Shown in pieces: positions 1-64,000 of a stretch of 64,000 nt of DNA (positions within the stretch are counted from its first letter, which is position 1; each line of letters opens with the position of its first letter). The notes under the pieces were generated by a model. The model was not told the origin of the DNA. It did no database searches and saw only the letters and a program-made list of their open reading frames with translations. Location of the stretch: NCBI GenBank assembly GCA_903845115.1, contig CAIMWE010000050.1:1-64000 (forward strand). The letters run 5' to 3'. Source of the DNA: an uncultured Acidobacteriota bacterium (GTDB lineage: Bacteria > Acidobacteriota > Thermoanaerobaculia > UBA5066). Position numbers and translations under genes: made by a program.

Positions 1-498
1 AGCCTCACCCTCGTCACAGCCTCTCGGAAGCGGGTTTCCCTTGGACCGGAGGTCCTCCGCACGACCCGCAGAGGACCGTGAACTGCGACCGCCGGAGTCT
101 AAGGCCGCGCACGGGGCGGGTCAAGGAAGTGAACAATCAGAGAGACGTGGCCGCAGTCCGGAACGAAAGGGGGAGGGCCGATCCATGACGCCGGGTTGCG
201 CCGGCAGGGTCCTCCGGGCCGCCGGCGGCGGCGTACTTCCCACGGTCACCCAACTCTTCAAGCAAGCCGTCCCATGACGATCGGCCCCTTCTGCCGCACT
301 CCCAAGCCTCGTGGTGCCAAGACGTTTTCATGCCAGCGTAACCCGTTGATCCTGGACTACTTCGCAATCCATACTGGAGAAGATCAGCTTCTCATTCCAG
401 GAAGGTCGGGACGACCTTGATAGGATCTCGCTCGAATTACGGCTCGACGAATTGCCGCTCGCGGAACAGGACGTGGTGAGTGTTACAGTGGAGATGGC
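1..498. other. no supported gene
   Basis: No frame here reads as a recognisable protein, and the short open frames overlap one another on both strands without a ribosome binding site. Composition becomes less GC-rich from about 280 onward, towards the YdjC-like gene. The stretch probably holds the upstream region of that gene, but I could not define a promoter with confidence. Confidence 0.5.
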
Positions 499-1248
499 AT
501 GAGAGTAATTATCAACGCTGATGATCTGGGCAAAAGCCGCATTGTGAATAGTGCGATCTTTGGGTTAATGGAAAAGGGCCGCGTGACTTCCTCCACTATG
601 CTGGCAAATGGACCGGCGTTTGAAGATGCAGCAATGCGCGCCAGGAATTTTCCTCAATGCTCGTTCGGCGTGCATCTCAACGCGTCAGAGTTCTTCCCCC
701 TGACAAGCGGGGCTGGCCTGCGACATATCCTCAACGAGGCTGGTGGCTTCGCCGGAAACCGCCTGCGCGAGATCAAAATCACGAGCGAATTACGGGAGGC
801 GCTTTTTCAAGAATGGAGCGCACAGGTAGAGCGTCTTCGAATGGCGGGATTCAGCGTGAGCCATTTCGACAGCCATCATCACATGCACACTGTTCTTGGC
901 GTCTTTCCGGTACTGAAGCGCTTGCAGCGAAAGTTCAGCATGAGAAGAGTGCGCATCACAATGAACATCTATCTCGAGCCCGCGCCAGCGCCGTTGCCGA
1001 GGAGGTTGGCAAAAGTGGCTTGGAATCTTGCCCTTCGGAACTACTTCCGGACGCGGACGACGGACGGATTCACCTCGCTGGAGACATTTGTGAAAGCGGC
1101 GGCAAGGATGAAACGGGATTCCCGTTCGGTTGAGCTGATGGTGCATCCAGGCGACGAAAGCTCATCGGCGGAGACAGAAATTCTCGCTGGAGAATGGTGG
1201 CGAGCTTTGCCAGTGGCACTCGAGCCAATCAGCTATGACGAACTTTGA
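499..1248 (+). CDS. YdjC/ChbG-family carbohydrate deacetylase
   Basis: Predicted metal-dependent deacetylase of the YdjC/ChbG family, which removes acetyl groups from N-acetylated sugars or diacetylchitobiose. The N-terminus INADDLG is the family's metal-binding Asp-Asp motif. GVHLNASEF at about residues 56-64 and FDSHHHMHT at about residues 123-131 supply further histidines. At 249 residues it is slightly short for the family but runs to a natural stop. The ATG at 499 follows a GGAG-like stretch. Codon use is clearly lower in GC than in most of the window, suggesting recent acquisition. It stands alone, so the true substrate is unknown. Confidence 0.85.
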   Translation: MRVIINADDLGKSRIVNSAIFGLMEKGRVTSSTMLANGPAFEDAAMRARNFPQCSFGVHLNASEFFPLTSGAGLRHILNEAGGFAGNRLREIKITSELREALFQEWSAQVERLRMAGFSVSHFDSHHHMHTVLGVFPVLKRLQRKFSMRRVRITMNIYLEPAPAPLPRRLAKVAWNLALRNYFRTRTTDGFTSLETFVKAAARMKRDSRSVELMVHPGDESSSAETEILAGEWWRALPVALEPISYDEL

Positions 1249-1426
1249 ACACGAAAGAGGCCGACTGTGGTAGGGACAAGCAACCATTCGAGCCAGAAAG
1301 AGGCCCTCGGGCTTCGGGCGTGCTCATGCGACTGGATTGGCCCATTGCATCAGTCCGAATCTCCGGAGATAGCTGCCCGGCAGGCTGTCGTGTTTTCAGC
1401 CCCCCCTCCTGAAGAATCACCCTTCC

Positions 1427-2074
1427 TTACGCCCGGTTTGGCTTGATCGCCTCTACATACAGACTCTGTGACTCGCGCTCCCGCAGGTCGAGCGCCCCTG
1501 GCTCTGGAATACCTGTCGTTCCCGGCTCCCGACGGACGGCGTCCGAGAAGCCATTCTTCTCAAGAAGCCCACACAAGGACCGGCAATCGTAGAGCCAATG
1601 ATACTGACGAGGACCTACGAGAGCGAGGCGAACGCGTTGCGAAAAGGTCCGTGGCTTCGGAACCGTCAAATAGGTAGAGGCTACGAAGGCATCTGCGTCT
1701 CCCGTTTGGGAATACGCGCTAACGAGTCGGTTCAGGTCTGGAACGGAGATCCGAAAAACACCGCCAGGACGAAGGACCCGATGTGCTTCTGCAAGGAAAG
1801 ACAGGACCTCCACCTGGTCCAGATACCCAATCATGTGGGAGGTGTAGAGAGCGTCCACCGAGGAGTCTGGACAAGGAAGGCGTCGAGCATCCGCCCACTC
1901 GACCTCGCCACGCCGGGCGAAGGCGATGAAAGCGACTTGTGGCGGCTCAAGAATGCCGAAACGTGCGGCAAGCGCGGTCAGCCGGGGCCAAGGGGCAAGA
2001 CGCAGAGCAAGAGAGTTGTCGAGATTCCTCCAACCCGGCGTCGGTGTTTGACCGCAACCAACGTTCAGTCGCAT
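1427..2074 (-). CDS. class I SAM-dependent methyltransferase
   Basis: Small SAM-dependent methyltransferase of 215 residues. LNVGCGQ near the N-terminus is motif I for AdoMet binding. WADARRLPCPDSSVDALYTSH gives the acidic loop and the post-motif region, and EAHRVLRPGGVFRISVPDL is the hallmark of Methyltransf_11-type enzymes. This subtype often lies in polysaccharide or surface-modification islands and may go with the neighbouring deacetylase, but nothing here fixes a substrate. The ATG at 2074 is preferred over the TTG one codon upstream. GC is lower than average, as in the gene before it. Confidence 0.8.
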   Translation of the reverse strand: MRLNVGCGQTPTPGWRNLDNSLALRLAPWPRLTALAARFGILEPPQVAFIAFARRGEVEWADARRLPCPDSSVDALYTSHMIGYLDQVEVLSFLAEAHRVLRPGGVFRISVPDLNRLVSAYSQTGDADAFVASTYLTVPKPRTFSQRVRLALVGPRQYHWLYDCRSLCGLLEKNGFSDAVRREPGTTGIPEPGALDLRERESQSLYVEAIKPNRA

Positions 2075-2124
2075 CAAGCCCCCTACGCGGAGTCTACCTG
2101 AGGAAGGATGATGAGTGGGGATGA

Positions 2125-2150
2125 GGGTCAGGACTCTACACTGTGATTTT
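2125..2150 (+). repeat. GGTCAGG-ACTGTG dispersed repeat, copy 1
   Basis: A 26-bp sequence beginning GGGTCAGGACTCTACACTG and ending GATTTT. It belongs to a dispersed family with related copies at 3715-3736, 4603-4629, 12897-12920 and an inverted pair at 20092-20193. It sits between the methyltransferase start and the 3' end of the next minus-strand gene. The shape and intergenic placement fit a REP-like element mobilised by a Y1/RAYT transposase, but no such transposase is in the window. Confidence 0.7.
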
Positions 2151-2331
2151 CGGCGACTCCGGGTCCGTGGAAACGTTCGGTTCTTCCTGGTGCTCCCTTA
2201 TCAATTCCGGCTGAACGGCCCAGGGTCTTCCGCTCAACGGAGTTCATACCATACCTTTTCCTCTCTCTTCATCGGCTCGGACTCTATCGCGCGGCCTCGG
2301 CCCGACCGTCCCCCGTGTCAACGGCTGGCCT

Positions 2332-3144
2332 TCAGCCTTTCCGGCTCCCGCCCTTCCCCTTCCGCGTGAAGTAGACGACGAGGACTGTCCCCGAGGCGAG
2401 GACGGCGAGGATGGTGATCGCCCTTTCCAGCAGGACGTTGGCGGGTTCCGGAATGACGCTGGAGGGAGGCCCGTAGAGGAATCCCGCCGCCGAAAGGAGG
2501 GCCACCACCGGGGCGAAACCGGCCAGGAGGAGAGGCCGTCCCAGGGACGACGCCCAGAGGACCGGCAGGAGGTAGAGGGCTCCCAGGTTCCAGTTCCTGG
2601 GGGTGAAGAGGTCCACCGCGAAGACGACGGCCAGGGTGACGAGAGAGAGCCCCAGGATGGCCCTCTTCATCGCCGTCAGGTCGTCCTCTCCGGCCGGGTC
2701 GAGGCGGCCGAGAGCCTTCTGCCGGTCCATCTCCGTGACGTCGTCGTGGACGCGGTGGAGGCGGGAGTGGATCGAGGTGACGAGGACGATCGCGACCGAG
2801 ATCATCAGCCGGTCGGCGATCCGGTAGGTGGCGAGCGACTCGGCCCCCCCGCCGGGAGCGAGCCCCTGCTCCAGGAGCCAGGCCCCGACGAGGAAGCAGG
2901 CGGCAGCGGCTGCCAGCGGCCAGGGAGCCCGGGGCCTCACGAGGACAAGGACCGCGAAAAAGGCCGGGAGGCAGAAGACCGAGAAGGACGGACCGGGCAG
3001 GAAGATGTCGGCCGCGGCGATGGAGAAGAACAGGGACCAGAGCAGGCCGGAACGGTGCACGGCCAGGAACGGCGATCCTCCCGCGCTCTCCCCGCGGGCT
3101 GGCAGGGCCGCGGATTCCGGTTCGGGGTCGATCGACGCGCTCAT
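2332..3144 (-). CDS. multi-pass membrane protein, possible sensor-only module
   Basis: Hypothetical integral membrane protein of 270 residues with roughly seven or eight hydrophobic segments and a short soluble linker at about residues 135-160. The C-terminal half, with VDLFTPRNWNLGALYLLPVLWAS, resembles membrane sensing modules found N-terminal to bacterial histidine kinases and GGDEF proteins. No kinase or other output domain follows: the protein ends after a basic tail. The ATG at 3144 is preferred over an adjacent TTG. It may be an orphan sensor or a simple membrane protein. Function unknown. Confidence 0.6.
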   Translation of the reverse strand: MSASIDPEPESAALPARGESAGGSPFLAVHRSGLLWSLFFSIAAADIFLPGPSFSVFCLPAFFAVLVLVRPRAPWPLAAAAACFLVGAWLLEQGLAPGGGAESLATYRIADRLMISVAIVLVTSIHSRLHRVHDDVTEMDRQKALGRLDPAGEDDLTAMKRAILGLSLVTLAVVFAVDLFTPRNWNLGALYLLPVLWASSLGRPLLLAGFAPVVALLSAAGFLYGPPSSVIPEPANVLLERAITILAVLASGTVLVVYFTRKGKGGSRKG

Positions 3145-3201
3145 CAATGTATTGACGTTCGCCGCGGCGCGGCGGATGTCACCCCCCGACGAGAATACGC
3201 G

Positions 3202-3693
3202 CTACCGGAAGGGAGCCTTCGGTGGGGGTTGCTCCGAGCCGACCCGGCCCGCCTCGATCTGGGCCCTGAAGTAGTTTTCGCCCAGGATGGGGGAGCCTGC
3301 CATCCGGCGGAGCATGGCGAGCTGCCCCACGTGGGTGAAGGCGTCCGCGATCGGGCCCTGGAAGAGCTTCTCCGGCGGAACGGCCAGCGGCTCCGGGGAC
3401 GCCAGGCGCTCGTCGAGGAGGCGCAGCGCCTCGAAGAACCTCGCGGTCTCTTCCGACCAGGGCAGCGGGGCCGAGTCGCGCCAGACCTGCCGTCCCTGCG
3501 CCTGGGTGAAGGCCCAGTCCAGGAGGTCGCCGAGGTGGGCCAGGATCTTCCCGGGCGTGCGGGGCCTGGTCCCGATCTCGAAGGACTCGAATCCCGGGGG
3601 AACGCCGCGGACCGTCTTCTCGGCCCGGTAGGCGAGCGTGGCGAGGGCGTGCCGGAGGAGATCTCTTTTCGGGTCGCTCGAGTCGGAAGTCAC
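3202..3693 (-). CDS. DinB-like four-helix protein
   Basis: A 163-residue helical protein resembling the DinB/YfiT superfamily, whose members are metal-dependent thiol transferases or of unknown role. The segments KILAHLGDLLDW (about residue 50) and FTHVGQLAMLRRMAGSP (about residue 120) are where the family places its metal-binding histidines. The GTG at 3693 is chosen because AGGAGG lies ten bases upstream; a TTG at 3702 is too close to that site. The protein has no signal peptide. It is followed on the same strand by the membrane protein, with a gap of 57 bases. Confidence 0.65.
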   Translation of the reverse strand: MTSDSSDPKRDLLRHALATLAYRAEKTVRGVPPGFESFEIGTRPRTPGKILAHLGDLLDWAFTQAQGRQVWRDSAPLPWSEETARFFEALRLLDERLASPEPLAVPPEKLFQGPIADAFTHVGQLAMLRRMAGSPILGENYFRAQIEAGRVGSEQPPPKAPFR

Positions 3694-3714
3694 GGCTGGC
3701 AAGCCTCCTATTTT

Positions 3715-3736
3715 GGGGTCTCTACTCTGTGGCTTT
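3715..3736 (+). repeat. GGTCAGG-ACTGTG dispersed repeat, degenerate copy
   Basis: GGGGTCTCTACTCTGTGG followed by CTTT matches the dispersed repeat but lacks the internal TCAGG. It overlaps the last codons and stop of the minus-strand nucleotidyltransferase at 3722-4285, so the element may have replaced the original 3' end of that gene. Confidence 0.5.
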
Positions 3737-4285
3737 CCGCTTGGACGCTCCGGACAGGAGATCCTGGATCTCCAGGACCTCCGCCCAGTGCCTCAGGTAT
3801 TCCCAGTCGAGGTCCCCGGCGCCGACGCGGATCACGGCGGCGGCGTCGTCGCGCTGGCGGGTCGACCCCGAATCCCTGGCCCACTCGAGCTTGGCCAGGA
3901 CGATGTCCTCCGGGGTGGCGAGCCATGTTTCGATCTCGAGAACCAGGACGCGGCGGCGCCGCCCGAACTCGCTCAGGCTGAAGGCGCGGTCCTTCCGCAC
4001 GATGAGGTCCGCCTTCCAGCCCGTCTCGAAGTCGACGACGTTGAACATCCCCCGCTCGGTCAGGGCCTCCCGGGCGGCTGCCGCGTCGGCGTAGCCGTCG
4101 TTCGCCCAGGACGACACGAAACGATCGAGCGAGTCCGGCGACGGATCCACCACGACGTCCACGTCGCGGGTCTGGCGGGGCTCCCCGAAGTACGTGCTGG
4201 CCACCGAACCGGTGAGCATGTGGGGAACACCCGCGGAGTCGAGGCGGGCGACGAGCTTTCCGAGAAACCGGGAGAGGCCGCTCAC
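3722..4285 (-). CDS. nucleotidyltransferase-fold protein (AbiEii/MNT-like)
   Basis: A 187-residue protein of the minimal nucleotidyltransferase type used in toxin-antitoxin and abortive-infection pairs. MLTGSVASTYFGEPRQTRDVDVVVD near residue 25-48 has the GS motif and the paired aspartates that bind metal and NTP. FETGWKADLIVRK carries the third acidic residue. The LATPEDIVLAKLEWARDSGSTRQRDD segment is typical of AbiEii-like proteins. It starts with a GTG that overlaps the stop of the small upstream gene (GTGA), so the two are translationally coupled. The same pair architecture recurs at 50949-51642. Confidence 0.75.
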   Translation of the reverse strand: MSGLSRFLGKLVARLDSAGVPHMLTGSVASTYFGEPRQTRDVDVVVDPSPDSLDRFVSSWANDGYADAAAAREALTERGMFNVVDFETGWKADLIVRKDRAFSLSEFGRRRRVLVLEIETWLATPEDIVLAKLEWARDSGSTRQRDDAAAVIRVGAGDLDWEYLRHWAEVLEIQDLLSGASKRKATE

Positions 4286-4494
4286 GGCCGGATGTCGATC
4301 GCGGGAAAGGCTCTGGCGAAGAGCCGCTCTCCCAGGACGAGTCGCAGGACCGCCAGGCGAACGCTCGTCTCGTCGTACTCCGGATGCCTGTCCCTGACGC
4401 CGTCCGCCACGAGCTCGCGGTTCTCGTCCGACATCTCGGCGGCCACCAGGACGCGCCCTTCGGGCCCGAGTTTCCGGAAGAGCTCGCGCTGCAT
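4282..4494 (-). CDS. small partner protein of the nucleotidyltransferase
   Basis: A 70-residue helical protein ending RLVLGERLFARAFPAIDIRP. It is coupled by a GTGA overlap to the nucleotidyltransferase. The core MSDENRELVADGVRDRHPEY resembles small proteins often found just upstream of such nucleotidyltransferases and is a plausible antitoxin or target-recognition partner. The ATG at 4494 is chosen. An in-frame GTG at 4518 would add eight residues. A longer reading upstream is unlikely because it would run into the next transcription unit. Confidence 0.55.
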   Translation of the reverse strand: MQRELFRKLGPEGRVLVAAEMSDENRELVADGVRDRHPEYDETSVRLAVLRLVLGERLFARAFPAIDIRP

Positions 4495-4602
4495 CGACTC
4501 GGCCGAGACGTAAGACACTGCGGCGATTATAGGTAGCGGACCGATTCGGGGGCCCGCGACGGCCAGGGGGGCGACGATTGTTTCTTCACCCTGGGGCGAC
4601 CC

Positions 4603-4629
4603 AAAACCACAGTCTAGAGACCTGACCCC
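4603..4629 (-). repeat. GGTCAGG-ACTGTG dispersed repeat, copy upstream of vor operon
   Basis: On the minus strand this reads GGGGTCAGGTCTCTAGACTG then TGGTTTT, a near-perfect member of the dispersed family. It lies 40 bases upstream of the ferredoxin oxidoreductase start, in the short divergent intergenic region, so it may have brought or displaced promoter sequence. Confidence 0.75.
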
Positions 4630-4669
4630 GCCGTTGGGGGTAGACTTCTTCATCGAGGTAGTCTGTTCA

Positions 4670-6097
4670 ATGACAGAACTAAGAGAACGCCCCAAACCGT
4701 TTCTCCTACCCGAGTTCTGCAAGGGCTGCGGCCGGTGCATCAGCGCCTGTGCCAAGCACTGCATCGAATACGGGAAAGAGATCAACCCCCAGACGGGGCT
4801 GGTCCCGGTCGTGGTCGACCTGGACCAATGTAACGCCTGCGGCCTTTGCATCACGGCCTGCCCGGAGCCCTACGGCCTCCGCGAGTCCCCCGTCGCCCAC
4901 GACTTCGAGCTGGAAGACCCCGAGAAGCTCTACGGAACGCGCCACAGCACCGCTCCCGAGCCCGTGGACATCCCCCCGGAGATCATCCCCCTCCCACCGT
5001 CCGAGCCCCTGGTCATCAAGGGGAACTACGCCTCGGCGATCGGCGCGATCCTGGCCGGCTGCCGCCACTTCTACGGCTACCCGATCACCCCCTCGACCGA
5101 GGGGGCCGAGTTGATGGCGAAGCTCCTCCCGCTCCTGGACGGCGTGTTCGTCCAGGCGGTGAGCGAGGTAGCAACGGTGAACCACCTCTACGGGACCGGC
5201 GGCGCCGGCCTCCCCTGCATGACGTTCACCTCCTCCCCCGGCTTCAGCCTGATGCTGGAGGGGATCAGCTACATGATCGGCGCCGAGGTGCCGGGGGTCT
5301 TCGTGAACGTGATGCGCGGCGGGCCCGGCCTCGGGAACATCGCCCCCGAGCAGAGCGACATCAAGCTCGGCGTCCGGGGCCTGGGCCACGGGAACACGCA
5401 TGCCATCGTGCTGGTCCCGTCGACCCCCCAGGAGATGCTGGACCTGACGATCCTGGCCTTCGACCTGACGTTCAAGTACCGGAATCCGGTGGTGATCCTC
5501 TCCGACGGGTACCTGGGGCAGATGACCGGCAAGGTGACTCTCCCCAGGACGATGAGGAAGCCGGGGATCCCGAAGTGGGCGGTCTACGGGGACAGGAACC
5601 ACCGGAAGAACCTGATCTCGTCGATCTACCTCTCCGAGACGGACCTGGAGAAGCACAACGAGTACCTGAACGGGAAGTACGCATCGATGGCCGTGGAAAC
5701 GCGCGCCGAGTCGCACCTCTGCGCCGACCTGGACGTCCTTCTCATCGCCTGCAACACGCCGGCCCGCGCGGCGAAGGGGGCGGTGGAGGAGCTGCGCAAC
5801 CGGGGGGTGAAGGCCGGCCTGTTCCGCCCGATCACGCTCTGGCCGTTCCCGGTGGGCCAGCTGCTGCCGATCGCGAAGAGGGCGAAGCGGATCGTCGTGG
5901 TGGAGGCGAGCGCCGGCCAGCTGGAGGACGAGGTGAGGATCGCGCTGAGCCGGACCGAGGTCCGCGACCTGGCGCCGATCGAGCACGTGAGGCGGATGGG
6001 CGGGGTGCTGCCGCAGCAGGACGACATCGTCGGGAAGGTGAAGCGCCCCTACGCCGCCAACAAGGCCGCCGCCCGGCGGCCGGAGGTCCACGCATGA
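4670..6097 (+). CDS. vorB: 2-oxoacid:ferredoxin oxidoreductase alpha subunit with N-terminal ferredoxin
   Basis: Alpha subunit of a thiamine-pyrophosphate 2-oxoacid:ferredoxin oxidoreductase, most like the branched-chain (2-oxoisovalerate) VorB type. It oxidises a 2-oxoacid plus CoA to acyl-CoA, CO2 and reduced ferredoxin. Residues 1-75 are a fused two-[4Fe-4S] ferredoxin (FCKGCGRCISAC and DQCNACGLCITACPEP). The rest is the pyrimidine-binding alpha domain with GCRHFYGYPITPSTEGAE and FTSSPGFSLMLEGISYM. The ATG at 4670 is preferred over an upstream ATG at 4634, which would add residues with no family counterpart. The stop overlaps the next start (ATGA). Confidence 0.88.
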   Translation: MTELRERPKPFLLPEFCKGCGRCISACAKHCIEYGKEINPQTGLVPVVVDLDQCNACGLCITACPEPYGLRESPVAHDFELEDPEKLYGTRHSTAPEPVDIPPEIIPLPPSEPLVIKGNYASAIGAILAGCRHFYGYPITPSTEGAELMAKLLPLLDGVFVQAVSEVATVNHLYGTGGAGLPCMTFTSSPGFSLMLEGISYMIGAEVPGVFVNVMRGGPGLGNIAPEQSDIKLGVRGLGHGNTHAIVLVPSTPQEMLDLTILAFDLTFKYRNPVVILSDGYLGQMTGKVTLPRTMRKPGIPKWAVYGDRNHRKNLISSIYLSETDLEKHNEYLNGKYASMAVETRAESHLCADLDVLLIACNTPARAAKGAVEELRNRGVKAGLFRPITLWPFPVGQLLPIAKRAKRIVVVEASAGQLEDEVRIALSRTEVRDLAPIEHVRRMGGVLPQQDDIVGKVKRPYAANKAAARRPEVHA

Positions 6098-7518
6098 GCT
6101 CGGTCTTCTACGACCGTTTCGAGCGCCACTCCAACGCCGAGGGGCTGAAGGCGCACGCCACCCACTACTGCCCCGGCTGCGGGCACGGGCTGGCCCACAA
6201 GTATCTGGCCGAGGCGATCGAGGAGCTGGGGATCCAGGACCGTGTGGTGGCGGTCTCCCCCGTCGGCTGCTCGGTCTTCCTCTACTACTACTTCGACGTC
6301 GGCAACACACAGGCGGCGCACGGGCGCGCCCCCGCGGTGGCGCTCGGCCACAAGATGGCGAACCCCGACAGCGTGGTCGTCAGCTACCAGGGCGACGGCG
6401 ACCTCGCGTCGATCGGGCTGGCGGAGATCGTCTCGGCGGCGCAGATGGGGATCCCGCTGACGGTCATCTTCGTGAACAACGCGATCTACGGGATGACGGG
6501 CGGGCAGATGGCCCCGACGTCGCTGATGGGGCAGAAGACCGCGACGAGCCCGCACGGCCGCGCGGTGATGGCCGGCCAGCCGATGAAGATGGCCGAGCTG
6601 ATCTCGGGCCTGGACGGCCCGGTCTACGTGGAGCGGGTGGCCCTGTTCGACGCGAAGAACCGGAACAGGGCGAAGAAGGCGATCAAGAAGGCGCTGCAGA
6701 TCCAGGCCGAGGGGCGGGGGCTGGCCTTCGTCGAGGTGCTGGCCGAGTGCCCGACGCACCTGAAGATGAACCCGGAAGAGGCGGAAGCCTGGGTGAGGGA
6801 GAAGATGCTCCCGGTCTTCCCGCTCGGCGTGAAGAAGGACTCGGTCCCCGAGCCCTGGTTCAAGCCGCAGGCCCCCAGCTTCGACCCGGAGAAGGTGATG
6901 CAGCTGGTGGGGGGGTCCTCCGACCACACGGAACGCCACTGCACGACGTTCCCGACACACCTCGACCTGCACGACGTGTCGCTGAAGCTCGCCGGCTCCG
7001 GCGGCGACGGCGCGCAGACGGCGGCGATGCTGATCGCCCACGCCGGGATCAACGAGGGCTTCGACGCGACGCACATCCCGAGCTACGGGCCCGAGAGCCG
7101 GGGAGGGACGTCGTACGCCGACGTCCACGTGGCGAAGGAGGAGGTCCACAACCCGGCGGCGCCGAAGCCGCACATCGTCATCGCCTTCAACTCGCCGAGC
7201 CTGGTCAAGTTCGGGCCGACGGTGAGGCCCGGCGGGACGATCCTGTACGACAGCTCGGTGGTGAAGAACCCTGGAAAGTTCCTCGAAGGCGTGAAGGTCT
7301 ACGGCGTGCCGATGACCGAGATCGCGGTCGACCTGGGCAAGGCCATGGTGAAGAACATCGTGGCGCTGGGCGCGCTCCAGGCCGCGACGGGGCTCTTCCC
7401 GAAGGAGACGTTCCTGGCCGCCATCCGGAAGGCGCTCAAGGAGAAGTGCGCCATGATCCCGCTGAACGAGCAGGCCTTCGCCTGGGGGGTCAAGGCGGTC
7501 GAGACGCTCTCCTCATGA
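6094..7518 (+). CDS. vorA: 2-oxoacid:ferredoxin oxidoreductase, fused beta-gamma subunit
   Basis: A 474-residue fusion of the TPP-binding beta subunit and the gamma subunit. The N-terminal half carries THYCPGCGHGLAHK (cluster ligands), the TPP-magnesium region YQGDGDLASIGLAE and VNNAIYGMTGGQM. From about residue 285 the gamma domain begins, with LKLAGSGGDGAQTAAMLIAHAG and SYGPESRGGTSYADV, the motif that contacts CoA. Beta-gamma fusion is an established variant, and with the ferredoxin fused to alpha the complex is reduced to two polypeptides. Coupled by ATGA overlaps on both sides. Substrate class is inferred from VorB-like sequence and is not proven. Confidence 0.88.
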   Translation: MSSVFYDRFERHSNAEGLKAHATHYCPGCGHGLAHKYLAEAIEELGIQDRVVAVSPVGCSVFLYYYFDVGNTQAAHGRAPAVALGHKMANPDSVVVSYQGDGDLASIGLAEIVSAAQMGIPLTVIFVNNAIYGMTGGQMAPTSLMGQKTATSPHGRAVMAGQPMKMAELISGLDGPVYVERVALFDAKNRNRAKKAIKKALQIQAEGRGLAFVEVLAECPTHLKMNPEEAEAWVREKMLPVFPLGVKKDSVPEPWFKPQAPSFDPEKVMQLVGGSSDHTERHCTTFPTHLDLHDVSLKLAGSGGDGAQTAAMLIAHAGINEGFDATHIPSYGPESRGGTSYADVHVAKEEVHNPAAPKPHIVIAFNSPSLVKFGPTVRPGGTILYDSSVVKNPGKFLEGVKVYGVPMTEIAVDLGKAMVKNIVALGALQAATGLFPKETFLAAIRKALKEKCAMIPLNEQAFAWGVKAVETLSS

Positions 7519-7772
7519 ACGGGACGGGCGTCGCCCTGATCCTCAGCCCGGAGGAGCGGCAACTGGTGGAGGCTCTCCGGGAGGTCCCGGAGAGCCCTCT
7601 CCGCCGGAAGATGGTGGCGCTTCTGAGGGAGCTGTTTGCGTTCGCCGAGGCGCCCGGCTGCGGCGAGACGCAGGGGGACGGGGCTCCGTGTGAAGATCCC
7701 GCGGCTCAGTGCGACCAGTGCGCGCGGGTGACCGAGGTCCTGGACCACCTGAAGCGGCGCCTCACGGAATAG
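7515..7772 (+). CDS. small Cys-containing protein of the vor operon
   Basis: An 85-residue protein whose ATG overlaps the stop of the beta-gamma subunit, so it is almost certainly cotranslated. The first 45 residues are predicted helical (LSPEERQLVEALREV, RKMVALLRELFAFAE). The rest has four cysteines (GCGE, PCED, QCDQC) that could bind a metal or disulfide, followed by a helical tail. I recognise no family. Its position suggests a regulator, assembly factor or small electron carrier for the oxidoreductase. Confidence 0.65.
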   Translation: MNGTGVALILSPEERQLVEALREVPESPLRRKMVALLRELFAFAEAPGCGETQGDGAPCEDPAAQCDQCARVTEVLDHLKRRLTE

Positions 7773-8040
7773 CAGGAGAATGCCCCTGGGATCCGCGCCG
7801 GGCCTGCCGGCGATCCAGGTTGTCCTCTGGTCACGGCGATCGCGAAGGGGTTCCTCGGCTTCGTCGTCTGCTTCGCCTTGCTCTTCCTCTGGAGAGGCTC
7901 GGAGTTCACCCTGCAGGTCTTCGGGTGGGACGAGGAGTTCGCGAGGGCGGCGAGTTTTCGAACGAAATATACTGGGCGAGGTAGGCCCAAGATCCGGGGG
8001 GGGGGGCGTCTTCTCGGCCGCGAGCCGAAAGGAGCATTCG

Positions 8041-10692
8041 ATGCGAAGAACGACCGCGGGTCGCCCGACGGTGATCGCTCTGGTTTCCTTCCTCGCCGGC
8101 CTCGTCCTCGCTATTCCCTCTCACCGGCTGGCCGCCGCTCCGGCGCCGGTGACCCGCCTCTACTCCGGCGTCGCCTCGGCTGGCGGAGCCAACAACACGG
8201 CGTGGCGGTCGGAGGTGGTCCTCGCGAACCCAGGGGCTGCGGCGGTGGACCTCTTGCTCGAGATCGTCCCCCGCGACCAGCAGAACGTCGTCTCGTCCAC
8301 GCCGTTGACGCTGGTCGCCGGGGAGACACGGCACCTCCCTGATCTCTACGCCGCGATGGGCGCGCCCTCGGGCGCGGGAACCCTGCGGCTGACGGGCGAC
8401 GCGCTGGCCTGGGTCAGGACCTTCAACCAGGCGGCCCAGGGGACCTTCGGAACCGATGTGCCCGGCGTGGTGACGGACGGGGGCTTCAAGGCCGGGTTAC
8501 CCGTTCTCTTCCCGATCAATACCCCGGCGGACTCCGGGAAGGAGTTCCGCTCCAACCTCCTCGTCACGAACCTCGAGTCGACGAAGGCGACGTTCACGGT
8601 GTCGGCGGGAACCTCGGTCAAGACGTTCGACCTGGAGGCCGGGACGTTCACCCAGATCAACGGCATCGGAGGCTGGCTGGGGGCGGCTCAGGGGGCGTCG
8701 GTCCTCTCAGTCGTCTCGACCGGACGGTGGTCCGGACTGGTGACCACCATCGATCCCGCCCTCGGCGACCCGACCAGCGCCCGCGGCCTGGCCACGGGGA
8801 CCCGCGACACGCGGCTCTTCGCCGGCGTCGCGTCGGCGACCGGGATGAACAACACCGTCTGGCGCTCGGAGGCCGTCCTCTACAACGCGGGGCTCAGCCG
8901 CCAATCGGTGAAGCTCGAGATCGTTCCCCGGGGCGAATCGGCCGTCGCCGCCTCCACGACCCTGAGCCTCGGGCCTTTCGAGCTGAAGTCGCTCCCCGAC
9001 GTCTACGCGGCGGTCGGGGCCGGATCCGGGGCCGGTGTCCTCCGCGTCACGGGCGACGTCCTGACCTGGGTGCGGACGTTCAACCAGGGCGCGGGTGCGA
9101 CGTTCGGGACCGACGTCCCCGAGGTGGCTCCGGGGGTCGGCTACGGGGTCGGGGCGAGCGTCGCCTTTCCGATCAGCAGCACGGCCGACATCACGACCGG
9201 ATTCCGCTCCAACTTCCTCGTGCTGAACCACGAATCGCGGGAGATCACGCTGACGTTTTCGGCGGGGACCGTCTCGGGAACGCTCAAGGTGCCTGCCAGC
9301 GCCTTCATCCAGCAGAGCGATCTCGGCGCGTACCTGGGCCTTCCGCCGGGCCAGCAGATGGTGAAGGTGAGCGGGACAGGCCGCTGGTCGGCCATCGTGA
9401 CAGCCATCGACCCCTTCCTCGGGGACCCCACGACGGTCCTCGGCTTCCTCACCGGACCGAACCCGGTCCCGACGGGGGTCGGGGCCGCCATCGGCGGCGG
9501 CTCCTCGGCGGTTATCGGCTCCGCGGGGGGATCGGTGGCGTCACCCGACGGCAGGCTCACCCTGAGCGTGCCGTCCGGGGCGCTGGCCGCGTCGAAGACG
9601 ATCACCGTGCAGCCGGTGACGAACCTGGCATGGGGCGGCCTGGGGAACGCGTACAGCCTCGGCCCCGAAGGGACGGCGTTCGCGAAGCCGGCCACGATCT
9701 CCTTCGCGCTCGCGGCCGGCGACACCTCCTCGGTTAGCCTCGAAGGGCTCGGCATCGGCTTCCAGGACGTCGACGGCTACTGGCAGTGGGTCCCCGGAGC
9801 CACGCGCGACTCGGGCGCGAACCGGATCAGCGTCTCCACCTCTCACCTCTCGCCCTGGTCACTCCTGACGGGGGTCGTGCTCCTGCCGTCGGAGGCGTCG
9901 GTGGACGTGGGACAGAAGCTGGACCTCGCGATCAGCGAGTGCTATCCGCTTCCCCTGGCCCCGCTGGCGCCCGACGACCCGCTGGCTCCCCTGGTCCCGG
10001 GGGTCCCGTGCGAAAAGATCGCGTTCCAGAAGGTACCGACCACCTCGTGGTTCGTCAACCAGGTGGGCGGCGGGAACTCCACGTTCGGGACCGTCGACGG
10101 CTTCATGAACATAGGCCACTTCACGGCGCCGGCGAAGGCGCCGAACCCGAGCACCGTCGCCGTCTCGGCGGAGTTCGCCCGGTACGCCAACCTGCGGAAC
10201 GTCACGGTCGTCTCGCACGTCACGATCGGGGGCGACCTGAAGGGGACCTTCACGCTGGCCGTCAGTACTCCGCTCAAGATGAGCTACACCGTCCGCGGGG
10301 ACGCCACGCTCAAGGCCTTCCTGTCGAACGCGGACGGGATCGCTTACGACATGACGGGGACGGTCACCATCAGCAGCCCCATCTCGTTCTCGGGCCTCAC
10401 CTGCACCTGCGCCGAGTCGGCCACGAAGCCGATCCCGGCCGACGCGGTCTTCTCGATCCAGCGGCGTCCGGCTCTCACGCAGCACTGGGTGATGCCCGGC
10501 GTGTCGTGGAACTTCACTTGTCTCCCTGGCGGGATCACCCTCCCGGTGGCCGCCCAGTACTTCCTGTCGGCGCCGGGCGACTGCAGCCAGGCCGTCTGGC
10601 TCCCGATCTCGGACGAGAAGCACCCCGCGGGGAGCTACACCTCCACCTGCAACCCGGCCTATACGGTGCAAGGGAGCTGGGACTTCCAGTAG
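8041..10692 (+). CDS. large exported protein with two duplicated modules and a ZU5-like domain
   Basis: An 883-residue secreted protein. Residues 1-33 form a Sec signal peptide (RRTTAGRPTVIALVSFLAGL then LAAAPAPV). Two near-identical beta-rich modules follow, starting at about residues 37 and 256. Each opens with TRLYSGVASA or TRLFAGVASA, contains NNTAWRSE or NNTVWRSE, and ends WVRTFNQ...FGTDVP. From about residue 485 comes a ZU5-like stretch (AGGSVASPDGRLTLSVPSGAL), then a cysteine-containing C-terminal region (CTCAE, FTCLPGG, CNPAYT). The ATG has AAAGGAG seven bases upstream. No enzymatic motif is seen; a surface or matrix role is likely. It shares no operon with its neighbours. Confidence 0.75.
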   Translation: MRRTTAGRPTVIALVSFLAGLVLAIPSHRLAAAPAPVTRLYSGVASAGGANNTAWRSEVVLANPGAAAVDLLLEIVPRDQQNVVSSTPLTLVAGETRHLPDLYAAMGAPSGAGTLRLTGDALAWVRTFNQAAQGTFGTDVPGVVTDGGFKAGLPVLFPINTPADSGKEFRSNLLVTNLESTKATFTVSAGTSVKTFDLEAGTFTQINGIGGWLGAAQGASVLSVVSTGRWSGLVTTIDPALGDPTSARGLATGTRDTRLFAGVASATGMNNTVWRSEAVLYNAGLSRQSVKLEIVPRGESAVAASTTLSLGPFELKSLPDVYAAVGAGSGAGVLRVTGDVLTWVRTFNQGAGATFGTDVPEVAPGVGYGVGASVAFPISSTADITTGFRSNFLVLNHESREITLTFSAGTVSGTLKVPASAFIQQSDLGAYLGLPPGQQMVKVSGTGRWSAIVTAIDPFLGDPTTVLGFLTGPNPVPTGVGAAIGGGSSAVIGSAGGSVASPDGRLTLSVPSGALAASKTITVQPVTNLAWGGLGNAYSLGPEGTAFAKPATISFALAAGDTSSVSLEGLGIGFQDVDGYWQWVPGATRDSGANRISVSTSHLSPWSLLTGVVLLPSEASVDVGQKLDLAISECYPLPLAPLAPDDPLAPLVPGVPCEKIAFQKVPTTSWFVNQVGGGNSTFGTVDGFMNIGHFTAPAKAPNPSTVAVSAEFARYANLRNVTVVSHVTIGGDLKGTFTLAVSTPLKMSYTVRGDATLKAFLSNADGIAYDMTGTVTISSPISFSGLTCTCAESATKPIPADAVFSIQRRPALTQHWVMPGVSWNFTCLPGGITLPVAAQYFLSAPGDCSQAVWLPISDEKHPAGSYTSTCNPAYTVQGSWDFQ

Positions 10693-10771
10693 AGGGAAAC
10701 CGGGGACGGTCCTGAAATCGTGTATTACGTGGTTGGATCGTCCATCCCCGCCGGTCGCCGTGCGGAGGCCC

Positions 10772-12319
10772 TCAGCGCCTCGAGCTGGCCCGGGTCCTCC
10801 CTGCCTCGCGGTCCAGGACGGCGAGGGCCTGGGCGTAGAGCTCCTCCACCTCGTCGCGGCTGTTGCCGATCGCCGTCAGCCCCAGCTTCCCGAACTGCGA
10901 GAGCGCCCCGACCATGTGGAAGAGGACGCCGGTCTCGGGACCCGGGCTGTAGTGGAGGCGGTTGGCGGTCGTGATCTCGATGAGGTCCTCGGGGAGGAGC
11001 CCCCGCAGGCGCCGGGAGTGGAGGTTGTCGGTGGCCCGGTAGTACTTGGCGTGGCCGGTGGGGGCGGCGAAGAGTCCGGTCGACGGGTCGAGGGCCCCCC
11101 CGGTCAGGAACTGGAGGGCGAGGAAGGGGTGGGTCGTCCCCCCCTTTCTGAGGTTGATCTCGATCGCCTGGACGTCCCAGCCGCCCGGCGCGGACGGCAT
11201 GCGGCGGGCGATGAAGTCGACGCCGAAGCGTCCGATGACGCCCAGCTCGGCGAGGACCTCCCCGACGCGCTTCCCGGCGTCCTGGATGGCCCCCCGGTAC
11301 GCCTCGTCGGCGGGGAAACGGCAACCGAGGAAGATCTGCGATCCCGGCCCGCCCAGGATCTGGTCGTGGGTGGAGACGAGCTGGCAGTTCCCCTCGGGGT
11401 CGATCTGGAGCTGGGCGGAGGGGGAGCGCTTCGAGTCTCCCTCTAGGAACTCCTCGACGACCGCGCCCATCTCCCCCATCTGCGCCATGAAGGTCTCGTA
11501 GGTCTCGCTGCTGCTGATGAACTCGAGGTCCGGCAGCTCCCCGAGAATCGCCGAGATGCTCTCCCCTTCCGGATAGTGGAACAGGGCGTTCCCCTCGCCG
11601 GAGAAGCTGTCGTCGAGCTTGACGACGGCTCGGACGAGCCCGGGGCGCCCCTTCCGGAGAAGGAAGAGGGCCTCGGCCAGCTCGCGCTCCGTTTTCAGGT
11701 TCTCGAAGCCGGCGGGGTGAGGGACGCCAGCCAGGCGGAAGGCCTTCCGGCTCCCCGACTTCGTCCCGTAGACGGCGAGCGCTGGGTCGACCCCCAGGAG
11801 CGGGATCCCCAGCTGGAGCGCCAGGCGCCGCTCGAGCGGCGTCGAGTTGAAGACCGTCAGAAACGCGACCGGCGCGTCGGCGAGGGCGTCCCTGATCCGC
11901 TCCACGAGCCGGGGCCGCTCGAGGATCTTCTCCGTGAGCGGGCGCGGGGAGGAGTCGTGGGCGCACAGCAGCGTCAGGCGCGAGCGGGCGTGGCTGGCCG
12001 GGATCCCCGCGAGGAGCTGGAAGTAGTACTCCAGGATCAGCGGGTGGACCGGCTGCGAGGTGACGTAGACGAGCCTCGCCCGCGGGTTCCGGAGCCGGAT
12101 GAGGAAAAAGAGGAGCCTCTCCTCGTAGAAGCTGATCCCGTCGATCTTGGCCAGCTCCCGCTGGTCGAGGGAGAACGACGGCACGACGACCGAGGTGTGC
12201 TTCTGGTCGGCCGCTCCCTCCACGGTCTTCCAGACCTGGAGCAGCCGCGGTTTCAGCCGCTCGAACTCCCCGAGCTCGCTCTCCAGGCCGGCCGTCCCCG
12301 GGGGGGAATCGAACGCCAT
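10772..12319 (-). CDS. PGM1-like ATP-grasp peptide/carboxylate-amine ligase
   Basis: A 515-residue protein with a pre-ATP-grasp N-terminal domain, a central ATP-grasp fold and a C-terminal segment LGLTAIGNSRDEVEELYAQA resembling the PGM1 C-terminal domain. PGM1 is the pheganomycin ligase that joins a nonproteinogenic amino acid to a peptide. ATP-grasp features include KTERELAEALFLL, AVVKLDDSFSGEGNALF and GRFGVDFIARR followed by AIEINLRKGGTTHPF, the metal-binding Glu-Ile-Asn. The divergent neighbour is ogt and no precursor peptide or tailoring enzyme is adjacent, so the substrate is unknown. It could make a small peptide or modify an amino acid. Confidence 0.75.
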   Translation of the reverse strand: MAFDSPPGTAGLESELGEFERLKPRLLQVWKTVEGAADQKHTSVVVPSFSLDQRELAKIDGISFYEERLLFFLIRLRNPRARLVYVTSQPVHPLILEYYFQLLAGIPASHARSRLTLLCAHDSSPRPLTEKILERPRLVERIRDALADAPVAFLTVFNSTPLERRLALQLGIPLLGVDPALAVYGTKSGSRKAFRLAGVPHPAGFENLKTERELAEALFLLRKGRPGLVRAVVKLDDSFSGEGNALFHYPEGESISAILGELPDLEFISSSETYETFMAQMGEMGAVVEEFLEGDSKRSPSAQLQIDPEGNCQLVSTHDQILGGPGSQIFLGCRFPADEAYRGAIQDAGKRVGEVLAELGVIGRFGVDFIARRMPSAPGGWDVQAIEINLRKGGTTHPFLALQFLTGGALDPSTGLFAAPTGHAKYYRATDNLHSRRLRGLLPEDLIEITTANRLHYSPGPETGVLFHMVGALSQFGKLGLTAIGNSRDEVEELYAQALAVLDREAGRTRASSRR

Positions 12320-12368
12320 TGCACGGAGATTCTAGAGGACGGATGATGTTCAGCAGGGAGACACCGCC

Positions 12369-12881
12369 ATGCCACTCCTCGTCGCCACTCTTCAAACGCC
12401 GATCGGACCCCTCGAGGTCGTGACAAAGGGAGGGGTGTTGTGCGGGATCACCTTCGAGGGCCGCGGCGCCTCGACCCGCGCCTGGATGGAGAAGCGGTTC
12501 GGCGAGATCGGCATCGAGGTGCACGATTCACTCGGAGAGGTGACCGAACGGATCGCCGCTTATTTCGCCGGCGACGTCAGGGCGATCGACGCGCTCCCCG
12601 TCGATACCGGCGGGACGACCTTCCAGTGCCGCGTCTGGGAGGCGCTGCGGAAGATCCAGCCCGGGACGACCGCCACGTACGGCGACGTGGCGAAGATGAT
12701 CTGGCGAGAGAAGTCCGCGCGTCCGGTGGGGATGGCGACCGGCCGGAACCCGATCCCGATCGTGATCCCGTGTCACCGCGTCGTCGCGGCCGACGGGACG
12801 CTCGGGGGATACAGCGGGGGAATCGAGCGCAAGAAGTGGCTCCTCTCGCACGAGCAGGGCCAGGGCGAGCTGGGTGGCTAG
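12369..12881 (+). CDS. ogt: methylated-DNA--protein-cysteine methyltransferase
   Basis: Suicide DNA-repair protein that transfers the alkyl group from O6-alkylguanine to its own cysteine. The active-site motif IPCHRVV places the acceptor cysteine at residue 135. FQCRVWEALRKIQPGTTATYGDVA is the DNA-binding wing and helix region, followed by RPVGMATGRNPIPI. At 170 residues it is the usual length for Ogt without an Ada domain. AGGGAG lies 14 bases upstream of the ATG. It is divergent from the ATP-grasp ligase across a 49-base gap. Confidence 0.93.
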   Translation: MPLLVATLQTPIGPLEVVTKGGVLCGITFEGRGASTRAWMEKRFGEIGIEVHDSLGEVTERIAAYFAGDVRAIDALPVDTGGTTFQCRVWEALRKIQPGTTATYGDVAKMIWREKSARPVGMATGRNPIPIVIPCHRVVAADGTLGGYSGGIERKKWLLSHEQGQGELGG

Positions 12882-12896
12882 GCGGGCAGCCCCCCG

Positions 12897-12920
12897 AAAC
12901 AACAGTCTAGAGACCTGACC
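12897..12920 (-). repeat. GGTCAGG-ACTGTG dispersed repeat, copy upstream of polyamine operon
   Basis: On the minus strand this reads GGTCAGGTCTCTAGACTGTT then GTTT. It lies between ogt and the first gene of the polyamine operon, 32 bases before the GTG start, so it probably overlaps the promoter or leader of that operon. Confidence 0.75.
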
Positions 12921-12951
12921 GCACGGTGGACGCTAGAATGCTGGCCCAACC

Positions 12952-14949
12952 GTGAGTTCCCGCGTCGCAAGCTGCCCTTCGTGCGGAGGCGAGGTCTCGT
13001 TTCGCGCGGGCTCGAGCCTGGTGTCGGTCTGCCCGCACTGCCGCGCGGCGGTCGCGCGCAAGGGGGTCGACCTGGAGGCGATCGGGCAGGTGGCCGAGCT
13101 GGTCGCCACCTCGTCGCCGTTCAAGCTGGGCCTCGCGGCGAAGCCGAAGAAGGGGATCCGGCCGTTCACGTTCGTCGGGCGACTCCAGCTCTCGACGGGC
13201 GAGGGGACGTGGGACGAGTGGCACCTCGCCTTCGCCGACGGCTCGCACGGCTGGCTGGCGGAGGCGCAGGGGGAGTTCTTCCTGATGCTCCCCGTGAAGC
13301 CGCCGGAGGTCCCCGAGTTCGCGCAGATCCAGCCGGCCATGCGCCTCGACCTGGGGGCGTACGGCGTCTTCGTGGTGGTGGACCGGCGGCAGGCGCTCTA
13401 CGCCTCGGCCGAGGGGGAGCTGCCGTTCCGCTCTCCGCCGGGGTCGGTCTTCATGTACGCCGACCTCTCCGGCGCGGACGGGAGCCTGGCGACGCTCGAC
13501 TACGGCGACGACCCTGGCCTCGACGCCTTCTACGTCGGGCGGAAGGTCGACCTCGAGAATCTGAACGTCGAGGGGGCAATCGGCTGGGACCAGCGAACGA
13601 CGGCCGCGAAGAGCGCCTCGCTGAACTGCCCGAGCTGCGGCGGCTCGCTGACGCTGAAGGACCCGGCCGGGACGAAGTCGATCGCCTGCACGTACTGCGG
13701 GTCGATCCTCTGGTCCAAGGAGAGCGGGCCGAACGCCGGAAAGTTCGGGGTCCTGGAGAAGCTGGCGGAGCCCCCCTTCGTGCCCGACGTCCCGCTCGGG
13801 TCGGCAGGAGACCTCGAGGGGAGGAAGGTGGTCGTCCTCGGGGCGCTCCGGAAGGCGTGCCAGGTGGACGAGACCTGGTACTACTGGAAGGAGTACCTCC
13901 TCAAGGAAGGGGCGACGGAGGCGTACCTCTGGCTGGTCGAGTCGAACGGGCACTGGTCGTTCGTCGTGCCGGTGGCCGCCGGCACGGTCTCCGCCGCCGG
14001 CAACGCCGTGGTGTACGGCGGGAAGAAGTACAAGCACTTCCAGAAGGCCGAGGCGGTCGTCGAGGCGGTCCTCGGAGAGTTCTACTGGCAGGTCCGGAGG
14101 GGCGAGACGACCACCGCCTCCGACTACGTCGCCCCGCCGCGGATCCTCTCCGAGGAGATCAGCGGAAACGAGGCGACCTGGTCCGAGGGGACGTACCTCC
14201 AGAAGGAGGCCGTCGAGCAGGCGTTCGCCATCCAGACGCCGCTCCCTTCGCCCGAAGGGGTCGGTGCGAACCAGCCGTGGCCGCGGGCCGAGGAGGCGAA
14301 GGGCGTCCGGCGGATCGCCGGGATCATGGCGCTGGTGACGACCCTCCTCTTTGTCGGCTTCACCGTCGCCTTCCCGCGGTCGATCGTCTTCGACAGGGAC
14401 CTGTCCCTCGTGGACAGCCCGAACTCTTCGCCGTCGGCGTGGAGCACGGGCGCCGACGCGAAGACCGACAAGGCGGAGGACCGGATCTTCCTCAGCGAGC
14501 CGTTCGAGATCCCGCGCAGCGGGAACGTCGAGGCGCACCTCGACGCGCCGACCGACAACACGTGGGTGGCCGTCGGGGTCGACCTGATCGAGGAGACGAC
14601 CGGGGAGAGCCACTCGTTCGGGCTCGTCTCGGACTACTACCACGGCGTGGACGACGGGGAGAGCTGGAGCGAGGGAGCCCGCCACCGGAACGTCTACCTC
14701 TCGCGGGTCCCGAAGGGGAGATACGTCCTGCGGCTGGAGCCGGAGTTCGAGCAGGGGAAGGCCCCGCCTGGGTACCACGTGACCCTCCGGAGCGGCGTGA
14801 CCCACTTCGGCCGGTTCGTCCTGGTCCTCTTCCTCCTGACGCTGGGACCCCTGGCGATGGGCCTCTCGTACGTCCGGTTCGAGAGCCGCCGGTGGGCGGA
14901 GAGCGACTACGAGAGCAGCTCGTCGGAATCGTCGGGGAGCGATGAATGA
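12952..14949 (+). CDS. DUF4178 protein with two zinc ribbons and C-terminal membrane anchors
   Basis: A 665-residue protein with duplicated architecture. Each half has a zinc ribbon (CPSCGGEVSFRAG...CPHC near residue 8; CPSCGGSLTLKD...CTYC near residue 224) followed by a DUF4178 domain (FVGRLQLSTGEGTWDEWHLAF in the first). Two membrane helices follow near residues 450-475 and 622-645, and the protein ends in a Ser/Asp/Glu-rich tail. DUF4178 proteins (E. coli YjfK-like) recur beside DUF350 and polyamine-synthesis genes, as here. The biochemical role is not established. GTG start; no strong ribosome binding site. First gene of an eight-gene operon. Confidence 0.8.
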   Translation: MSSRVASCPSCGGEVSFRAGSSLVSVCPHCRAAVARKGVDLEAIGQVAELVATSSPFKLGLAAKPKKGIRPFTFVGRLQLSTGEGTWDEWHLAFADGSHGWLAEAQGEFFLMLPVKPPEVPEFAQIQPAMRLDLGAYGVFVVVDRRQALYASAEGELPFRSPPGSVFMYADLSGADGSLATLDYGDDPGLDAFYVGRKVDLENLNVEGAIGWDQRTTAAKSASLNCPSCGGSLTLKDPAGTKSIACTYCGSILWSKESGPNAGKFGVLEKLAEPPFVPDVPLGSAGDLEGRKVVVLGALRKACQVDETWYYWKEYLLKEGATEAYLWLVESNGHWSFVVPVAAGTVSAAGNAVVYGGKKYKHFQKAEAVVEAVLGEFYWQVRRGETTTASDYVAPPRILSEEISGNEATWSEGTYLQKEAVEQAFAIQTPLPSPEGVGANQPWPRAEEAKGVRRIAGIMALVTTLLFVGFTVAFPRSIVFDRDLSLVDSPNSSPSAWSTGADAKTDKAEDRIFLSEPFEIPRSGNVEAHLDAPTDNTWVAVGVDLIEETTGESHSFGLVSDYYHGVDDGESWSEGARHRNVYLSRVPKGRYVLRLEPEFEQGKAPPGYHVTLRSGVTHFGRFVLVLFLLTLGPLAMGLSYVRFESRRWAESDYESSSSESSGSDE

Positions 14950-14997
14950 AGATCCACGGACCGGGGCCGCGAGAGGCGGAAGGACGGTGAGGCCAGG

Positions 14998-15165
14998 ATG
15001 AAACGCGTCTACATGATCCTCGGGTCGGCCCTGATCGCGGTGTGGGCCTGGTCCGAGTGGACCGGCTGGGAGCTGGCCCCCGACACGAAGAGAGGGGTGG
15101 TCCCGGCCTCGGCCCGGAACACGGGCGGCTTCCGCAGCTATCACTTCTGGTCAGGAGGCAAATGA
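14998..15165 (+). CDS. small membrane-anchored protein in the DUF4178/DUF350 operon
   Basis: A 55-residue protein with one hydrophobic N-terminal segment (MKRVYMILGSALIAVWAW) followed by a short polar tail rich in Arg, Gly and Ser, ending FWSGGK. Its stop overlaps the DUF350 start (ATGA), and AGG lies just upstream of its own ATG, so it looks like a real cotranslated gene. The hydrophobic segment could be a signal anchor. I recognise no family; the E. coli yjf cluster also contains a small envelope protein at a similar place. Confidence 0.6.
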   Translation: MKRVYMILGSALIAVWAWSEWTGWELAPDTKRGVVPASARNTGGFRSYHFWSGGK

Positions 15166-15392
15166 TGGACTGGTGGCACCTTCACGGAAACCAGGTGATC
15201 TCGACCCTGGTCTTCTCGGCGATCGGGATGGGGACCTTCGCGCTCTTCTTCCTGGTCCTCCCGCACATCCTCCCGTTCTCGCTGAAGAAGGAGATGGAGG
15301 AGGACCAGAACACGGCCCTCGGGATCGTGCTAGGGGCGATCGTCATCGGGATCGCCCTGATCATCTCGGCCGCGATCAGCGGCGGCGGTTGA
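15162..15392 (+). CDS. DUF350 membrane protein (YjfL-like)
   Basis: A 76-residue inner-membrane protein of the DUF350 family with two membrane helices: ISTLVFSAIGMGTFALFFLVL at about residues 14-34 and TALGIVLGAIVIGIALIISA at about residues 51-70. They are separated by the charged loop KKEMEEDQN. DUF350 proteins usually have one or two such hairpins, and this is the single-hairpin form. The start overlaps the stop of the small gene before it. DUF350 beside DUF4178 and a spermidine-synthase homologue is a known recurrent neighbourhood, though its mechanism is not known. Confidence 0.8.
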   Translation: MMDWWHLHGNQVISTLVFSAIGMGTFALFFLVLPHILPFSLKKEMEEDQNTALGIVLGAIVIGIALIISAAISGGG

Positions 15393-15399
15393 TCCCCAC

Positions 15400-16983
15400 G
15401 TGACCCGGCCTGGGGCCGATCCGGCCGGCGCCGGCGCTACCGGCGGGGTCCCCGCCCCGGCGGCCGCCCCGGGCCGTGACGGCGCGATCCGGCCGGGCCC
15501 CGTCTACCTGACGGTCCTCGTCATCGCCACCTGCGGGCTCGTCTACGAGCTGGTGGCGGGGACCCTCGCGAGCTACCTCCTCGGCGACTCGGTGACGCAG
15601 TTCTCCCTGGTGATCGGCGTCTACCTCACCTCCATGGGCCTCGGCGCCTGGCTGACCAGGTTCCTCGAGCGGGGCCTAGCGCAGCGGTTCGTGGACGCGG
15701 AGATCGCCGTCGCCTTCGTCGGCGGCCTCTCCGCCCCGATCCTCTACTTCTCGTTCTCGTCCCCCCGCTTCTTCCAGCCGGTCTTCTTCTCGGTGGTGGT
15801 CCTGATCGGCGTCCTCGTGGGCCTGGAGATCCCCCTGATGCTCCGGCTCCTCCGGACCTCGGTCGCCTTCAAGGACCTGGTCTCTCAGGTCCTGACGTTC
15901 GACTACCTCGGCGCGCTCGTGGCGTCGGTCCTCTTCCCCCTCGTGTTCGTCCCCCGGCTGGGCCTCGTCAGGACGAGCGTCCTCTTCGGCCTCCTGAACG
16001 CCGCGGTCGCGTTCGCGTCGATCCACATCTTCCGCGACCGGATCGGCTCCCCGCGGCGCCTCGTCCTGAAGGCGGCCGCGGTGACGGTCCTCCTCCTGGC
16101 GGCATTCGTGATGGCCGACCGGCTCACCAACCTGGCCGAGGAGACGCAGTACGCGGACGAGGTGCTGCTGGCCAGGACGACGCCCTACCAGCGGATCGTC
16201 CTGACTCGAAACCGAGCCGGCTTCCAGCTCTTCCTGAACGGGCACCTCCAGTTCTCCTCGGTCGACGAGTACCGGTACCACGAGGCGCTGGTCCACCCGG
16301 CCTTCGCGGTGAACCCCGGCGCGAAGCGGGTCGCGGTCCTGGGCGGGGGCGACGGGCTGGCCGTCCGCGAGATCCTGCGCCACCCCGGGGTGGAATCGGT
16401 GACGCTGGTCGACCTCGACCCGGCGATGACCGACCTCGCCCGGAACCACCCGCTCTTCCGGAAGCTGAACGGGGAGTCGCTCTCGTCGTCGAAGGTGACG
16501 GTCGTGAACGAGGACGCGATGGTCTGGCTGCCGAAGGGGACCGACCTCTTCGACCTCGTCTTCGTCGACTTCCCCGACCCGAACAGCTTCGCGGTGGGCA
16601 AGCTCTACACGGCGAGGTTCTACTCGATGCTGAAGGCGCGGCTCGACCCCGACGGGGCGATCGCGGTCCAGTCGACCTCCCCGCTCTTCGCCCGCCACTC
16701 CTTCTGGATCGTGGAGCGGACGATCGCCGCCGCGGGCTACGTGACCCGGCCGTACCACGCGGCGGTCCCGTCGTTCGGCGAGTGGGGGTACGTCCTGGCC
16801 GCGAGAAAGCCGTTCGACGTCCCGGCCAGAGTTCCCCCGGGGCTCCGCTTCCTGTCGGAGGCGAACCTCCCCGGGCTCTTCGCCTTCGGCCCCGACATGG
16901 CCCGGCTCGAGGTCCCCGTGAACCGGCTGAACACGCAGGTTCTGGTCCGGACGTACGAGCGGGAGTGGAAGAAGTTCGAGTAG
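15400..16983 (+). CDS. membrane-fused polyamine aminopropyltransferase (spermidine synthase family)
   Basis: A 527-residue protein. Residues 30-245 form about six to seven membrane helices (LVIATCGLVYELVAGTLASY onward), and the C-terminal half is a spermidine-synthase domain. The AdoMet/decarboxylated-AdoMet motif VLGGGDGLAVREI lies near residue 314, followed by VTLVDLDPAMTDLAR and FVDFPDPN. The protein would transfer aminopropyl groups from decarboxylated AdoMet to an amine at the membrane. Membrane-fused SpeE homologues are known, but their acceptors are mostly unidentified. Starts with GTG seven bases after the DUF350 stop. The speD in the same operon would supply its donor. Confidence 0.85.
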   Translation: MTRPGADPAGAGATGGVPAPAAAPGRDGAIRPGPVYLTVLVIATCGLVYELVAGTLASYLLGDSVTQFSLVIGVYLTSMGLGAWLTRFLERGLAQRFVDAEIAVAFVGGLSAPILYFSFSSPRFFQPVFFSVVVLIGVLVGLEIPLMLRLLRTSVAFKDLVSQVLTFDYLGALVASVLFPLVFVPRLGLVRTSVLFGLLNAAVAFASIHIFRDRIGSPRRLVLKAAAVTVLLLAAFVMADRLTNLAEETQYADEVLLARTTPYQRIVLTRNRAGFQLFLNGHLQFSSVDEYRYHEALVHPAFAVNPGAKRVAVLGGGDGLAVREILRHPGVESVTLVDLDPAMTDLARNHPLFRKLNGESLSSSKVTVVNEDAMVWLPKGTDLFDLVFVDFPDPNSFAVGKLYTARFYSMLKARLDPDGAIAVQSTSPLFARHSFWIVERTIAAAGYVTRPYHAAVPSFGEWGYVLAARKPFDVPARVPPGLRFLSEANLPGLFAFGPDMARLEVPVNRLNTQVLVRTYEREWKKFE

Positions 16984-16988
16984 ACCGG

Positions 16989-18668
16989 ATGCACCGGGGC
17001 TCCGTTCCTCCCTCCCGACGGGACGTCATCGCCGCCCTGGCCGGGCTCCCCGCCCTGTCGGCCTTCCTGGAGGCGTGCGGCCCCCGGGGGGCGAAGGTCC
17101 CGCGCTACGACGGCGGGATCGTGGGCGGCTCGGCGGCGCTGGGCCACCGCCTCTTCGCCGGGGACCTCCACCTCCGCCCAGTGGCGCGGACGGAGCGGAC
17201 CGGCACGGCGATCCTGGGCAGCGGGATCTCGGGCCTCTCGGCCGCGTGGACCCTCGCCCGCGCCGGGTACTCCGGCTTCCAGATCTACGAGGCCGAGCCC
17301 GAGATCGGGGGCAATGCCCGCTCCGGAAGGAACGCCGTCTCGAAGTACCCGTGGGCGGCCCACTACGTCCCGGTCCCGGCCGGCGAGAACCGGGCGCTGG
17401 AGGCGCTGCTGGAGGAGGCCGGGGCGATCGCCGAGCGCGGGAACGACGGGCGTCCGGTGTGGGACGAGGCGGCCCTGATCCGCGAGCCGGAGGAACGGCT
17501 CTACTTCCACGGGCAGTGGGTGGAGGGACTCTACCCGCGGCTCGGCGCGACGAGGGAGGACCTCTCGCAGTTCGCGGGGTTCGAGCGGGCGATGCGCGCC
17601 TTCTCCGCCGCGCGCGACGGGAAGGGGCGGCGCGCGTTCGCCCTCCCCCGCCGCCTCTCGTCGCCCGACGCGGAGTTCGCGGCGCTGGACCGCCTCTCGA
17701 TGGCGGAGTGGCTGGCGAGGAACGGCTACGCCTCCCGCCGGCTTCTCTGGTTCGTGGAGTACGGCTGCCGCGACGACTTCGGCTCGAGCCTGGCCGAGAC
17801 CTCGGCGTGGGCCGGCATCCACTACTTCGCGGCGCGACTGGAGGGGACCTCGCTGGAGGACGACCCGGCGCCGTTCCTCACCTGGCCCGAGGGGAACGGG
17901 CGGCTCGTGACGGTCCTCGCGAGATCGGCCGCGGGGAGGATCCGGACGGGCGCGCTCGTCTTCGACGTCACGCCCTCCCGGTCCGGCGTCGTCCTGAAAC
18001 TCTTCGACCCGGCCAGGGACGAGGTCGTCCAGGTCGAGGCTGCCCACGCCGTCTGCGCCCTGCCCCACTTCGCCGCCCGGTACGCGGTGGCTCCCCTCAG
18101 AGAGCGGCTCCGGGAGCGGGGGCGCGAGCACGCCGCGGTCTTCGACTACGCGCCGTGGCTCGTGGCCAACGTCACTCTCCGGGAGCGGCCCGAGCCGCAC
18201 GGCTTCCCGATGGCCTGGGACAACGTCCTCTACGCGTCGAAGTCGCTCGGGTACGTCGTGGCCACCCACCAGGCGGGGAGCGACCACGGCCCCACCGTGC
18301 TCACCTGGTACCACGCGTTCGCCGGCGAGGCGACGCTCCCGGCCCGGCAGAAGCTCCTCTCCGCCAGCTGGGAGGACCTGGCGGCGACGGTGGTGGCCGA
18401 CCTCTCGCTGGCGCACCGGGACATCGCGGGGAAGATCGAGCGGGTGGACCTCTACCGCTGGGGGCACGCCATGGCGCGGCCCTCGCCGGGGACCCTCTTC
18501 AACCCGGACCGGCGGCAGGCGGCCGAGCCGATCGGGCGCCTCCGGTTCGCGCACGCCGACCTCTCGGGCCTGCCGCTCTTCGAGGAGGCCAACGACGCCG
18601 GGGTCCGCGCCGCCGAGTCGATCCTGTCGGAGGAGAGGCTCCCCTTTTCAAGACTGGCCACTCCGTGA
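16989..18668 (+). CDS. Tat-exported, lipoprotein-like flavin amine oxidase
   Basis: A 559-residue FAD-dependent oxidoreductase of the amine-oxidase/phytoene-desaturase fold. The N-terminus has a twin-arginine motif (SRRDVIAALAGLPALSAFLE) running into ACG, a possible lipobox, so the enzyme is probably folded before export and anchored outside the inner membrane. The Rossmann motif AILGSGISGLSAAW lies near residue 75, followed by YEAEPEIGGNARSG. Later residues HAMARPSPG and ANDAGVRAAESIL form the C-terminal FAD-binding part. Its place between an aminopropyltransferase and AdoMet decarboxylase suggests it oxidises a polyamine or a polyamine-modified product in the periplasm. Confidence 0.8.
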   Translation: MHRGSVPPSRRDVIAALAGLPALSAFLEACGPRGAKVPRYDGGIVGGSAALGHRLFAGDLHLRPVARTERTGTAILGSGISGLSAAWTLARAGYSGFQIYEAEPEIGGNARSGRNAVSKYPWAAHYVPVPAGENRALEALLEEAGAIAERGNDGRPVWDEAALIREPEERLYFHGQWVEGLYPRLGATREDLSQFAGFERAMRAFSAARDGKGRRAFALPRRLSSPDAEFAALDRLSMAEWLARNGYASRRLLWFVEYGCRDDFGSSLAETSAWAGIHYFAARLEGTSLEDDPAPFLTWPEGNGRLVTVLARSAAGRIRTGALVFDVTPSRSGVVLKLFDPARDEVVQVEAAHAVCALPHFAARYAVAPLRERLRERGREHAAVFDYAPWLVANVTLRERPEPHGFPMAWDNVLYASKSLGYVVATHQAGSDHGPTVLTWYHAFAGEATLPARQKLLSASWEDLAATVVADLSLAHRDIAGKIERVDLYRWGHAMARPSPGTLFNPDRRQAAEPIGRLRFAHADLSGLPLFEEANDAGVRAAESILSEERLPFSRLATP

Positions 18669-19573
18669 GAAAACGCGGCATGCCGTCCACCCTGGTCCGG
18701 ACCCTCATCGGGTGCACCGCGTTCACGATCTTCATCACGAACACCGTCGTCTGGTGCACGGTGCTCTTCGTCGTCCGTCTGGCCAAGGCGCTGATCCCGC
18801 TCCCGGCCTGGAAGCGCTTCACGACGAAGGTCCTGATGGGGATCGGGTCGATCTGGATCGACACGAATTCCTGGGGGCTCCGCGTGACGCAGAAGCACCG
18901 CTGGGACGTCCAGGGGCTGGAGGGGCTGACCGAGGGGGGCTGGTACCTCGTCAGCTCCAATCACCGGTCGATGGTCGACATCGTCGTCCTCCAGCGGGTC
19001 TTCAACCACAGGATCCCGTTCCTGAAGTTCTTCCTCAAGTCGCAGCTGATCTGGGTCCCGTTCCTCGGACAGGCGTGGTGGTCCCTCGACTTCCCCTTCA
19101 TGCGCCGGTACTCGAAGGAGGAGATCGCGAGGCATCCCGAGCTGCGCGGGAGGGACCTGGAGACGACGCGGAAGGCGTGCGAGAAGTTTCGGCTGGCGCC
19201 GATGTCGATCATCAACTTCCTCGAGGGGACGCGGTTCATCCAGGAAAAGCACGACCGGCAGAAGTCCCCCTACCGGAACCTGCTGCTGCCGAAGGCGGGC
19301 GGGATCGCGTTCGTCCTCTCCGCGCTCGGCGACCGCCTGACCTCCTTCGTCGACGTGACGATCGCTTACCCGGACGGGACGCCCGGCTTCTGGGACGTCC
19401 TCTCGCGCCGCCTCGACCGGATCGTCGTCCGCGTGAAGAGCGTTCCGATCCCGCCGGACCTGATCGGGGGCGACTACTCCGGGGACGCGGCCTACCGGGA
19501 GCGGGTCCAGACGTGGGTGCGCGAGATGTGGGACCGGAAGGACGCCGAGATCGACCAGCTCCTCGCGCCGTGA
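18665..19573 (+). CDS. PlsC/YihG-like membrane acyltransferase
   Basis: A 302-residue 1-acylglycerol-3-phosphate acyltransferase-family protein. After an N-terminal membrane helix it has NHRSMVD (the NHx4D catalytic motif, near residue 100), FPFMRRYSKEE and FLEGTR, the three acyltransferase blocks. YihG-like members acylate lysophospholipids or other membrane acceptors. The GTG at 18665 overlaps the stop of the amine oxidase (GTGA); the ATG at 18680 is an alternative. A lipid acyltransferase inside a polyamine operon suggests that the product is a lipid-linked or membrane-associated amine. Confidence 0.85.
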   Translation: MRKRGMPSTLVRTLIGCTAFTIFITNTVVWCTVLFVVRLAKALIPLPAWKRFTTKVLMGIGSIWIDTNSWGLRVTQKHRWDVQGLEGLTEGGWYLVSSNHRSMVDIVVLQRVFNHRIPFLKFFLKSQLIWVPFLGQAWWSLDFPFMRRYSKEEIARHPELRGRDLETTRKACEKFRLAPMSIINFLEGTRFIQEKHDRQKSPYRNLLLPKAGGIAFVLSALGDRLTSFVDVTIAYPDGTPGFWDVLSRRLDRIVVRVKSVPIPPDLIGGDYSGDAAYRERVQTWVREMWDRKDAEIDQLLAP

Positions 19574-19583
19574 GCGGGGCTTC

Positions 19584-19727
19584 GTGAGCGCCGCCGCCCC
19601 CTCCGCCTGGCTCGTCTCGCTCCTTGCCCTCCCCCAGGCAACCCGCTATCTTCTGGACGCTTGGATCTGGAGAATGAAGCCGCAGAACGAGGAGACCGCC
19701 CGGGCCCTCGGACTCGCCGCCAGATGA
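19584..19727 (+). CDS. possible small protein between plsC and speD
   Basis: A 47-codon open frame with a GTG start, a hydrophobic N-terminus (PSAWLVSLLALPQATRYLL) and a charged C-terminus ending ARALGLAAR. Its stop overlaps the speD start (ATGA), continuing the overlap style of the operon. No recognisable domain and no strong ribosome binding site; it could be a short membrane-associated subunit or only a leader for translational coupling of speD. Confidence 0.45.
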   Translation: MSAAAPSAWLVSLLALPQATRYLLDAWIWRMKPQNEETARALGLAAR

Positions 19728-20086
19728 CACACCGACGACCTCCCCTCGGCCGCCACTTCCTCCTCGACATCGCGGGGGCGCCCTTCGACCTCCTGGACGA
19801 TCCGATCGAGATCGAGGAGGCCCTCGTGGCCACCGTGAAGACCATGAGAGCGAAGATCCTCGGGATCCACGTCCACCGCCTCGCGCCGCAGGGGATCAGC
19901 GGCGTGGTCGTCATCTCCGAGTCGCACCTGACGATCCACACCTGGCCAGAGCTGGGCGAGGCGGCCGTGGACCTCTTCACCTGCGGCGACGAGGCCGCGG
20001 CGAAGGAGGCCGTCACGGCCCTCGGCCCCCGCCTCCGGGCCGGCCGGACCGACATCCGCGAGGTCCTCCGCGGCGTGAGGGACTGA
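19724..20086 (+). CDS. speD: S-adenosylmethionine decarboxylase proenzyme
   Basis: Prokaryotic AdoMet decarboxylase of 120 residues, which makes decarboxylated AdoMet, the aminopropyl donor for spermidine-type synthesis. ISESHLTIHTWPE contains the self-cleavage site: cleavage between Glu66 and Ser67 would generate the pyruvoyl group. AAVDLFTCG carries the catalytic cysteine. Length and motifs match the class I prokaryotic enzyme. It closes the operon and directly supplies the membrane aminopropyltransferase at 15400-16983. Confidence 0.93.
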   Translation: MTHRRPPLGRHFLLDIAGAPFDLLDDPIEIEEALVATVKTMRAKILGIHVHRLAPQGISGVVVISESHLTIHTWPELGEAAVDLFTCGDEAAAKEAVTALGPRLRAGRTDIREVLRGVRD

Positions 20087-20091
20087 GGTCA

Positions 20092-20193
20092 GGGTCAGGT
20101 CTCTATACTGTGGTTTTCAGCCTCGGCCCTGATGACTCGACCACGCCCCTGCAACGCGAACTGCCAAAATATCACAGTGTAGAGACCTGACCC
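20092..20193. repeat. REPIN-like inverted pair of the dispersed repeat
   Basis: Two oppositely oriented copies of the dispersed element flank a 48-base centre. The left copy, 20092-20117, begins GGGTCAGGTCTCTATACTG; the right copy, 20166-20193, reads on the plus strand CACAGTGTAGAGACCTGACC. The arrangement matches a REPIN, i.e. two REP sequences in inverted orientation that can fold as a long hairpin and move as a unit. It lies just after speD and before the ECF sigma gene, so it could also act as a transcription-attenuating hairpin. Confidence 0.75.
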
Positions 20194-20235
20194 CCTTTCT
20201 GACCGGACCGGACGGCTCGCGCGTCTTTCTCTACG

Positions 20236-20820
20236 ATGGAGGCAGTGATCGACGGCTCGCCGCTCCCCATGGCCGGAGAGGAGATCTCGTGGGGAGAGTC
20301 CCTCCAGGCACCGTTCGACGAGCTCGCTGCCGGGAATGTCGCCGCTCTCGAGGAGGTCTGGGAGATCGCGGGACGGCGCCTCTACGCGATCGCGCTATGG
20401 CGGACCGGGAATGAGGCCGACGCGCGGGACGTGGTCCAGGAGGTCTTCGTCAAGCTGGCGTCCGGCCGCCACGCCTTGAAGGGGGTCTCCTCCCCCGGTC
20501 TCTGGCTCCTGACGGTGGCCCACCGGGCGGCGATCGACCTGACCCGGCGGCGGGCCGTCCGCGCCGCCGAACCGCTCGGCGATACACAGTTCGTGGCCGG
20601 ACCCGGAAGCGATCCCCACCGCGCGGCCGAGGCCGCCTGGCTCTCCGACGCCCTCCTCGGCCTTCCCGCGCCCCAGCGCGAGGCGGTCTCCCTCCGTCAC
20701 CTCGCCGGTCACTCGTTCCGCGAGATCGCGGCGATCACCGGCGTCCCGACCTTCACGGCGGCGAGCCGGTGCCGACTCGGCCTCGCACGTCTTCGAAAGC
20801 TCCTGGAGCGCCCCCGATGA
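20236..20820 (+). CDS. ECF-type RNA polymerase sigma factor
   Basis: A 194-residue sigma-70-family factor of the extracytoplasmic-function type. ADARDVVQEVFVKLASG near residue 58-74 is the core-binding region 2.2, with the DNA-melting segment following. LPAPQREAVSLRHLAGHSFREIAAITG is the sigma-4 helix-turn-helix. It precedes a probable membrane anti-sigma partner by an ATGA overlap, the usual arrangement for a signal-responsive ECF factor. It probably controls its own operon, including the exported 375-residue protein. Confidence 0.85.
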   Translation: MEAVIDGSPLPMAGEEISWGESLQAPFDELAAGNVAALEEVWEIAGRRLYAIALWRTGNEADARDVVQEVFVKLASGRHALKGVSSPGLWLLTVAHRAAIDLTRRRAVRAAEPLGDTQFVAGPGSDPHRAAEAAWLSDALLGLPAPQREAVSLRHLAGHSFREIAAITGVPTFTAASRCRLGLARLRKLLERPR

Positions 20821-21155
20821 ACGACACCCCTCTCCGCGGCTTCGAGCCGCCCGAACCTCCCCCCGGCCTCCGCGAGGCGGCTCTGCAAGCCGGGCGCAGG
20901 GGATTTGCCGCGGTCCCCGCCGTCCGGGCGCCGGACGTCTGGACGCGCCTCTACCGGAGCCGCCCCGCCCGCCTGGCCTGGGCCGCCTCGGTCATCCTCC
21001 TCGGGGCCCTTCATCTCGCCCTCCCACGGAGGCCACAGGCCGGTCCCCCGTCGACGGCTTCCGCGCCGCGCCTCGATCCCGAGGTGGGCGCCATCGCCAG
21101 GCTCCCTCGCATCAGCGAGCAGGCCGCCTCGGCCTACTCAGGAGAGAGATCATGA
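20817..21155 (+). CDS. probable anti-sigma factor, single-pass membrane protein
   Basis: A 112-residue protein with a cytoplasmic N-terminal part, one membrane helix at about residues 57-73 (RLAWAASVILLGALHLALP) and a short periplasmic tail. It has no zinc-binding anti-sigma motif, so the assignment rests on overlap with the ECF sigma gene and topology. It is also coupled to the following exported-protein gene (ATGA). Confidence 0.55.
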   Translation: MNDTPLRGFEPPEPPPGLREAALQAGRRGFAAVPAVRAPDVWTRLYRSRPARLAWAASVILLGALHLALPRRPQAGPPSTASAPRLDPEVGAIARLPRISEQAASAYSGERS

Positions 21156-22279
21156 TCCGTCCCCGCACGCTCGTCCTCGCCGCGATCGCGGCGGTCACCC
21201 TTCTCGCCGCCGGCCTCGGAATCCGGCTCCTGGCCCAGGGGAGCGCCGCCGCCGGAAAGTCCGCCCCCATGCTTCCTCGCTATAGCCAGCCGGCCTCCGC
21301 CGCTTCCGTGCCGATACCAAGAGCGATCGGTGCTCTCAAGGTCCCCTGCTGGGGCTGTCCGGACGCCAACAAGTGGTCGGTCGCCTTCCGGACCGACCTC
21401 GATCTCCTCGCCCCGCTGGGGAATGGCCCCGCCAACGTCGCCCTCTGGATGAAGGACTTCAACAACCAGGGCGGCACGCGCTACTCCGACCTCGAGAAGG
21501 CGATGGACCGTCGGGTGGAGGTATCGGTAGATTTCCCGAAGGTCTTCGCGGGCGACGACCCGCTCCTCCGGGAGGCCGAGCCGTGGGCGGACCAGGCGGT
21601 GATGCGGACCTATCCCGACGTCTACCCGGTGCTCGGGATGGCCACCCGCCTCCCCAATCTCCTCTTCGCGCTCAACCTCGCCAAGGGGTGGGCGGCGCGC
21701 GCGGCGTCCCATCCCGGTACGCCCGCCGCGGTGGACGACGCCCGCCGGGTGATCCGCTGGGGTCGCCTCCTCCGCCAGGACGACGTGACGATCGTCCAGG
21801 ACCTGGTCGGTCTAGCCTGCATCCGCCTCGGGGCCGAGCAGCTCTACGACGCCGCGGTCCGCCAGGGCGACCAGCCGCTGGCTCTCGCGTCGGCCATGGT
21901 GCTCGGTGAGCATGCCCCTCAGCGTCTCCGGACGGCCCAGGTGCTGACCCGGCTCGAGCTGACCGCCGTGGAGGGCTTCGAGCCGGCCAGCACGGGCCAT
22001 GTCTTCGTGAGCGGCCGTGTGCCGACCGAGGCGAAGCTCGCGGCGATCCTCGAGACGGTGAAGAGTGCCCCGGAACGCCGGTTCCGCCTCGAGGCGATCG
22101 CGCAGCTGCACCTCGTCCGGCAGCTGGGGTCGAAGGCGCAAGCGGCGCGGGTCGAGGAGGTGCTCGACAGCCTGGGCCGGAGTCCGGACCCGATCGTCGC
22201 CGCGGCGGCAAGGCACGCCCGAGAGACGACACTCGACGACGAGACGCTCTCCGCCGTCCTGAAGCCGAAGGCCCCATGA
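21152..22279 (+). CDS. exported hypothetical protein of the ECF operon
   Basis: A 375-residue protein with an N-terminal signal anchor (TLVLAAIAAVTLLAAGLGI). The remainder is mostly helical and rich in Ala/Leu/Arg, with AKGWAARAASHPG and VIRWGRLLRQDD segments. A CWGC motif near residue 71 could form a disulfide or bind a metal. No known domain recognised. Its position at the end of a sigma/anti-sigma unit suggests that it senses or responds to an envelope condition. Confidence 0.6.
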   Translation: MIRPRTLVLAAIAAVTLLAAGLGIRLLAQGSAAAGKSAPMLPRYSQPASAASVPIPRAIGALKVPCWGCPDANKWSVAFRTDLDLLAPLGNGPANVALWMKDFNNQGGTRYSDLEKAMDRRVEVSVDFPKVFAGDDPLLREAEPWADQAVMRTYPDVYPVLGMATRLPNLLFALNLAKGWAARAASHPGTPAAVDDARRVIRWGRLLRQDDVTIVQDLVGLACIRLGAEQLYDAAVRQGDQPLALASAMVLGEHAPQRLRTAQVLTRLELTAVEGFEPASTGHVFVSGRVPTEAKLAAILETVKSAPERRFRLEAIAQLHLVRQLGSKAQAARVEEVLDSLGRSPDPIVAAAARHARETTLDDETLSAVLKPKAP

Positions 22280-22298
22280 ACCCGATGCTTTCCGTCAA

Positions 22299-22329
22299 GG
22301 GTCCGTAGGGACTCTCGCACGACGGACCC
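22299..22329 (+). terminator. hairpin after the ECF operon
   Basis: GGGTCCGT at 22299-22306 pairs perfectly with ACGGACCC at 22322-22329 across a 15-base loop, 20 bases after the stop of the exported protein. No U-tract follows, so it could be a weak intrinsic terminator or an mRNA-stabilising hairpin. Confidence 0.45.
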
Positions 22330-22471
22330 CGCGGGCTTACCCTCCTCGTCCGGTGGTGGATGCCGCGAAGGTGGCCCCGCCGATCCGCCAGAGAAACGGG
22401 GGTACCGGGTTGAGGTGTCACGAATTCGGCAGGTCAGGCGCGGCACGTTCCGGCCGGAAGCGAGCCGCACG

Positions 22472-22957
22472 GTGAGGCGCGTTCCCTTCGTCCTGGCGCT
22501 GGGAAACCCGCTGCGCGGGGACGACGGCGCGGGGACCAGGGCGATCCAGCTCCTCGAGGCGCGGGGCCTCGCGGGGCGAGCGCACCTGTTTCACGAGCTG
22601 CGCGCGGTCCCGGAGATGGCCGAGGAGGTGGCCGAGGCGAGCCGCCTGATCGTCATCGACGTCAGGACGGACCTGCCCGCCGGGCGGATCTTCGAACGGC
22701 CGCTCCAGGCCGGAGACGACGCCGCGAGGAGCACCGTGACCTACGGGGTCTCGCCGGACGCCCTCCTCTCCCTGGCCGACTCGCTCTACGGCGTCGACGT
22801 GCCGGGTTTCGCCGTCACCGTCGGGGGCGCTTCCTTCGGCCCGGGGAGCGGGCTCTCCTTGGAGGTGGAGGAGGCGATCCCCGCGCTCTGCGACCGGGTG
22901 GAGCTGCTCGTCGACGCCGGGCTCCCGCGGCCCCGACCCTTGCCCGCCCCGAGGTAA
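22472..22957 (+). CDS. hydrogenase-maturation-type endopeptidase (HyaD/HycI family)
   Basis: A 161-residue protein of the nickel-iron hydrogenase maturation protease family, which trims the C-terminus of the hydrogenase large subunit after nickel insertion. LALGNPLRGDDGAG is the defining N-terminal motif with a metal-sensing acidic residue. LIVIDVRTDLPAG supplies the second acidic site. GTG at 22472 is the likely start. No hydrogenase structural gene is in the window, so the client must lie elsewhere or be another metalloprotein. Its 3' end overlaps the convergent PepSY gene by 172 bases. Confidence 0.8.
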   Translation: MRRVPFVLALGNPLRGDDGAGTRAIQLLEARGLAGRAHLFHELRAVPEMAEEVAEASRLIVIDVRTDLPAGRIFERPLQAGDDAARSTVTYGVSPDALLSLADSLYGVDVPGFAVTVGGASFGPGSGLSLEVEEAIPALCDRVELLVDAGLPRPRPLPAPR

Positions 22958-23505
22958 CGGACCGACACGACGTAGAGGAGCGGCAGGACGAGCCCGGCGA
23001 GAAGGAACCACTTGCCCCGCCCTCCCAGCCCGGTCTTCCCCCTGAGGATGAAAAGCCCAGAAACCGCGAGGAAGCCGAGGAGGAGGGCGTAGGCGTCCGC
23101 CGCCCACGTCCAGGCGTTCCGCGGCTGGTTCAGGTGGAGGAAGTTGGCGTCGCGGAGGAAAGGGCGCTCGCGCCACCGCTCCACCGTCGCGGTTCCCGCC
23201 ACCGCGTCCGCGCGCACCGACCACCCATCGTAGAAGAGGTCGATCAGCCGGGGCGACTGCCGGAAGAACGACTTCGGCCGCCCCGGGAGAGAGAGGCGCG
23301 CAACGAGCGCCGTCACCATCTCCTCCGGCTCCCCGGCTGGCACGGGCGCGAACGTCCGCGTCTCGCGCTCGAGCCGGTAGCTCGGGTTCCACTCGTGCGT
23401 GTGGTTCACGGCGATCCCGGAGACCGCGTAGACGACGGTCAGCGCGGCGCAGAAGTAGCCGACGTCCCGGTGGAGAGAGCTGTTGACGTGTCGCCAGTTG
23501 ACCAT
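22786..23505 (-). CDS. PepSY-associated membrane protein
   Basis: A 239-residue inner-membrane protein resembling the PepSY-TM-like family. It has an N-terminal helix (DVGYFCAALTVVYAVSGIAV) followed by NHTHEWNPSY, a periplasmic domain to about residue 120 with a PepSY-like region, then two more helices (AYALLLGFLAVSGLFILRG; FLLAGLVLPLLYVVSV). Such proteins often sit with iron or hydrogenase-related genes. The last 55 residues are a low-complexity Ser/Thr/Pro/Lys tail encoded antisense to the maturation protease; that tail may be an accident of a missing stop codon. Confidence 0.7.
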   Translation of the reverse strand: MVNWRHVNSSLHRDVGYFCAALTVVYAVSGIAVNHTHEWNPSYRLERETRTFAPVPAGEPEEMVTALVARLSLPGRPKSFFRQSPRLIDLFYDGWSVRADAVAGTATVERWRERPFLRDANFLHLNQPRNAWTWAADAYALLLGFLAVSGLFILRGKTGLGGRGKWFLLAGLVLPLLYVVSVRYLGAGKGRGRGSPASTSSSTRSQSAGIASSTSKESPLPGPKEAPPTVTAKPGTSTP

Positions 23506-23542
23506 GGGTGGAGGGGCTCCCGGAGCGGGCGCTGCGGCCCGC

Positions 23543-24007
23543 CTACTGGATCGTCGCGCCGACGCCCTTGATCTGGTAGACGGTCATTCCCGCCGTCACG
23601 CTCTTCGGGTCGAAGGGGCGCTTCTGCTCTTCGGCCTGGTGCTTCTGGTACTCGAGCGTCTGCTCCTTCGACAGCTCGATCTTGGTGAACGTCCCCTCGA
23701 CGACCGCCTTCTTCCCCTTCGCCTCCATCGGGAAGACGATGACGCCGTCGTCCACCTTGATCCGGATCGTCTGGAACTCCCTGTCGCTCGCGAGCGTCAT
23801 CCAGCATCCGCGCTTGGCGCAGACGTCGGTGACGAGCCCCTCCACCTTCACGACCTTGCCGACGTACTTGTCGGGGCTAGCGATCAGCTCGCTCACCTTG
23901 ACGGGCTGACCACCGCCGAGGGCCTTCCCGTAGCTCTCGGCGAGGGCGGCGGGGGCCAGGAAGAGGAGGACAGCGAGGACGGACGCGGTCGGGACGCTCT
24001 TCTTCAT
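23543..24007 (-). CDS. exported DUF4920 protein
   Basis: A 154-residue protein with a clear signal peptide (KKSVPTASVLAVLLFLAPAALA) cleaved before ESYGKAL. The mature part is a small OB-like beta domain (VGKVVKVEGLVTDVCAKRGCWMTLAS) with two cysteines, the DUF4920 signature, and an acidic-basic C-terminal extension. The function is unknown; DUF4920 proteins are often periplasmic and co-occur with redox proteins. Lies 37 bases from the PepSY gene on the same strand. Confidence 0.75.
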   Translation of the reverse strand: MKKSVPTASVLAVLLFLAPAALAESYGKALGGGQPVKVSELIASPDKYVGKVVKVEGLVTDVCAKRGCWMTLASDREFQTIRIKVDDGVIVFPMEAKGKKAVVEGTFTKIELSKEQTLEYQKHQAEEQKRPFDPKSVTAGMTVYQIKGVGATIQ

Positions 24008-24094
24008 AGGGCCGGGATTGTACGTCGGCGCGCCGGGCCGGCCCCTCGTCCGGTGGGGTGCCGTCGATTCCGGCCACTGTTCTATCCTTGGCGG

Positions 24095-24688
24095 ATGAAG
24101 AATGCGCTCCTCGCCCTCCTCGTCGCGGCCCTGGCCGCTCCCGTCCTTTCCGCCCAGGCCCCGGCCTCCTCGGCGGCCCCGTCCAAGAACCCGGTCGTCG
24201 CCATCAAGACGTCGATGGGGACGATCAAGGTGGAGCTCTACCCCGACAAGACGCCGGCGACGGTCGCGAACTTCCTCCAGTACGTGAAGGACAAGTTTTA
24301 CGACGGGCTGATCTTCCACCGCGTCATCAACGGATTCATGATCCAGGGCGGCGGCCACGACGCGAAGCTCGCCCCGAAGGCGGGAAGCGCCCCGATCAAG
24401 AACGAGGCGAAGACGGGAGTGAAGAACGAGCTCGGCACGATCGCGATGGCCCGGACGGGCGACCCGGACAGCGCCACCTCGCAGTTCTTCATCAATGTCG
24501 CCAACAACCAGCCCCTCGACTACCGCGGCGACGGCCCGCGGGAGATCGGCTACTGCGCGTTCGGCAAGGTGATCGCGGGGATGGACGTGGTGGACAAGAT
24601 CAAGGCCGTGCCGACCGGCACCCAGAACGGCGTCCCGAACGTGCCGATCACCCCGGTCGTCATCGAGTCGATCCGGCTGGAGAAGTAG
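24095..24688 (+). CDS. periplasmic peptidyl-prolyl isomerase, cyclophilin type
   Basis: A 197-residue cyclophilin with signal peptide (KNALLALLVAALAAPVLS then AQAP). It catalyses cis-trans isomerisation of prolyl bonds during folding of exported proteins. Motifs include MGTIKVELYPDKTPATVANF, FHRVINGFMIQGGG with the catalytic Arg, and SQFFINVANNQPLD. Divergent from DUF4920; the ATG at 24095 follows a GGCGG stretch. Confidence 0.92.
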   Translation: MKNALLALLVAALAAPVLSAQAPASSAAPSKNPVVAIKTSMGTIKVELYPDKTPATVANFLQYVKDKFYDGLIFHRVINGFMIQGGGHDAKLAPKAGSAPIKNEAKTGVKNELGTIAMARTGDPDSATSQFFINVANNQPLDYRGDGPREIGYCAFGKVIAGMDVVDKIKAVPTGTQNGVPNVPITPVVIESIRLEK

Positions 24689-24866
24689 CGAAGGGAAGCC
24701 CCCCGGGGAGGCGGCGCCAGGCGGCCCGGCGGCGGTTCCGGCCGCCGGCTCGCCGGCCTTGCTGCCGTTCGCGGGCCTTCTCTCCGCTCCCGGTGCCTTC
24801 CGGATCGCGCGAGGGGTCGCCGTAGGACGTACGGAATGGCGTACGATACGGTCCGGGGACGGAACG

Positions 24867-25109
24867 ATGACTTCGATGAGCGCCAGTGACGCGAGGGCTC
24901 GCCTCTACAAGCTTCTGGACGAGGCTGCGGAGTCCCACGAGCCGATCCGGATCCAGGGGAAGCGGCACAACGCCGTCCTGATCTCGGAGGACGACTGGCG
25001 GTCGATCGAGGAGACGCTGAAGCTGGTCTCGATCCCGGGGATGGCCGACTCGATCCGGAAGGGGATGAAGACGCCCCTGCCCCGGTGCTCCGTCGACCCC
25101 GGGTGGTGA
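24867..25109 (+). CDS. YefM/Phd-type antitoxin
   Basis: An 80-residue antitoxin of the Phd/YefM family. MSASDARARLYKLLDEA is the N-terminal DNA-binding fold, and KRHNAVLISEDDWRSIEETL is the family's conserved loop and the start of its toxin-wrapping helix. GTGA overlap with the toxin gene gives translational coupling. Like other such systems it probably represses its own promoter together with the toxin; the stretch 24823-24866 upstream contains repeated GTACG half-sites that could be the operator. Confidence 0.88.
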   Translation: MTSMSASDARARLYKLLDEAAESHEPIRIQGKRHNAVLISEDDWRSIEETLKLVSIPGMADSIRKGMKTPLPRCSVDPGW

Positions 25110-25375
25110 CGCCGCGCTGGCGCGTCGTCTTCACGTCCCAGGCCCGTCGGGATGCACGGAAGCTGGCCAGAGCCGGCCTGAGACCGAACGCCGAACCCCT
25201 GCTCGACCTCCTCGGGCGGGATCCGTTCGAGGTCCCTCCCCGGTTCGAGAAGCTGGTCGGCGATCTCGCCGGCGCTTTCTCCCGCCGGATCAACATCCAC
25301 CACCGCCTCGTCTACCAGGTCCTCGAGAAAGAGCGAACGGTGAAGGTGATCCGCATGTTCACCCACTACGGGTAG
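25106..25375 (+). CDS. yoeB: YoeB/Txe-type mRNA-interferase toxin
   Basis: An 89-residue ribosome-dependent endoribonuclease of the YoeB family. VFTSQARRDARKL near the N-terminus, DPFEVPPRFEKLVGDLAGAF and SRRINIHHRLVYQV match the RelE-fold core, and FTHYG at the C-terminus provides the His-Tyr pair of the YoeB active site; the conserved Glu and Arg are also present. GTG start at 25106 overlapping the antitoxin stop. Appears intact. Confidence 0.88.
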   Translation: MTPRWRVVFTSQARRDARKLARAGLRPNAEPLLDLLGRDPFEVPPRFEKLVGDLAGAFSRRINIHHRLVYQVLEKERTVKVIRMFTHYG

Positions 25376-25448
25376 GCGGGCGATCGGCCCTAGCCGGCCC
25401 GGAATCCCTTCGCACCCGAACCCAGTCCCCGAGCCCCCGGGCGGAGGG

Positions 25449-25735
25449 GTAGCGGAGGACGAAGTCCGACGCGCAGGGGAAAACCGGCCGCGCCGGGTTC
25501 CCCTGGTCCATGTTGGCCGCCCTCGGCTGAGGCGCGAAGCGCCTCTGGTAGCGGAGGACGAAGTCCGACGCGCAGGGGAAAACCGGCCGCGCCGGGTTCC
25601 CCTGGTCCATGTTGGCCGCCCTCGGCTGAGGCGCGAAGCGCCTCTGGTAGCGGAGGACGAAGTCCGACGCGCAGGGGAACCGCCGCGTGGTTCCCCTGGT
25701 CCATGTTGGCCGCCCTCGTGAGAGTCTGAAGCGCC
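25449..25735. repeat. 99-bp tandem repeat, three copies
   Basis: Three head-to-tail copies with period 99 bases, starting at 25449, 25548 and 25647; the third is truncated and altered. Each unit opens GTAGCGGAGGACGAAGTCCG and contains two hairpins: GGGGAA pairing with TTCCCC around a CCGGC/GCCGG inner stem, and GAGGCGC-GAA-GCGCCTC. Because 99 is divisible by three the array stays open in one minus-strand frame, but the content does not look like protein. It lies between the YoeB toxin and the 3' end of the alcohol dehydrogenase. Confidence 0.9.
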
Positions 25736-25753
25736 TCAGCGCTTCAGACTCTC
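25720..25753 (-). terminator. 15-bp perfect inverted repeat spanning the adh stop codon
   Basis: GAGAGTCTGAAGCGC (25720-25734) and its exact complement GCGCTTCAGACTCTC (25739-25753) are separated by only four bases that contain part of the TGA stop. One arm encodes the last five residues of the alcohol dehydrogenase. The stem would form a strong 3' hairpin, but there is no U-tract; it may act as an mRNA stabiliser or a terminator aided by Rho. Confidence 0.65.
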
Positions 25754-26785
25754 CAGGTCGATGACGAAGCGGTACCGGACGTCGCTCTTGATCATCCGCT
25801 CGTACGCCTCGTTGATCTTCTGGACCGGGATCACCTCGACGTCGGAGGTGATCTTCTTGGCGGCGCAGTAATCCAGCATCTCCTGGGTCTGGGCGATTCC
25901 GCCGATCATCGAGCCGGTCAGCTTCTTGTTGCCGTAGATGAGCGACATCGCGGCGACGGCGGCCGGAGCGGGCGGGACGCCGACGATCACCATCGCCCCT
26001 TCGGTCCGGAGGAGGCCGAGGTACGTGTTGAGGTCGTGGTCGGCCGCGATCGTGTCGATCAGGAGGTCGAACCGGCCGGCCAGGCTCTTGAGCGCCTTCG
26101 GGTCGCTCGTCAGCTCGAAGGCGTGCGCACCGAGCCGCCGGGCGTCCGCCTCCTTGGACCTCGAGGTGGAGAGCATCGTCACCTCGGCCCCCATCGAGGC
26201 GGCCAGCTTGACCGCCATGTGGCCGAGGCCGCCGAGGCCGACGACGCCGACCCGGTCGCCCGGCTTGCAGTTCCACTGCCGGAGGGGCGAGTAGGTGGTG
26301 ATGCCGGCGCAGAGGAGCGGGGCGGCGGCGGCCAGGTCCAGCCCGGCCGGCACCTTCAGCGTGAATCGCTCGCTGGCGACGATCTGGGTCGAGTAGCCGC
26401 CGTAGGTCGGCGTCTTCCGGTCCATCTCGGTTCCGTTGTAGCTGAACGCGGCCCCCTTCTGGCAGAACTGCTCGAGGTCGCGCTTGCACGGGTCGCACAC
26501 GAGGCACGAGTCGACGAAGCAGCCGATCCCCGCGAGATCCCCGACGACGAACTTCGAGACCGACGTCCCGACCTTCGTCACGCGTCCGACGATCTCGTGG
26601 CCCGGGACCATCGGGAAGATCGCGTCGCCCCACTCCGCCCGGACCTGGTGGATGTCGGAGTGGCAGACGCCGCAGAAGAGGATCTCGATCTGGACGTCGT
26701 GCGGCCCCGGGTCGCGACGCTGGATGGTGTGGGGGCCGAGCGGGGCCCTGGCGGACGGGGCGGCGTAGGCGGCAACTTGAGCCAT
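25736..26785 (-). CDS. zinc-dependent NAD(P) alcohol dehydrogenase (YahK/CAD type)
   Basis: A 349-residue medium-chain dehydrogenase that interconverts alcohols and aldehydes. FCGVCHSDIHQ and VPGHEIVG supply catalytic zinc ligands. CFVDSCLVCDPCKRDLEQFC supplies the structural zinc site. GVVGLGGLGHMAVKLA is the nucleotide-binding motif, followed by STSRSKEADA; family members of this subgroup prefer NADPH. AGGAGA lies upstream of the ATG at 26785. Same orientation as the SUF operon but 92 bases away with a hairpin between, so probably separate. Confidence 0.9.
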   Translation of the reverse strand: MAQVAAYAAPSARAPLGPHTIQRRDPGPHDVQIEILFCGVCHSDIHQVRAEWGDAIFPMVPGHEIVGRVTKVGTSVSKFVVGDLAGIGCFVDSCLVCDPCKRDLEQFCQKGAAFSYNGTEMDRKTPTYGGYSTQIVASERFTLKVPAGLDLAAAAPLLCAGITTYSPLRQWNCKPGDRVGVVGLGGLGHMAVKLAASMGAEVTMLSTSRSKEADARRLGAHAFELTSDPKALKSLAGRFDLLIDTIAADHDLNTYLGLLRTEGAMVIVGVPPAPAAVAAMSLIYGNKKLTGSMIGGIAQTQEMLDYCAAKKITSDVEVIPVQKINEAYERMIKSDVRYRFVIDLESLKR

Positions 26786-26861
26786 GGTTCGATCTCCTCT
26801 GTTCGGTGCTGTTTCGGATTGCCGGCATCGACCCACCCTCGGGCGCCGCCGGACCTTCTTT

Positions 26862-26876
26862 CGGGAGGGCCTCCCG
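26862..26876 (-). terminator. short GC hairpin after sufT
   Basis: CGGGAG (26862-26867) pairs with CTCCCG (26871-26876) over a three-base loop immediately after the sufT stop on the minus strand, followed by AAAGAAGG. It is a plausible end of the SUF transcript, though without a clear U-tract. Confidence 0.4.
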
Positions 26877-26877
26877 G

Positions 26878-27207
26878 CTACATTCCCAGCATGACCCTCG
26901 CGAGCTTCGACATCATCTCCGGGCGCCAGGGGGGATCCCAGACCAGCTCGACGGTCGCACCGGAGATCCCTTCCACCGCGCGGACGCGCCGGTCGACGTC
27001 GGCCACGATGGAGCCGGCCACGGGGCACCCGGGCGCGGTCAGCGTCATCTTGACCGTCGCGAAACCCTCGGGGGAGATCTCGAGGCTGTAGATGAGGCCG
27101 AGGTCGTGGATGTTCACGGGGATCTCGGGGTCGTAGACCCTCTTCAGGGCCTCGAGGACGCTCTGCTCGAGCGGCGGAAGGCCGGCGGTGGTCGGTTCTG
27201 CGCTCAT
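26878..27207 (-). CDS. sufT: SufT-like MIP18/DUF59 Fe-S maturation factor
   Basis: A 109-residue MIP18-family protein. VYDPEIPVNIHDLGLIYSLEI is the family signature, LTAPGCPVAGSI carries the conserved cysteine and ELVWDPPWRPEMM the C-terminal loop. SufT acts as an accessory factor in Fe-S cluster delivery. It ends the SUF operon, 10 bases after sufU. Confidence 0.9.
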   Translation of the reverse strand: MSAEPTTAGLPPLEQSVLEALKRVYDPEIPVNIHDLGLIYSLEISPEGFATVKMTLTAPGCPVAGSIVADVDRRVRAVEGISGATVELVWDPPWRPEMMSKLARVMLGM

Positions 27208-27217
27208 CGCTTGTTCC

Positions 27218-27694
27218 TCAGCCTCCTGCCTCGGGATCGCCCCCCTCGGTCGAGGCGACGGTCGGACTCCCTGCCAGCGCCTGCCTGAGCGTGTGCCAGG
27301 CGAGCGTGGCGCACTTGACGCGCACGGGGAACTCGCGGACGCCGGAGAAGACGGCGAGCTTGCCCAGGCCCTTTCCGTCCGCCTTGACGTCGGGCGGCCC
27401 GGTCAGGAGGTCGTGGAACTTCGTGAAGAGCAGCTCGGCGTCGCCCTCGCTCTTCCCCTTCAGGGCCTCGGTCATCAGCGAGGCCGACGCCTTCGAGATG
27501 GCGCACCCCTTCCCGATGAAGGAGACCTCGCGGATGACGCCGTCCTCGACCCTGGCGTAGACGGTCAGCTGGTCGCCGCAGAGCGGGTTGTGCCCCAGCG
27601 CCTGGTGGTTCGCGCCGGGGAGCGTCCCGAAGTTCCTCGGCGACTTGTTGTGGTCGAGGATCATCTCCTGGTAGAGGTCGCTGAGCTGGCTCAT
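27218..27694 (-). CDS. sufU: SufU sulfur-transfer/scaffold protein
   Basis: A 158-residue IscU-fold protein that accepts sulfur from SufS in Gram-positive-type SUF systems. Conserved cysteines occur in HNPLCGDQLTVY, GKGCAISKASASLM and RVKCATLAWHTL. The insertion between the second and third cysteines is typical of SufU rather than IscU. The ATG overlaps the sufS stop (ATGA). A Thr/Gly/Glu-rich C-terminal tail is of unclear meaning. Confidence 0.92.
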   Translation of the reverse strand: MSQLSDLYQEMILDHNKSPRNFGTLPGANHQALGHNPLCGDQLTVYARVEDGVIREVSFIGKGCAISKASASLMTEALKGKSEGDAELLFTKFHDLLTGPPDVKADGKGLGKLAVFSGVREFPVRVKCATLAWHTLRQALAGSPTVASTEGGDPEAGG

Positions 27695-28953
27695 CGTCCG
27701 AAGAGCTCCCGCACCCTGCCGAGGCCGGCCACGAGGGCGTCCAGGTCGGCGCGAGTGTTGTAGAGGCCGAGCGAGGCGCGGGCAGTGGCCGGGAGCCCGT
27801 AGCGCGTCATCACCGGCTGGGCGCAGTGGTGACCGGTCCGGATGGCCACCCCCTCCCGGTCGAGGATCGTCCCGATGTCGTGGGGGTGGATCTCGTCCAT
27901 CACGAAGGAGAGGACCCCCGCCTTCTCCCGCGCGGTCCCGACGAGCGTCAGCCCAGGGATCTCGAGGAGGCGCTCCGTCCCGTAGGCCAGGAGGTCGTGC
28001 TCGTGCGCGGCGACGGCGTCCAGCCCCAGCTCCCGGAGGTAGTCCACCGCGGCGCCCAGGCCGACGCCCCCGGCGATGTTCGAGGTCCCCGCCTCGAACT
28101 TGTAGGGGAGCTCGTTGTAGGTCGTCTTCTCGAACGAGACCGAGGCGATCATGTCGCCCCCGCCCTGGTACGGCGGCATCGCCTCCAGCCACTTCTCCTT
28201 GGCGTAGAGCGCCCCGGCGCCGGTGGGGCCGTAGATCTTGTGGCCCGAGAAGGCGAAGAAGTCGCAGTCGAGCGCGGCGACGTCGACCGGCAGGTGAGGG
28301 GCCGACTGCGCCCCGTCCACGAGGACCGGGACGTTGCGGGCGTGGGCCAGGTCGATCACCCGCTTCACCGGGTTGACCGTCCCGAGCGCGTTGGAGACGT
28401 GGACGAGGGAGACGAGCTTCGTCCTCTCGGAGAGGAGCCGCTCGTATTCCTCCAGGACCAGCTCGCCCCGGTCGTCGATCGGGACGACCTTGAGGACGGC
28501 CCCGGTCCGCTGGCAGAGCAGCTGCCACGGGACGATGTTGGAGTGGTGCTCCATCCCGGTGATCAGGATCTCGTCGCCCGCCTTCACGAAGCCCTGCCCG
28601 TAGCTCGAGGCGACGAGGTTGATCGCCTCGGTGGTCCCGCGGACGAAGACGATCTCGCGCGTGGAGCGGGCGTTCAGGAAGCTCCGGACCTTCTCGCGGG
28701 CCCCCTCGTACGCGGCCGTCGCCAGCTCGCTCAGGAGGTGGGTGCCGCGGTGGATGTTCGCGTTCTCGTCCCGGTAGTACCGGTCCATCCGCTCCAGGAC
28801 GGCCTCCGGCTTCTGGGTCGTGTTCGCGCTGTCGAGGTAGACGAGCGGCTTGCCGTGGACCTGGCGGGAGAGGATCGGGAAGTCCGAGCGGTGCGCCGCG
28901 ATGTCGCCGGCGGCCGCTCCCGGCTTCGTCGTGGCCGGCGTCGTGGCGCTCAT
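27691..28953 (-). CDS. sufS: cysteine desulfurase SufS
   Basis: A 420-residue PLP-dependent class V aminotransferase-fold enzyme that removes sulfur from cysteine for Fe-S assembly. PLP lysine is at residue 239 in FSGHKIYGPTG. The sulfur-carrying cysteine is Cys377 in RTGHHCAQPVM. Other landmarks are YLDSANTTQKP and GMEHHSNIVPW. The N-terminal 20 residues are a Thr/Pro-rich extension. Overlaps sufD upstream and sufU downstream by ATGA. Confidence 0.95.
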   Translation of the reverse strand: MSATTPATTKPGAAAGDIAAHRSDFPILSRQVHGKPLVYLDSANTTQKPEAVLERMDRYYRDENANIHRGTHLLSELATAAYEGAREKVRSFLNARSTREIVFVRGTTEAINLVASSYGQGFVKAGDEILITGMEHHSNIVPWQLLCQRTGAVLKVVPIDDRGELVLEEYERLLSERTKLVSLVHVSNALGTVNPVKRVIDLAHARNVPVLVDGAQSAPHLPVDVAALDCDFFAFSGHKIYGPTGAGALYAKEKWLEAMPPYQGGGDMIASVSFEKTTYNELPYKFEAGTSNIAGGVGLGAAVDYLRELGLDAVAAHEHDLLAYGTERLLEIPGLTLVGTAREKAGVLSFVMDEIHPHDIGTILDREGVAIRTGHHCAQPVMTRYGLPATARASLGLYNTRADLDALVAGLGRVRELFGR

Positions 28954-30302
28954 GCCGCCTCCCCGGGGAGCCAGCGGAGGATCCGGTGCTGGAGGTACTC
29001 GCGGACCGTCTCCACCTTCACCCGCTCCGCGATCTCCGCCGCGAAGGCCGAGGTGAGGAGCGCGCGCGCCGCCGGCTCGGAGAGACCGCGCGACCGGAGG
29101 TAGAAGAGGGCGTCCGCGTCCAGCCGCCCGGTCGAGGAGCCGTGGGTGCACTTGACGTCGTCGTTGTAGATCTCCAGCTGGGGCTTCGTGTCGACGAGCG
29201 CCTCGCGCGAGAGGACGAGGTTCCGGTTCTTCTGGTGGGCGTCGGACTTGATCGCGTGGGGCCGGACGACGATCCGCCCTTCGAAGGCCCCGCGGGCCGT
29301 CCCGTCGAGGACCCCCTTGACGTATTCCTGGCTGCCGCAGTGGGCCTTGGCGTGGTCGATCAGCGTCCTCAGCTCCACCTGCTGGCCCCCCTTCGCCAGG
29401 AAGAGGCCGTCCAGCGTCACCCCCGAGCCCTCGCCGTGGAGCGCGACCGAGAGCTCGGACCTGGCCACCCGGGCGCCGAACGAGAAGAGGTGGGCGAAGA
29501 GCTGGCTCCCGCGGTCCTGGTGGGCGAAGAGCGCGCCGAGGTGCAGCGTCGCCGCCCCTCCCTCCTGCAGCGTCGTCTGGTCGAGCGTCGCGTGGGGCCC
29601 GAGGTAGACCTCCGCGACCGAGTTCACGAACGCGGGGCCGTCGTCGCCCCCGACGAAGCTCTCCACGATCGAGGCCTGGGCGTTCTCGCCGAGGACGACG
29701 AGGAGGCGCGGGTGGGAGGCGACCGGCCCGGACGAGGCGTCCGCGACGTGCACGACGTGAAACGGCTCCTGGACCACGACGCCGGCGTCCACGTGGAGCG
29801 CCGCGCCGTCCGCGAAGGACGAGGCGTTGAGGGCCGCGAACGGGTGCTTCTGGTGCCCCCCGGTCAGCCCCAGGTGGGGCCGCAGGCCCTCGCCCTCCCC
29901 CTTCAGCAGGCGCGCCATCGGCTCGAACCGGACGCCGGCCCCGAGCCCGTCGACGGTCGACAGCTCCGGGTCGAGGCGGCCGTTCACGAAGACCAGCTGG
30001 CGGCTGGTCCGGCTGGCGGAGACGACGCGGGAGAGACCGAGGAAGGCTTCCAGCGCGGCCGGCCGCGCGTGGAGCGGGGCGGCGCTCGGGTCCGCGCCCC
30101 ACGCCTGACGGGCGATCGGGGCGGTGTCGGTGAAGCGCCACGCCTCGTCCCTGGAGGCCGGCAGGCCCCGGTCGGCGAACGACGCGAGCGACTCCTTCCG
30201 GAGCTGCTCGAGCCAGCCCGGGACGGACCCGCGGCCAGCCACCGCGCGGGCGGCGGCGACCAGGGAGTCGACCCCTTCGGAGGCGGCGACGACGGAGGTC
30301 AT
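28950..30302 (-). CDS. sufD: Fe-S assembly protein SufD
   Basis: A 450-residue beta-helix protein that forms the SufBC2D scaffold complex. The C-terminal region DTKPQLEIYNDDVKCTHGSS and RLDADALFYLRSRGLSEPAA is the diagnostic SufB/SufD core. The N-terminal domain is shorter than in SufB. Located two genes below sufB, after sufC, in the standard order. Confidence 0.93.
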   Translation of the reverse strand: MTSVVAASEGVDSLVAAARAVAGRGSVPGWLEQLRKESLASFADRGLPASRDEAWRFTDTAPIARQAWGADPSAAPLHARPAALEAFLGLSRVVSASRTSRQLVFVNGRLDPELSTVDGLGAGVRFEPMARLLKGEGEGLRPHLGLTGGHQKHPFAALNASSFADGAALHVDAGVVVQEPFHVVHVADASSGPVASHPRLLVVLGENAQASIVESFVGGDDGPAFVNSVAEVYLGPHATLDQTTLQEGGAATLHLGALFAHQDRGSQLFAHLFSFGARVARSELSVALHGEGSGVTLDGLFLAKGGQQVELRTLIDHAKAHCGSQEYVKGVLDGTARGAFEGRIVVRPHAIKSDAHQKNRNLVLSREALVDTKPQLEIYNDDVKCTHGSSTGRLDADALFYLRSRGLSEPAARALLTSAFAAEIAERVKVETVREYLQHRILRWLPGEAA

Positions 30303-30306
30303 CTCC

Positions 30307-31095
30307 TCATCCCTTCGCGACGGCAGCCGTCGTCCCGGCGGCCGCCCCTTCGGCCTCGATCCAGCCGTACCCCTTCTCCTCGAGGAGGTGGGCCAGCGTC
30401 CGGTCGCCGGTCTTGACGATCCTGCCGTCCGCGAGGACGTGGACCACGTCGGGCTCGATGTAGTTCAGGAGGCGCTGGTAGTGGGTGATCACGAGCATCG
30501 CCCGCTCCGGGCTCCGGAGGGCGTTGATCCCGGTGGCGACGACGCGGAGGGCGTCGATGTCGAGCCCGGAGTCGGTCTCGTCGAGGATCGCCAGCTTCGG
30601 GTCGAGGACCGCCATCTGGAAGATCTCGTTCCGCTTCTTCTCGCCGCCCGAGAACCCCTCGTTGACGGAGCGGGCCATCAGGGCGTCCTCCATCTCCAGG
30701 AGCTTGGCCTTGCCCTCGATCAGCTCCATGAAGTCCATCGCGTCGATCTCGGGAAGGCCCCGGTGCTTCCTGACCGCGTTGAGCGACATCCGGAGGAAGT
30801 AGGTGTTGGCGACACCCGGGATCTCGACCGGGTACTGGAAGGAGAGGAAGACCCCTTCGCGCGCCCGGATCTCCGGCGCCATCGCCAGGAGGTCCTTCCC
30901 CTGGTAGAGGACGCGGCCGGCCGTCACCTCGTAGCCGTCGCGCCCGGAGAGGACGTGGGCCAGGGTGCTCTTCCCCGAGCCGTTCGGTCCCATGATGGCG
31001 TGAACCTCTCCGGCGCGGATCGTCAGGTCGATCCCCTTCAGGATCTCCGTCCCGTCGTCCTGGATCCTCGCGTGGAGGTTCTCGATCTGCAGCAT
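30307..31095 (-). CDS. sufC: SUF ATPase SufC
   Basis: A 262-residue ABC-type ATPase that drives conformational change of SufBD during cluster assembly. Walker A is IMGPNGSGKSTLAHVL, the signature is GFSGGEKKRNE, Walker B is LAILDETDSGLD with the H-loop VITHYQ. The ATG at 31095 has AAAGAG upstream; an ATG two codons earlier is too close to that site. A short Ala-rich tail follows the canonical end. Confidence 0.95.
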   Translation of the reverse strand: MLQIENLHARIQDDGTEILKGIDLTIRAGEVHAIMGPNGSGKSTLAHVLSGRDGYEVTAGRVLYQGKDLLAMAPEIRAREGVFLSFQYPVEIPGVANTYFLRMSLNAVRKHRGLPEIDAMDFMELIEGKAKLLEMEDALMARSVNEGFSGGEKKRNEIFQMAVLDPKLAILDETDSGLDIDALRVVATGINALRSPERAMLVITHYQRLLNYIEPDVVHVLADGRIVKTGDRTLAHLLEEKGYGWIEAEGAAAGTTAAVAKG

Positions 31096-31133
31096 CGTCA
31101 TCTCTTTCTTCTCGCTCGTCCCGCGCTCGCCGT

Positions 31134-32582
31134 TCATCCGACCGATCCCTCGAGGCTCACCCCGAGCAACTTCTGGGCTTCCACCGCGAACTCCATCGGC
31201 AGCTCCTTCAGGACGCGCCTCGCGAAGCCGTTGACGATCATGGAGACCGCGTCCTCGTTCGACAGCCCTCGCTGGCGGCAGTAGAAGAGCTGGTCCTCGC
31301 CGATCTTCGACGTCGACGCCTCGTGCTCCAGCTGCGCCGTGGAATTCTTCACCTGGATGTCCGGGAAGGTGTGGGCCCCACAATGAGCGCCCAGGAGGAG
31401 CGAGTCGCACTGGGAATGGTTCCGCGCGCCTTCCGCCCCCTTCTGGATCCAGACCTGCCCCCGGTAGGTGTTCTGCCCGTGCCCCGCCGAGATCCCCTTC
31501 GAGACGATCGTCGACCTCGTGTTCTTCCCGATGTGGATCATCTTCGTGCCGGTGTCGGCCTGCTGGAAGCTGTTGGCGAGGGCGACCGAGTAGAACTCGC
31601 CGACCGAGTCGTCCCCGAGGAGGACGCAGCTCGGGTACTTCCAGGTGATGGCCGAGCCGGTCTCCACCTGCGTCCACGAGATACGGGACCGCTTCCCGGC
31701 GCACTTCCCCCGCTTCGTGACGAAGTTGTAGATGCCGCCCTTCCCCTCCCTGTCGCCGGGGTACCAGTTCTGGACGGTGGAGTACTTGATCTTCGCGTCG
31801 TCCAGGGCGACCAGCTCGACGACGGCGGCGTGGAGCTGGTTCGTGTCGCGCTTGGGGGCGGTGCACCCCTCGAGGTAGCTCACGGTGGCCCCCTCGGCGG
31901 CGATGATCAGGGTCCTCTCGAACTGGCCGGTGTTCGCCTGGTTGATCCGGAAGTAGGTCGACAGCTCCATCGGGCAGGTGACCCCCTTCGGGATGTAGCA
32001 GAACGACCCGTCGGAGAAGACCGCGGAGTTGAGCGCCGCGAAGAAGTTGTCCCCCTGCGGCACGACGCTCCCGAGGTACTTCCTCACCAGCTCCGGGTGG
32101 CTCTTCACCGCCTCGGAGAAGGAGCAGAAGATGACTCCCATCTCCGACAGCTTCTCGCGGAACGTGGTGGCCACCGAGACCGAGTCGAAAACCGCGTCGA
32201 CCGCGACGCCCGCCAGGATCGCCCGCTCCTCGAGCGGGACCCCCAGCTTCTCGTAGGTCGCGAGGAGCTCCGGGTCGACGTCGGCGAGGCTCTTGGGCCC
32301 GTCCTTCTGCGTCTTCGGGGCGGAGTAGTAGACGATCTTCTGGTAGTCGATGGCCGGGTAGTGGACCATCGCCCAGGTCGGCTCCTTCATCGTGAGCCAG
32401 TGGCGGTAGGCCTTCAGCCGCCACTCCAGGAGCCACTCCGGCTCCCCCTTGATCGCGGAGAGCTTCCGGATGACCTCCTCGTCGAGGCCGGGGAGGAAGG
32501 AATCCGACGCGATGTCGGTGACGAAGCCATGCTGGTATTCCTGGCTCGTCAGCTCGTCGAGGACCGGGTTCTGGGAGCTCAT
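31134..32582 (-). CDS. sufB: Fe-S assembly protein SufB
   Basis: A 482-residue scaffold protein on which new Fe-S clusters are built. [20 protein letters not shown] near residue 80 and [17 protein letters not shown] and [15 protein letters not shown] are family blocks; [14 protein letters not shown]... reads here as [20 protein letters not shown] and contains the essential cysteine region. Starts at ATG 32582, overlapping the Rrf2 regulator stop. Confidence 0.95.
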
Positions 32583-33046
32583 GGCGCGGTACTCCTGAGG
32601 GCGGCCGGGGCCGGACGGACCTGGATGGCGGGCAGGGAGGAAGGGGGCCTGGCCGGCCGGGTCATCTCCCTCAGGGTCAGGTTCTGGAGGGCGCCCAGGA
32701 TCGTCTTGTTGACGACTTTCCAGTGGGAGCGGGTGGGGCATCCGCTCTCCAGCTCGCAGCGGTTCTCCTCGCACTCGGTCATGGCGATTGGCCCCTCCAG
32801 CGCCCGGATGATCTCCGCCACGGTGATCTCGACGGACGGCCGGGAGAGGGCGTAGCCCCCCTTCGTCCCGCGGTGGGAGACGAGAAGCCCTTCCTTCAGA
32901 AGGATCTTCAAGATCTTCCCGACCGTGGGGAGCGGGATGCGAGTCTCCTCCGCCAGCTCCCGGGCGCTGGTCCCCCCCTCCGGCGAGGTGGCCAGACGGG
33001 TCAGCAGGAGGATCCCGTAGTCGGTCAGCTTGTTCATCCGGAACAT
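32579..33046 (-). CDS. Rrf2-family Fe-S-sensing repressor of the SUF operon
   Basis: A 155-residue Rrf2 transcription factor. The N-terminal winged helix ([37 protein letters not shown] in related form here) is followed by GGYALSRP and a cluster-binding loop with three cysteines ([14 protein letters not shown]), the arrangement used by IscR and SufR-like sensors. It is the first gene of the SUF operon, so it likely represses suf when Fe-S is sufficient. ATG 33046 chosen; ATG 33037 is an alternative. A Pro/Ala-rich tail of 25 residues follows the family domain. Confidence 0.88.
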
Positions 33047-33081
33047 CCCGTCTCTCGCCTCCTGCCACGGTCCCGTCGAAT

Positions 33082-33125
33082 CAGGACCATATCAGTACCA
33101 TATTGCCGCGCGACGATCCTGTCAA
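33082..33125 (-). promoter_or_regulatory. SUF operon promoter with overlapping 11-bp tandem operator
   Basis: On the minus strand TTGACA (plus 33120-33125) is followed after 17 bases by TATGGT (plus 33097-33102), a good sigma-70 promoter about 50 bases before the regulator. The -10 box lies inside a tandem repeat whose plus-strand units are CAGGACCATAT (33082-33092) and CAGTACCATAT (33093-33103). Position and symmetry suggest the binding site of the Rrf2 protein encoded just downstream. Confidence 0.7.
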
Positions 33126-33413
33126 GCCCGGGGAACCCCAGAGCCGGCCTCGGCAAGCGGGTCTTCGTTCGGTGTGCCGGCACCCTCGGACGTACCAGCA
33201 GGCCGAGGGCGAATGACCGCTCTGGTTCGCGAAGCTCGGTAAACTCGCGGCATGTCGAACGCCGCACGCCCGATTCCGCCGCAGGTAGCGGCGGTCGCGC
33301 CCGACGGCATCCTCACTCCCCGGCAAAGGCGCTCCCTGCGGCTCGCCATCATCCGGCGGCGGCAACGGCCGGGGACAGGGAGCAGCCGTGTCGTGCTCGA
33401 CAGGAGGACGGCG

Positions 33414-33920
33414 ATGATCGACTGGCCAGACCTGCGGGAGATTCTCAGGGGCATTCCATGGGCCATCGTCGGAGGGGTCGCGACCCGTGCGTACATGCCG
33501 GAGCGGATGACGCAGGATCTGGACATCCTCGTCGCGGCCATCGACGGCACGGAGACGAGACGACGGCTTGAAACGGCCAGATACGATGTCGCTGGCCCGC
33601 TCTCGATTCCTGGTGTCGTCATGCGGTCTCCGGCCGGAATCGAGATCGATCTCCTCTTCGGGGAGGCTCCATGGGTGAACGAAGCCCTCGCGGAACCGGT
33701 GCAGGACGCCGCCGGCTACCCGGTCATCGGTCTCCCCTACCTTGTCTTGATGAAGCTCCAGGCGACCCGGGACCAGGACTGGACCGACATCACGCGGATG
33801 CTGGGCGGAGCCACGGAAGACCAGCTCGTGACCGTTCGCGCGATCGTCGGGCGGTTCAGCCCAGCCGACCTCGAGGATCTGGAGACGATGATCTACCTGG
33901 GCAAACGAGAGTATTCCTGA
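33414..33920 (+). CDS. nucleotidyltransferase-fold protein
   Basis: A 168-residue protein of the minimal nucleotidyltransferase superfamily. WAIVGGVATRAYMPERMTQD followed by LDILV gives the GG and paired-Asp metal site. GIEIDLLFGEAPW supplies the third acidic residue and GLPYLVLMKLQATRDQDWTD is a common C-terminal block. AGGAGG six bases before the ATG at 33414 fixes the start, although the frame is open back to an ATG at 33252. No partner gene is visible beside it, so it may be an orphan of a toxin-antitoxin or resistance module. Confidence 0.7.
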   Translation: MIDWPDLREILRGIPWAIVGGVATRAYMPERMTQDLDILVAAIDGTETRRRLETARYDVAGPLSIPGVVMRSPAGIEIDLLFGEAPWVNEALAEPVQDAAGYPVIGLPYLVLMKLQATRDQDWTDITRMLGGATEDQLVTVRAIVGRFSPADLEDLETMIYLGKREYS

Positions 33921-34036
33921 GAAGTTGACCCGGGCCCCTGTCGAGAAGCCGCAACGCACTGGAAGGATTCGCGCCGCCGCAGTCCATGCCTCCGGCACGC
34001 GCGCCCTCCGCTTACTCGGACAGGCCCCCAGCTGAC

Positions 34037-34651
34037 CTATTGGTGCAGGAGCGTCCTCGGGTCGTTCGTGACGTTGTCGATGACGGAGGCGTACGCCGCG
34101 AAGGCGCCGCTCGCACCCGGCGCCCGGGCGCTCGAAGCGAGAAGCAAGCTGGTCCCGATCGGAAGAGTCGGCTGCCAGACGCCCTTTCCACAGAGTCCGG
34201 CGTGGAGAGTCGTCGTCCCGGAAGGGTCGAGCGCGAGGGAAAGGACCCGAAACGAAGGCATGCCAGCATGAATTGGCGTCCACGTGCCGCCCGCGTCGGT
34301 GGACCTGAAGATTCCGCCGGGGTCCATCCCGGCATAGAGGGTGGAGGGGGTCGAGGGGTCGATCGCCAGGGCGAAAGCCTGTCCACCGAAAACGGACGCC
34401 CAACCGCCGCCTCTGTCCGTTGACTTGAAGATCCCGCTGTCGAACTCCGCCGCGTACAGGACCGAGGGCGCCACCTGGTCGATGACGAGGGCGTTCACGT
34501 CGCCGCCCAGAGTCCGCCGCTCGTCCTGACGCCCTGGCCGCCGCGCGCCGTGCCAGGAAAGACGACGAAAACCGCGAGACAAGCCAGTCGAAGCCGCGCT
34601 CCCCGGTTCCTGCGCCGGACCTGTACCCATCGCGTCGCTCCACCTCCGCAA
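34037..34651 (-). pseudogene. frameshifted, truncated BNR/Ycf48-like exported protein
   Basis: The frame from about residue 50 encodes BNR-type beta-propeller repeats (DSGIFKSTDRGGGWASVF; GGIFRSTDAGGTWTPIHAG), ending at DPRTLLHQ. The start of this frame has no signal peptide, but a different frame across 34520-34630 encodes a strong one (RLRLACLAVFVVFPGTARGG). The two parts must be joined by indels near 34505-34520 and again near the start. Only about two repeats remain, where whole propellers need six or more. Probably a decayed gene; an assembly error is the alternative. Confidence 0.6.
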
Positions 34652-34842
34652 TCAGCGAATGCGGATCAGAACACAAGTTCATGCCTTCTTCGAAGGGGTG
34701 GCTCTGCCCATCGGAGGGACGACCACGAGGGAGGCTCCCGGCGAGACCGATTCCATCTCGAGGCGATCTACGAGGGAACGAGGGACCCCGGGCCGTCAGC
34801 CTTCCGTCATACTGCCGTTCTGGCGCCCGAAAGGAGATCCTG

Positions 34843-35202
34843 ATGCTCCGCGGTCTTGCCGTCTTGCTCGTGTTTCAGCTTGCAGGCGAGGTGCTGACCC
34901 ACCTCTTCGCCCTACCATTGCCGGGCCCGGTGGTCGGCATGGTGCTCCTGCTTCTCGCCCTGGAACTCCGCCTTCCCGGCCGGGACGGTCTGCACGCGGC
35001 CTCGGGCGGGCTGCTGGCCTTCCTGTCGCTGCTGTTCGTGCCGGCGGGAGTGGGCATTGTGCGGCACGCGCCGCGCCTCGTCGCCGAATCGCTCGCCCTG
35101 ATGGCCTCGCTCGTCCTCAGCACGGCCGCGACCCTGGCCGTCACCGGCTGGATCGCGGCCAGGCTGCTGCGCCGTTCGTCGGCCCCCGGGGGACGAGCAT
35201 GA
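34843..35202 (+). CDS. lrgA: LrgA/CidA-family holin-like protein
   Basis: A 119-residue membrane protein with four hydrophobic segments. LAGEVLTHLFALPLPGPVVGMVLLLLALEL is split here as LPLPGPVVGMVLLL, the family signature. LrgA/CidA proteins affect murein hydrolase activity, autolysis and metabolite (pyruvate) transport. AAGGAG lies eight bases before the ATG. Overlaps lrgB by ATGA. Confidence 0.88.
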   Translation: MLRGLAVLLVFQLAGEVLTHLFALPLPGPVVGMVLLLLALELRLPGRDGLHAASGGLLAFLSLLFVPAGVGIVRHAPRLVAESLALMASLVLSTAATLAVTGWIAARLLRRSSAPGGRA

Positions 35203-35921
35203 CGTCCCGCTTCGTGGAGACCTGGGTCTACCTGGCCCGGAGCCCTCTCCTCTGGCTCGCGCTGACGGTTTCCGTCTATGCCGCGGCCGAGGCCCTCTAC
35301 CGGCGGCTCGGGCGTCACCCGCTCGTCCACCCGGTGCTGACCTCGGTCATCGTGCTGGCTACCGTCCTCACGGCCAGCGGCACTCCCTATTCCAGCTACT
35401 TCGAGGGCGCGCAGTTCGTCCACTTCCTGCTGGGACCGGCCATCGTGGCCCTGGCGGTTCCCCTCCACCGAGAGCTGCACCGGGAGCAGGCCATGGCCGT
35501 CCCCCTCACCGTGGCCCTGCTAGCCGGTTCGGTGACCGCGATCGTCACGGCCGTCGCCACCGCACGGTTCGCCGGGGCCTCCCGCGAGACGCTGCTCTCT
35601 CTCGCGCCCAAGTCGGCCACGGCGCCGGTGGCCATGGGAATCGCCGAGCGCCTGGGCGGACTCCCCTCGCTCACGGCGTCGCTCGTCGTCATCACCGGCG
35701 TGCTGGGCGCGGTGATCGGCCCGGCTCTCCTCCGGCGTCTCAGGATCTCCGACCCCGCGGCGGCCGGGTTCGCGCTCGGCGTGGCCTCGCACGGGCTCGG
35801 CACGGCCCGGGCTTTCGAGCTGGGGGAGACCGCCGGCGCGTTCGCCGGCCTCGGCATGGGGCTGAATGCGGTGGCCACCGCCCTGCTCGTGCCGGCGTTG
35901 ATGCGCCTGCTCCTGTCGTAG
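35199..35921 (+). CDS. lrgB: LrgB/CidB-family membrane protein
   Basis: A 240-residue multi-pass protein partnering LrgA. YFEGAQFVHFLLGPAIVALAVPL near residue 67-89, LAPKSATAPVAMGIAERLGG and GFALGVASHGLGTARAFELG are LrgB hallmarks. Appears complete, with about seven membrane helices. Confidence 0.9.
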   Translation: MTSRFVETWVYLARSPLLWLALTVSVYAAAEALYRRLGRHPLVHPVLTSVIVLATVLTASGTPYSSYFEGAQFVHFLLGPAIVALAVPLHRELHREQAMAVPLTVALLAGSVTAIVTAVATARFAGASRETLLSLAPKSATAPVAMGIAERLGGLPSLTASLVVITGVLGAVIGPALLRRLRISDPAAAGFALGVASHGLGTARAFELGETAGAFAGLGMGLNAVATALLVPALMRLLLS

Positions 35922-35972
35922 ACCCGTGAGGCGGGCTCCAAGCGGAGGAGGAAAGAGGAGCAGGGCTGCCTT

Positions 35973-36167
35973 TTGCTCGAATTCCTGATAAATACACAAA
36001 AGGCAGACCTGCTGAAGATCGCGGACTCCATGGTGCAGAGGGGGGAGAACCCGGACCGGGCCCTCCGGATCTACGACTAGCTCCTCCAGCGAGCGCCCGC
36101 CTCCCCCTTCACCGACCACGTTCGGACCCAGGTGGACGTCGCCCGAAGGAGGAGTGCCCGCACCTGA
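35973..36167 (+). pseudogene. remnant of a TPR-like protein C-terminus
   Basis: An open stretch from a TTG reads LLEFLINTQKADLLKIADSM then ALRIYD, hits TAG at 36078-36080, and continues in the same frame as LLQRAPASPFTDHVRTQVDV to a TGA at 36165-36167. The sense of the sequence on both sides of the amber codon suggests one tetratricopeptide-like C-terminus interrupted by a nonsense mutation. The upstream part of the gene is missing. Lies between lrgB and the metA homologue. Confidence 0.4.
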
Positions 36168-36300
36168 CGCCCGTCGCGACCACAGGCCGCATTGCCTTCG
36201 TGGACTTCCCGAGAATCAGGATTTCTAGCCCTCCCCCCCGGCCGTGCGACGATGGCTCCGGCGCCTCGACGCGAGCCACAGGAAGGGAAGGACACCGCTG

Positions 36301-37239
36301 ATGCCCATCAAGATCCCGGATCTCTTGCCGGCCAAGCAGGTTCTCAAGAGCGAGAACATCTTCGTGATGGACGAAGAGCGAGCGCTGCATCAGGACATCC
36401 GGCCGCTGCAGATCGCGCTCCTCAACCTCATGCCGACCAAGATCGCGACCGAAACCCAGCTCCTGCGCCTCTTGGGCAATACGCCGCTGCAGGTGGAGGT
36501 CACGCTCGTGCGCACGACCTCGCATCAGAGCCGGAACACGCCCGAGGAGCATCTCCTGGCGTTCTACCAGACGTTCGAGCAGATCCGGTTCCGGCGGTTC
36601 GACGCCCTCATCATCACGGGCGCGCCGGTGGAGCGCCTGCCGTTCACCGAGGTGGACTACTGGGACGAGCTCAGGACGATCATGGACTGGGGGTTCCGCA
36701 ACGTCTTCTCCCTCTTCTACATCTGCTGGGGGGCTCAGGCCGCTCTCTACCACCAGTTCGGCATCCCCAAGTACCCGCTGCCGGCCAAGCAGTTCGGCGT
36801 GTTCCCGCATCGCGTGGTCGAGCGGCAGGTCAAGCTCATGCGCGGCTTCGACGATGTCTTCTACGCGCCGCATTCGCGACACACCGAGGTGAGGCGATCC
36901 GACATCGAACGGGTCCCCGAGCTGGACATCGTGGCCGAATCGGACGAGGCCGGGGTGTACATCGTGGCGACCCGCGACGGCCGGCAGGTGTTCGTCACGG
37001 GACACTCGGAATACGACCCCGGGACGCTCAAGAGCGAGTACGACCGGGACGTCGCCGCCGGGCTGCCAATCGAGGTGCCCGCCAACTACTATCCGGGCGA
37101 CGACCCCCGCCAGCCGCCGACGGTGCGCTGGCGGAGCCACGCGCACTTGCTGTTCGCGAACTGGATCAACTACTACGTCTACCAGGAAACACCTTACGAC
37201 CTGAACCAGTTCAAGCAGTTCTCACCGATCGGTCTGTAA
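36301..37239 (+). CDS. metA: MetA-family homoserine O-acyltransferase, predicted acetyl-CoA specific
   Basis: A 312-residue enzyme that activates homoserine in methionine synthesis. The nucleophile is Cys142 in [11 protein letters not shown]; His in VTGHSEYD and Glu nearby complete the triad. [18 protein letters not shown] is a family block. Residue 111 is Glu ([11 protein letters not shown]). In characterised MetA enzymes Glu111 goes with acetyl-CoA and Gly111 (as in E. coli ITGAPLG-type) with succinyl-CoA, so this is probably a homoserine O-acetyltransferase despite the name. ATG 36301 is preferred over one at 36244 from the family N-terminus MPIKIPD. No SAM or T-box leader recognised. Confidence 0.92.
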
Positions 37240-37241
37240 CC

Positions 37242-37265
37242 GGGGCCGGTGGTACTTCCGGCCCC
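37242..37265. terminator. GC hairpin between convergent metA and aldehyde dehydrogenase
   Basis: GGGGCCGG (37242-37249) pairs with CCGGCCCC (37258-37265) over an eight-base loop, three bases after the metA stop and in the gap between convergent genes. It could terminate both; no U-tract. Confidence 0.5.
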
Positions 37266-37323
37266 CGGCCGGCGGTGACGGATCGGAGTCGACGGTCGTC
37301 TCTTCAGCCCGGGCTCTCCTCGC

Positions 37324-38904
37324 TCAGCGGGTCATCGTCCCGTCCCAGGTGCTGATCTTAGCGGGGATGGCCTTCCCCGTGAACCAGGTCGAGGTGACGT
37401 TCTTGCTCTCGGTGAAGAAGATGAAGCCGTCCCGGCCCATGCAGTGGAGGTCTCCGAAGAACGACTGCTTGTGGCCAGTGAAGCCGAAGACGCCGAGCGG
37501 GACCGGGATGCCGACGTTGATGCCGACCATCCCGCCGTCCGTCTCCTTGGCGAACCGCCGGGCGTAGTGCCCGCTCTCGGTGAAGATCACCGAGCCGTTC
37601 GCGAAGCGGCTGGCGTTCATGATCGCGATCCCCTGCTCGTAGTTCTCGACCCTCTTGATGCAGAGGACCGGCCCGAAGACCTCCTCGCGGCCGATCTCCA
37701 TCTCCTCGGTCACGTGGTCGAAGATCGTCGGCCCGAGGTAGAACCCCTTCTCGAAGCCCTTCGGCCCCTTCCCGCCGCGGCCGTCCAGGATCAGCTTCGC
37801 CCCTTCCTTGATCCCCTTCTCGATCCAGCCGAGGACGAAGTCCCGGTGCCCGGCGTTGACGAGCGGGCCGAGCTCCGTCGACTTCTCGTAGGCCGGCCCG
37901 AGCTTCAGCGCAGCCGCCAGCTCCTTCACGCGCGCGACGAGCTGGTCGGCCACCGCGTTCTCCACGACCACGACCGGGAGGGCCATGCAGCGCTCGCCGG
38001 CGCAGCCGCAGAAGCTGTTGATGATGCTCTGGGCGGTCCTCTCGAGGACGGCGTCGCGCAGGACGAGGGCGTGGTTCTTGGCTTCCGTCAGCGCCTGGAC
38101 GCGCTTTCCGTTCGCCGCCGCCGTGGAGTAGATGTGGAGGCCGACGCTCGTGGAGCCGACGAAGCTGACCCCCTTGATCTCCGGGTGCCTCAGGAGGATC
38201 TCCGCCTCGTTCCGGCTCGTCGTGACGATGGTGAGGACCCCCGGGGGGAGCCCCGCCTCGTACCAGAGCTCGGTGATCCGCATCGCCGACTGCGGGGCGA
38301 AGCTCGCCGCCTTCAGGACCATCGTGTTGCCGGTGACGATGCAGATCGGCGCCATCCACCCCTGCGGGATCATCGCCGGGAAGTTCCACGGGGCGATCCC
38401 GGCGAAGACCCCCATCGGCTCGTTGTAGCGGACGGTGTCGTAGCCGGGCGAGACGTCCATCAGCGACTCGCCCTTCATCAGGTGCGGCGCGCCGCAGGCG
38501 AACTCGACGACCTCGATCACCTTGAGGACGTCCCCCTGGGCCTCGTCCCACTTCTTGCCGTTCTCCCGGGCCAGGAGCTCGGTCAGCTCGTCGAGGTGCT
38601 CGTCGAGGAGCACCTTGAGCCGGAAGAGCACCTGGACCCTCTTCGTCACCGGCGTGTCGCGCCAGGCGGGGTAGGCCTTCGCGGCGGCCGCGACGGCCTC
38701 CTCCACCTCGGCGGCCGTGCAGCAGGGGGCCTGGGCGATGACCGCCCCTGTCGAGGGGTCGTAGCACGGCATGTACTTGGCCGTCTTCGACTCCTTCCAC
38801 TCGCCGCCGGCGTAGTAGAGGAGCTTTTTCGGGGCTTCGCCGTTCAGGGGGTCGGCCTTCGCGCCGGCCTCGATCTCGTAGTACCTCTTCGGGTTCTCGG
38901 GCAT
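37324..38904 (-). CDS. CoA-acylating aldehyde dehydrogenase, MmsA family
   Basis: A 526-residue aldehyde dehydrogenase resembling methylmalonate-semialdehyde dehydrogenase, which oxidises an aldehyde to the acyl-CoA with NAD. GIAPWNFPAMIPQGWM, LTEAKNHALVL and FCGCAGERCMAL with the catalytic cysteine are MmsA blocks; EEVFGPVL is the C-terminal signature. About 20 N-terminal residues precede the family start. It is the last gene of the flavoprotein operon, 26 bases from the flavoprotein gene, so the aldehyde is probably formed by that complex. True substrate unknown. Confidence 0.85.
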   Translation of the reverse strand: MPENPKRYYEIEAGAKADPLNGEAPKKLLYYAGGEWKESKTAKYMPCYDPSTGAVIAQAPCCTAAEVEEAVAAAAKAYPAWRDTPVTKRVQVLFRLKVLLDEHLDELTELLARENGKKWDEAQGDVLKVIEVVEFACGAPHLMKGESLMDVSPGYDTVRYNEPMGVFAGIAPWNFPAMIPQGWMAPICIVTGNTMVLKAASFAPQSAMRITELWYEAGLPPGVLTIVTTSRNEAEILLRHPEIKGVSFVGSTSVGLHIYSTAAANGKRVQALTEAKNHALVLRDAVLERTAQSIINSFCGCAGERCMALPVVVVENAVADQLVARVKELAAALKLGPAYEKSTELGPLVNAGHRDFVLGWIEKGIKEGAKLILDGRGGKGPKGFEKGFYLGPTIFDHVTEEMEIGREEVFGPVLCIKRVENYEQGIAIMNASRFANGSVIFTESGHYARRFAKETDGGMVGINVGIPVPLGVFGFTGHKQSFFGDLHCMGRDGFIFFTESKNVTSTWFTGKAIPAKISTWDGTMTR

Positions 38905-38930
38905 GGCCTTCGTTCTCCTGCCGCGCCCGG

Positions 38931-40637
38931 TCAGCGGGCGGCGGCGCTCTTGCCGGGTTTCCCGGCCTCTGCGGTCACGATGGGCTTCTCTTTTCCCCAG
39001 CCCTCCGGGATCCACGGGTAGTTTCGGTCGCCCAGGCCGTTCGGGTCCAGGGCTTCTTTGATCTTGCGCTGGAAATTGAGGACGAACTGCTGCGGCATCT
39101 TTGCCAGGTCGTTCCAGATCCGCTCGTCCGTCCAGCCGATCTGCAGGTAGAGGTACTCCTTCCCGAGCGGGATCCCGTTCTTCTTGCAGTCCTCGATGGC
39201 GTCCTCCATGTGCTTGATGCAGGCCCTCACGGAGTCGTCGTCGTTCGGGTCGTACGAGACGAACTGCTCGAGGGCGAAGAAGCCACCGCCGCCCAGCGTG
39301 CTGCCGCACCCCATCATGGCATCGCCGCCGCACTCCACCAGGAGCCCGCTCTTCTGGTCGCGCTCGAAGCCGTCGATGGCGGTCTTGACGTAGCCCTTCA
39401 CGAAGTCGGGCGTCCCGGGCTGCATCCAGCTCCCCATGTAGCCCCCCACCCAGATGAAGTTGCAGTGCTTGTGCCCCATCCGCTGGAGGTACATGTTGGT
39501 GAACTCGGCGAAGTCCTGCTCGCAGAACCGCTCCACCTTGAAGCAGCCGGTCCGCCGGATGATCTCGTCCAGGATCCTGTCCTGCAGCTCGATGTCCGCC
39601 GTCGACCGCCCCTGCAGGATGATCTGGAACGAGACCCTCGCCTCGTCGCTGATCTTCCCCACCTCCGGGTCCTTCGACCGCGTCTCGACGTCGTTCATCG
39701 TCCCCTTCGGGTCGAGGTACGTGAGCCAGAGGGCGGCGGCGAGGTCGGCCCCCGCCAGGTTGAACTGGCGGTGGAAGATGTAGCCGATCGCGTTGTCGTA
39801 GATCTCGTAGTAGATGTTCGCCAGGGCCTCGAACGAGGGGGTCCCCACCGTGTAGACCCGGAAGCTCTCCGGGATCGGCAGGCGGTAGGCCGGCGGCTTC
39901 CCCTTCGGCTCCAGGACCGGGGGGCCTTCCCAGGGTCCCAGCTTGACGGCGCACTTCGTGAAGACGCCCAGGCCGCCACGGGTGCCGAGCGAGCCGCGCG
40001 TGATGGCGCGCGGGCTGGGGCCGGGGCCCTCGCCGCAGAACCAGCCGCATCCGGAGCTGAGGGAGCCGGTCCGGATCACGTCGCCGGCCGGGGTGACCCA
40101 CTCCTGGCCGAGGAGGTTGTCCGAGTTGCTCCCCAGGAAGTAGCTGCTGGGGCCTCCGCCGAAGTAGGCCGAGGCACTCGCGACGATCGAGGTGGAGCAG
40201 CCGGCTCCGATGATGTTGATGTTCAGGCCGCGCTTCATCACCTCGGCCTGCAGCTGCGCGCAGATGACCCCGGTCTCGACGACCGCGACCATGTTCTTCT
40301 CGTCGATCTCGAGGATCCGGTTCATCCGCCGCATGTCGAACTGGACGGTGGGCTCGTCGTCCTTGAGCGGCGCGGCCCAGTGGTACCACCCGGTGGAGAT
40401 CGGCTTCACCTTGACGCCGTACTTGTTGCAGACCTTCGTGACTGCCGCCACCTCCTCGGTGCTCTTCGGCATCACGACCGCCCACGGGCGGGGCATGTAG
40501 TGGCTCAGGTTCGGACGGACCAGCTCCGCCAGCCACTGGAAGGCGTACGAGTCGAGGAGGGCCGGGTCGTCCGTGACGTGCTCGGGGCCGACGATGTCCT
40601 CGATGGCGCGGTAGGCGTCGCGGGAGATCTCTTTCAT
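38931..40637 (-). CDS. PCMH-type FAD-linked oxidoreductase
   Basis: A 568-residue flavoprotein of the FAD_binding_4 superfamily (4-cresol dehydrogenase/vanillyl-alcohol oxidase or GlcD-type). The N-terminal FAD domain contains VMPKSTEEVAAVTKVCNKYG and PISTGWYH, then GCGWFCGEGPGPSPRAITRG and GGLGVFTKCAVKLGPW. The C-terminal substrate cap is large. It lies one base after the Fe-S protein gene and before the aldehyde dehydrogenase. Likely oxidises an alcohol or hydroxy group and passes electrons to the Fe-S subunit. A role on a phenolic substrate is possible but not shown. Confidence 0.8.
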   Translation of the reverse strand: MKEISRDAYRAIEDIVGPEHVTDDPALLDSYAFQWLAELVRPNLSHYMPRPWAVVMPKSTEEVAAVTKVCNKYGVKVKPISTGWYHWAAPLKDDEPTVQFDMRRMNRILEIDEKNMVAVVETGVICAQLQAEVMKRGLNINIIGAGCSTSIVASASAYFGGGPSSYFLGSNSDNLLGQEWVTPAGDVIRTGSLSSGCGWFCGEGPGPSPRAITRGSLGTRGGLGVFTKCAVKLGPWEGPPVLEPKGKPPAYRLPIPESFRVYTVGTPSFEALANIYYEIYDNAIGYIFHRQFNLAGADLAAALWLTYLDPKGTMNDVETRSKDPEVGKISDEARVSFQIILQGRSTADIELQDRILDEIIRRTGCFKVERFCEQDFAEFTNMYLQRMGHKHCNFIWVGGYMGSWMQPGTPDFVKGYVKTAIDGFERDQKSGLLVECGGDAMMGCGSTLGGGGFFALEQFVSYDPNDDDSVRACIKHMEDAIEDCKKNGIPLGKEYLYLQIGWTDERIWNDLAKMPQQFVLNFQRKIKEALDPNGLGDRNYPWIPEGWGKEKPIVTAEAGKPGKSAAAR

Positions 40638-40638
40638 C

Positions 40639-41931
40639 TCAGGCCTCCTGCTCGATCCCGAGGGCGCGTCCGACGAGGGAGATGACGTCCAGCACCTTCA
40701 TCGGTTCCGCGCCCCCCTCTACGGCGTCGCTGAAGTTTCGCTCGCACCAGGGGCAGGCGCTGACGATCGCCTCGGCCCCGGTCCCCGCCGCCTCCTCCAT
40801 CCGCTCGTTCGCGGTGGCGCGGGAGAAGTCGGGGTAGGCCTCCCGCGAGCCGCCCCCCGCCCCGCAGCACCAGGCCGCCTCCCTGTTCCTCTCCATCTCG
40901 ACGAGCCGGATCCCGGGGATCGCCTTCAGGACGTCGCGGGGGGGCTCGTAGACGCCGAACGCTCCGCTGTAGCGGGGCCGCGGCGGGTCGTAGGCGACCG
41001 CCTGCCCGAAGATCTTCTTCTCCACTCCGTCCCACGGCACGTGGTCCTCGCCCTGGCGCCCGAGGTGGCACGGATCGTGGTACGTCACGGTCATCGGGAC
41101 GGCCTTCGTGAAGCGGAGCTTTCCCTCCTTCACCAGGCGGTCGACGAACTGGACCATGTGGACGACCTCGACAGCCGACCCCGCCTCGGCGGCGTAGAGC
41201 CGCTTGAAGGTGTGGAAGCACTCCGCGCAAGGGGTCACGACGGTCTTCACCCCGGCGGCCTTCCAGGTCCGGAGGTTGTGGTCGGCGGAGTGCATCAAGT
41301 CTATTTTGTAGCCCATCCCGTAGGCGCGGCCGCCGCAGCAGTGCTCCGCCTCGCCCAGGATCCCGACGTCGACGCCCGCCTCCTGGAGGATCCTCACGGA
41401 GAGCCGGGCCACGTGGGAGAGGTCGCCATCGAAGGAGTAGCGGCACCCCGCGTGGAAGACCACCTCGGCCTTCTCCTTCGTCAGGTCCTTGACCTTCAGC
41501 TTCTTCGCCCAGTCGCCCCGTTCGTCCGCCGGCTTCTGGAGCATGTTGAACTCGGTCCGGAGGCTCTCCAGGACCGGCTCGAGCTGCGGAAGGGTGTGCC
41601 CCTTCTCGACCAGGTGGAAGCGGAGCTCCCGCATGGCGGCGAGCGGCTCCATGTCGTAGCGGCACATCTTGCAGCTGACGTCGCACTGCCCGCACAGCGT
41701 GCACTTGAAGACCGAATCCTTCACCTTCTCGGTCACGGTGGAGCGGCCGTCCATGAGGGAGAGGGCCGTCACCAGGCGCCCCCCGGCGGTATACGCGTGA
41801 AACTGACCCGCTTCGATCGACGGGCAGCCCTTCGCGAACCGCTCGCTCTTGACGAGGTCGAAGGGGATCCAGCGGCAGTAGGTGCAGCGCGTGCACCTCA
41901 TCGCGTCGGCGCGGAAATCTTCGAGAGCCAT
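40639..41931 (-). CDS. Fe-S electron-transfer protein with two CCG domains
   Basis: A 430-residue protein like GlcF or HdrD. The N-terminus holds two ferredoxin-type clusters (MRCTRCTYCRW and FKCTLCGQCDVSCKMC). The C-terminal part has two cysteine-rich CCG domains (AEHCCGGRAYG, with TPCAECFHTF before it; AWCCGAGGG and ACPWCERNF). Such proteins carry electrons from flavoprotein dehydrogenases to the quinone pool or to other carriers. It lies between two flavoprotein genes with a 20-base and a 1-base gap, suggesting one three-subunit complex. Confidence 0.85.
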   Translation of the reverse strand: MALEDFRADAMRCTRCTYCRWIPFDLVKSERFAKGCPSIEAGQFHAYTAGGRLVTALSLMDGRSTVTEKVKDSVFKCTLCGQCDVSCKMCRYDMEPLAAMRELRFHLVEKGHTLPQLEPVLESLRTEFNMLQKPADERGDWAKKLKVKDLTKEKAEVVFHAGCRYSFDGDLSHVARLSVRILQEAGVDVGILGEAEHCCGGRAYGMGYKIDLMHSADHNLRTWKAAGVKTVVTPCAECFHTFKRLYAAEAGSAVEVVHMVQFVDRLVKEGKLRFTKAVPMTVTYHDPCHLGRQGEDHVPWDGVEKKIFGQAVAYDPPRPRYSGAFGVYEPPRDVLKAIPGIRLVEMERNREAAWCCGAGGGSREAYPDFSRATANERMEEAAGTGAEAIVSACPWCERNFSDAVEGGAEPMKVLDVISLVGRALGIEQEA

Positions 41932-41951
41932 GGCTGCCTTCCTCCCCTTCT

Positions 41952-43421
41952 CTAGAAGCAGAGCTTCCCGGGGTTGAGAACGTTCTTCGGGTCGACGATT
42001 CCCTTGGCGAGCCGCAGGAGGTGCCGCGCGTCGGCGTCCCGCGCGTAGACCATGTCGGCCCAGTCGCCGTAGGGGCGCGAGAAGTAGGCCCCGCCCTGGA
42101 TCGCGTCCTGGCTGGCCCCGGCGATGACCGCCTTCATCCGCGACGCCTGCTTCCGGTTCGCCGGGTCGTAGGGGAGGGTCAGCTCCACGTGCTGCACCAC
42201 TCCCTGGTGCTGGGGCTGGACGTAGACGCCGACCTCGGCCGACGGGATCCCGGCCGCCTCGGCCGCCGCCTGGACCGTCGCGACGAGGAAAGACACCTTC
42301 TCGAGGGTCGAAAGGAAGAAGACCTGCTGGGAGGCGCCCCGATACCGGATCTTCCAGTGGGGCTCCCCGGAGCACCCCTCGAAGACGGAGGCCACGTCGG
42401 CCTGTCCGGCTCCGGGCAGCGCCGGGACCCGCTTCAGGCCGCAGGCCTGGACGATCGCGTCGAGATCCTTCCGCTGGACGGCGAGCCGCTCCTCCGGGAA
42501 GAGGGCGGCGCCGGCCAATCCGACGACGACGACCCAGGGGGGAAGCTCCTGCCTCAGGGCCTCCACCTCGGCGGCGTCCTTCCCGACGAGCTGCGCCAGC
42601 TGGGCCGCGTTCAGGACCGCCACCTCGTCGCCCAGGCGCGTCCTGGTCAGCCTCTGCCAGAAGCCGGTCAGCTCCTCGAGGGTCTGGCCCGGGACGAAGG
42701 TGTACTCGTGGACGGTGGGGGCGACGTCGAGCCTCACCGAGGCCCAGATGACGATCCCCATCGAGCCCTGGGCCCCGGTCACGAGCCTCATCAGGTCCGT
42801 GGCGCCGGGCCCCTTCGGGTCGACCTGAGCCCCGCCCCGCTTCCACTGGTCCTCCAGGGACTTCGGACCGTACCCCGCCTCACCGGTGAAGGCGACCTCT
42901 CCCGTCCCCCAGACGACCCCGCAGGTCCGGAGCGGCTCGGGGAGGTTGTAGTTGAGGCGCGGGATGACGGTGGGGGTCCTCTCGAGGAGGCTCGCCACCA
43001 CCGACTTGTTGGCTCGGGGGGCCAGGGGCCGCGCGATTCGCAGGCCCTTCCCGGCGAGCGCGGCGTCGAACTGCGCGTACGTCACGCCCGGCTCGATCAC
43101 GGCCATCCGGTTGCGGGGGTCGATCCTCAGGATGGCGTTCATCCCGGAGAGGTCGACGATCACGGCCTCCGGCGCGCTCGGCACCGTGTCGCCCAGGAAG
43201 TGCGGTCCCCCCGAGCTGACGGGGACCAGCGGGGTCCCGGTCTCGTTCGCCCAGACGACGAGCGCCTGGACCTGGACGGCGTCCTTCGGCCGGACGACGA
43301 ACCAGGGCGAGAGCGGAGCCGCGAGGCTCTGGTCCTTCGACCAGGCTTCGAGCGTGCCGGGATCGTCCAGGACGTTCTCCGCCCCGACGATCTGGATCAG
43401 GCCTTCCTTCTTCGAACCCAT
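41952..43421 (-). CDS. GlcD-like FAD-linked dehydrogenase
   Basis: A 489-residue flavoprotein of the GlcD/lactate-dehydrogenase type. FVVRPKDAVQVQALVVWANE and LVPVSSGGPHFLGD form the start of the FAD-binding domain; ILRIDPRNRMAVIEPGVTY and VTGAQGSMGIVIWASVRL follow. GGGGAGG upstream supports the ATG at 43421. It is the first gene of the operon behind the promoter at 43468-43520. With the CCG protein and second flavoprotein it resembles a GlcDEF-like assembly. Confidence 0.82.
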   Translation of the reverse strand: MGSKKEGLIQIVGAENVLDDPGTLEAWSKDQSLAAPLSPWFVVRPKDAVQVQALVVWANETGTPLVPVSSGGPHFLGDTVPSAPEAVIVDLSGMNAILRIDPRNRMAVIEPGVTYAQFDAALAGKGLRIARPLAPRANKSVVASLLERTPTVIPRLNYNLPEPLRTCGVVWGTGEVAFTGEAGYGPKSLEDQWKRGGAQVDPKGPGATDLMRLVTGAQGSMGIVIWASVRLDVAPTVHEYTFVPGQTLEELTGFWQRLTRTRLGDEVAVLNAAQLAQLVGKDAAEVEALRQELPPWVVVVGLAGAALFPEERLAVQRKDLDAIVQACGLKRVPALPGAGQADVASVFEGCSGEPHWKIRYRGASQQVFFLSTLEKVSFLVATVQAAAEAAGIPSAEVGVYVQPQHQGVVQHVELTLPYDPANRKQASRMKAVIAGASQDAIQGGAYFSRPYGDWADMVYARDADARHLLRLAKGIVDPKNVLNPGKLCF

Positions 43422-43467
43422 CGACGCCTCCCCGGGCGGGCTGCGCGGGCACCGGAGACCGCATCTC

Positions 43468-43520
43468 GATACAGCCGCACCGTGTTTCGATACACTAGAA
43501 CCGCCTCATGGAGTTGTCAA
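43468..43520 (-). promoter_or_regulatory. promoter with downstream operator, flavoprotein operon
   Basis: On the minus strand TTGACA (plus 43515-43520), 17 bases, then TAGTGT (plus 43492-43497). Immediately downstream is an operator whose plus-strand half-sites GATACA occur at 43468-43473 and 43489-43494, exactly 21 bases apart, with GCCGCA following the first. The same layout occurs at 44995-45047. An operator over the -10 and start site implies repression. Confidence 0.7.
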
Positions 43521-43665
43521 GCGACGTGTGAGGCCCGTCGAGCCTCGCGGGGAGCCGACGCCGGGCCCGAAAGGAGAAGGCCCCGTGGAGCCGGAGGAGG
43601 ACGCCGTCGTCTCCCCCCGGTCCCCCGGGGCCCGCCGTCGAGACTTGCCTCTCGCGCTCGGCCTT

Positions 43666-44922
43666 CTATTTCTTCCCCGTTTCCTCGGCGATGATCTCGT
43701 CCAGGAACGACTTCGGGAGAGCGTTCTTCATCAGCAGTGCGGCCTGCTTGATCCGCTCGGTGATCCGCTCGATGGTCTCCTGATCGGCCTCGATCCCGCG
43801 CTGCTCGAGGAACCGCTTGGTCGAGTGGTGGCCCGTGCCGCGTCCGGCGACGATCACGATCTCCTCCCGCCCGGTGATGCTCGGCTTGTAGGGATGCATG
43901 CCGTAGCGGCCGACCTCCGTCTGGGCGAGGCTCTCGATGACGTGGACGATGATCCCGGATTCCACCTCGAAGATCCCCGCGCCGCCGACCGCCTTGTTGC
44001 GGGCGCGCTCCACCTTCGAGATCTCGGCCACGATCTCGGAGACGTTGGCCAGCTTCGACAGGTCGACTCCGCAGTCGATGCCGAACAGGTGCTGCAGGGC
44101 GAGAGCGACCTCCTCGGTCGCCACGTTGCCCGTCCGCTCCCCGATGCCGTTCACCGAGGTGTGGACCATGTCGGCGCCCGCCGAGACCGCCATGACGGAG
44201 TTGCCCGTCGCGAGGCCGAAGTCGTTGTGGATGTGCAGCCCGATCGGCTTGCCGGTCCACTGGCGCATCTTGCGGATGAACTTGAACATGGCGAGCGGGT
44301 GGGCCATGCCGAAGGTGTCGGCAACGGTGATCCGGTCGACGGGCACCTTCTCGGCGAACTTGGTGAAGAAGCGCTCGGGGTACTCGACCGGGACCCGGAA
44401 GGCGTCCCAACCCATGAACTCGACGTACCGGCCCTGTTTCTTGAACTCCTTCGCGTATTCGGCGACCTCGTCGATGAGGCCGTCCGGGGTCTTCTTGTAG
44501 ACGTCGCGGAGGAGGTAGGGGTTGATGGCGATCTCGAGGAGGACGCCGTCGGGCTTCAGGTCGAGACAGGCCTGGACGTCGCCTTCCTTGACGCGGCACA
44601 GCGGCACGATCCTCGACTTCAACCCCATCCCCATCAGCTGCTGGATGACCTCGCGGTCTTCCGGCGTCGCGGGGAGGCCCGGCTCGATGGAGTGAACGCC
44701 GAGCTTGTCCAGCTCCGTGGCGATGAGGATCTTCTCGCCCGGCGTGAACGCGATGCGCGGGGCCTGCTCGCCGTCGCGGAGCGTCACGTCGTGGATGAGC
44801 ACCTTCGCGGGCGGAGTCACCTCGCTCTGCACGTCGGGAGCGTAGTAGTAGGGCGAGACCCACTTGTCCTTCGTGAAGTAGGGAGCCTCGAGGTTGACGC
44901 CGAATGCCGGGTTCTTGATCAT
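43666..44922 (-). CDS. DRE-TIM metallolyase family (HMG-CoA lyase / isopropylmalate synthase-like)
   Basis: A 418-residue TIM-barrel enzyme of the PF00682 family. VLIHDVTLRDGEQAPRIAFT is the active-site DRE motif, GLHIHNDFGLATGN the metal-binding HxH region, and GIGERTGNVATEEVALAL the C-terminal barrel block. Homologues make or cleave C-C bonds using acetyl-CoA or an acyl-CoA. The enzyme has no long LeuA-type regulatory domain, ending after about 50 residues of helical tail. GGAGG upstream of ATG 44922. Controlled by its own copy of the shared promoter, it probably works with the flavoprotein operon. Confidence 0.82.
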   Translation of the reverse strand: MIKNPAFGVNLEAPYFTKDKWVSPYYYAPDVQSEVTPPAKVLIHDVTLRDGEQAPRIAFTPGEKILIATELDKLGVHSIEPGLPATPEDREVIQQLMGMGLKSRIVPLCRVKEGDVQACLDLKPDGVLLEIAINPYLLRDVYKKTPDGLIDEVAEYAKEFKKQGRYVEFMGWDAFRVPVEYPERFFTKFAEKVPVDRITVADTFGMAHPLAMFKFIRKMRQWTGKPIGLHIHNDFGLATGNSVMAVSAGADMVHTSVNGIGERTGNVATEEVALALQHLFGIDCGVDLSKLANVSEIVAEISKVERARNKAVGGAGIFEVESGIIVHVIESLAQTEVGRYGMHPYKPSITGREEIVIVAGRGTGHHSTKRFLEQRGIEADQETIERITERIKQAALLMKNALPKSFLDEIIAEETGKK

Positions 44923-44994
44923 CGTGATCCTCCGTTCCCTGGAATCTGCGGACGAGTCCGGGCGAGTCCGTTCATGCGATGGTGACCGCGAAGT

Positions 44995-45047
44995 GATACA
45001 GCCGCATCATTATCTGGTACACTATGCGCCCCCCGGAAGGGTGTCAA
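44995..45047. promoter_or_regulatory. divergent promoter-operator between DRE-TIM gene and transhydroxylase genes
   Basis: Minus strand: TTGACA (plus 45042-45047), 17 bases, TAGTGT (plus 45019-45024). The operator half-sites GATACA (44995-45000) and GGTACA (45016-45021) are 21 bases apart as in the copy at 43468. On the plus strand GATACA-17-TACACT (45018-45023) could be a weak promoter for the transhydroxylase, so one protein could control both directions. Confidence 0.65.
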
Positions 45048-45082
45048 GGGACGAAATCGACGGGGGATTCGGGAGGGGTCCC

Positions 45083-48052
45083 ATGACCTTCGACAGCACG
45101 AAGCTCTCCGTCCTGCTCTACGGGCTGGAGAAGCTCCTGCGGCTCACGGCGCGCCGCCACCCGGCGTTCGCCGCGCGGCTGAAGCAGAAGGACCTCGTCG
45201 TCCAGATCCGCCTCCGTGACGGGACGCAGGGACGGACGTTCGTCTTCCAGGGAGGCGCGGTGACCTCCCGCGCCGGGCTCCACGGCGAGCCCCGGGTCAC
45301 CCTCTCCTTCGAGACGGCGGCCATCGCCACGAGGCTCCTCCGCCCACGCCGGACTCAGCTCGACCTGGTCAGCGCCGCGAAGACCTTCCAGGTGGAGACG
45401 ATCGGCGCCGACGAGGAGGTCGTCTGGCTCTCCGAGACCCTCAACATGCTCGCCACCGTCGGGGCCGAGTACGGCATCGAGGTCGGCGGAGGCGTCCGCC
45501 GCTTCACCAGCAACACGAACGGCGGCGTCGTCTTCGTCCACGTGAAGGACGGGAAGATCCTCCGGATCACGCCGATCGAGCTGGAAGATGGAGACGCCCC
45601 CACCTGGAGCGTCGAGGCCAGAGGGAAAACCTTCACCCCCCCGAGGAAGTCGACGGTCAACGCCCACACCCTCGCCTGGAAGTCGCTCGTCTACTCTCCG
45701 GACCGGCTCCTCTACCCGATGAAGCGGGTCGACTTCGACCCCGACGGCGAGCGGAACCCGCAGAACCGGGGGACCTCCGGCTACGTGCGGATCGGCTGGG
45801 ACGAGGCGCTCGACCTGGTCGCGAAGGAGATCCAGCGCGTCAAGCGCCAGTACGGTCCCGGCGCCATCCTGAACGGGAGCGGGTCGCACCACACCTGGGG
45901 AGCCCTCGGCTACTGGCTGTCGGCGCGGCTCCGCTTCTTCAACAACGTCGGCTGGACGCCGGTGGCCCACAACCCCGACAGCTGGGAGGGGTGGTACTGG
46001 GGCGCCGCGCACCACTGGGGGCAGAGCGCCCGCAACGGCGGCGGCGAGACCTACAACACCGTCGAGGACCTCCTCCAGAACTGCGAGATGGTGGTCTTCT
46101 GGTCGAGCGACCCGGAGGCCACCAGCGGCGTCTACGGAGCGCACGACGGCACGGTCCGCCGCCAGTGGCTGAAGGAGCTGGGGATCCCGCTGGTCCACAT
46201 CGATCCGTACTTCAACCACACGGCCGCCCTCTTCGGCGGCAAGTGGATCGCCCCGCGCCCCGGAACCGACAGCGCGATGGTCCTCGCGATCGCCCACGTC
46301 TGGATGACGGAGGGGCTCTACGACAAGGCCTACGTCGCCGAGCGGACCGTCGGCTTCGAGAAGTGGCAGGAGTACGTCCTCGGCCGGGAGGACGGTGTGC
46401 CGAAGACCCCTGAGTGGCAGGAGGCGGAGACCGGGGTCCCGGCGAAGGACCTCCGAGCCCTCGCCCGGGAGTGGGGAACGAAGAAGACCTACCTCGCCGC
46501 CGGCGGGATCATCGGCTTCGGCGGCGCCTGCCGGACCGCCAACGGCATCGACTGGGCGCGCGGCATGGTCTGCCTGATGGGGATGCAGGGGCTCGGGAAG
46601 CCCGGCGTCAACATGGGGTGCCTCCAGCAGGGGACCCCCGTCGACACCCGCTTCTTCTTCCCCGGCTACTCCGAGGGGGGAATGTCCGGCGACCTGGCCG
46701 GGACGGCGGCGGCGGTCAACGTCTACCCCCGGATGCCGATGGCCCCCTCGATGAACTCCGTCCAGCAGATGATCCCCCGACTGAAGATCCCCGAGGCGGT
46801 GGTGGACGGGGAGTGCGAGGGCTACCCGACCGACCCGAGGACGATCGAGGGGCAGTTCTTCCGCTTCCAATACCCGTCTCCCGGCCACTCCCGGGTGAAG
46901 CTCTACTACAAGTACGGCGGATCGCACTTCGGGACGATGACCGAGACCGACCGCTTCGCCCGGATGTACCGGACCGACGCCCTCGAGTTCGTCGTCAACC
47001 AGTCGATCTGGTTCGAGGGGGAGGCGAAGTTCGCCGACGTGATCCTCCCCGCCTGCACCAACTTCGAGCGGTGGGACATCAGCGAGCTGGCGAACTGCGG
47101 CGGGTACATCCACCACGCCTTCACCCAGATGAACCACCGGATCGCCGTCCTCCAGCACAAGTGCATCGAGCCGCTCGGCGAGTCGAGGTCCGACTTCCAG
47201 ATCTTCCTGGACCTCGCCAAGCGGCTGGGGATCGGCATGGCCTTCTCCGAGGGATCCAGCGAGCTGGACTGGTGCCGGCGCTACTTCGACGCCACCGACC
47301 TCCCGAAGGCGATCTCGTGGGAGGAGTTCGCGAAGAAGGGCTACTACGTCATCCCTCCCCTCCCCGCGAACCGGCGCGACCCGGTCTCCTACCGCTGGTT
47401 CGCCGAGGGGCGCCCGAAGGACACGCCGGAGCTGACGCCCCTGCCGGGCGACTACACGCACGGCTTCCGGAACGGCCTCCAGACCCAGAGCGGGAAGATC
47501 GAGTTCGAGTCGTCCAGCCTGAAGCGGTTCGATCCCGACGACCCAGAGCGGCCGCCCATCCTCAAGTACGTCCCGTCCTGGGAAGGGCCGCACTCGACGG
47601 AACTCTTCGCGAAGTACCCGCTCCAGCTCGTCTCGCCCCACCCTCGATTCACCTTCCACACGCAGAGCGACGGGAAGGACTCCTTCGTCAACGACATCAA
47701 GGACCACCGGATCCCCGTGGAGGGCCGCGACTACTGGATCGTCCGGCTGAACCCCGGCGACGCGAAGGCCCGGGGCGTGGCCGACGGCTCCCTCGTGAAG
47801 GTCTTCAACGACCGCGGTGCGGTCGTCTGCGCGGCGAAGCTGACCGGCCGGGTGGGTCCCGGCATCGTCCACTCCTACGAGTCGTCCGCCGTCTACGAGC
47901 CGAGCGGCGAGCCAGGGCGCTCCCCCGACCTCGGCGGCTGCATCAACGTCCTGACGCCGAAGCGGATGCAGATCCAGAAGTCCCACTCGATCGCGGCCAT
48001 GTCGTGCCTGGTCGAGATCGCCCCCTGGGTCCCCTCGGAGGTGCAACAGTGA
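45083..48052 (+). CDS. pyrogallol-phloroglucinol transhydroxylase-like large subunit with N-terminal SCP2-like domain
   Basis: A 989-residue molybdopterin enzyme of the DMSO-reductase family. Residues about 1-125 form an SCP2-like lipid/sterol-carrier domain (DGTQGRTFVFQGGAVTSRAG), absent from the Pelobacter acidigallici enzyme as I remember it. The remainder follows that enzyme closely. His269 (GSHHTWG) and Asp299-Ser300 (NPDSWEGW) correspond to its His144, Asp174 and molybdenum ligand Ser175, with identical spacing. No N-terminal Fe-S cysteine motif, as expected. It should move a hydroxyl between trihydroxybenzenes; resorcinol hydroxylase (RhL) is a close alternative. ATG 45083 has GGGAGGGG upstream. 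Overlaps the small subunit. Confidence 0.87.
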   Translation: MTFDSTKLSVLLYGLEKLLRLTARRHPAFAARLKQKDLVVQIRLRDGTQGRTFVFQGGAVTSRAGLHGEPRVTLSFETAAIATRLLRPRRTQLDLVSAAKTFQVETIGADEEVVWLSETLNMLATVGAEYGIEVGGGVRRFTSNTNGGVVFVHVKDGKILRITPIELEDGDAPTWSVEARGKTFTPPRKSTVNAHTLAWKSLVYSPDRLLYPMKRVDFDPDGERNPQNRGTSGYVRIGWDEALDLVAKEIQRVKRQYGPGAILNGSGSHHTWGALGYWLSARLRFFNNVGWTPVAHNPDSWEGWYWGAAHHWGQSARNGGGETYNTVEDLLQNCEMVVFWSSDPEATSGVYGAHDGTVRRQWLKELGIPLVHIDPYFNHTAALFGGKWIAPRPGTDSAMVLAIAHVWMTEGLYDKAYVAERTVGFEKWQEYVLGREDGVPKTPEWQEAETGVPAKDLRALAREWGTKKTYLAAGGIIGFGGACRTANGIDWARGMVCLMGMQGLGKPGVNMGCLQQGTPVDTRFFFPGYSEGGMSGDLAGTAAAVNVYPRMPMAPSMNSVQQMIPRLKIPEAVVDGECEGYPTDPRTIEGQFFRFQYPSPGHSRVKLYYKYGGSHFGTMTETDRFARMYRTDALEFVVNQSIWFEGEAKFADVILPACTNFERWDISELANCGGYIHHAFTQMNHRIAVLQHKCIEPLGESRSDFQIFLDLAKRLGIGMAFSEGSSELDWCRRYFDATDLPKAISWEEFAKKGYYVIPPLPANRRDPVSYRWFAEGRPKDTPELTPLPGDYTHGFRNGLQTQSGKIEFESSSLKRFDPDDPERPPILKYVPSWEGPHSTELFAKYPLQLVSPHPRFTFHTQSDGKDSFVNDIKDHRIPVEGRDYWIVRLNPGDAKARGVADGSLVKVFNDRGAVVCAAKLTGRVGPGIVHSYESSAVYEPSGEPGRSPDLGGCINVLTPKRMQIQKSHSIAAMSCLVEIAPWVPSEVQQ

Positions 48053-48906
48053 ATGGGACAGCGAAGGCGTGGCGCTTCGTCATTGACGTCGCGAGGTGCG
48101 AGGACTGCAACAACTGCCTCCTCGCCTGCAAGGACGAGCACGTGGGGAACGACTGGCCGGGGGTAACCGGACCGCAGCCCAGGAGGGGCGCACGCTGGAT
48201 CGACGTCGTCCGGAAGGAGCGGGGTCAGTTCCCGCTCGTCGACGTCGCCTACCGCCCGACCCCGTGCCAGCACTGCACGGACCCGCCGTGCGTGGCGGCC
48301 TCCGGAGGGGCCATCCGCCGCCGCGAGGACGGGATCGTCCTCGTCGACCCCCAGAAGGCGAAAGGGCGCCGGGACCTCGTCGAGAGCTGTCCGTACGGAG
48401 CCCTCGAGTGGAACGAGGAGCTCCAGGTCGCCCAGAAGTGCACCCTCTGCGCCCACCTGCTCGACCAGGGGTGGAAGGAGCCGCGCTGCGTCCAGGCTTG
48501 CCCCACTGGCGCTCTCCGCATCGTCCGGCTCGACGACGGGGAGGCCCAGCGTCTCGGCGCAGCGGAACGGCTCGAGCCGCTCCACCCCGAGCACGGGACG
48601 AGGCCGGCCGCGCTCTACCGGAATCTCGCCCGCTTCGAGGCCTGCTTCGTCGCGGGAAGCGTCGCCGGGCCCGTTGCCGCCTTCCCCTCGGGAGCCGTCG
48701 AGTGCATTGCCGGCGCCACGGTCACGCTTTCCCGGGCCGGGCAGACGCTGGCCACGGCGACGACCGACGCCTTCGGCGACTTCAAGATCGACGGCCTGGC
48801 CGAACGGAGCGGGCGCTACTCCCTCGTCGTCGCCGCCGAGGGGAGGAGCCGAATCCTCGACGTGGAGGTGAAGGAGAGCGTCAGCCTGGGGGTCGTCCTG
48901 GTCTGA
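48049..48906 (+). CDS. transhydroxylase-like Fe-S small subunit
   Basis: A 285-residue partner with three or more [4Fe-4S] motifs: CEDCNNCLLACKDE, CQHCTDPPCVA, CPYGALEW and KCTLCAHLL with CVQACPTG. The last 75 residues form a Cna-B/transthyretin-like beta domain (AGATVTLSRAGQTLATATTD), the same extra domain known from the P. acidigallici small subunit, which supports the transhydroxylase assignment over a generic DMSO-reductase subunit. GTG start overlapping the large-subunit stop. Cytoplasmic: no signal sequence. Confidence 0.87.
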   Translation: MNGTAKAWRFVIDVARCEDCNNCLLACKDEHVGNDWPGVTGPQPRRGARWIDVVRKERGQFPLVDVAYRPTPCQHCTDPPCVAASGGAIRRREDGIVLVDPQKAKGRRDLVESCPYGALEWNEELQVAQKCTLCAHLLDQGWKEPRCVQACPTGALRIVRLDDGEAQRLGAAERLEPLHPEHGTRPAALYRNLARFEACFVAGSVAGPVAAFPSGAVECIAGATVTLSRAGQTLATATTDAFGDFKIDGLAERSGRYSLVVAAEGRSRILDVEVKESVSLGVVLV

Positions 48907-49068
48907 GCTTCGACCCGACATTCAGCCAGAGCATTCCGTCGTCGCGGGGGCCGCGCTTGACCTCGCGGAAGATCGCGAGGAGATGGTCGGGGGCCTCGAC
49001 GGGCGCCCACTCCAGACCAGATCGCCGGTCCCCACGAACGGGTGGAGGTCCCGAGAGTCCAATTTCCC
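48905..49068 (-). pseudogene. remnant of a DNA methyltransferase (N4/N6 type)
   Basis: On the minus strand one frame reads DLHPFVGTGD and, one base out of phase, GLEWAPVEAPDHLLAIFREV then DDGMLWLNVGSKL. This order matches the region around the catalytic and helix blocks of N4-cytosine/N6-adenine DNA methyltransferases (GTGD...GLE...FREVxRxLRDDGxLWLNxGD). Both ends are gone and a frameshift separates the parts. It is a decayed fragment beside the HipBA module. Confidence 0.6.
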
Positions 49069-49188
49069 ATCTGCCCGGCCTAAGGTTGGCCCGCTACAAC
49101 CAATACACCTACTTTGCAGACTATCTTTAGCCCTTCTGTTTGACGTCGTCACGGGAGTGATATAGCCTTCTATTAGGCCAATACCGGC

Positions 49189-49216
49189 TTGACAGGCGTT
49201 TGGAGGCTCATAGTGG
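49189..49216 (+). promoter_or_regulatory. possible hipBA promoter
   Basis: TTGACA at 49189-49194, then 16 bases to TAGTGG at 49211-49216, 18 bases before the hipB-like ATG. Similar to the TTGACA-TAGTGT promoters elsewhere in the window. No classical HipB operator seen. Confidence 0.4.
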
Positions 49217-49233
49217 GCTCAACGTACGAATCC

Positions 49234-49578
49234 ATGAACGACAGCGAGGTCGCACGCGACATCGCCGTTCGGCTCAGGGCCTGGCGAGTCGACCCGCGGG
49301 GTGCGGGTATCTCGCAGGTGGCCCTGGCGCGTTTGAGCGGGGTTGGCGTGACACCCCTCAAGCGCTTCGAGAAGACCGGAGGGACCACCTTGGGCAACCT
49401 GATCGGGATCCTCCGAGGCCTCGGCCTCCTCGATCGCCTGGAGACGCTCGTTCCCGATCCCGCCTCACCGGGCCCTATGGAGTTGCTGGAAGCGGCTCGA
49501 AGAGTGAAACCGCCCCGCACACGGGCTCCGAGGACGCCCTTGCCGGCCAGCAGCACGGAGGGCGTGCGCCGTGGCTGA
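49234..49578 (+). CDS. hipB: HipB-like helix-turn-helix antitoxin
   Basis: A 114-residue protein with an atypical helix-turn-helix (GISQVALARLSGVGVTPLKRF, TLGNLIGILRGLGLLDRLE). LVPDPASPGPMELLEAAR after it is a common HipB-like linker. The Pro/Arg-rich tail overlaps the hipA start. It should bind HipA and repress the operon. ATG 49234; other start codons upstream are less likely. Confidence 0.75.
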   Translation: MNDSEVARDIAVRLRAWRVDPRGAGISQVALARLSGVGVTPLKRFEKTGGTTLGNLIGILRGLGLLDRLETLVPDPASPGPMELLEAARRVKPPRTRAPRTPLPASSTEGVRRG

Positions 49579-50920
49579 GCCGCTGGTCGTCGAGGTCAAG
49601 CTCTGGGGCAGGCGCGTAGGCGCGGTCGCGCCGCTCCAGGGAAGGCCCGGGTACTTCGAATTCCAGTACGCCGAGCATTTCTCCCGGTCCGGGCTCCAGC
49701 CTGCACCGCTCGAAATGCCGCTCGATGCCCGGCGACGGTATTCCTTTCCCGCCCTGGGCCGCGACTCGTACTTTGGTCTGCCGGGAATGCTGTCAGACGC
49801 GCTTCCCGATCGCTTCGGCAACATGTTGATCGACGAGTACATGGCCCGCCAGGGCATCAAACCGCACGAGGTCACCGCCCTCCAGCGCCTTCTCTATCTG
49901 GGACGTCGCGGGATGGGCGCACTCGAGTTCGAGCCCGCCATGCGATCGATCTCATCGGCGGAGGGCGCATCGCCGCTCGCGATGGCCCTTCTGGTCGAGG
50001 ATGCGCGCCGCGCGCTTCGCGGGAACATGCAGAAGCTGCGCCAGGACATCATCGACGTTGGAAGCTCCGCGGGCGGGGCTCGTGCCAAGGCCGTACTGGG
50101 CTGGAACCGTGCCACGAACGAGTTCGTCTCCGGACAATTTGACCCACCACCGGGATTCGAGCATTGGCTCCTGAAGTTCGACGTGGGCGAGAACAAGCAG
50201 CTCGGCACGACGGGCGGCTTCGGCCGGATCGAATACGCGCACTACCTCCTCGCAAGCGAGGCGGGCATCGACATGAGCGAATGCAATCTGCTCGAGGAGA
50301 ATGGTCGCGCGCACTTCATGACGAAGCGCTTCGATCGCGTCGGGAACGACAAGATTCACGCGCAATCCCTGTGTGCCATGGCCCATCTCGACTTCAACAC
50401 GCCATCTGTCCACGGGTACGAGCAGCTCCTGCGCGCCATCCTCAAGCTGGGGCTTGGCGCCGAAGCGATCGAGCAGGCATGGCTTCGCTGTGCCTTCAAC
50501 GTCGCCTTCGTGAACTGCGACGACCACACGAAGAATTTCGGCTTTCTCATGGACTCCGGAGGCCGCTGGCGTCTCGCGCCCGCGTACGACATCTGTTTTT
50601 CGCACAATCCCGGCGCCGGGCGCTGGACGCGCCAGCATCAGATGCTGGTGCGCGGCAAGGCATGGGACATCACCGCGGAGGACCTCATCGAGCTCGGGCG
50701 CGCGTTCGGCGTGAACCAGCCCAGGGTGAAGCTGGACAAGGTGCTATCGGCTCGGGCCGATTGGCCGCGGGTCGCGCGGAAGGCGGGCGTGCCCGCCGCG
50801 CGAATCAAGGCGGTTCAGAGCATGCACCCCAGGCTGGTCGCACGGACTTCGCGCCCACTGGCGAAGCCAACCTCGCCGACCAGGAAAGGGCGAAAGGAGT
50901 CGAAGTTCCTATCGCCTTGA
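49571..50920 (+). CDS. hipA: HipA-like serine/threonine kinase toxin
   Basis: A 449-residue kinase toxin that inactivates glutamyl-tRNA synthetase in E. coli. The N-terminal subdomain has LPDRFGNMLIDEYMARQGI. The ATP-binding region has SSAGGARAKAVLGWN and HWLLKFDV. The catalytic loop is NCDDHTKNFGFLMD (near residue 317), followed by LAPAYDICFS. The C-terminal 40 residues are a basic Lys/Arg/Ser/Thr tail not typical of HipA. GTG start overlapping hipB by eight bases. Confidence 0.87.
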   Translation: MAEPLVVEVKLWGRRVGAVAPLQGRPGYFEFQYAEHFSRSGLQPAPLEMPLDARRRYSFPALGRDSYFGLPGMLSDALPDRFGNMLIDEYMARQGIKPHEVTALQRLLYLGRRGMGALEFEPAMRSISSAEGASPLAMALLVEDARRALRGNMQKLRQDIIDVGSSAGGARAKAVLGWNRATNEFVSGQFDPPPGFEHWLLKFDVGENKQLGTTGGFGRIEYAHYLLASEAGIDMSECNLLEENGRAHFMTKRFDRVGNDKIHAQSLCAMAHLDFNTPSVHGYEQLLRAILKLGLGAEAIEQAWLRCAFNVAFVNCDDHTKNFGFLMDSGGRWRLAPAYDICFSHNPGAGRWTRQHQMLVRGKAWDITAEDLIELGRAFGVNQPRVKLDKVLSARADWPRVARKAGVPAARIKAVQSMHPRLVARTSRPLAKPTSPTRKGRKESKFLSP

Positions 50921-50948
50921 CCGGGCCCTTGGGGTGTAGATTGGTGTC

Positions 50949-51458
50949 GTGCGCGAGATCGCCTTGCTCTTGAACGAGATGAGGAGCTCCGGGGTGATCC
51001 GGGACTATGCCCTCTTCGGGGCGCTCGCTCAGATCCGTTACACGGAGGCCGTCGCCACGCTGGACGCCTATGTGCTCGTCGAGGTCGAGGCCACGGGCCG
51101 ACTCGACCTACTCGGCGCCATTTACGCCTATTGCGCGCAGCGAGGATTCCAGCCAGAAGGCGAGGCGATCCGGGTGGGTGCCTGGCCCGTCCAGTTCGTG
51201 CCGACCTTCGACGCGATCACGCGGGAGGCGGTGGAGACCGCCGAGGACGCTGATTTCGACGGCGCGCCTTTCCGAGTGGTCAGGCCCGATTACCTGGCCG
51301 TGATCGCGCTCGGCGTCTCCCGTTCGAAAGACCACGCACGCATTCTCGCCTTGCTGGAGTCGGGGGCCGTCAAGCCCGAAGAGATTGCGAGTCTCGCTTC
51401 GAAGCACGGCCTCGAAGCGAAGTGGCTCGCCTTCTCCCGGAGGTTCCTCGATGAATGA
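50949..51458 (+). CDS. nucleotidyltransferase-fold hypothetical protein
   Basis: A 169-residue protein whose N-terminus YALFGALAQIRYTEAVATLD resembles nucleotidyltransferase-fold proteins that have partly lost the usual GS motif. PVQFVPTFDAITREAVETAE and VVRPDYLAVIALGVSRSKDHAR follow; the latter is common to AbiEii-like proteins. GTG start at 50949. Overlaps the small gene at 51451 by eight bases, repeating the pair layout at 3722-4494 in reversed gene order. Confidence 0.6.
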   Translation: MREIALLLNEMRSSGVIRDYALFGALAQIRYTEAVATLDAYVLVEVEATGRLDLLGAIYAYCAQRGFQPEGEAIRVGAWPVQFVPTFDAITREAVETAEDADFDGAPFRVVRPDYLAVIALGVSRSKDHARILALLESGAVKPEEIASLASKHGLEAKWLAFSRRFLDE

Positions 51459-51642
51459 GGCCGCCGCCGAGCTCGAGAGGCAAGGGACGTGGCAGCGAGA
51501 GCGACGCCTGCTCTCGTGGCCGGAGAAGGTCAAGATGGTCGAGGCGATCAGGGAGTCGATCGTCGAGCTGCGTCGAAATCGGAAGCGAGGGCCCCCGCCT
51601 CCGGGTGACGGTCCCACGTCGCCGCGCAAGCCCTTCCGATGA
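51451..51642 (+). CDS. small partner of the nucleotidyltransferase-like protein
   Basis: A 63-residue protein, helical with WPEKVKMVEAIRESIVELR and a basic Pro/Arg tail. Coupled to the preceding gene by overlap. Size, placement and pairing suggest the second component of a toxin-antitoxin-like module; no DNA-binding motif is visible. Confidence 0.55.
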   Translation: MNEAAAELERQGTWQRERRLLSWPEKVKMVEAIRESIVELRRNRKRGPPPPGDGPTSPRKPFR

Positions 51643-51669
51643 CCCCTTCAGTCCAGACGTTCGGGAACC

Positions 51670-51849
51670 AGTCGGACTCGAGCCAACGACGCTGATCCTG
51701 GCGACGCCGAGCGAGCGCAGGGTGACAGCATCCAGCACCGGCTCGACCAGCCCGGACACGACGTTCACTGGCGCACCGATCGCGGCCGTCAGCCTGCCGA
51801 TCTCCTCTGCGGCGCTGACATCGGGAACGAAGATGCAGTCGGCCCCGAC
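51670..51849 (-). pseudogene. fragment of a PEP mutase/isocitrate-lyase-family protein
   Basis: The minus strand encodes VGADCIFVPDVSAAEEIGRL then AAIGAPVNVVSG and LRSLGVARISV, which match the C-terminal barrel strands of the phosphoenolpyruvate mutase/isocitrate lyase family. Nothing upstream or downstream continues it, so only about 60 residues remain. Confidence 0.6.
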
Positions 51850-52320
51850 GGCTGGTGGATCGTCGACGAGCCGGAAATCCACCTGGGCTCCGAAATCACG
51901 GTGCCCGACATTGCGGGCTGGCGGAAGTCGCGCCTCCCGATCCTCCCTCGCGAGGCGTTCTTCACCCTGGCCCCCGACTGGATCTGCGAGGTCCTCTCGC
52001 CGTCGACCGCCCGGTTCGACCGTCTGAAGAAGCTGAACGTCTTCGCCCGCGAGGGGGTCGGCCACGCCTGGCTCGTCGACCCCGCCCCCGAGGCCTTCGA
52101 GGCCATGGACTTCCTGGCCCGCCCCCTCGCCACGGCCAGCCCCTCCGCCGTCCCCTCCCAGTCCGCTCTTCGCGGCAGATGGGCCCGGATGATCCACCGA
52201 GTCTACGAGGTCGATCCCCTCGTCTGTCCCCGATGCCAGGGTGTGATGCGCGTCGTCGGTACCCTCACCGAGCCGCGCGTGGTCCGCAGCATCCTCGACC
52301 ACCTCGCTGAAGCCTGTCAA
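51841..52320 (+). pseudogene. Uma2-type nuclease fragment joined in frame to an IS91-like transposase C-terminus
   Basis: From 51841 the frame encodes a Uma2/DUF820 nuclease fragment (GPDGWWIVDEPEIHLG; VPDIAGWRKSRLP; PDWICEVLSPSTARFD; KLNVFAREGVGHAWLVDP), lacking its N-terminus. From about 52165 the same frame becomes ALRGRWARMIHRVYEVDPLV, CPRCQGVMRVVGTLTEPRVV and RSILDHL, the C-terminal region of IS91-family transposases. The junction suggests insertion or end-recruitment by such an element. No start codon or full domain remains. Confidence 0.6.
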
Positions 52321-52473
52321 TCAGCCTCTTGGCGGCCTCGCGAAGACGGGACCCGGCACCGGCGGGATGAGAGCCCCGAGTCAGGCTCCGCGGTTCGTCC
52401 GCGGGGCCTTCTTCTTCCTCACGGAACCCCCCGGCTCGAAGGGGGGCCGCAACCGGTCTCGAGGCGGAGGAAT

Positions 52474-54054
52474 CTACAGATCTCCGACGGCGCTGATCAA
52501 GCGGGTCCAGAGCTCTCCGCCGCCGAGGCCGTTCGTGAGGACGACGACGCCCGTGCCGCGCCCTTGCGAGAGCTGGCTGTAGCAGCGGAAGCCGGTCCGG
52601 TTGGCGCCGCTGTGGTAGACGACGTCTCCCGAGACGGTGGTGTTGAGGCCCCAGCCGAGGCCCCAGAAGACCTCGCGTCCCCTCGCACGTCCCGGGCGCT
52701 CGATCACCTCCCTCGCCGCGGCGCGGACCTCGTGGCGGAGCATCGCAGCGATGGAGGACCGGGAGAGTCCGTGCGGCGTGGCCTCCTCGGGGGCGAGGAG
52801 CGAGGCGAGGTAGCGGCCGTAGTCCTTCGCCGTCGTGACGAGGGAGTAGGCCGCGCTCGCATGCCGGTACCGGGCCCGCTCGAGGCGGGTCCCGTCGGCG
52901 GCGTGGCCGGTCGCGAGCGCCGCGTCGAGGGCCGGCGTCCAGACATAGGAGGTGCGCGCCATCCCGAGCGGAGAGAAGAGCGTCCGCTGTGCGTACTCTT
53001 CGATCGGCGCCCCGGTCACCCTCTCGACGAGCTGCTGGAGCGCGAAGAACGCCTCGCCCGAGTAGCTGAAGCGCGAGCCGGGCGGGAAGAGAACGGGGAG
53101 CGGCCCGTCCCGCTCTTCGCCCCCCTTTCGCCAGTTCGGGAGCCCGGAGGTGTGCGAGAGGACCATCCTGGGCGTGATCCGGAGTCGCTCGGACTGCACG
53201 GGGAGCGTGCCGTCGTCGGGGAGAGCGCCGTCGAGGTCGAGCTTCCCCTGCTCCGCGAGCTTCAGCACGGTCGCGGCGAAGACCGGCTTCGTCATCGACG
53301 CGGCCTCGAAGAGCGTCTCCTCGGTGACCGGCGCCCCGGTCCTCGCGTCGGCGACGCCCCACGAGCGCGTCCAGGCGACCTTCCGGTCCCGAAGGAGGGC
53401 GATGGAGACGCCCGGGACGTGGAGCTCGCGCATCAGGAGCGGGGTGAGCCGCTCGATCACCGCCAGGGTCGCCTCCCAGGAGGGGGCGTGGAGCCACGCG
53501 GACGGGTCGAGCCGCTCCAGCGCGAGCGCGGCCCCCTGCCGGACCTCCTCGTCGCGGTCGTGGAGGGCCTCGCGGAGCCCCGCGACGACTGCTTCCGACT
53601 TGACCCCTGCGGCGGCGAGGGCATTCACGCCGCACCAGCGGACGTTGGCGTCCGGGTCGGAGAGGGCGTGGACGAGTGCCGGCACGGCCGGAGCGGCCGC
53701 CGAACCGAGCTTCCCGAGCGCGATGGCGGCACCCCACCGGACCGCGACGGGCCCGGCTTCGAGCGCCCGGACGAGCGCCGGAACGCTCTCCTTCCCGATG
53801 CGGGCGAGAGAGCCGGCGGCGGCTCCCGCGACGAACGGGTCGGCGTCGGCGAGCACCCCGACGAGGGCCTCGACGCCCGCCGGGCCGCCCCTTCCGAGCC
53901 CTGCGGCGCCCCGCTCGCGCACGGCGGGGTCGGGGTCGGAGAGGGCCGGGAGGACCGCCGCCGGCCCAGCCGGGAGGTCGGCCGCCCGGACGGCAAGGGA
54001 GAAGGGGATCGCGAACGCCAGGAGAACGGCGCCCCTTGCCCGAGGGAGCGTCAC
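52474..54054 (-). CDS. exported HEAT-repeat / class C beta-lactamase-family fusion
   Basis: A 526-residue protein with a signal peptide (ARGAVLLAFAIPFSLAVRA). Residues about 30-180 form HEAT-like repeats (VLPALSDPDPAVRERGAAGL; VPALVHALSDPDANVRWCGV). The rest is a serine beta-lactamase/penicillin-binding-type hydrolase: SMTK (nucleophile Ser, Lys), YSG and HSG motifs are visible, with HTSGLPN before them. It probably hydrolyses a peptide or ester in the periplasm. GTG start overlaps the stop of the desulfhydrase gene (GTGA). Confidence 0.8.
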   Translation of the reverse strand: MTLPRARGAVLLAFAIPFSLAVRAADLPAGPAAVLPALSDPDPAVRERGAAGLGRGGPAGVEALVGVLADADPFVAGAAAGSLARIGKESVPALVRALEAGPVAVRWGAAIALGKLGSAAAPAVPALVHALSDPDANVRWCGVNALAAAGVKSEAVVAGLREALHDRDEEVRQGAALALERLDPSAWLHAPSWEATLAVIERLTPLLMRELHVPGVSIALLRDRKVAWTRSWGVADARTGAPVTEETLFEAASMTKPVFAATVLKLAEQGKLDLDGALPDDGTLPVQSERLRITPRMVLSHTSGLPNWRKGGEERDGPLPVLFPPGSRFSYSGEAFFALQQLVERVTGAPIEEYAQRTLFSPLGMARTSYVWTPALDAALATGHAADGTRLERARYRHASAAYSLVTTAKDYGRYLASLLAPEEATPHGLSRSSIAAMLRHEVRAAAREVIERPGRARGREVFWGLGWGLNTTVSGDVVYHSGANRTGFRCYSQLSQGRGTGVVVLTNGLGGGELWTRLISAVGDL

Positions 54055-55118
54055 GCCGGCCTCCCCTGCCGGCCGGGATCGCCGCCGGGAGGAGCGGGGC
54101 GGCGCGGGACCGTCTCGAAGGGGACGGTCTCGTCGACGGCTCCGTCGGCCGCGAAGAGGATCGGCAGCCCTCCCGTGTGGAGGAAGACGACCGGGACGCC
54201 GGCGTCGAGGAGGCCGGCGCGGGCCAGCGCGAAGAGGCCGGCCATCGACTTGCCCGTGTAGTACGGATCGAGGAGGAGCCCCTCGAGCCGCGCGCAGGTA
54301 CGGATCGCCTCCGCGCCCGATTCGGTCGGGACGCCGTAGCCCTCGTGGAACCGGTCGTGGCACTCCAGAGGTCCCGCGCAGGGCGGAGGGGCGATCCCGA
54401 GGAGCGCCGCGCTCTCCTCGATCAGCTCCGCCGTCCGCGCCTCGACCTGCCGGGCCGAACGGGAGACGCTGATCCCGACGACGCGGGCCTCCGGGGCGAA
54501 GAGACGGGCGCCGAGGTTCGACCCGGCGAAGGTCCCGCACGAGCCGACCGCGGTGACGACCTGGAAGGAGGTCCCGACCTGGGCGGCGAGCTCCCGCATC
54601 GCCCGGACGTAGCCGAGAGCCCCCTCCGGGGTGCTTCCGCCGATCGGCAGGGCGTAGGGGCGCCTCCCCTCCCGCCGGAGCTCCCCCACCCACTCTTCCA
54701 TCGCCGCGGCGAGCGAGTCGTTGTCGTCGTCGTCGAGGAGGTAGCGGACCTCGGCCCCGAACAGCGAGTCGAGCAGGAGATTCCCGCGTCGCGAGGCGAC
54801 CCTGGGTCCTCCGAGGACGAGCCGAACGTCGAGGCCAAGGCGGCGGGCGGCGGCCGCCGTCATCGCCGCGTGGTTCGACTGCGCGCCCCCGACGGTGACG
54901 ACCACGTCGCTGCCGAGCGCGAGGACCCTGGCGAAGTCGTACTCGAGCTTCCTCGCCTTGTTCCCTCCCATCGCCAGGCCGGTCAGGTCGTCCCGCTTCA
55001 CGAGGAGCTTCCCGAGGCCCAGGTGGTTCGCCAGCCGGGGCACCTCCTGCAGGGGTGTCGGCAGGCTGGCGAGCCGGACCCGGTCGACCGCGTCGAGGGC
55101 TTCGTCCAGGGATCCCAC
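54051..55118 (-). CDS. PLP-dependent D-cysteine desulfhydrase / ACC deaminase family
   Basis: A 355-residue tryptophan-synthase-beta-fold enzyme. VKRDDLTGLAMGGNKARKLE holds the PLP lysine near residue 54. VVVTVGGAQSNHAAMTAAAA and AVGSCGTFAGSNLGA are the cofactor and substrate blocks. Members convert D-cysteine to pyruvate, H2S and ammonia or deaminate 1-aminocyclopropane-1-carboxylate; the two cannot be separated here. Coupled to the downstream beta-lactamase-like gene. Confidence 0.85.
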   Translation of the reverse strand: MGSLDEALDAVDRVRLASLPTPLQEVPRLANHLGLGKLLVKRDDLTGLAMGGNKARKLEYDFARVLALGSDVVVTVGGAQSNHAAMTAAAARRLGLDVRLVLGGPRVASRRGNLLLDSLFGAEVRYLLDDDDNDSLAAAMEEWVGELRREGRRPYALPIGGSTPEGALGYVRAMRELAAQVGTSFQVVTAVGSCGTFAGSNLGARLFAPEARVVGISVSRSARQVEARTAELIEESAALLGIAPPPCAGPLECHDRFHEGYGVPTESGAEAIRTCARLEGLLLDPYYTGKSMAGLFALARAGLLDAGVPVVFLHTGGLPILFAADGAVDETVPFETVPRRPAPPGGDPGRQGRPA

Positions 55119-55228
55119 GTCGACTCCTCCCCGGAGCCGGCGACGAGGCTCCGTGCGAAGGGAGAATATCCGGAAGAACCGGTGTTCCTTGCTACGATCG
55201 CCCTCTTTTCCGGGGGTGAGGAGAGCCG

Positions 55229-57108
55229 ATGTCGAAGGGCCAGCACGGGGAGCTCGCCGAGTTCACGCTGAAAGCGGTCGTCACGGGCATCATCCTCGGC
55301 GCGGTCTTCGGGGCGGCGAACGCCTACCTGGGTCTCCGCGTCGGGATGACGGTCTCGGCCTCGATCCCGGCCGCGGTCATGACGGTCGCGGTCTTCGGGG
55401 CTCTCCGGAAGCGCGGCACGATCCTGGAGGCGAACATCTCCCAGACCATCGGCTCCGCCTCCACCGCTCTCGCGACCGGCGCGATCTTCACGATCCCGGC
55501 GCTCTTCCTCTGGGGGATCGTGCCGCCCCTCCTCCAGGTGGCGGCCCTCTGCCTACTCGGCGGCGTCCTGGGAGTCTCGGCGATGATCCCGCTCCGGCGT
55601 CTCCTGATCGTCCGGGAGAAGGACACGCTCCCTTTCCCGGAGGGGATGGCCTGCGCCGTGGTACTCCGGGCGACCGCCGACGGCGCCACGGGAAGCGCCT
55701 GGATCTTCCGCGGCATGGCCGTGGGAGCCGCGGTGAAGCTGGCGATCTCCCTCCTCTTCCTCGTCCCGTCCGAGATCTCCGCGAAGATCCCGATCCTCCC
55801 GAAGGCCGAGGCCGGCATCGAGATCGCGCCGGCTCTCATCGCGGTCGGCTTCATCCTCGGCTACCCGCAGTCCGCCGTCTGCGTGGCGGGATCGATCGTA
55901 TCGGCGTTCGCGCTGACCCCGCTCATCGCCTGGATCGGGGCCTCCCTCCAGGCGCCGCTCTTCCCCGAGACCGTGAGGCTGGTCTCGCAGATGGACGCGG
56001 GCGACATCTGGTCCCGGTACGTCCGGTACATCGGAGCGGGGGCCGTCGCGACCGGGGGGATCGTCACCGTCCTCCACAACCTCCCGGCCATGGCCTCGGC
56101 TTTCAAGGCGGTGGCGAAAGGGATGGCGCGGAAGGAGGACGGCGCTCCCGTCGCGGCGGTGGAGCGGACCGACCGGGACCTTCCGGGAGGCGTCGTGATC
56201 GGCGGCATCCTGATGGTCGTCCTGGTGGCCGGCCTGGTCCCCGGGGTCTTCGCCGGGAACATGGCGATGGGGCCGCGCCTCGTCTGCGCGGCGGGGGTCG
56301 GCCTCTTCGGCGTCCTCTTCGTCGCCGTGGCGGCGCGGATCGTCGGGATCGTCGGCGTCTCCTCGCAGCCCACTTCCGGCGTCGCGCTCGTGACGCTCCT
56401 CGGGACCGCGTCGGTCTTCGCCGCGGCCGGCTGGCTCCAGCCGGGAGCGCGGGCCGCGGTCCTGACCGTCGGCACGATCGTGGCGGTCGCCGCCTCGAAG
56501 GCTGGGGACATCTCGCAGGACCTCAGACCGGGTACCTCGTCGGGGCGACGCCAGCGCGGCAGCAGCTGGGCCAGCTGATCGGCGCGGCGTTCGCGTGCTG
56601 GGTGGTGGCGGGGACGGTCCTCCTCCTCGGAGCGGCGTACGGCTTCGGAACGAAGGAGCTCCCCGCGCCGCAGGCGATGCTGATGAAGACGATCATCGAG
56701 GGTGTCCTCGCCGGAAAGCTGCCGTGGGGGCTCGTTCTCTCCGGCAGCGGCATCTCCCTGGCCGCCTCCCTCTGCGGCGTCTCCGGCCTCGCCTTCTCGA
56801 TCGGCGTCTACCTGCCGCTCGCCTCGATGGCGCCCGTCTTCGTCGGAGGATGTCTCAGCGCCCTGGTGGCGAAGCGAGCAGGCCCCGGCCCGGCCGACGA
56901 CAGCAATCCTGGGATCCTCGCGGCGTCCGGGATCGTGGCGGGGGAGGGCCTTGCCGGGGTCCTGGTGGCGGCCCTCGTCGGGCTGAAATGGGCTCCGAAG
57001 GAGATGGCGCCGAGGCTGGCCGGGGATGCCGGGCTCCTGGCCGGAGCGGTCGTTCTCCTCCTGGTCAGCGCGTTCCTGGTCCGGGCGGGAAAGCGCTCCG
57101 CGGCCTAG
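55229..57108 (+). pseudogene. OPT-family oligopeptide transporter with a single-base frameshift
   Basis: The first 432 residues (55229-56523) encode an oligopeptide transporter N-terminal part ending AASKAGDISQDL. The frame then reads RPGTSSGRRQ and stops at 56578. A different frame continues naturally as TGYLVGATPARQQLGQLIGA to 57108. The expected junction Lys-Thr-Gly-Tyr needs one extra base near 56524 (CTCAGACC where CTCAAGACC is expected). Combined length of about 626 residues matches the OPT family. Multi-pass membrane protein. Likely a recent mutation or an assembly error. Confidence 0.8.
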
Positions 57109-57324
57109 ACCGAACGGGGCGCCACTTCCCACCGACACCGCAGGCCCGAGGTCCGTCCCGGCCATGGCTCGATCCGCCGAGGACTGCCTCGCCAAGGGTG
57201 AATGTCGCCTCGATGCCCCTTCCGAGCTCTCCGCGACCCGTCGCCGACCCTCTCCGCCCGGACCCTCCGCCGAACTTCGGCCAGTATCGAAGCTCCTATC
57301 GCCCGACTTCGCGTCCCGGGAAGC

Positions 57325-57975
57325 TCAGGTCCCCAGGTAGCGCTCGGTCCGGTGGTTCAGGACGAGCGTCCCGTTGAAGACGACCATCCCGAGGACGGAG
57401 AGGGCCACGCGGCCGGGCGTGGCGATCGCGAGGGCGGAGAGCAGGATGAACGAGTCGGCCACGAGCTGCACCGTGCCAGCCCGCCAGCCGAAGCGTTCGT
57501 GCAAGAAGAAGGCGAGGACGTTGATCCCGCCGAGGCTCGCGCCGTGTCGGAAGAGGATCAGGACCGCCGTCCCCGCGATCAGGCCCCCCGTCACCGCCGC
57601 GAAGAACGGGTCGATCCGTTCGAACTTCACGACGTGGGGCATCAGCTCGGAGAAGCCGGTCACCAGTACCACGGAGAGGAAGGTCCTGCGAGTGAAACGC
57701 CAGCCCAGTTTCCTCACCGCCAGGACGTAGAAGGGGATGTTGGCCACAAAGAGGACCCGGCCGAAGCTGATCCCGGTCGCGTAGTGGCCGAGGAGGGCGA
57801 CGCCGCTCGTCCCTCCCGTCAGGAGGCCGGAGGCCGACGTGATCGCGATCGAGAAGGCGAAGAGGAGGGAGCCGGCCAGGTAGGCCTGGGCATCCTCCAG
57901 CCTCGTGTGCTTCAACACCGCCCGGTCCGGCGGCTCTTCGATCGGGGCCAGGGGGGCGCCCGGTTCAGGCTCCAA
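57325..57975 (-). CDS. YitT-family membrane protein
   Basis: A 216-residue membrane protein of the YitT/DUF161 family, with five or so helices. LTGGTSGVALLGHYATG and SLGGINVLAFFLHERFG are the repeated family signature, but the DUF2179 cytoplasmic domain usually found at the C-terminus is missing. Function unknown. It overlaps the upstream membrane-protein gene by 11 bases and ends the ptb-buk operon. Confidence 0.85.
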   Translation of the reverse strand: MEPEPGAPLAPIEEPPDRAVLKHTRLEDAQAYLAGSLLFAFSIAITSASGLLTGGTSGVALLGHYATGISFGRVLFVANIPFYVLAVRKLGWRFTRRTFLSVVLVTGFSELMPHVVKFERIDPFFAAVTGGLIAGTAVLILFRHGASLGGINVLAFFLHERFGWRAGTVQLVADSFILLSALAIATPGRVALSVLGMVVFNGTLVLNHRTERYLGT

Positions 57976-58660
57976 CGGCGCGGCTCCGGGCCTCCACCGC
58001 TCCCCGCCGCTTGGCGAAGGCGAGGATCGCCCCCAGCGCCACCGACAGGAACGCGGCGAAGATGATCCGCAGTTCCGGGGGGAGGAGGAACGTGAAGGTG
58101 TGGGCCGGAATCCAGAAGAGGGGGATCGTCCGGAAGAGAACGAAGCCGATGAAGCCGTTCCAGTCGATCGTCGCGGCGACCTTCGCCACCGGGATCGAGC
58201 TGACCGCCGAGAGCCTTCCGCCCGCCAGGTCGAGCCAGGTGTCGGTCAACCGGTGGGCGAGCATGAGGGTCGGGGCCCAGGTCAGGTTCTTCACGGCGCT
58301 GATCCAGAACGCCCGCGAGACCTTCTCGCCGAGCGGCCCGGGAAGCGACGGCAGGAGGCCGGCGCTCGAGGCCGCGGCGATGCCGGCGGAGAAGACGGGG
58401 AAGATGAGCGCCAGGGCGGAGCCGATCAAGCCCCAGACGATCGCCCGGTAGGGGAGCCCGGCCGGAGCCTTCCACTCGCCGGTCACGACCCGGATGGCGA
58501 GCAGCTCTCCCATCGAGGCGAGAACGGCGAACTTCAGGAAGCCCATCCCGTAGGGGTGAGCGCGGGTCGCGCCGATCAGGACCTCCCGGGTCGCCGGCGC
58601 CGCGAAGAGGGCGACGACGGAGAGGAGGGCCGCGGCCCAGACGAGGTCTCCGCGCTTCAC
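57965..58660 (-). CDS. hypothetical multi-pass membrane protein
   Basis: A 231-residue membrane protein with about six helices. The segment GFVLFRTIPLFWIPAHTFTF with LLPPELRIIFAAFLSVALG vaguely resembles the C-terminal signature of Mpv17/PMP22-like proteins, but this is only a resemblance. GTG start at 58660, 14 bases after the MFS gene. Function unknown. Confidence 0.6.
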   Translation of the reverse strand: MKRGDLVWAAALLSVVALFAAPATREVLIGATRAHPYGMGFLKFAVLASMGELLAIRVVTGEWKAPAGLPYRAIVWGLIGSALALIFPVFSAGIAAASSAGLLPSLPGPLGEKVSRAFWISAVKNLTWAPTLMLAHRLTDTWLDLAGGRLSAVSSIPVAKVAATIDWNGFIGFVLFRTIPLFWIPAHTFTFLLPPELRIIFAAFLSVALGAILAFAKRRGAVEARSRAVGA

Positions 58661-58674
58661 GTGCCGTCCTCCGG

Positions 58675-59958
58675 TCAGGCCGTCGCCCGGCCGCTTCCGG
58701 TCTCAGGAGCGACCCGTGCGCCGAAGGCCTTCGGCGCCTTCAGGAACGTGCAGGCCACGGCCCCGAGGACCGCCACGACCCCCACCAGGAGGATCGGCAG
58801 GTGGTAGCTCTCGGTGGCGTGGAGGATCGCGCCCCCGAGGCCGACGCCGATGGCGCCGGCGAAGAGAGAGACGCCGAAGGAGACGGCGAAGACCTTCCCC
58901 ATGATGCTCTGGGGATAGTGGAGCGAGATGAAGACCGAGAGCGCGGGGATGGTGAACGACTCGAAGAAGCCGCAGAGGAAGAGGGTGACCCCGAGCAGCG
59001 CCGCGCTGTCGTGGACGAACGGCAGGCGGACCGCCGACATGAAGACCGCCGACAGGAGGAAGCCGGCGACCAGGAGGGGCCGGGCGTTCCCCTTCAGGAC
59101 CTTGTCCAGGAAGATCCCCGACCCGATCGCGCCGAGGATCATCCCGATCTGGACGGCGATCATCTTCTGTCCGGCGGCCATCGCCCCGAGGCCGAGACCG
59201 AGCGGCGCGGGGACCGCGAGGTAACCCGGCGTCTGCTGGTTGAAGGCGTTCATGATCCAGACGAAGGCGAACATCCCGAGGACCCCGACCCAGAACGCCG
59301 GCTCCCGGAGGGCCCGGCCGAAGTCGCCCGCTCCGCCCGCCTCCTCCGCCGAGGGAGCGGAGACGGTGGGTTCCTTCACGAACAGCGTCGCGACGCAGAG
59401 GACGAGGCTGATCGCCGGCACGACCGCGAGCCAGGCCACCGCCGCCCGCCAGTCGCCGCCGTTCGCCTGGACCACGGGAGGCATGGCGCCGAAGCCGAGG
59501 GCCACGCCGAGCGCCATCCCGGAGCCCTGGGCGCCGCTGAAGATCCCCCGCTCCTGCGGCGGGAACCATCGCGCGGCCACCGCCGGGACGCAGGCCGAGA
59601 TCGGGCCGGAGCCGAGCCCCATGACGACGCGCGTCAGGACGAGTCCGGCCACCGTCTTGCCGAGGACGGGAACGAGAAGGCAGCCTGCGACGAGCAGCAC
59701 CCCTCCCGTCACGATCGTCACCCGGGCGCCGAACCGGTCGATGAGCGGCCCCGAGACGAGGACGGAGACGGCGCTGGAGAAGTAGTAGGTCGCCATCGCG
59801 GCGAGGGTCGCCTGCCCCACGTCCAGCCCGAGGCTCCCCGCCACCTCCCCGAGGACCGGCGCGAAGAGGATGATGAGCATCCCGCACGTCACGTACCCGA
59901 ACGTGACCGTCGCGAGCAGGAACCACCGGAACGCCGGGTAGCCGCCGGAGCTCTTCAT
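58675..59958 (-). CDS. MFS transporter
   Basis: A 427-residue major facilitator protein with twelve predicted helices. LIDRFGARVTIVTGG is the loop 2-3 motif and VMGLGSGPISACVPAVAARW resembles OFA-like or organic-acid transporters. As part of the ptb-buk operon it could export a fatty acid or import an aromatic substrate. The substrate is not determinable from sequence. Confidence 0.85.
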   Translation of the reverse strand: MKSSGGYPAFRWFLLATVTFGYVTCGMLIILFAPVLGEVAGSLGLDVGQATLAAMATYYFSSAVSVLVSGPLIDRFGARVTIVTGGVLLVAGCLLVPVLGKTVAGLVLTRVVMGLGSGPISACVPAVAARWFPPQERGIFSGAQGSGMALGVALGFGAMPPVVQANGGDWRAAVAWLAVVPAISLVLCVATLFVKEPTVSAPSAEEAGGAGDFGRALREPAFWVGVLGMFAFVWIMNAFNQQTPGYLAVPAPLGLGLGAMAAGQKMIAVQIGMILGAIGSGIFLDKVLKGNARPLLVAGFLLSAVFMSAVRLPFVHDSAALLGVTLFLCGFFESFTIPALSVFISLHYPQSIMGKVFAVSFGVSLFAGAIGVGLGGAILHATESYHLPILLVGVVAVLGAVACTFLKAPKAFGARVAPETGSGRATA

Positions 59959-59991
59959 CGTCTTCCCTTCCCTTCCGCCGTGCCGTTCGTC

Positions 59992-61095
59992 TCAGGCATG
60001 AGGGCCGCCCGCCTCGCCGTCGAGGACCCGGGCGCTCTCGTCGCCACGCAGGACCCGGAGCGCCCCTTCGGCCAGCGCCAGGAGTTCGTCCTCGCCGGGA
60101 TAGGCCCTGACCTTCGCGATCCACTCGACCGCTTCCCGGATCGCGTTCCGGAACCCCTCCGAGTGCGCCATCCCGCCGGTGAGGAGAATGGCGTCCACCC
60201 GTCCGCGGAGGACGGCAGCCATGGCCCCGACCTCCTTGGCCACCTGGTAGCACATCGCGTCGAGGACGGCGGCGGCGAGGGTGTCGCCTTCGGCGACCCG
60301 CCGCTCGACCTCCTGGAGGTCGTTCGTCCCGAGGTAGGCCTGGAGGCCCCCTTCCCGGAAGAGGAGCGTCTCGACTTCCTTCCTCGTGTACTTCCCGCTG
60401 AAGCAGAGGTCGACCAGCCCCATGACCGGCACGCCGCCCGCCCGCTCGGTGGAGAAGGGCCCCTCCTCCCGGGTGTTGTTCACCTCCACCATCCGGCCCC
60501 CCTCGTGCGCCGAGACCGAGATCCCGCTGCCGGCGTGGACGACGACGAGGCGGAGAGCCGGGTAGGGCCGCCCCACCTCCCGGGCGTACCGCTTCGCCAC
60601 CGCCTTCGTGTTGAGGGCGTGGGAGAGGCAGGGACGGGCCAGGAGGGGCGTTCCGGAGAGGCGGGCCTTGTCGGGCCACTCGTCCACGCTGACCGGGTCG
60701 ACGACGTAGGCCGGCGCCCCGGAGCGCGAGGCCATCCGGCTCGCGAGGAAGGCCCCGAGGTTCGACGCGTGTTCGCCTCGGGCGGCCCTTCTAAGCTCGT
60801 CGAGCATCGTCTCCGTCACCCGGTACGTCCCGCTCGCGAGCGGCCGGAGCAGACCCCCTCGCCCGACCACGGCACTCAGCTCCTCCACCGAGTGGCCGGC
60901 GGCCGCCAGCTCCGCCTCGATTCGAGCCGCGCGGAGGTCGCACTGGTCGAGGATCGGGCGCCCGCGGAAAGGCGCCAGCTCGTCCGCCTCGTGGCGCACG
61001 GTCTTCACCAGCACCGGCGAGACGTTCACGAAGAGCCCGAACTTCGTCGAGGTCGAGCCCGGGTTGACCGCCAGGATCCTCGCGTCAGCCGGCAA
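59992..61095 (-). CDS. buk: butyrate kinase
   Basis: A 367-residue acetokinase-family enzyme that turns butyryl-phosphate (or branched acyl-phosphate) and ADP into acid and ATP. ILAVNPGSTSTKFGLF is the phosphate-binding motif, VVVHAGSGISVSAHEGGRMV and ILLTGGMAHSEGF are family blocks. TTG start at 61095 overlaps the ptb stop by 11 bases. It gives the cell one ATP per acyl-CoA and fits with the VorBA enzyme upstream in the window. Confidence 0.92.
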   Translation of the reverse strand: MPADARILAVNPGSTSTKFGLFVNVSPVLVKTVRHEADELAPFRGRPILDQCDLRAARIEAELAAAGHSVEELSAVVGRGGLLRPLASGTYRVTETMLDELRRAARGEHASNLGAFLASRMASRSGAPAYVVDPVSVDEWPDKARLSGTPLLARPCLSHALNTKAVAKRYAREVGRPYPALRLVVVHAGSGISVSAHEGGRMVEVNNTREEGPFSTERAGGVPVMGLVDLCFSGKYTRKEVETLLFREGGLQAYLGTNDLQEVERRVAEGDTLAAAVLDAMCYQVAKEVGAMAAVLRGRVDAILLTGGMAHSEGFRNAIREAVEWIAKVRAYPGEDELLALAEGALRVLRGDESARVLDGEAGGPHA

Positions 61096-62005
61096 AGAGC
61101 ACCCCCAGGGCGACCGAGTTGAGCTTGTCCTCCGAGCTCTCCACCCGGGAGGTGATCAGGATCGGGAGCTTCACGCCGACGATGAAGTGGGCGCACGACG
61201 ACCCCCCGAGGTACTTCGACGCCTTCCCCAGGATGTTCCCCGCCTCGATGTTCGGGACGATCAGGCAGTCCGCGTGGCCCGCCACGGGGCTCGTGATCCC
61301 CTTCTCCCGGGCCGCCGACTCGAGGAGGGCGTTGTCGAGCGCGAGCGGCCCGAAGACCTCGGCGTCGCCCAGCTCCCCGGCCTCGCCCATCCGGGTCAGC
61401 GCCTGGGCGTCCACCGTCGACGGGACCGAGGGCGAGACGACCTCCGTCGCGCTCAGGATCGCCACCTTCGGCCTGGCGATGCCGAGCCGCTGGAGGACGG
61501 CGATGCCGTTCCGGGTGATCTGCGCCTTCTGCTCGAGGTTGGGCGCCACGTTGATCCCGCCGTCCGTCGACAGGATGAGGCGCCGGCGGCCGTCCCGGAC
61601 CACCTCGAAGAGGTACGCGTCGCTCAGGAGCGGACCGGTCCGGAGGCCGGACTCCCGGTCGAGGACCGCTCTCAGGAGGACGTCGGTCCTCACGTGGCCC
61701 TTGAGGAGGATGTCGACCACGCCGTCCCGCGCCATCCGGACGGCGCAACCCGGAGCGTCCAGGGTGTCGACGATCTCCGCCGAGGCGAGGAGCGCCCGGA
61801 GCCCGAGCGTCTCGGCCCTCGCCCGGATGGCCACCCCGTCGCCGATCAGGACCGCGTGGACGAGCCCCTGCTCGAGCGCCTCGGACGTCGTCGTCAGGGC
61901 GACGTCCTCGTTGGCGTCCACCACCGCGAGGCGCTTCGGTCCCGCCTCCCGTGCCCGCTCGCGGAGAGCCTCGAAGGTCTCGATCGCCGTCGCCGTCTGG
62001 AGCAT
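61085..62005 (-). CDS. ptb: phosphate butyryltransferase
   Basis: A 306-residue phosphotransacylase that exchanges CoA for phosphate on butyryl-CoA or isobutyryl/isovaleryl-CoA. RLILSTDGGINVAPNLEQKA, ATEVVSPSVPSTVDAQALTR and HADCLIVPNIEAGNILGKAS are PTA/PTB blocks. RBS GAGGAGGGG precedes the ATG. First gene of the operon behind the promoter at 62033-62071. Confidence 0.9.
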   Translation of the reverse strand: MLQTATAIETFEALRERAREAGPKRLAVVDANEDVALTTTSEALEQGLVHAVLIGDGVAIRARAETLGLRALLASAEIVDTLDAPGCAVRMARDGVVDILLKGHVRTDVLLRAVLDRESGLRTGPLLSDAYLFEVVRDGRRRLILSTDGGINVAPNLEQKAQITRNGIAVLQRLGIARPKVAILSATEVVSPSVPSTVDAQALTRMGEAGELGDAEVFGPLALDNALLESAAREKGITSPVAGHADCLIVPNIEAGNILGKASKYLGGSSCAHFIVGVKLPILITSRVESSEDKLNSVALGVLFAG

Positions 62006-62032
62006 GGCCCCTCCTCAGTTACCCGCTATTCG

Positions 62033-62071
62033 GTACAGCTGTACTGTCTAACGGTTACGGACGAAAGTCAA
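62033..62071 (-). promoter_or_regulatory. ptb-buk promoter with palindromic operator
   Basis: Minus strand TTGACT (plus 62066-62071), 17 bases, GACAGT (plus 62043-62048), overlapped downstream by the perfect palindrome GTACAGCTGTAC (62033-62044). The half-site GTACAG/CTGTAC resembles the GGTACA and GATACAG motifs at 44995-45021 and 43468-43494, so a related regulator may be involved. Confidence 0.6.
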
Positions 62072-62126
62072 GGCTCGCCCGGGGGAGGCCCCTCGGGGCG
62101 GCTCCTTCCCGTGCCCGGACCGGCCG

Positions 62127-62861
62127 CTACGCGGACCCGGGCAGGGTGAGGGAGATCCTCGGGTTCTCTCGGTCGAGGATGCGGAAACCGAGCCGTCCAC
62201 CGCAGAAGCGCCGGATCAGGTCGATCGCCTCGGCGCCAATCGCCTCGACCTCGCCGCGGCCGACCGGCGGGAGCGCGTCGACGTTCAGCTCGATCGCCGT
62301 GGTCTCCGGGAGCGTCAGGGTGTGGTTCGCCTGGCGCCAGCTCCAGCGACGCGTCACGACCGTCTTCCCCTCGACGAAGATCACCTCGCCCGGATCGGGG
62401 TGCTCCATCTCGGTCGATCCGAACGGGACGAACTCCTCGTCGCCCGTGGCGCGCCGGAGCTCGAGGTCGCCCGTGACGACGTCGATCGCGTGCGCCCCAG
62501 CGGGGACGAGGTGCCGGAGCGAGAGGACGTTCCCGATGTCGACCAGGGCGCTGATCGACGGGATCTGCTGCCCCCGGACGACCCGCCTGGCCATCGCCTC
62601 GATCGAGGGGCGGAAATCGTTCGGCTTCACGCCGAGCGTCTTGTAGGCCTCGCGCCAGCTCGCGATCCGGGGGTGGGCGGGGAGGCCGGCGGCGTCGGCC
62701 TTTTCCGCCACGCCCTTCTCCGCCTCCCGGAGCAGGCCGACGAGCTCCGGGCTCGAGGGGCCGTTCTTCACGTCGACGGCGAGGACGACTCCCCGCACGT
62801 AGGACGGGAAGAGTGAGAAGACGGCCCCGTCGATCGAGAGGGTCCGGTCGGTCGCGCTCAT
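62127..62861 (-). CDS. B3/B4-domain protein
   Basis: A 244-residue protein carrying the B3/B4 fold found as the editing domain of phenylalanyl-tRNA synthetase beta subunits. ASWREAYKTLGVKPNDFRPS and ALVDIGNVLSLRHLVPAGAH are the free-standing B3/B4 family motifs. Stand-alone copies may hydrolyse mischarged tRNA or related aminoacyl esters. 25 bases downstream of the PhlG-like gene in the same direction. Confidence 0.85.
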   Translation of the reverse strand: MSATDRTLSIDGAVFSLFPSYVRGVVLAVDVKNGPSSPELVGLLREAEKGVAEKADAAGLPAHPRIASWREAYKTLGVKPNDFRPSIEAMARRVVRGQQIPSISALVDIGNVLSLRHLVPAGAHAIDVVTGDLELRRATGDEEFVPFGSTEMEHPDPGEVIFVEGKTVVTRRWSWRQANHTLTLPETTAIELNVDALPPVGRGEVEAIGAEAIDLIRRFCGGRLGFRILDRENPRISLTLPGSA

Positions 62862-62886
62862 TCGTTCTCTCCTGTCCTGTCCCGCG

Positions 62887-63507
62887 CTACTTGATGTACA
62901 CGTACCGCGCCTCGCGCCCCTTCCCTTCGACGGAGAGGTCCGCGAAGGGGTTGTAGGCCGGATTCTGCACGACCTTGAAGAGCGTGTAGAGCTGGGGGAG
63001 GAAGACGCCCCAGTTCCCGATCTCCTCGATGCAGTGCGCGGACCAGACGAGGCCGTCGGCGTGGGTCTCCTTCCTTCGGGCCCCGATCGCGGACGACTTG
63101 CCGACGACGCCGTAGTCGGTCTTCTCGTACTGGTGGATCCGGAACCCCATCGGGTCGTTCGCGGTCAGCGCCTCCTCGCCGAGGCCGAGGCCGGCGACGA
63201 TCACGACGTGCTCGTAGCAGACGGTGTCGCGGATCGCGGCGGGCACGTCTTCGAGCTTCTCCATCCGGATGTAGAGGTTCTGACGGGTGCCGTCGTTCCA
63301 CGTCTGCGGGGCGATGTGGACGGAGCCGATCGGGTTGCCAGGCTTCACCGGGACGGCCCACTGGAGCGGCTCGTGCTGGGAGGGGTGCCACAGGAGGAAG
63401 CCCTTCTCCATGTTGCTCCAGAACCAGTCGATCATCCGCGGGGTGATCCCCTCGTGCTTCCAGTCGATGTGGGTGCCGATCGCGTCCTGGGTGATGCTCG
63501 TTTCCAT
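62887..63507 (-). CDS. PhlG / phloretin-hydrolase-like C-C hydrolase
   Basis: A 206-residue protein like the DAPG-hydrolase family, which cleaves the C-C bond between an acyl group and a phloroglucinol ring. MIDWFWSNMEKGFLLWHPSQ then HEPLQW, GSVHIAPQTW and AHCIEEIGNWGVFLPQL are visible; the HxxxE within HCIEE matches the zinc site of PhlG. At 206 residues it is shorter than PhlG (about 290), so the N-terminal domain is reduced. AAGGAGCATTTC precedes the ATG. Substrate is inferred from family and context. Confidence 0.7.
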   Translation of the reverse strand: METSITQDAIGTHIDWKHEGITPRMIDWFWSNMEKGFLLWHPSQHEPLQWAVPVKPGNPIGSVHIAPQTWNDGTRQNLYIRMEKLEDVPAAIRDTVCYEHVVIVAGLGLGEEALTANDPMGFRIHQYEKTDYGVVGKSSAIGARRKETHADGLVWSAHCIEEIGNWGVFLPQLYTLFKVVQNPAYNPFADLSVEGKGREARYVYIK

Positions 63508-63530
63508 GAAATGCTCCTTGTTTCAGGCTT

Positions 63531-63549
63531 CCAGGCCCGGGGAGCCTGG
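63531..63549 (-). terminator. short hairpin between corrinoid activator and PhlG-like gene
   Basis: CCAGGC (63531-63536) pairs with GCCTGG (63544-63549). Lies in the 77-base gap. Weak terminator candidate or leader structure. Confidence 0.4.
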
Positions 63550-63584
63550 TCGATTCCGAGGAGGGTGGAGGTCGGGAGGAGGCC

Positions 63585-64000
63585 TCAGAGGGAGGTCCTC
63601 CTCAGGAAAGCCTTCTGGAAGCCGGCCACCGACGCCGGCTCGAGGTGCCTCACCTCCCGCGCGATCTCGCCGGCCCGCCTCCGTGCGGCGCCGCAGGCGA
63701 GGAGGTGGATCGCGCCGTCCGCCGCGGCGTTCCCCACCTTGACGATCCGCTCCGGCGGGATCGCCGGGAGGAGGCCGATCGCCTGGGCCGCCTCGACGGC
63801 GAGATAGAAGCCGAAAGCTCCCGCGACGAGGATCGTCCCGATCGCCTCCTCCGCGAGGTCGTGCTCGGTGAGGAGGAGGTCGAGCCCCGCCCGGATGGCC
63901 GCCTTCGTCAGCTGGATCGTCCTCACGTCGTCCTGCGTGAAGACGATGGGCCTCGCCGCCGTCTTGCCGGATGTCCGTTCCTCGTGGAGGACGACCTCCC
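63585..64000 (-). CDS. reductive activator of corrinoid enzymes (RamA-like), partial
   Basis: C-terminal 137 residues of a DUF4445/ASKHA-domain protein that reduces inactive Co(II) corrinoid proteins of methyltransferase systems. The frame runs off the window end. IVFTQDDVRTIQLTKAAIRA and ILVAGAFGFYLAVEAAQAIG then KVGNAAADGAIHLL are family hallmarks. Such activators serve O-demethylases for methoxylated aromatics or methylamine systems, whose other parts would lie beyond 64000. Confidence 0.85.
   Translation of the reverse strand, partial: EVVLHEERTSGKTAARPIVFTQDDVRTIQLTKAAIRAGLDLLLTEHDLAEEAIGTILVAGAFGFYLAVEAAQAIGLLPAIPPERIVKVGNAAADGAIHLLACGAARRRAGEIAREVRHLEPASVAGFQKAFLRRTSL

What the first reader, a model, noticed from the sequence alone, without database searches (positions are those of the whole stretch)
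12952..20086. Eight-gene polyamine and cell-envelope operon with export of the oxidase
The order DUF4178 with zinc ribbons, small membrane protein, DUF350, membrane-fused aminopropyltransferase, Tat/lipobox flavin amine oxidase, PlsC acyltransferase, small protein, AdoMet decarboxylase is seen directly, with stop-start overlaps or short gaps throughout. DUF350/DUF4178 with spermidine-synthase homologues is a known recurrent neighbourhood, but the addition of a predicted periplasmic amine oxidase and a lipid acyltransferase, plus a private SpeD, suggests that a polyamine is made at the membrane, attached to or inserted in the envelope, and turned over outside. The mechanism is inference.
Basis: partly seen in the sequence, partly recalled or inferred. 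Interest (0 to 1): 0.8.

Follow-up and report, generated by a model that had tools for sequence, protein, structure and literature searches.

The report
Membrane aminopropyl-transfer operon with swapped gene
This is an Acidobacteriota version of an already noticed but unexplained bacterial operon that seems to attach the aminopropyl building block of polyamines to something at the cell membrane; an exported flavoenzyme turns out to be a regular partner, whereas the lipid acyltransferase is a local newcomer that has overwritten most of a conserved membrane-protein gene.

Summary
The eight ORFs exist in the stated order with overlaps or short gaps. Family identities hold: DUF4178 with zinc ribbons, a one-helix microprotein, half-length DUF350, membrane-fused aminopropyltransferase (PRK03612), Tat/lipobox flavin oxidoreductase, YihG-type PlsC and class-1b AdoMet decarboxylase. 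Two points change the picture. (1) The oxidase is a core partner: near the aminopropyltransferase in 40 of 52 well-flanked loci from several phyla, with a twin-arginine motif in 39 of 40 homologues and a lipobox Cys in 34. It has the MAO/putrescine-oxidase fold but no conserved lysine, so 'amine oxidase' is unproven. (2) The acyltransferase is not part of the system: it was beside these genes in no other locus. The 'small protein' after it is the decayed tail of a conserved ~350-aa polytopic membrane protein that relatives carry between oxidase and SpeD. The genome has one SpeD and no recognisable putrescine route, so the likely product is an aminopropylated membrane-bound acceptor rather than spermidine. 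SpeD/fusion/DUF350/DUF4178 neighbourhoods, and a band-7 variant with 'polyamine oxidase', are already published; the exported nature of the oxidase, the His-rich membrane partner and the plsC replacement are what I add. Substrates remain inference.

The parts
12952..14949 (+). g1: DUF4178 protein (665 aa), two CxxC zinc ribbons (residues ~8-35 and ~225-251), two hydrophobic segments at 452-470 and 616-634
   Evidence: Pfam DUF4178 E=2e-27, zinc-ribbon families sub-threshold; hydropathy; homologue within 7 kb in 42 of 52 well-flanked aminopropyltransferase loci
14998..15165 (+). g2: conserved microprotein (55 aa) with one N-terminal hydrophobic stretch and C-terminal motif GG(F/Y)RSYHFWSGGK
   Evidence: no Pfam/NCBIfam family; same ORF and motif at the same place in other Acidobacteriota and a few Myxococcota/Planctomycetota loci
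15162..15392 (+). g3: DUF350/YjfL membrane protein, half-length (76 aa, 2 TM); the only DUF350 found in the genome
   Evidence: PF03994 E=5.7e-13 over profile 4-67 of 133; genome search; 38 of 52 loci
15400..16983 (+). g4: aminopropyltransferase with N-terminal polytopic membrane domain (527 aa); Asp390 and Asp393 (catalytic), Asp340, Asp372 and GGGDG invariant
   Evidence: NF002956 652 bits; alignment A3 of 27; alignment to solved aminopropyltransferases
16989..18668 (+). g5: Tat- and lipobox-bearing FAD oxidoreductase of MAO/putrescine-oxidase fold (559 aa), no conserved Lys
   Evidence: PF01593 E=4e-13; R10 40/40, R11 39/40, C30 34/40, no conserved Lys; AF2 pLDDT 89.9; Foldseek E 4.7e-24 to monoamine oxidase 8p84
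18665..19573 (+). g6: PlsC/YihG-type 1-acylglycerol-3-phosphate acyltransferase; local newcomer, not part of the conserved module
   Evidence: NF058536 407 bits; HRSMVD and EGTR motifs in the translation; absent from all other aminopropyltransferase loci; family orthologues lie elsewhere
19584..19727 (+). g7: 47-aa remnant of the C-terminus of a conserved ~350-aa polytopic membrane protein ('gm'); conserved THY has become TRY
   Evidence: 56% identity over 36 aa to the gm tail and no other match in the genome; profile 37 bits against 200-560 for relatives; tail alignment and GC3 0.81 against 0.88-0.97 for the other operon genes
19724..20086 (+). g8: class-1b S-adenosylmethionine decarboxylase (SpeD), the only one found in the genome
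   Evidence: TIGR03330 116 bits; near-identical active-site stretch to T. maritima AdoMetDC; single genome hit

Best explanation
The operon is a member of the published AdoMet decarboxylase / membrane-fused aminopropyltransferase / DUF350 / DUF4178 module. SpeD makes decarboxylated AdoMet in the cytosol. The membrane-anchored aminopropyltransferase moves its aminopropyl group onto a membrane-embedded or lipid-like amine acceptor rather than free putrescine (inferred). DUF350, DUF4178 and the g2 microprotein form the membrane scaffold or stress-sensing part (inferred from published context). The product is presented on the outer face, where the Tat-exported, usually lipid-anchored flavoenzyme oxidises it or a co-substrate (export strongly supported by sequence; reaction inferred). 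A conserved His/Asp/Glu-rich polytopic membrane protein (gm) normally works next to the flavoenzyme and SpeD, probably as a metal-dependent membrane enzyme (inferred). In this lineage the gm gene was overwritten by a plsC/yihG acyltransferase gene, leaving a decayed 47-aa tail overlapping the start of speD, so the acyltransferase is either a replacement enzyme or a passenger.
For: Module conserved across phyla: of 52 aminopropyltransferase loci with enough flank, DUF4178 in 42, oxidase in 40 (33 oxidase matches within 113 bp downstream, measured between profile-match edges), DUF350 in 38, SpeD in 32, gm in 26, PlsC in 0. Reciprocal test: Acidobacteriota loci fetched with the oxidase as bait show the aminopropyltransferase beside it, apart from three distant homologues at 31-33% identity. 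Export signal conserved. Catalytic aspartates invariant. AdoMetDC active site intact. No ornithine/lysine/arginine decarboxylase of the OKR type, no arginase/agmatinase, and both Orn_Arg_deC_N hits score as LysA. In four family members the order is oxidase-gm-SpeD with nothing between (L114, L115, L171, L173). PSP-type context: a band-7 gene (SHOCT-bearing in L100) upstream in Planctomycetota, Chlorobi and Proteobacteria loci, matching the operon variant in PMC11237479, which also cites possible aminopropylation of other substrates.
Against: No biochemical datum for any protein here. Absence of a putrescine route rests on a 96%-complete draft genome and a few families; pyruvoyl-type arginine decarboxylase and uptake were not searched. 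The acceptor is unknown: a lipid, a small molecule or a protein are all open. The flavoenzyme need not act on the aminopropyl product. The gm active site is inferred from conserved residues only, and Foldseek found no solved relative.
Confidence: 0.5

Rival explanations
1. Soluble-polyamine version: g4 makes spermidine or another free polyamine, the membrane domain exports it, and the periplasmic oxidase degrades it, as in surface polyamine protection in Pseudomonas aeruginosa.
For: Catalytic and donor-site residues of g4 align with true aminopropyltransferases; fold of g5 is closest to monoamine/putrescine oxidase, with spermidine dehydrogenase SpdH also among the top hits; P. aeruginosa has a linked SpeD2/SpeE2 pair tied to surface polyamines in the literature (cited in PMC11107197).
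Against: No recognisable putrescine synthesis in the genome; from my own knowledge of Li et al. 2019 (Biochem J 476:2579; full text not read here), MFS-SpdSyn fusions did not complement a spermidine-synthase mutant and spermidine was absent from such species; no conserved Lys in g5.
Confidence: 0.2
2. The exported flavoenzyme is not an amine oxidase at all but a desaturase, dehydrogenase or isomerase acting on the lipid part of the product (like protoporphyrinogen oxidase or the fatty-acid isomerase PAI), in a pathway for a modified membrane lipid.
For: Best sequence match in the PDB is 2b9w, deposited as 'putative aminooxidase' and from my own knowledge a fatty-acid double-bond isomerase; the substrate half alone matches protoporphyrinogen oxidase and 2b9w best, weakly; NCBIfam top hit is the FAD domain of hydroxysqualene dehydroxylase HpnE; no Lys conserved.
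Against: Foldseek ranks MAO and putrescine oxidase first, though protoporphyrinogen oxidase scores almost as well; sequence matches in the substrate half are near the noise.
Confidence: 0.2
3. The acyltransferase functionally replaces gm: it acylates the same lipid intermediate, making a rewired lipid pathway in this lineage.
For: plsC sits exactly in place of the gm body with a 4-bp overlap to the oxidase and is the only copy found in the genome.
Against: A single genome; the genus-mate G199 (77% complete) shows no trace of the arrangement; relatives keep both gm and plsC at separate places; a general LPAAT gene moved by chance explains it equally.
Confidence: 0.1

Closest known systems
AdoMetDC / MFS-spermidine synthase fusion / DUF350 cluster (Li et al. 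2019, Biochem J 476:2579; cited in PMC11237479)
   Same: class-1b SpeD, aminopropyltransferase fused to an N-terminal membrane domain, DUF350 in one cluster; genome without recognisable putrescine synthesis
   Different: here the oxidase, DUF4178, g2 and gm remnant are in the same operon, and plsC is present; details of Li et al. are from memory, the paper was not in the library
PSP-linked operon with 7TM-spermidine synthase, YjfL/DUF350, DUF4178 and CesT/Tir-PspA, and the band-7/SHOCT variant with AdoMet decarboxylase and polyamine oxidase (PMC11237479)
   Same: same enzyme families; relatives in Planctomycetota and Proteobacteria carry the band-7 gene beside the module
   Different: no PspA, CesT/Tir or band-7 gene in the window's operon; DUF350 is a single 2-TM unit; plsC and gm are not described in the text I read
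Pseudomonas aeruginosa SpeD2-SpeE2 (PA4773-PA4774)
   Same: dedicated class-1b SpeD next to an aminopropyltransferase, linked in the literature to envelope-associated polyamine (PMC11107197)
   Different: SpeE2 (349 aa) is assigned there as a thermospermine synthase and is too short for the membrane fusion
Flavin polyamine/putrescine oxidases and SpdH
   Same: overall fold and FAD domain
   Different: no conserved lysine; Tat plus lipobox; weak match in the substrate domain
E. coli YihG (PlsC-type LPAAT)
   Same: equivalog-level profile score
   Different: genomic place: set into this operon

Membership tests
Membrane aminopropyl-transfer module (SpeD / 7TM-APT / DUF350 / DUF4178) | aminopropyltransferase domain fused to N-terminal polytopic domain | tested here: met
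   NF002956 652 bits, residues 35-525; hydropathy finds six hydrophobic stretches in residues 33-243, long enough for about seven helices
Membrane aminopropyl-transfer module (SpeD / 7TM-APT / DUF350 / DUF4178) | DUF350 partner | tested here: met
   PF03994 E=5.7e-13, half-length
Membrane aminopropyl-transfer module (SpeD / 7TM-APT / DUF350 / DUF4178) | DUF4178 partner | tested here: met
   PF13785 E=2e-27
Membrane aminopropyl-transfer module (SpeD / 7TM-APT / DUF350 / DUF4178) | SpeD encoded in the cluster | tested here: met
   TIGR03330 116 bits
PSP-linked form of the module | PspA, CesT/Tir or band-7 gene in the operon | tested here: not met
   none of the eight operon genes is one; the two upstream neighbours are MGMT and an ATP-grasp ligase; band-7 present in 19 relatives' loci
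PSP-linked form of the module | Ctha_1186 lipoprotein | not tested
   no model of this domain turned up in the libraries searched
Flavin polyamine oxidase | FAD-binding domain and MAO-like fold | tested here: met
Flavin polyamine oxidase | conserved Lys near flavin N5, usual in MAO/PAO/LAAO/LSD1 (own knowledge) | tested here: not met
   no alignment column has Lys in more than 12 of 40 sequences; the exact structural position was not checked, as no coordinates were available
Flavin polyamine oxidase | amine-oxidising activity | not testable with these tools
   needs enzyme assay
AdoMet decarboxylase (class 1b) | processing Ser, His and Cys as in T. maritima (S63, H68, C83; PMC10407285) | tested here: met
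   stretch SGVVVISESHLTIHTWPE...LFTCG aligns with 1vr7/1tlu
Spermidine synthase | catalytic Asp residues and dcAdoMet site | tested here: met
   D390, D393, D340, D372, GGGDG invariant in 27 homologues
Spermidine synthase | putrescine available as acceptor | tested here: inconclusive
   no OKR_DC, no arginase/agmatinase, only LysA-type decarboxylases in a 96%-complete draft; uptake and pyruvoyl ADC not searched
YihG LPAAT | HX4D and EGTR motifs, equivalog score | tested here: met
   HRSMVD and EGTR in the translation; 407 bits, cut-off 260

The most novel reading that the evidence does not exclude
The conserved set SpeD, membrane aminopropyltransferase, Tat-lipoprotein flavoenzyme and the unclassified His-rich membrane protein gm form a complete trans-membrane pathway for an aminopropyl-modified envelope lipid, started inside and finished outside, with gm a new class of intramembrane metalloenzyme; in this lineage an LPAAT has taken over gm's step.
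Probability: 0.2. Interest if true: 0.8.

Novelty: new variant of a known kind. Interest (0 to 1): 0.48.

Why it matters
Many bacteria carry an AdoMet decarboxylase and a membrane-fused aminopropyltransferase without an evident polyamine product, and what they aminopropylate is an open question. The comparative evidence here adds two recurrent partners with a location (an exported flavoenzyme lipoprotein and a His-rich membrane protein), which narrows the search to the envelope and to products that can be seen by lipid mass spectrometry in deletion strains of culturable hosts such as Mucilaginibacter or Myxococcus species. It also shows that the acyltransferase should not be used as evidence for the general function.

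Tried and rejected
PlsC as a conserved partner: rejected. g7 as an independent small protein: rejected, it is a remnant. g8 as a neofunctionalised ornithine/arginine decarboxylase (PMC10407285): considered; the active-site stretch matches T. maritima AdoMetDC nearly letter for letter, so unlikely. Naming gm: no Pfam or NCBIfam model, no PDB sequence relative, no PDB fold match at E<=0.001 despite pLDDT 89.6. Lys position of g5 by alignment to solved amine oxidases: alignments too weak in that half. Rfam elements in 12000-20600: none. Promoter/terminator scan: nothing above chance. Aminopropyltransferase loci without any partner (several Myxococcota and one Planctomycetota, e.g. L049, L055, L056, L064, L065) were looked at briefly and not resolved. 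Papers naming the aminopropylated product were searched for and not found. One literature search was wasted on a wrong date bound.
Full report
WHAT IS THERE. The window is contig C50 of a 5.85-Mb draft genome (305 contigs, 96% complete) whose closest named relatives are uncultured Acidobacteriota, several labelled Thermoanaerobaculia or Holophagales. The eight ORFs were rebuilt and lie on one strand with 4-bp overlaps (g2/g3, g5/g6, g7/g8) and gaps of 48, 7, 5 and 10 bp. Profile searches confirm DUF4178, DUF350, a PRK03612-type membrane-fused aminopropyltransferase, a flavin amine-oxidoreductase, a YihG-type PlsC and a class-1b AdoMet decarboxylase.

CONSERVATION TEST. A scan of named genomes with g4 as bait gave 80 loci, and a scan of 199 genomes of the phylum with g5 as bait gave matches in 38 genomes. 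I built iterative profiles for each gene from these loci and mapped gene order. Among 52 g4 loci with at least 3 kb upstream and 3.5 kb downstream, a neighbour was found within 7 kb as follows: DUF4178 42, oxidase 40, DUF350 38, SpeD 32, the membrane protein gm 26, g2 12, PlsC 0. The oxidase is usually directly downstream of g4 on the same strand (33 matches within 113 bp between profile edges). The loci come from Acidobacteriota, Myxococcota, Planctomycetota, Bacteroidota, Chlorobi and Proteobacteria; several are close relatives, so the counts are not independent observations. From the oxidase side, the fetched Acidobacteriota loci have g4 beside it, except three homologues at 31-33% identity (L124, L125, L128). 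So the oxidase is a core partner and the acyltransferase is not.

THE 'SMALL PROTEIN' AND THE ACYLTRANSFERASE. The g7 profile hit longer ORFs (mostly 350-400 aa, stop to stop) in about 40 loci, nearly always at their C-terminal end. These ORFs form one family, here called gm, located after the oxidase. In the same taxonomic family the order oxidase-gm-SpeD is directly seen in L114, L115, L171 and L173, and gm and SpeD stay together even where they have left the rest of the operon (L161, L163, L165). The source genome has no gm except the tail at 19608-19715, 56% identical over 36 aa. In that tail the THY motif, present in all 27 relatives whose tail was printed, reads TRY, a conserved Pro is Ser, and GC3 is 0.81 against 0.88-0.97 in the other operon genes. 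Family-level homologues of the window's plsC exist at about 70-74% DNA identity but on other contigs or far from the oxidase. The simplest reading is a rearrangement that put plsC in place of most of gm. A chimeric assembly is not excluded, but would need two exact junctions, one with a 4-bp start/stop overlap.

THE FLAVOENZYME. In 40 aligned homologues the first arginine of the pair is invariant, the second is kept in 39, and a lipobox-position cysteine is present in 34. This makes export by Tat, and lipid anchoring in most, well supported by sequence. The predicted structure (pLDDT 89.9) matches monoamine oxidase and putrescine oxidase best (E about 1e-23), with protoporphyrinogen oxidase and spermidine dehydrogenase close behind. 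No lysine is conserved anywhere in the family, whereas the known flavin amine oxidases use one near the flavin (own knowledge). The substrate half alone matches protoporphyrinogen oxidase and a fatty-acid isomerase best, weakly. The name 'amine oxidase' therefore describes the fold, not a shown activity.

THE AMINOPROPYL BRANCH. g4 keeps the donor-site GGGDG, Asp340 and Asp372 and the two catalytic aspartates 390 and 393 in all 27 aligned homologues, so it should be active. g8 matches T. maritima AdoMet decarboxylase through the processing region. The genome has one SpeD, one DUF350, g4 plus one divergent 774-aa spermidine-synthase-like membrane protein, two LysA-type decarboxylases and nothing else from PF02784, no OKR decarboxylase and no arginase/agmatinase. 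With Li et al. 2019, quoted here partly from memory, this points to an acceptor other than putrescine made by the cell.

GM. Thirty homologues share invariant or near-invariant D57, H60, H115, R118, Q119, Q120, H157, D234, N241, H245, E295, E296, D300 and H337 (L039 numbering). The model is all-helical and confident (pLDDT 89.6, pTM 0.87) with no PDB fold match and no Pfam or NCBIfam model. Several of these residues fall inside predicted helices, which suggests, but does not show, an intramembrane metal site.

CONTEXT AND PRIOR KNOWLEDGE. [quoted passage not shown] Nineteen loci here carry a band-7 gene, mostly upstream of the module. The neighbourhood, including an oxidase, is thus known; the window is a member without the band-7 or PspA gene. 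What I did not find described in what I read is the conserved Tat/lipobox nature of the oxidase, the gm family, and the plsC-for-gm exchange.

SHOWN AND INFERRED. Shown by computation: gene identities, order, conservation, export signals, catalytic-residue conservation, the gm remnant and the absence of plsC beside the module elsewhere. Inferred: co-transcription, membrane-bound acceptor, outer-face oxidation, metal site in gm, and any role of plsC.

Noticed in passing
12908-12920 (+), 20093-20105 (-), 20180-20192 (+), 4615-4627 (+), 2126-2138 (-): Dispersed repeat TAGAGACCTGACC: 5 copies (<=1 mismatch) in the window against 0.08 expected, 16 exact copies in the genome and none for the reversed control; copies bracket the operon, and the pair after SpeD is inverted. 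Resembles REP/RAYT-type elements (own knowledge).
   Followed up: partly
10772-12319 (-): ATP-grasp ligase with PGM1_C domain, related to BesA-type amino-acid/peptide ligases, divergent from the MGMT gene and the operon.
   Followed up: no
L144 (own genome C98), 442-2766 (-): 774-aa membrane protein with a divergent spermidine-synthase-like domain, below the PRK03612 cut-off.
   Followed up: no
L080, L092, L094 (Polyangiaceae/Labilithrix): Two divergent copies of parts of the module on opposite strands, one with a low-scoring aminopropyltransferase.
   Followed up: no
L161, L163, L164: gm and SpeD lie apart from the rest of the module in several members of the same family; in L164 the two are about 3 kb from each other.
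   Followed up: partly
L049, L055, L056, L064, L065: Aminopropyltransferase genes about 55-59% identical to g4 with none of the usual partners nearby, mostly Myxococcota.
   Followed up: partly
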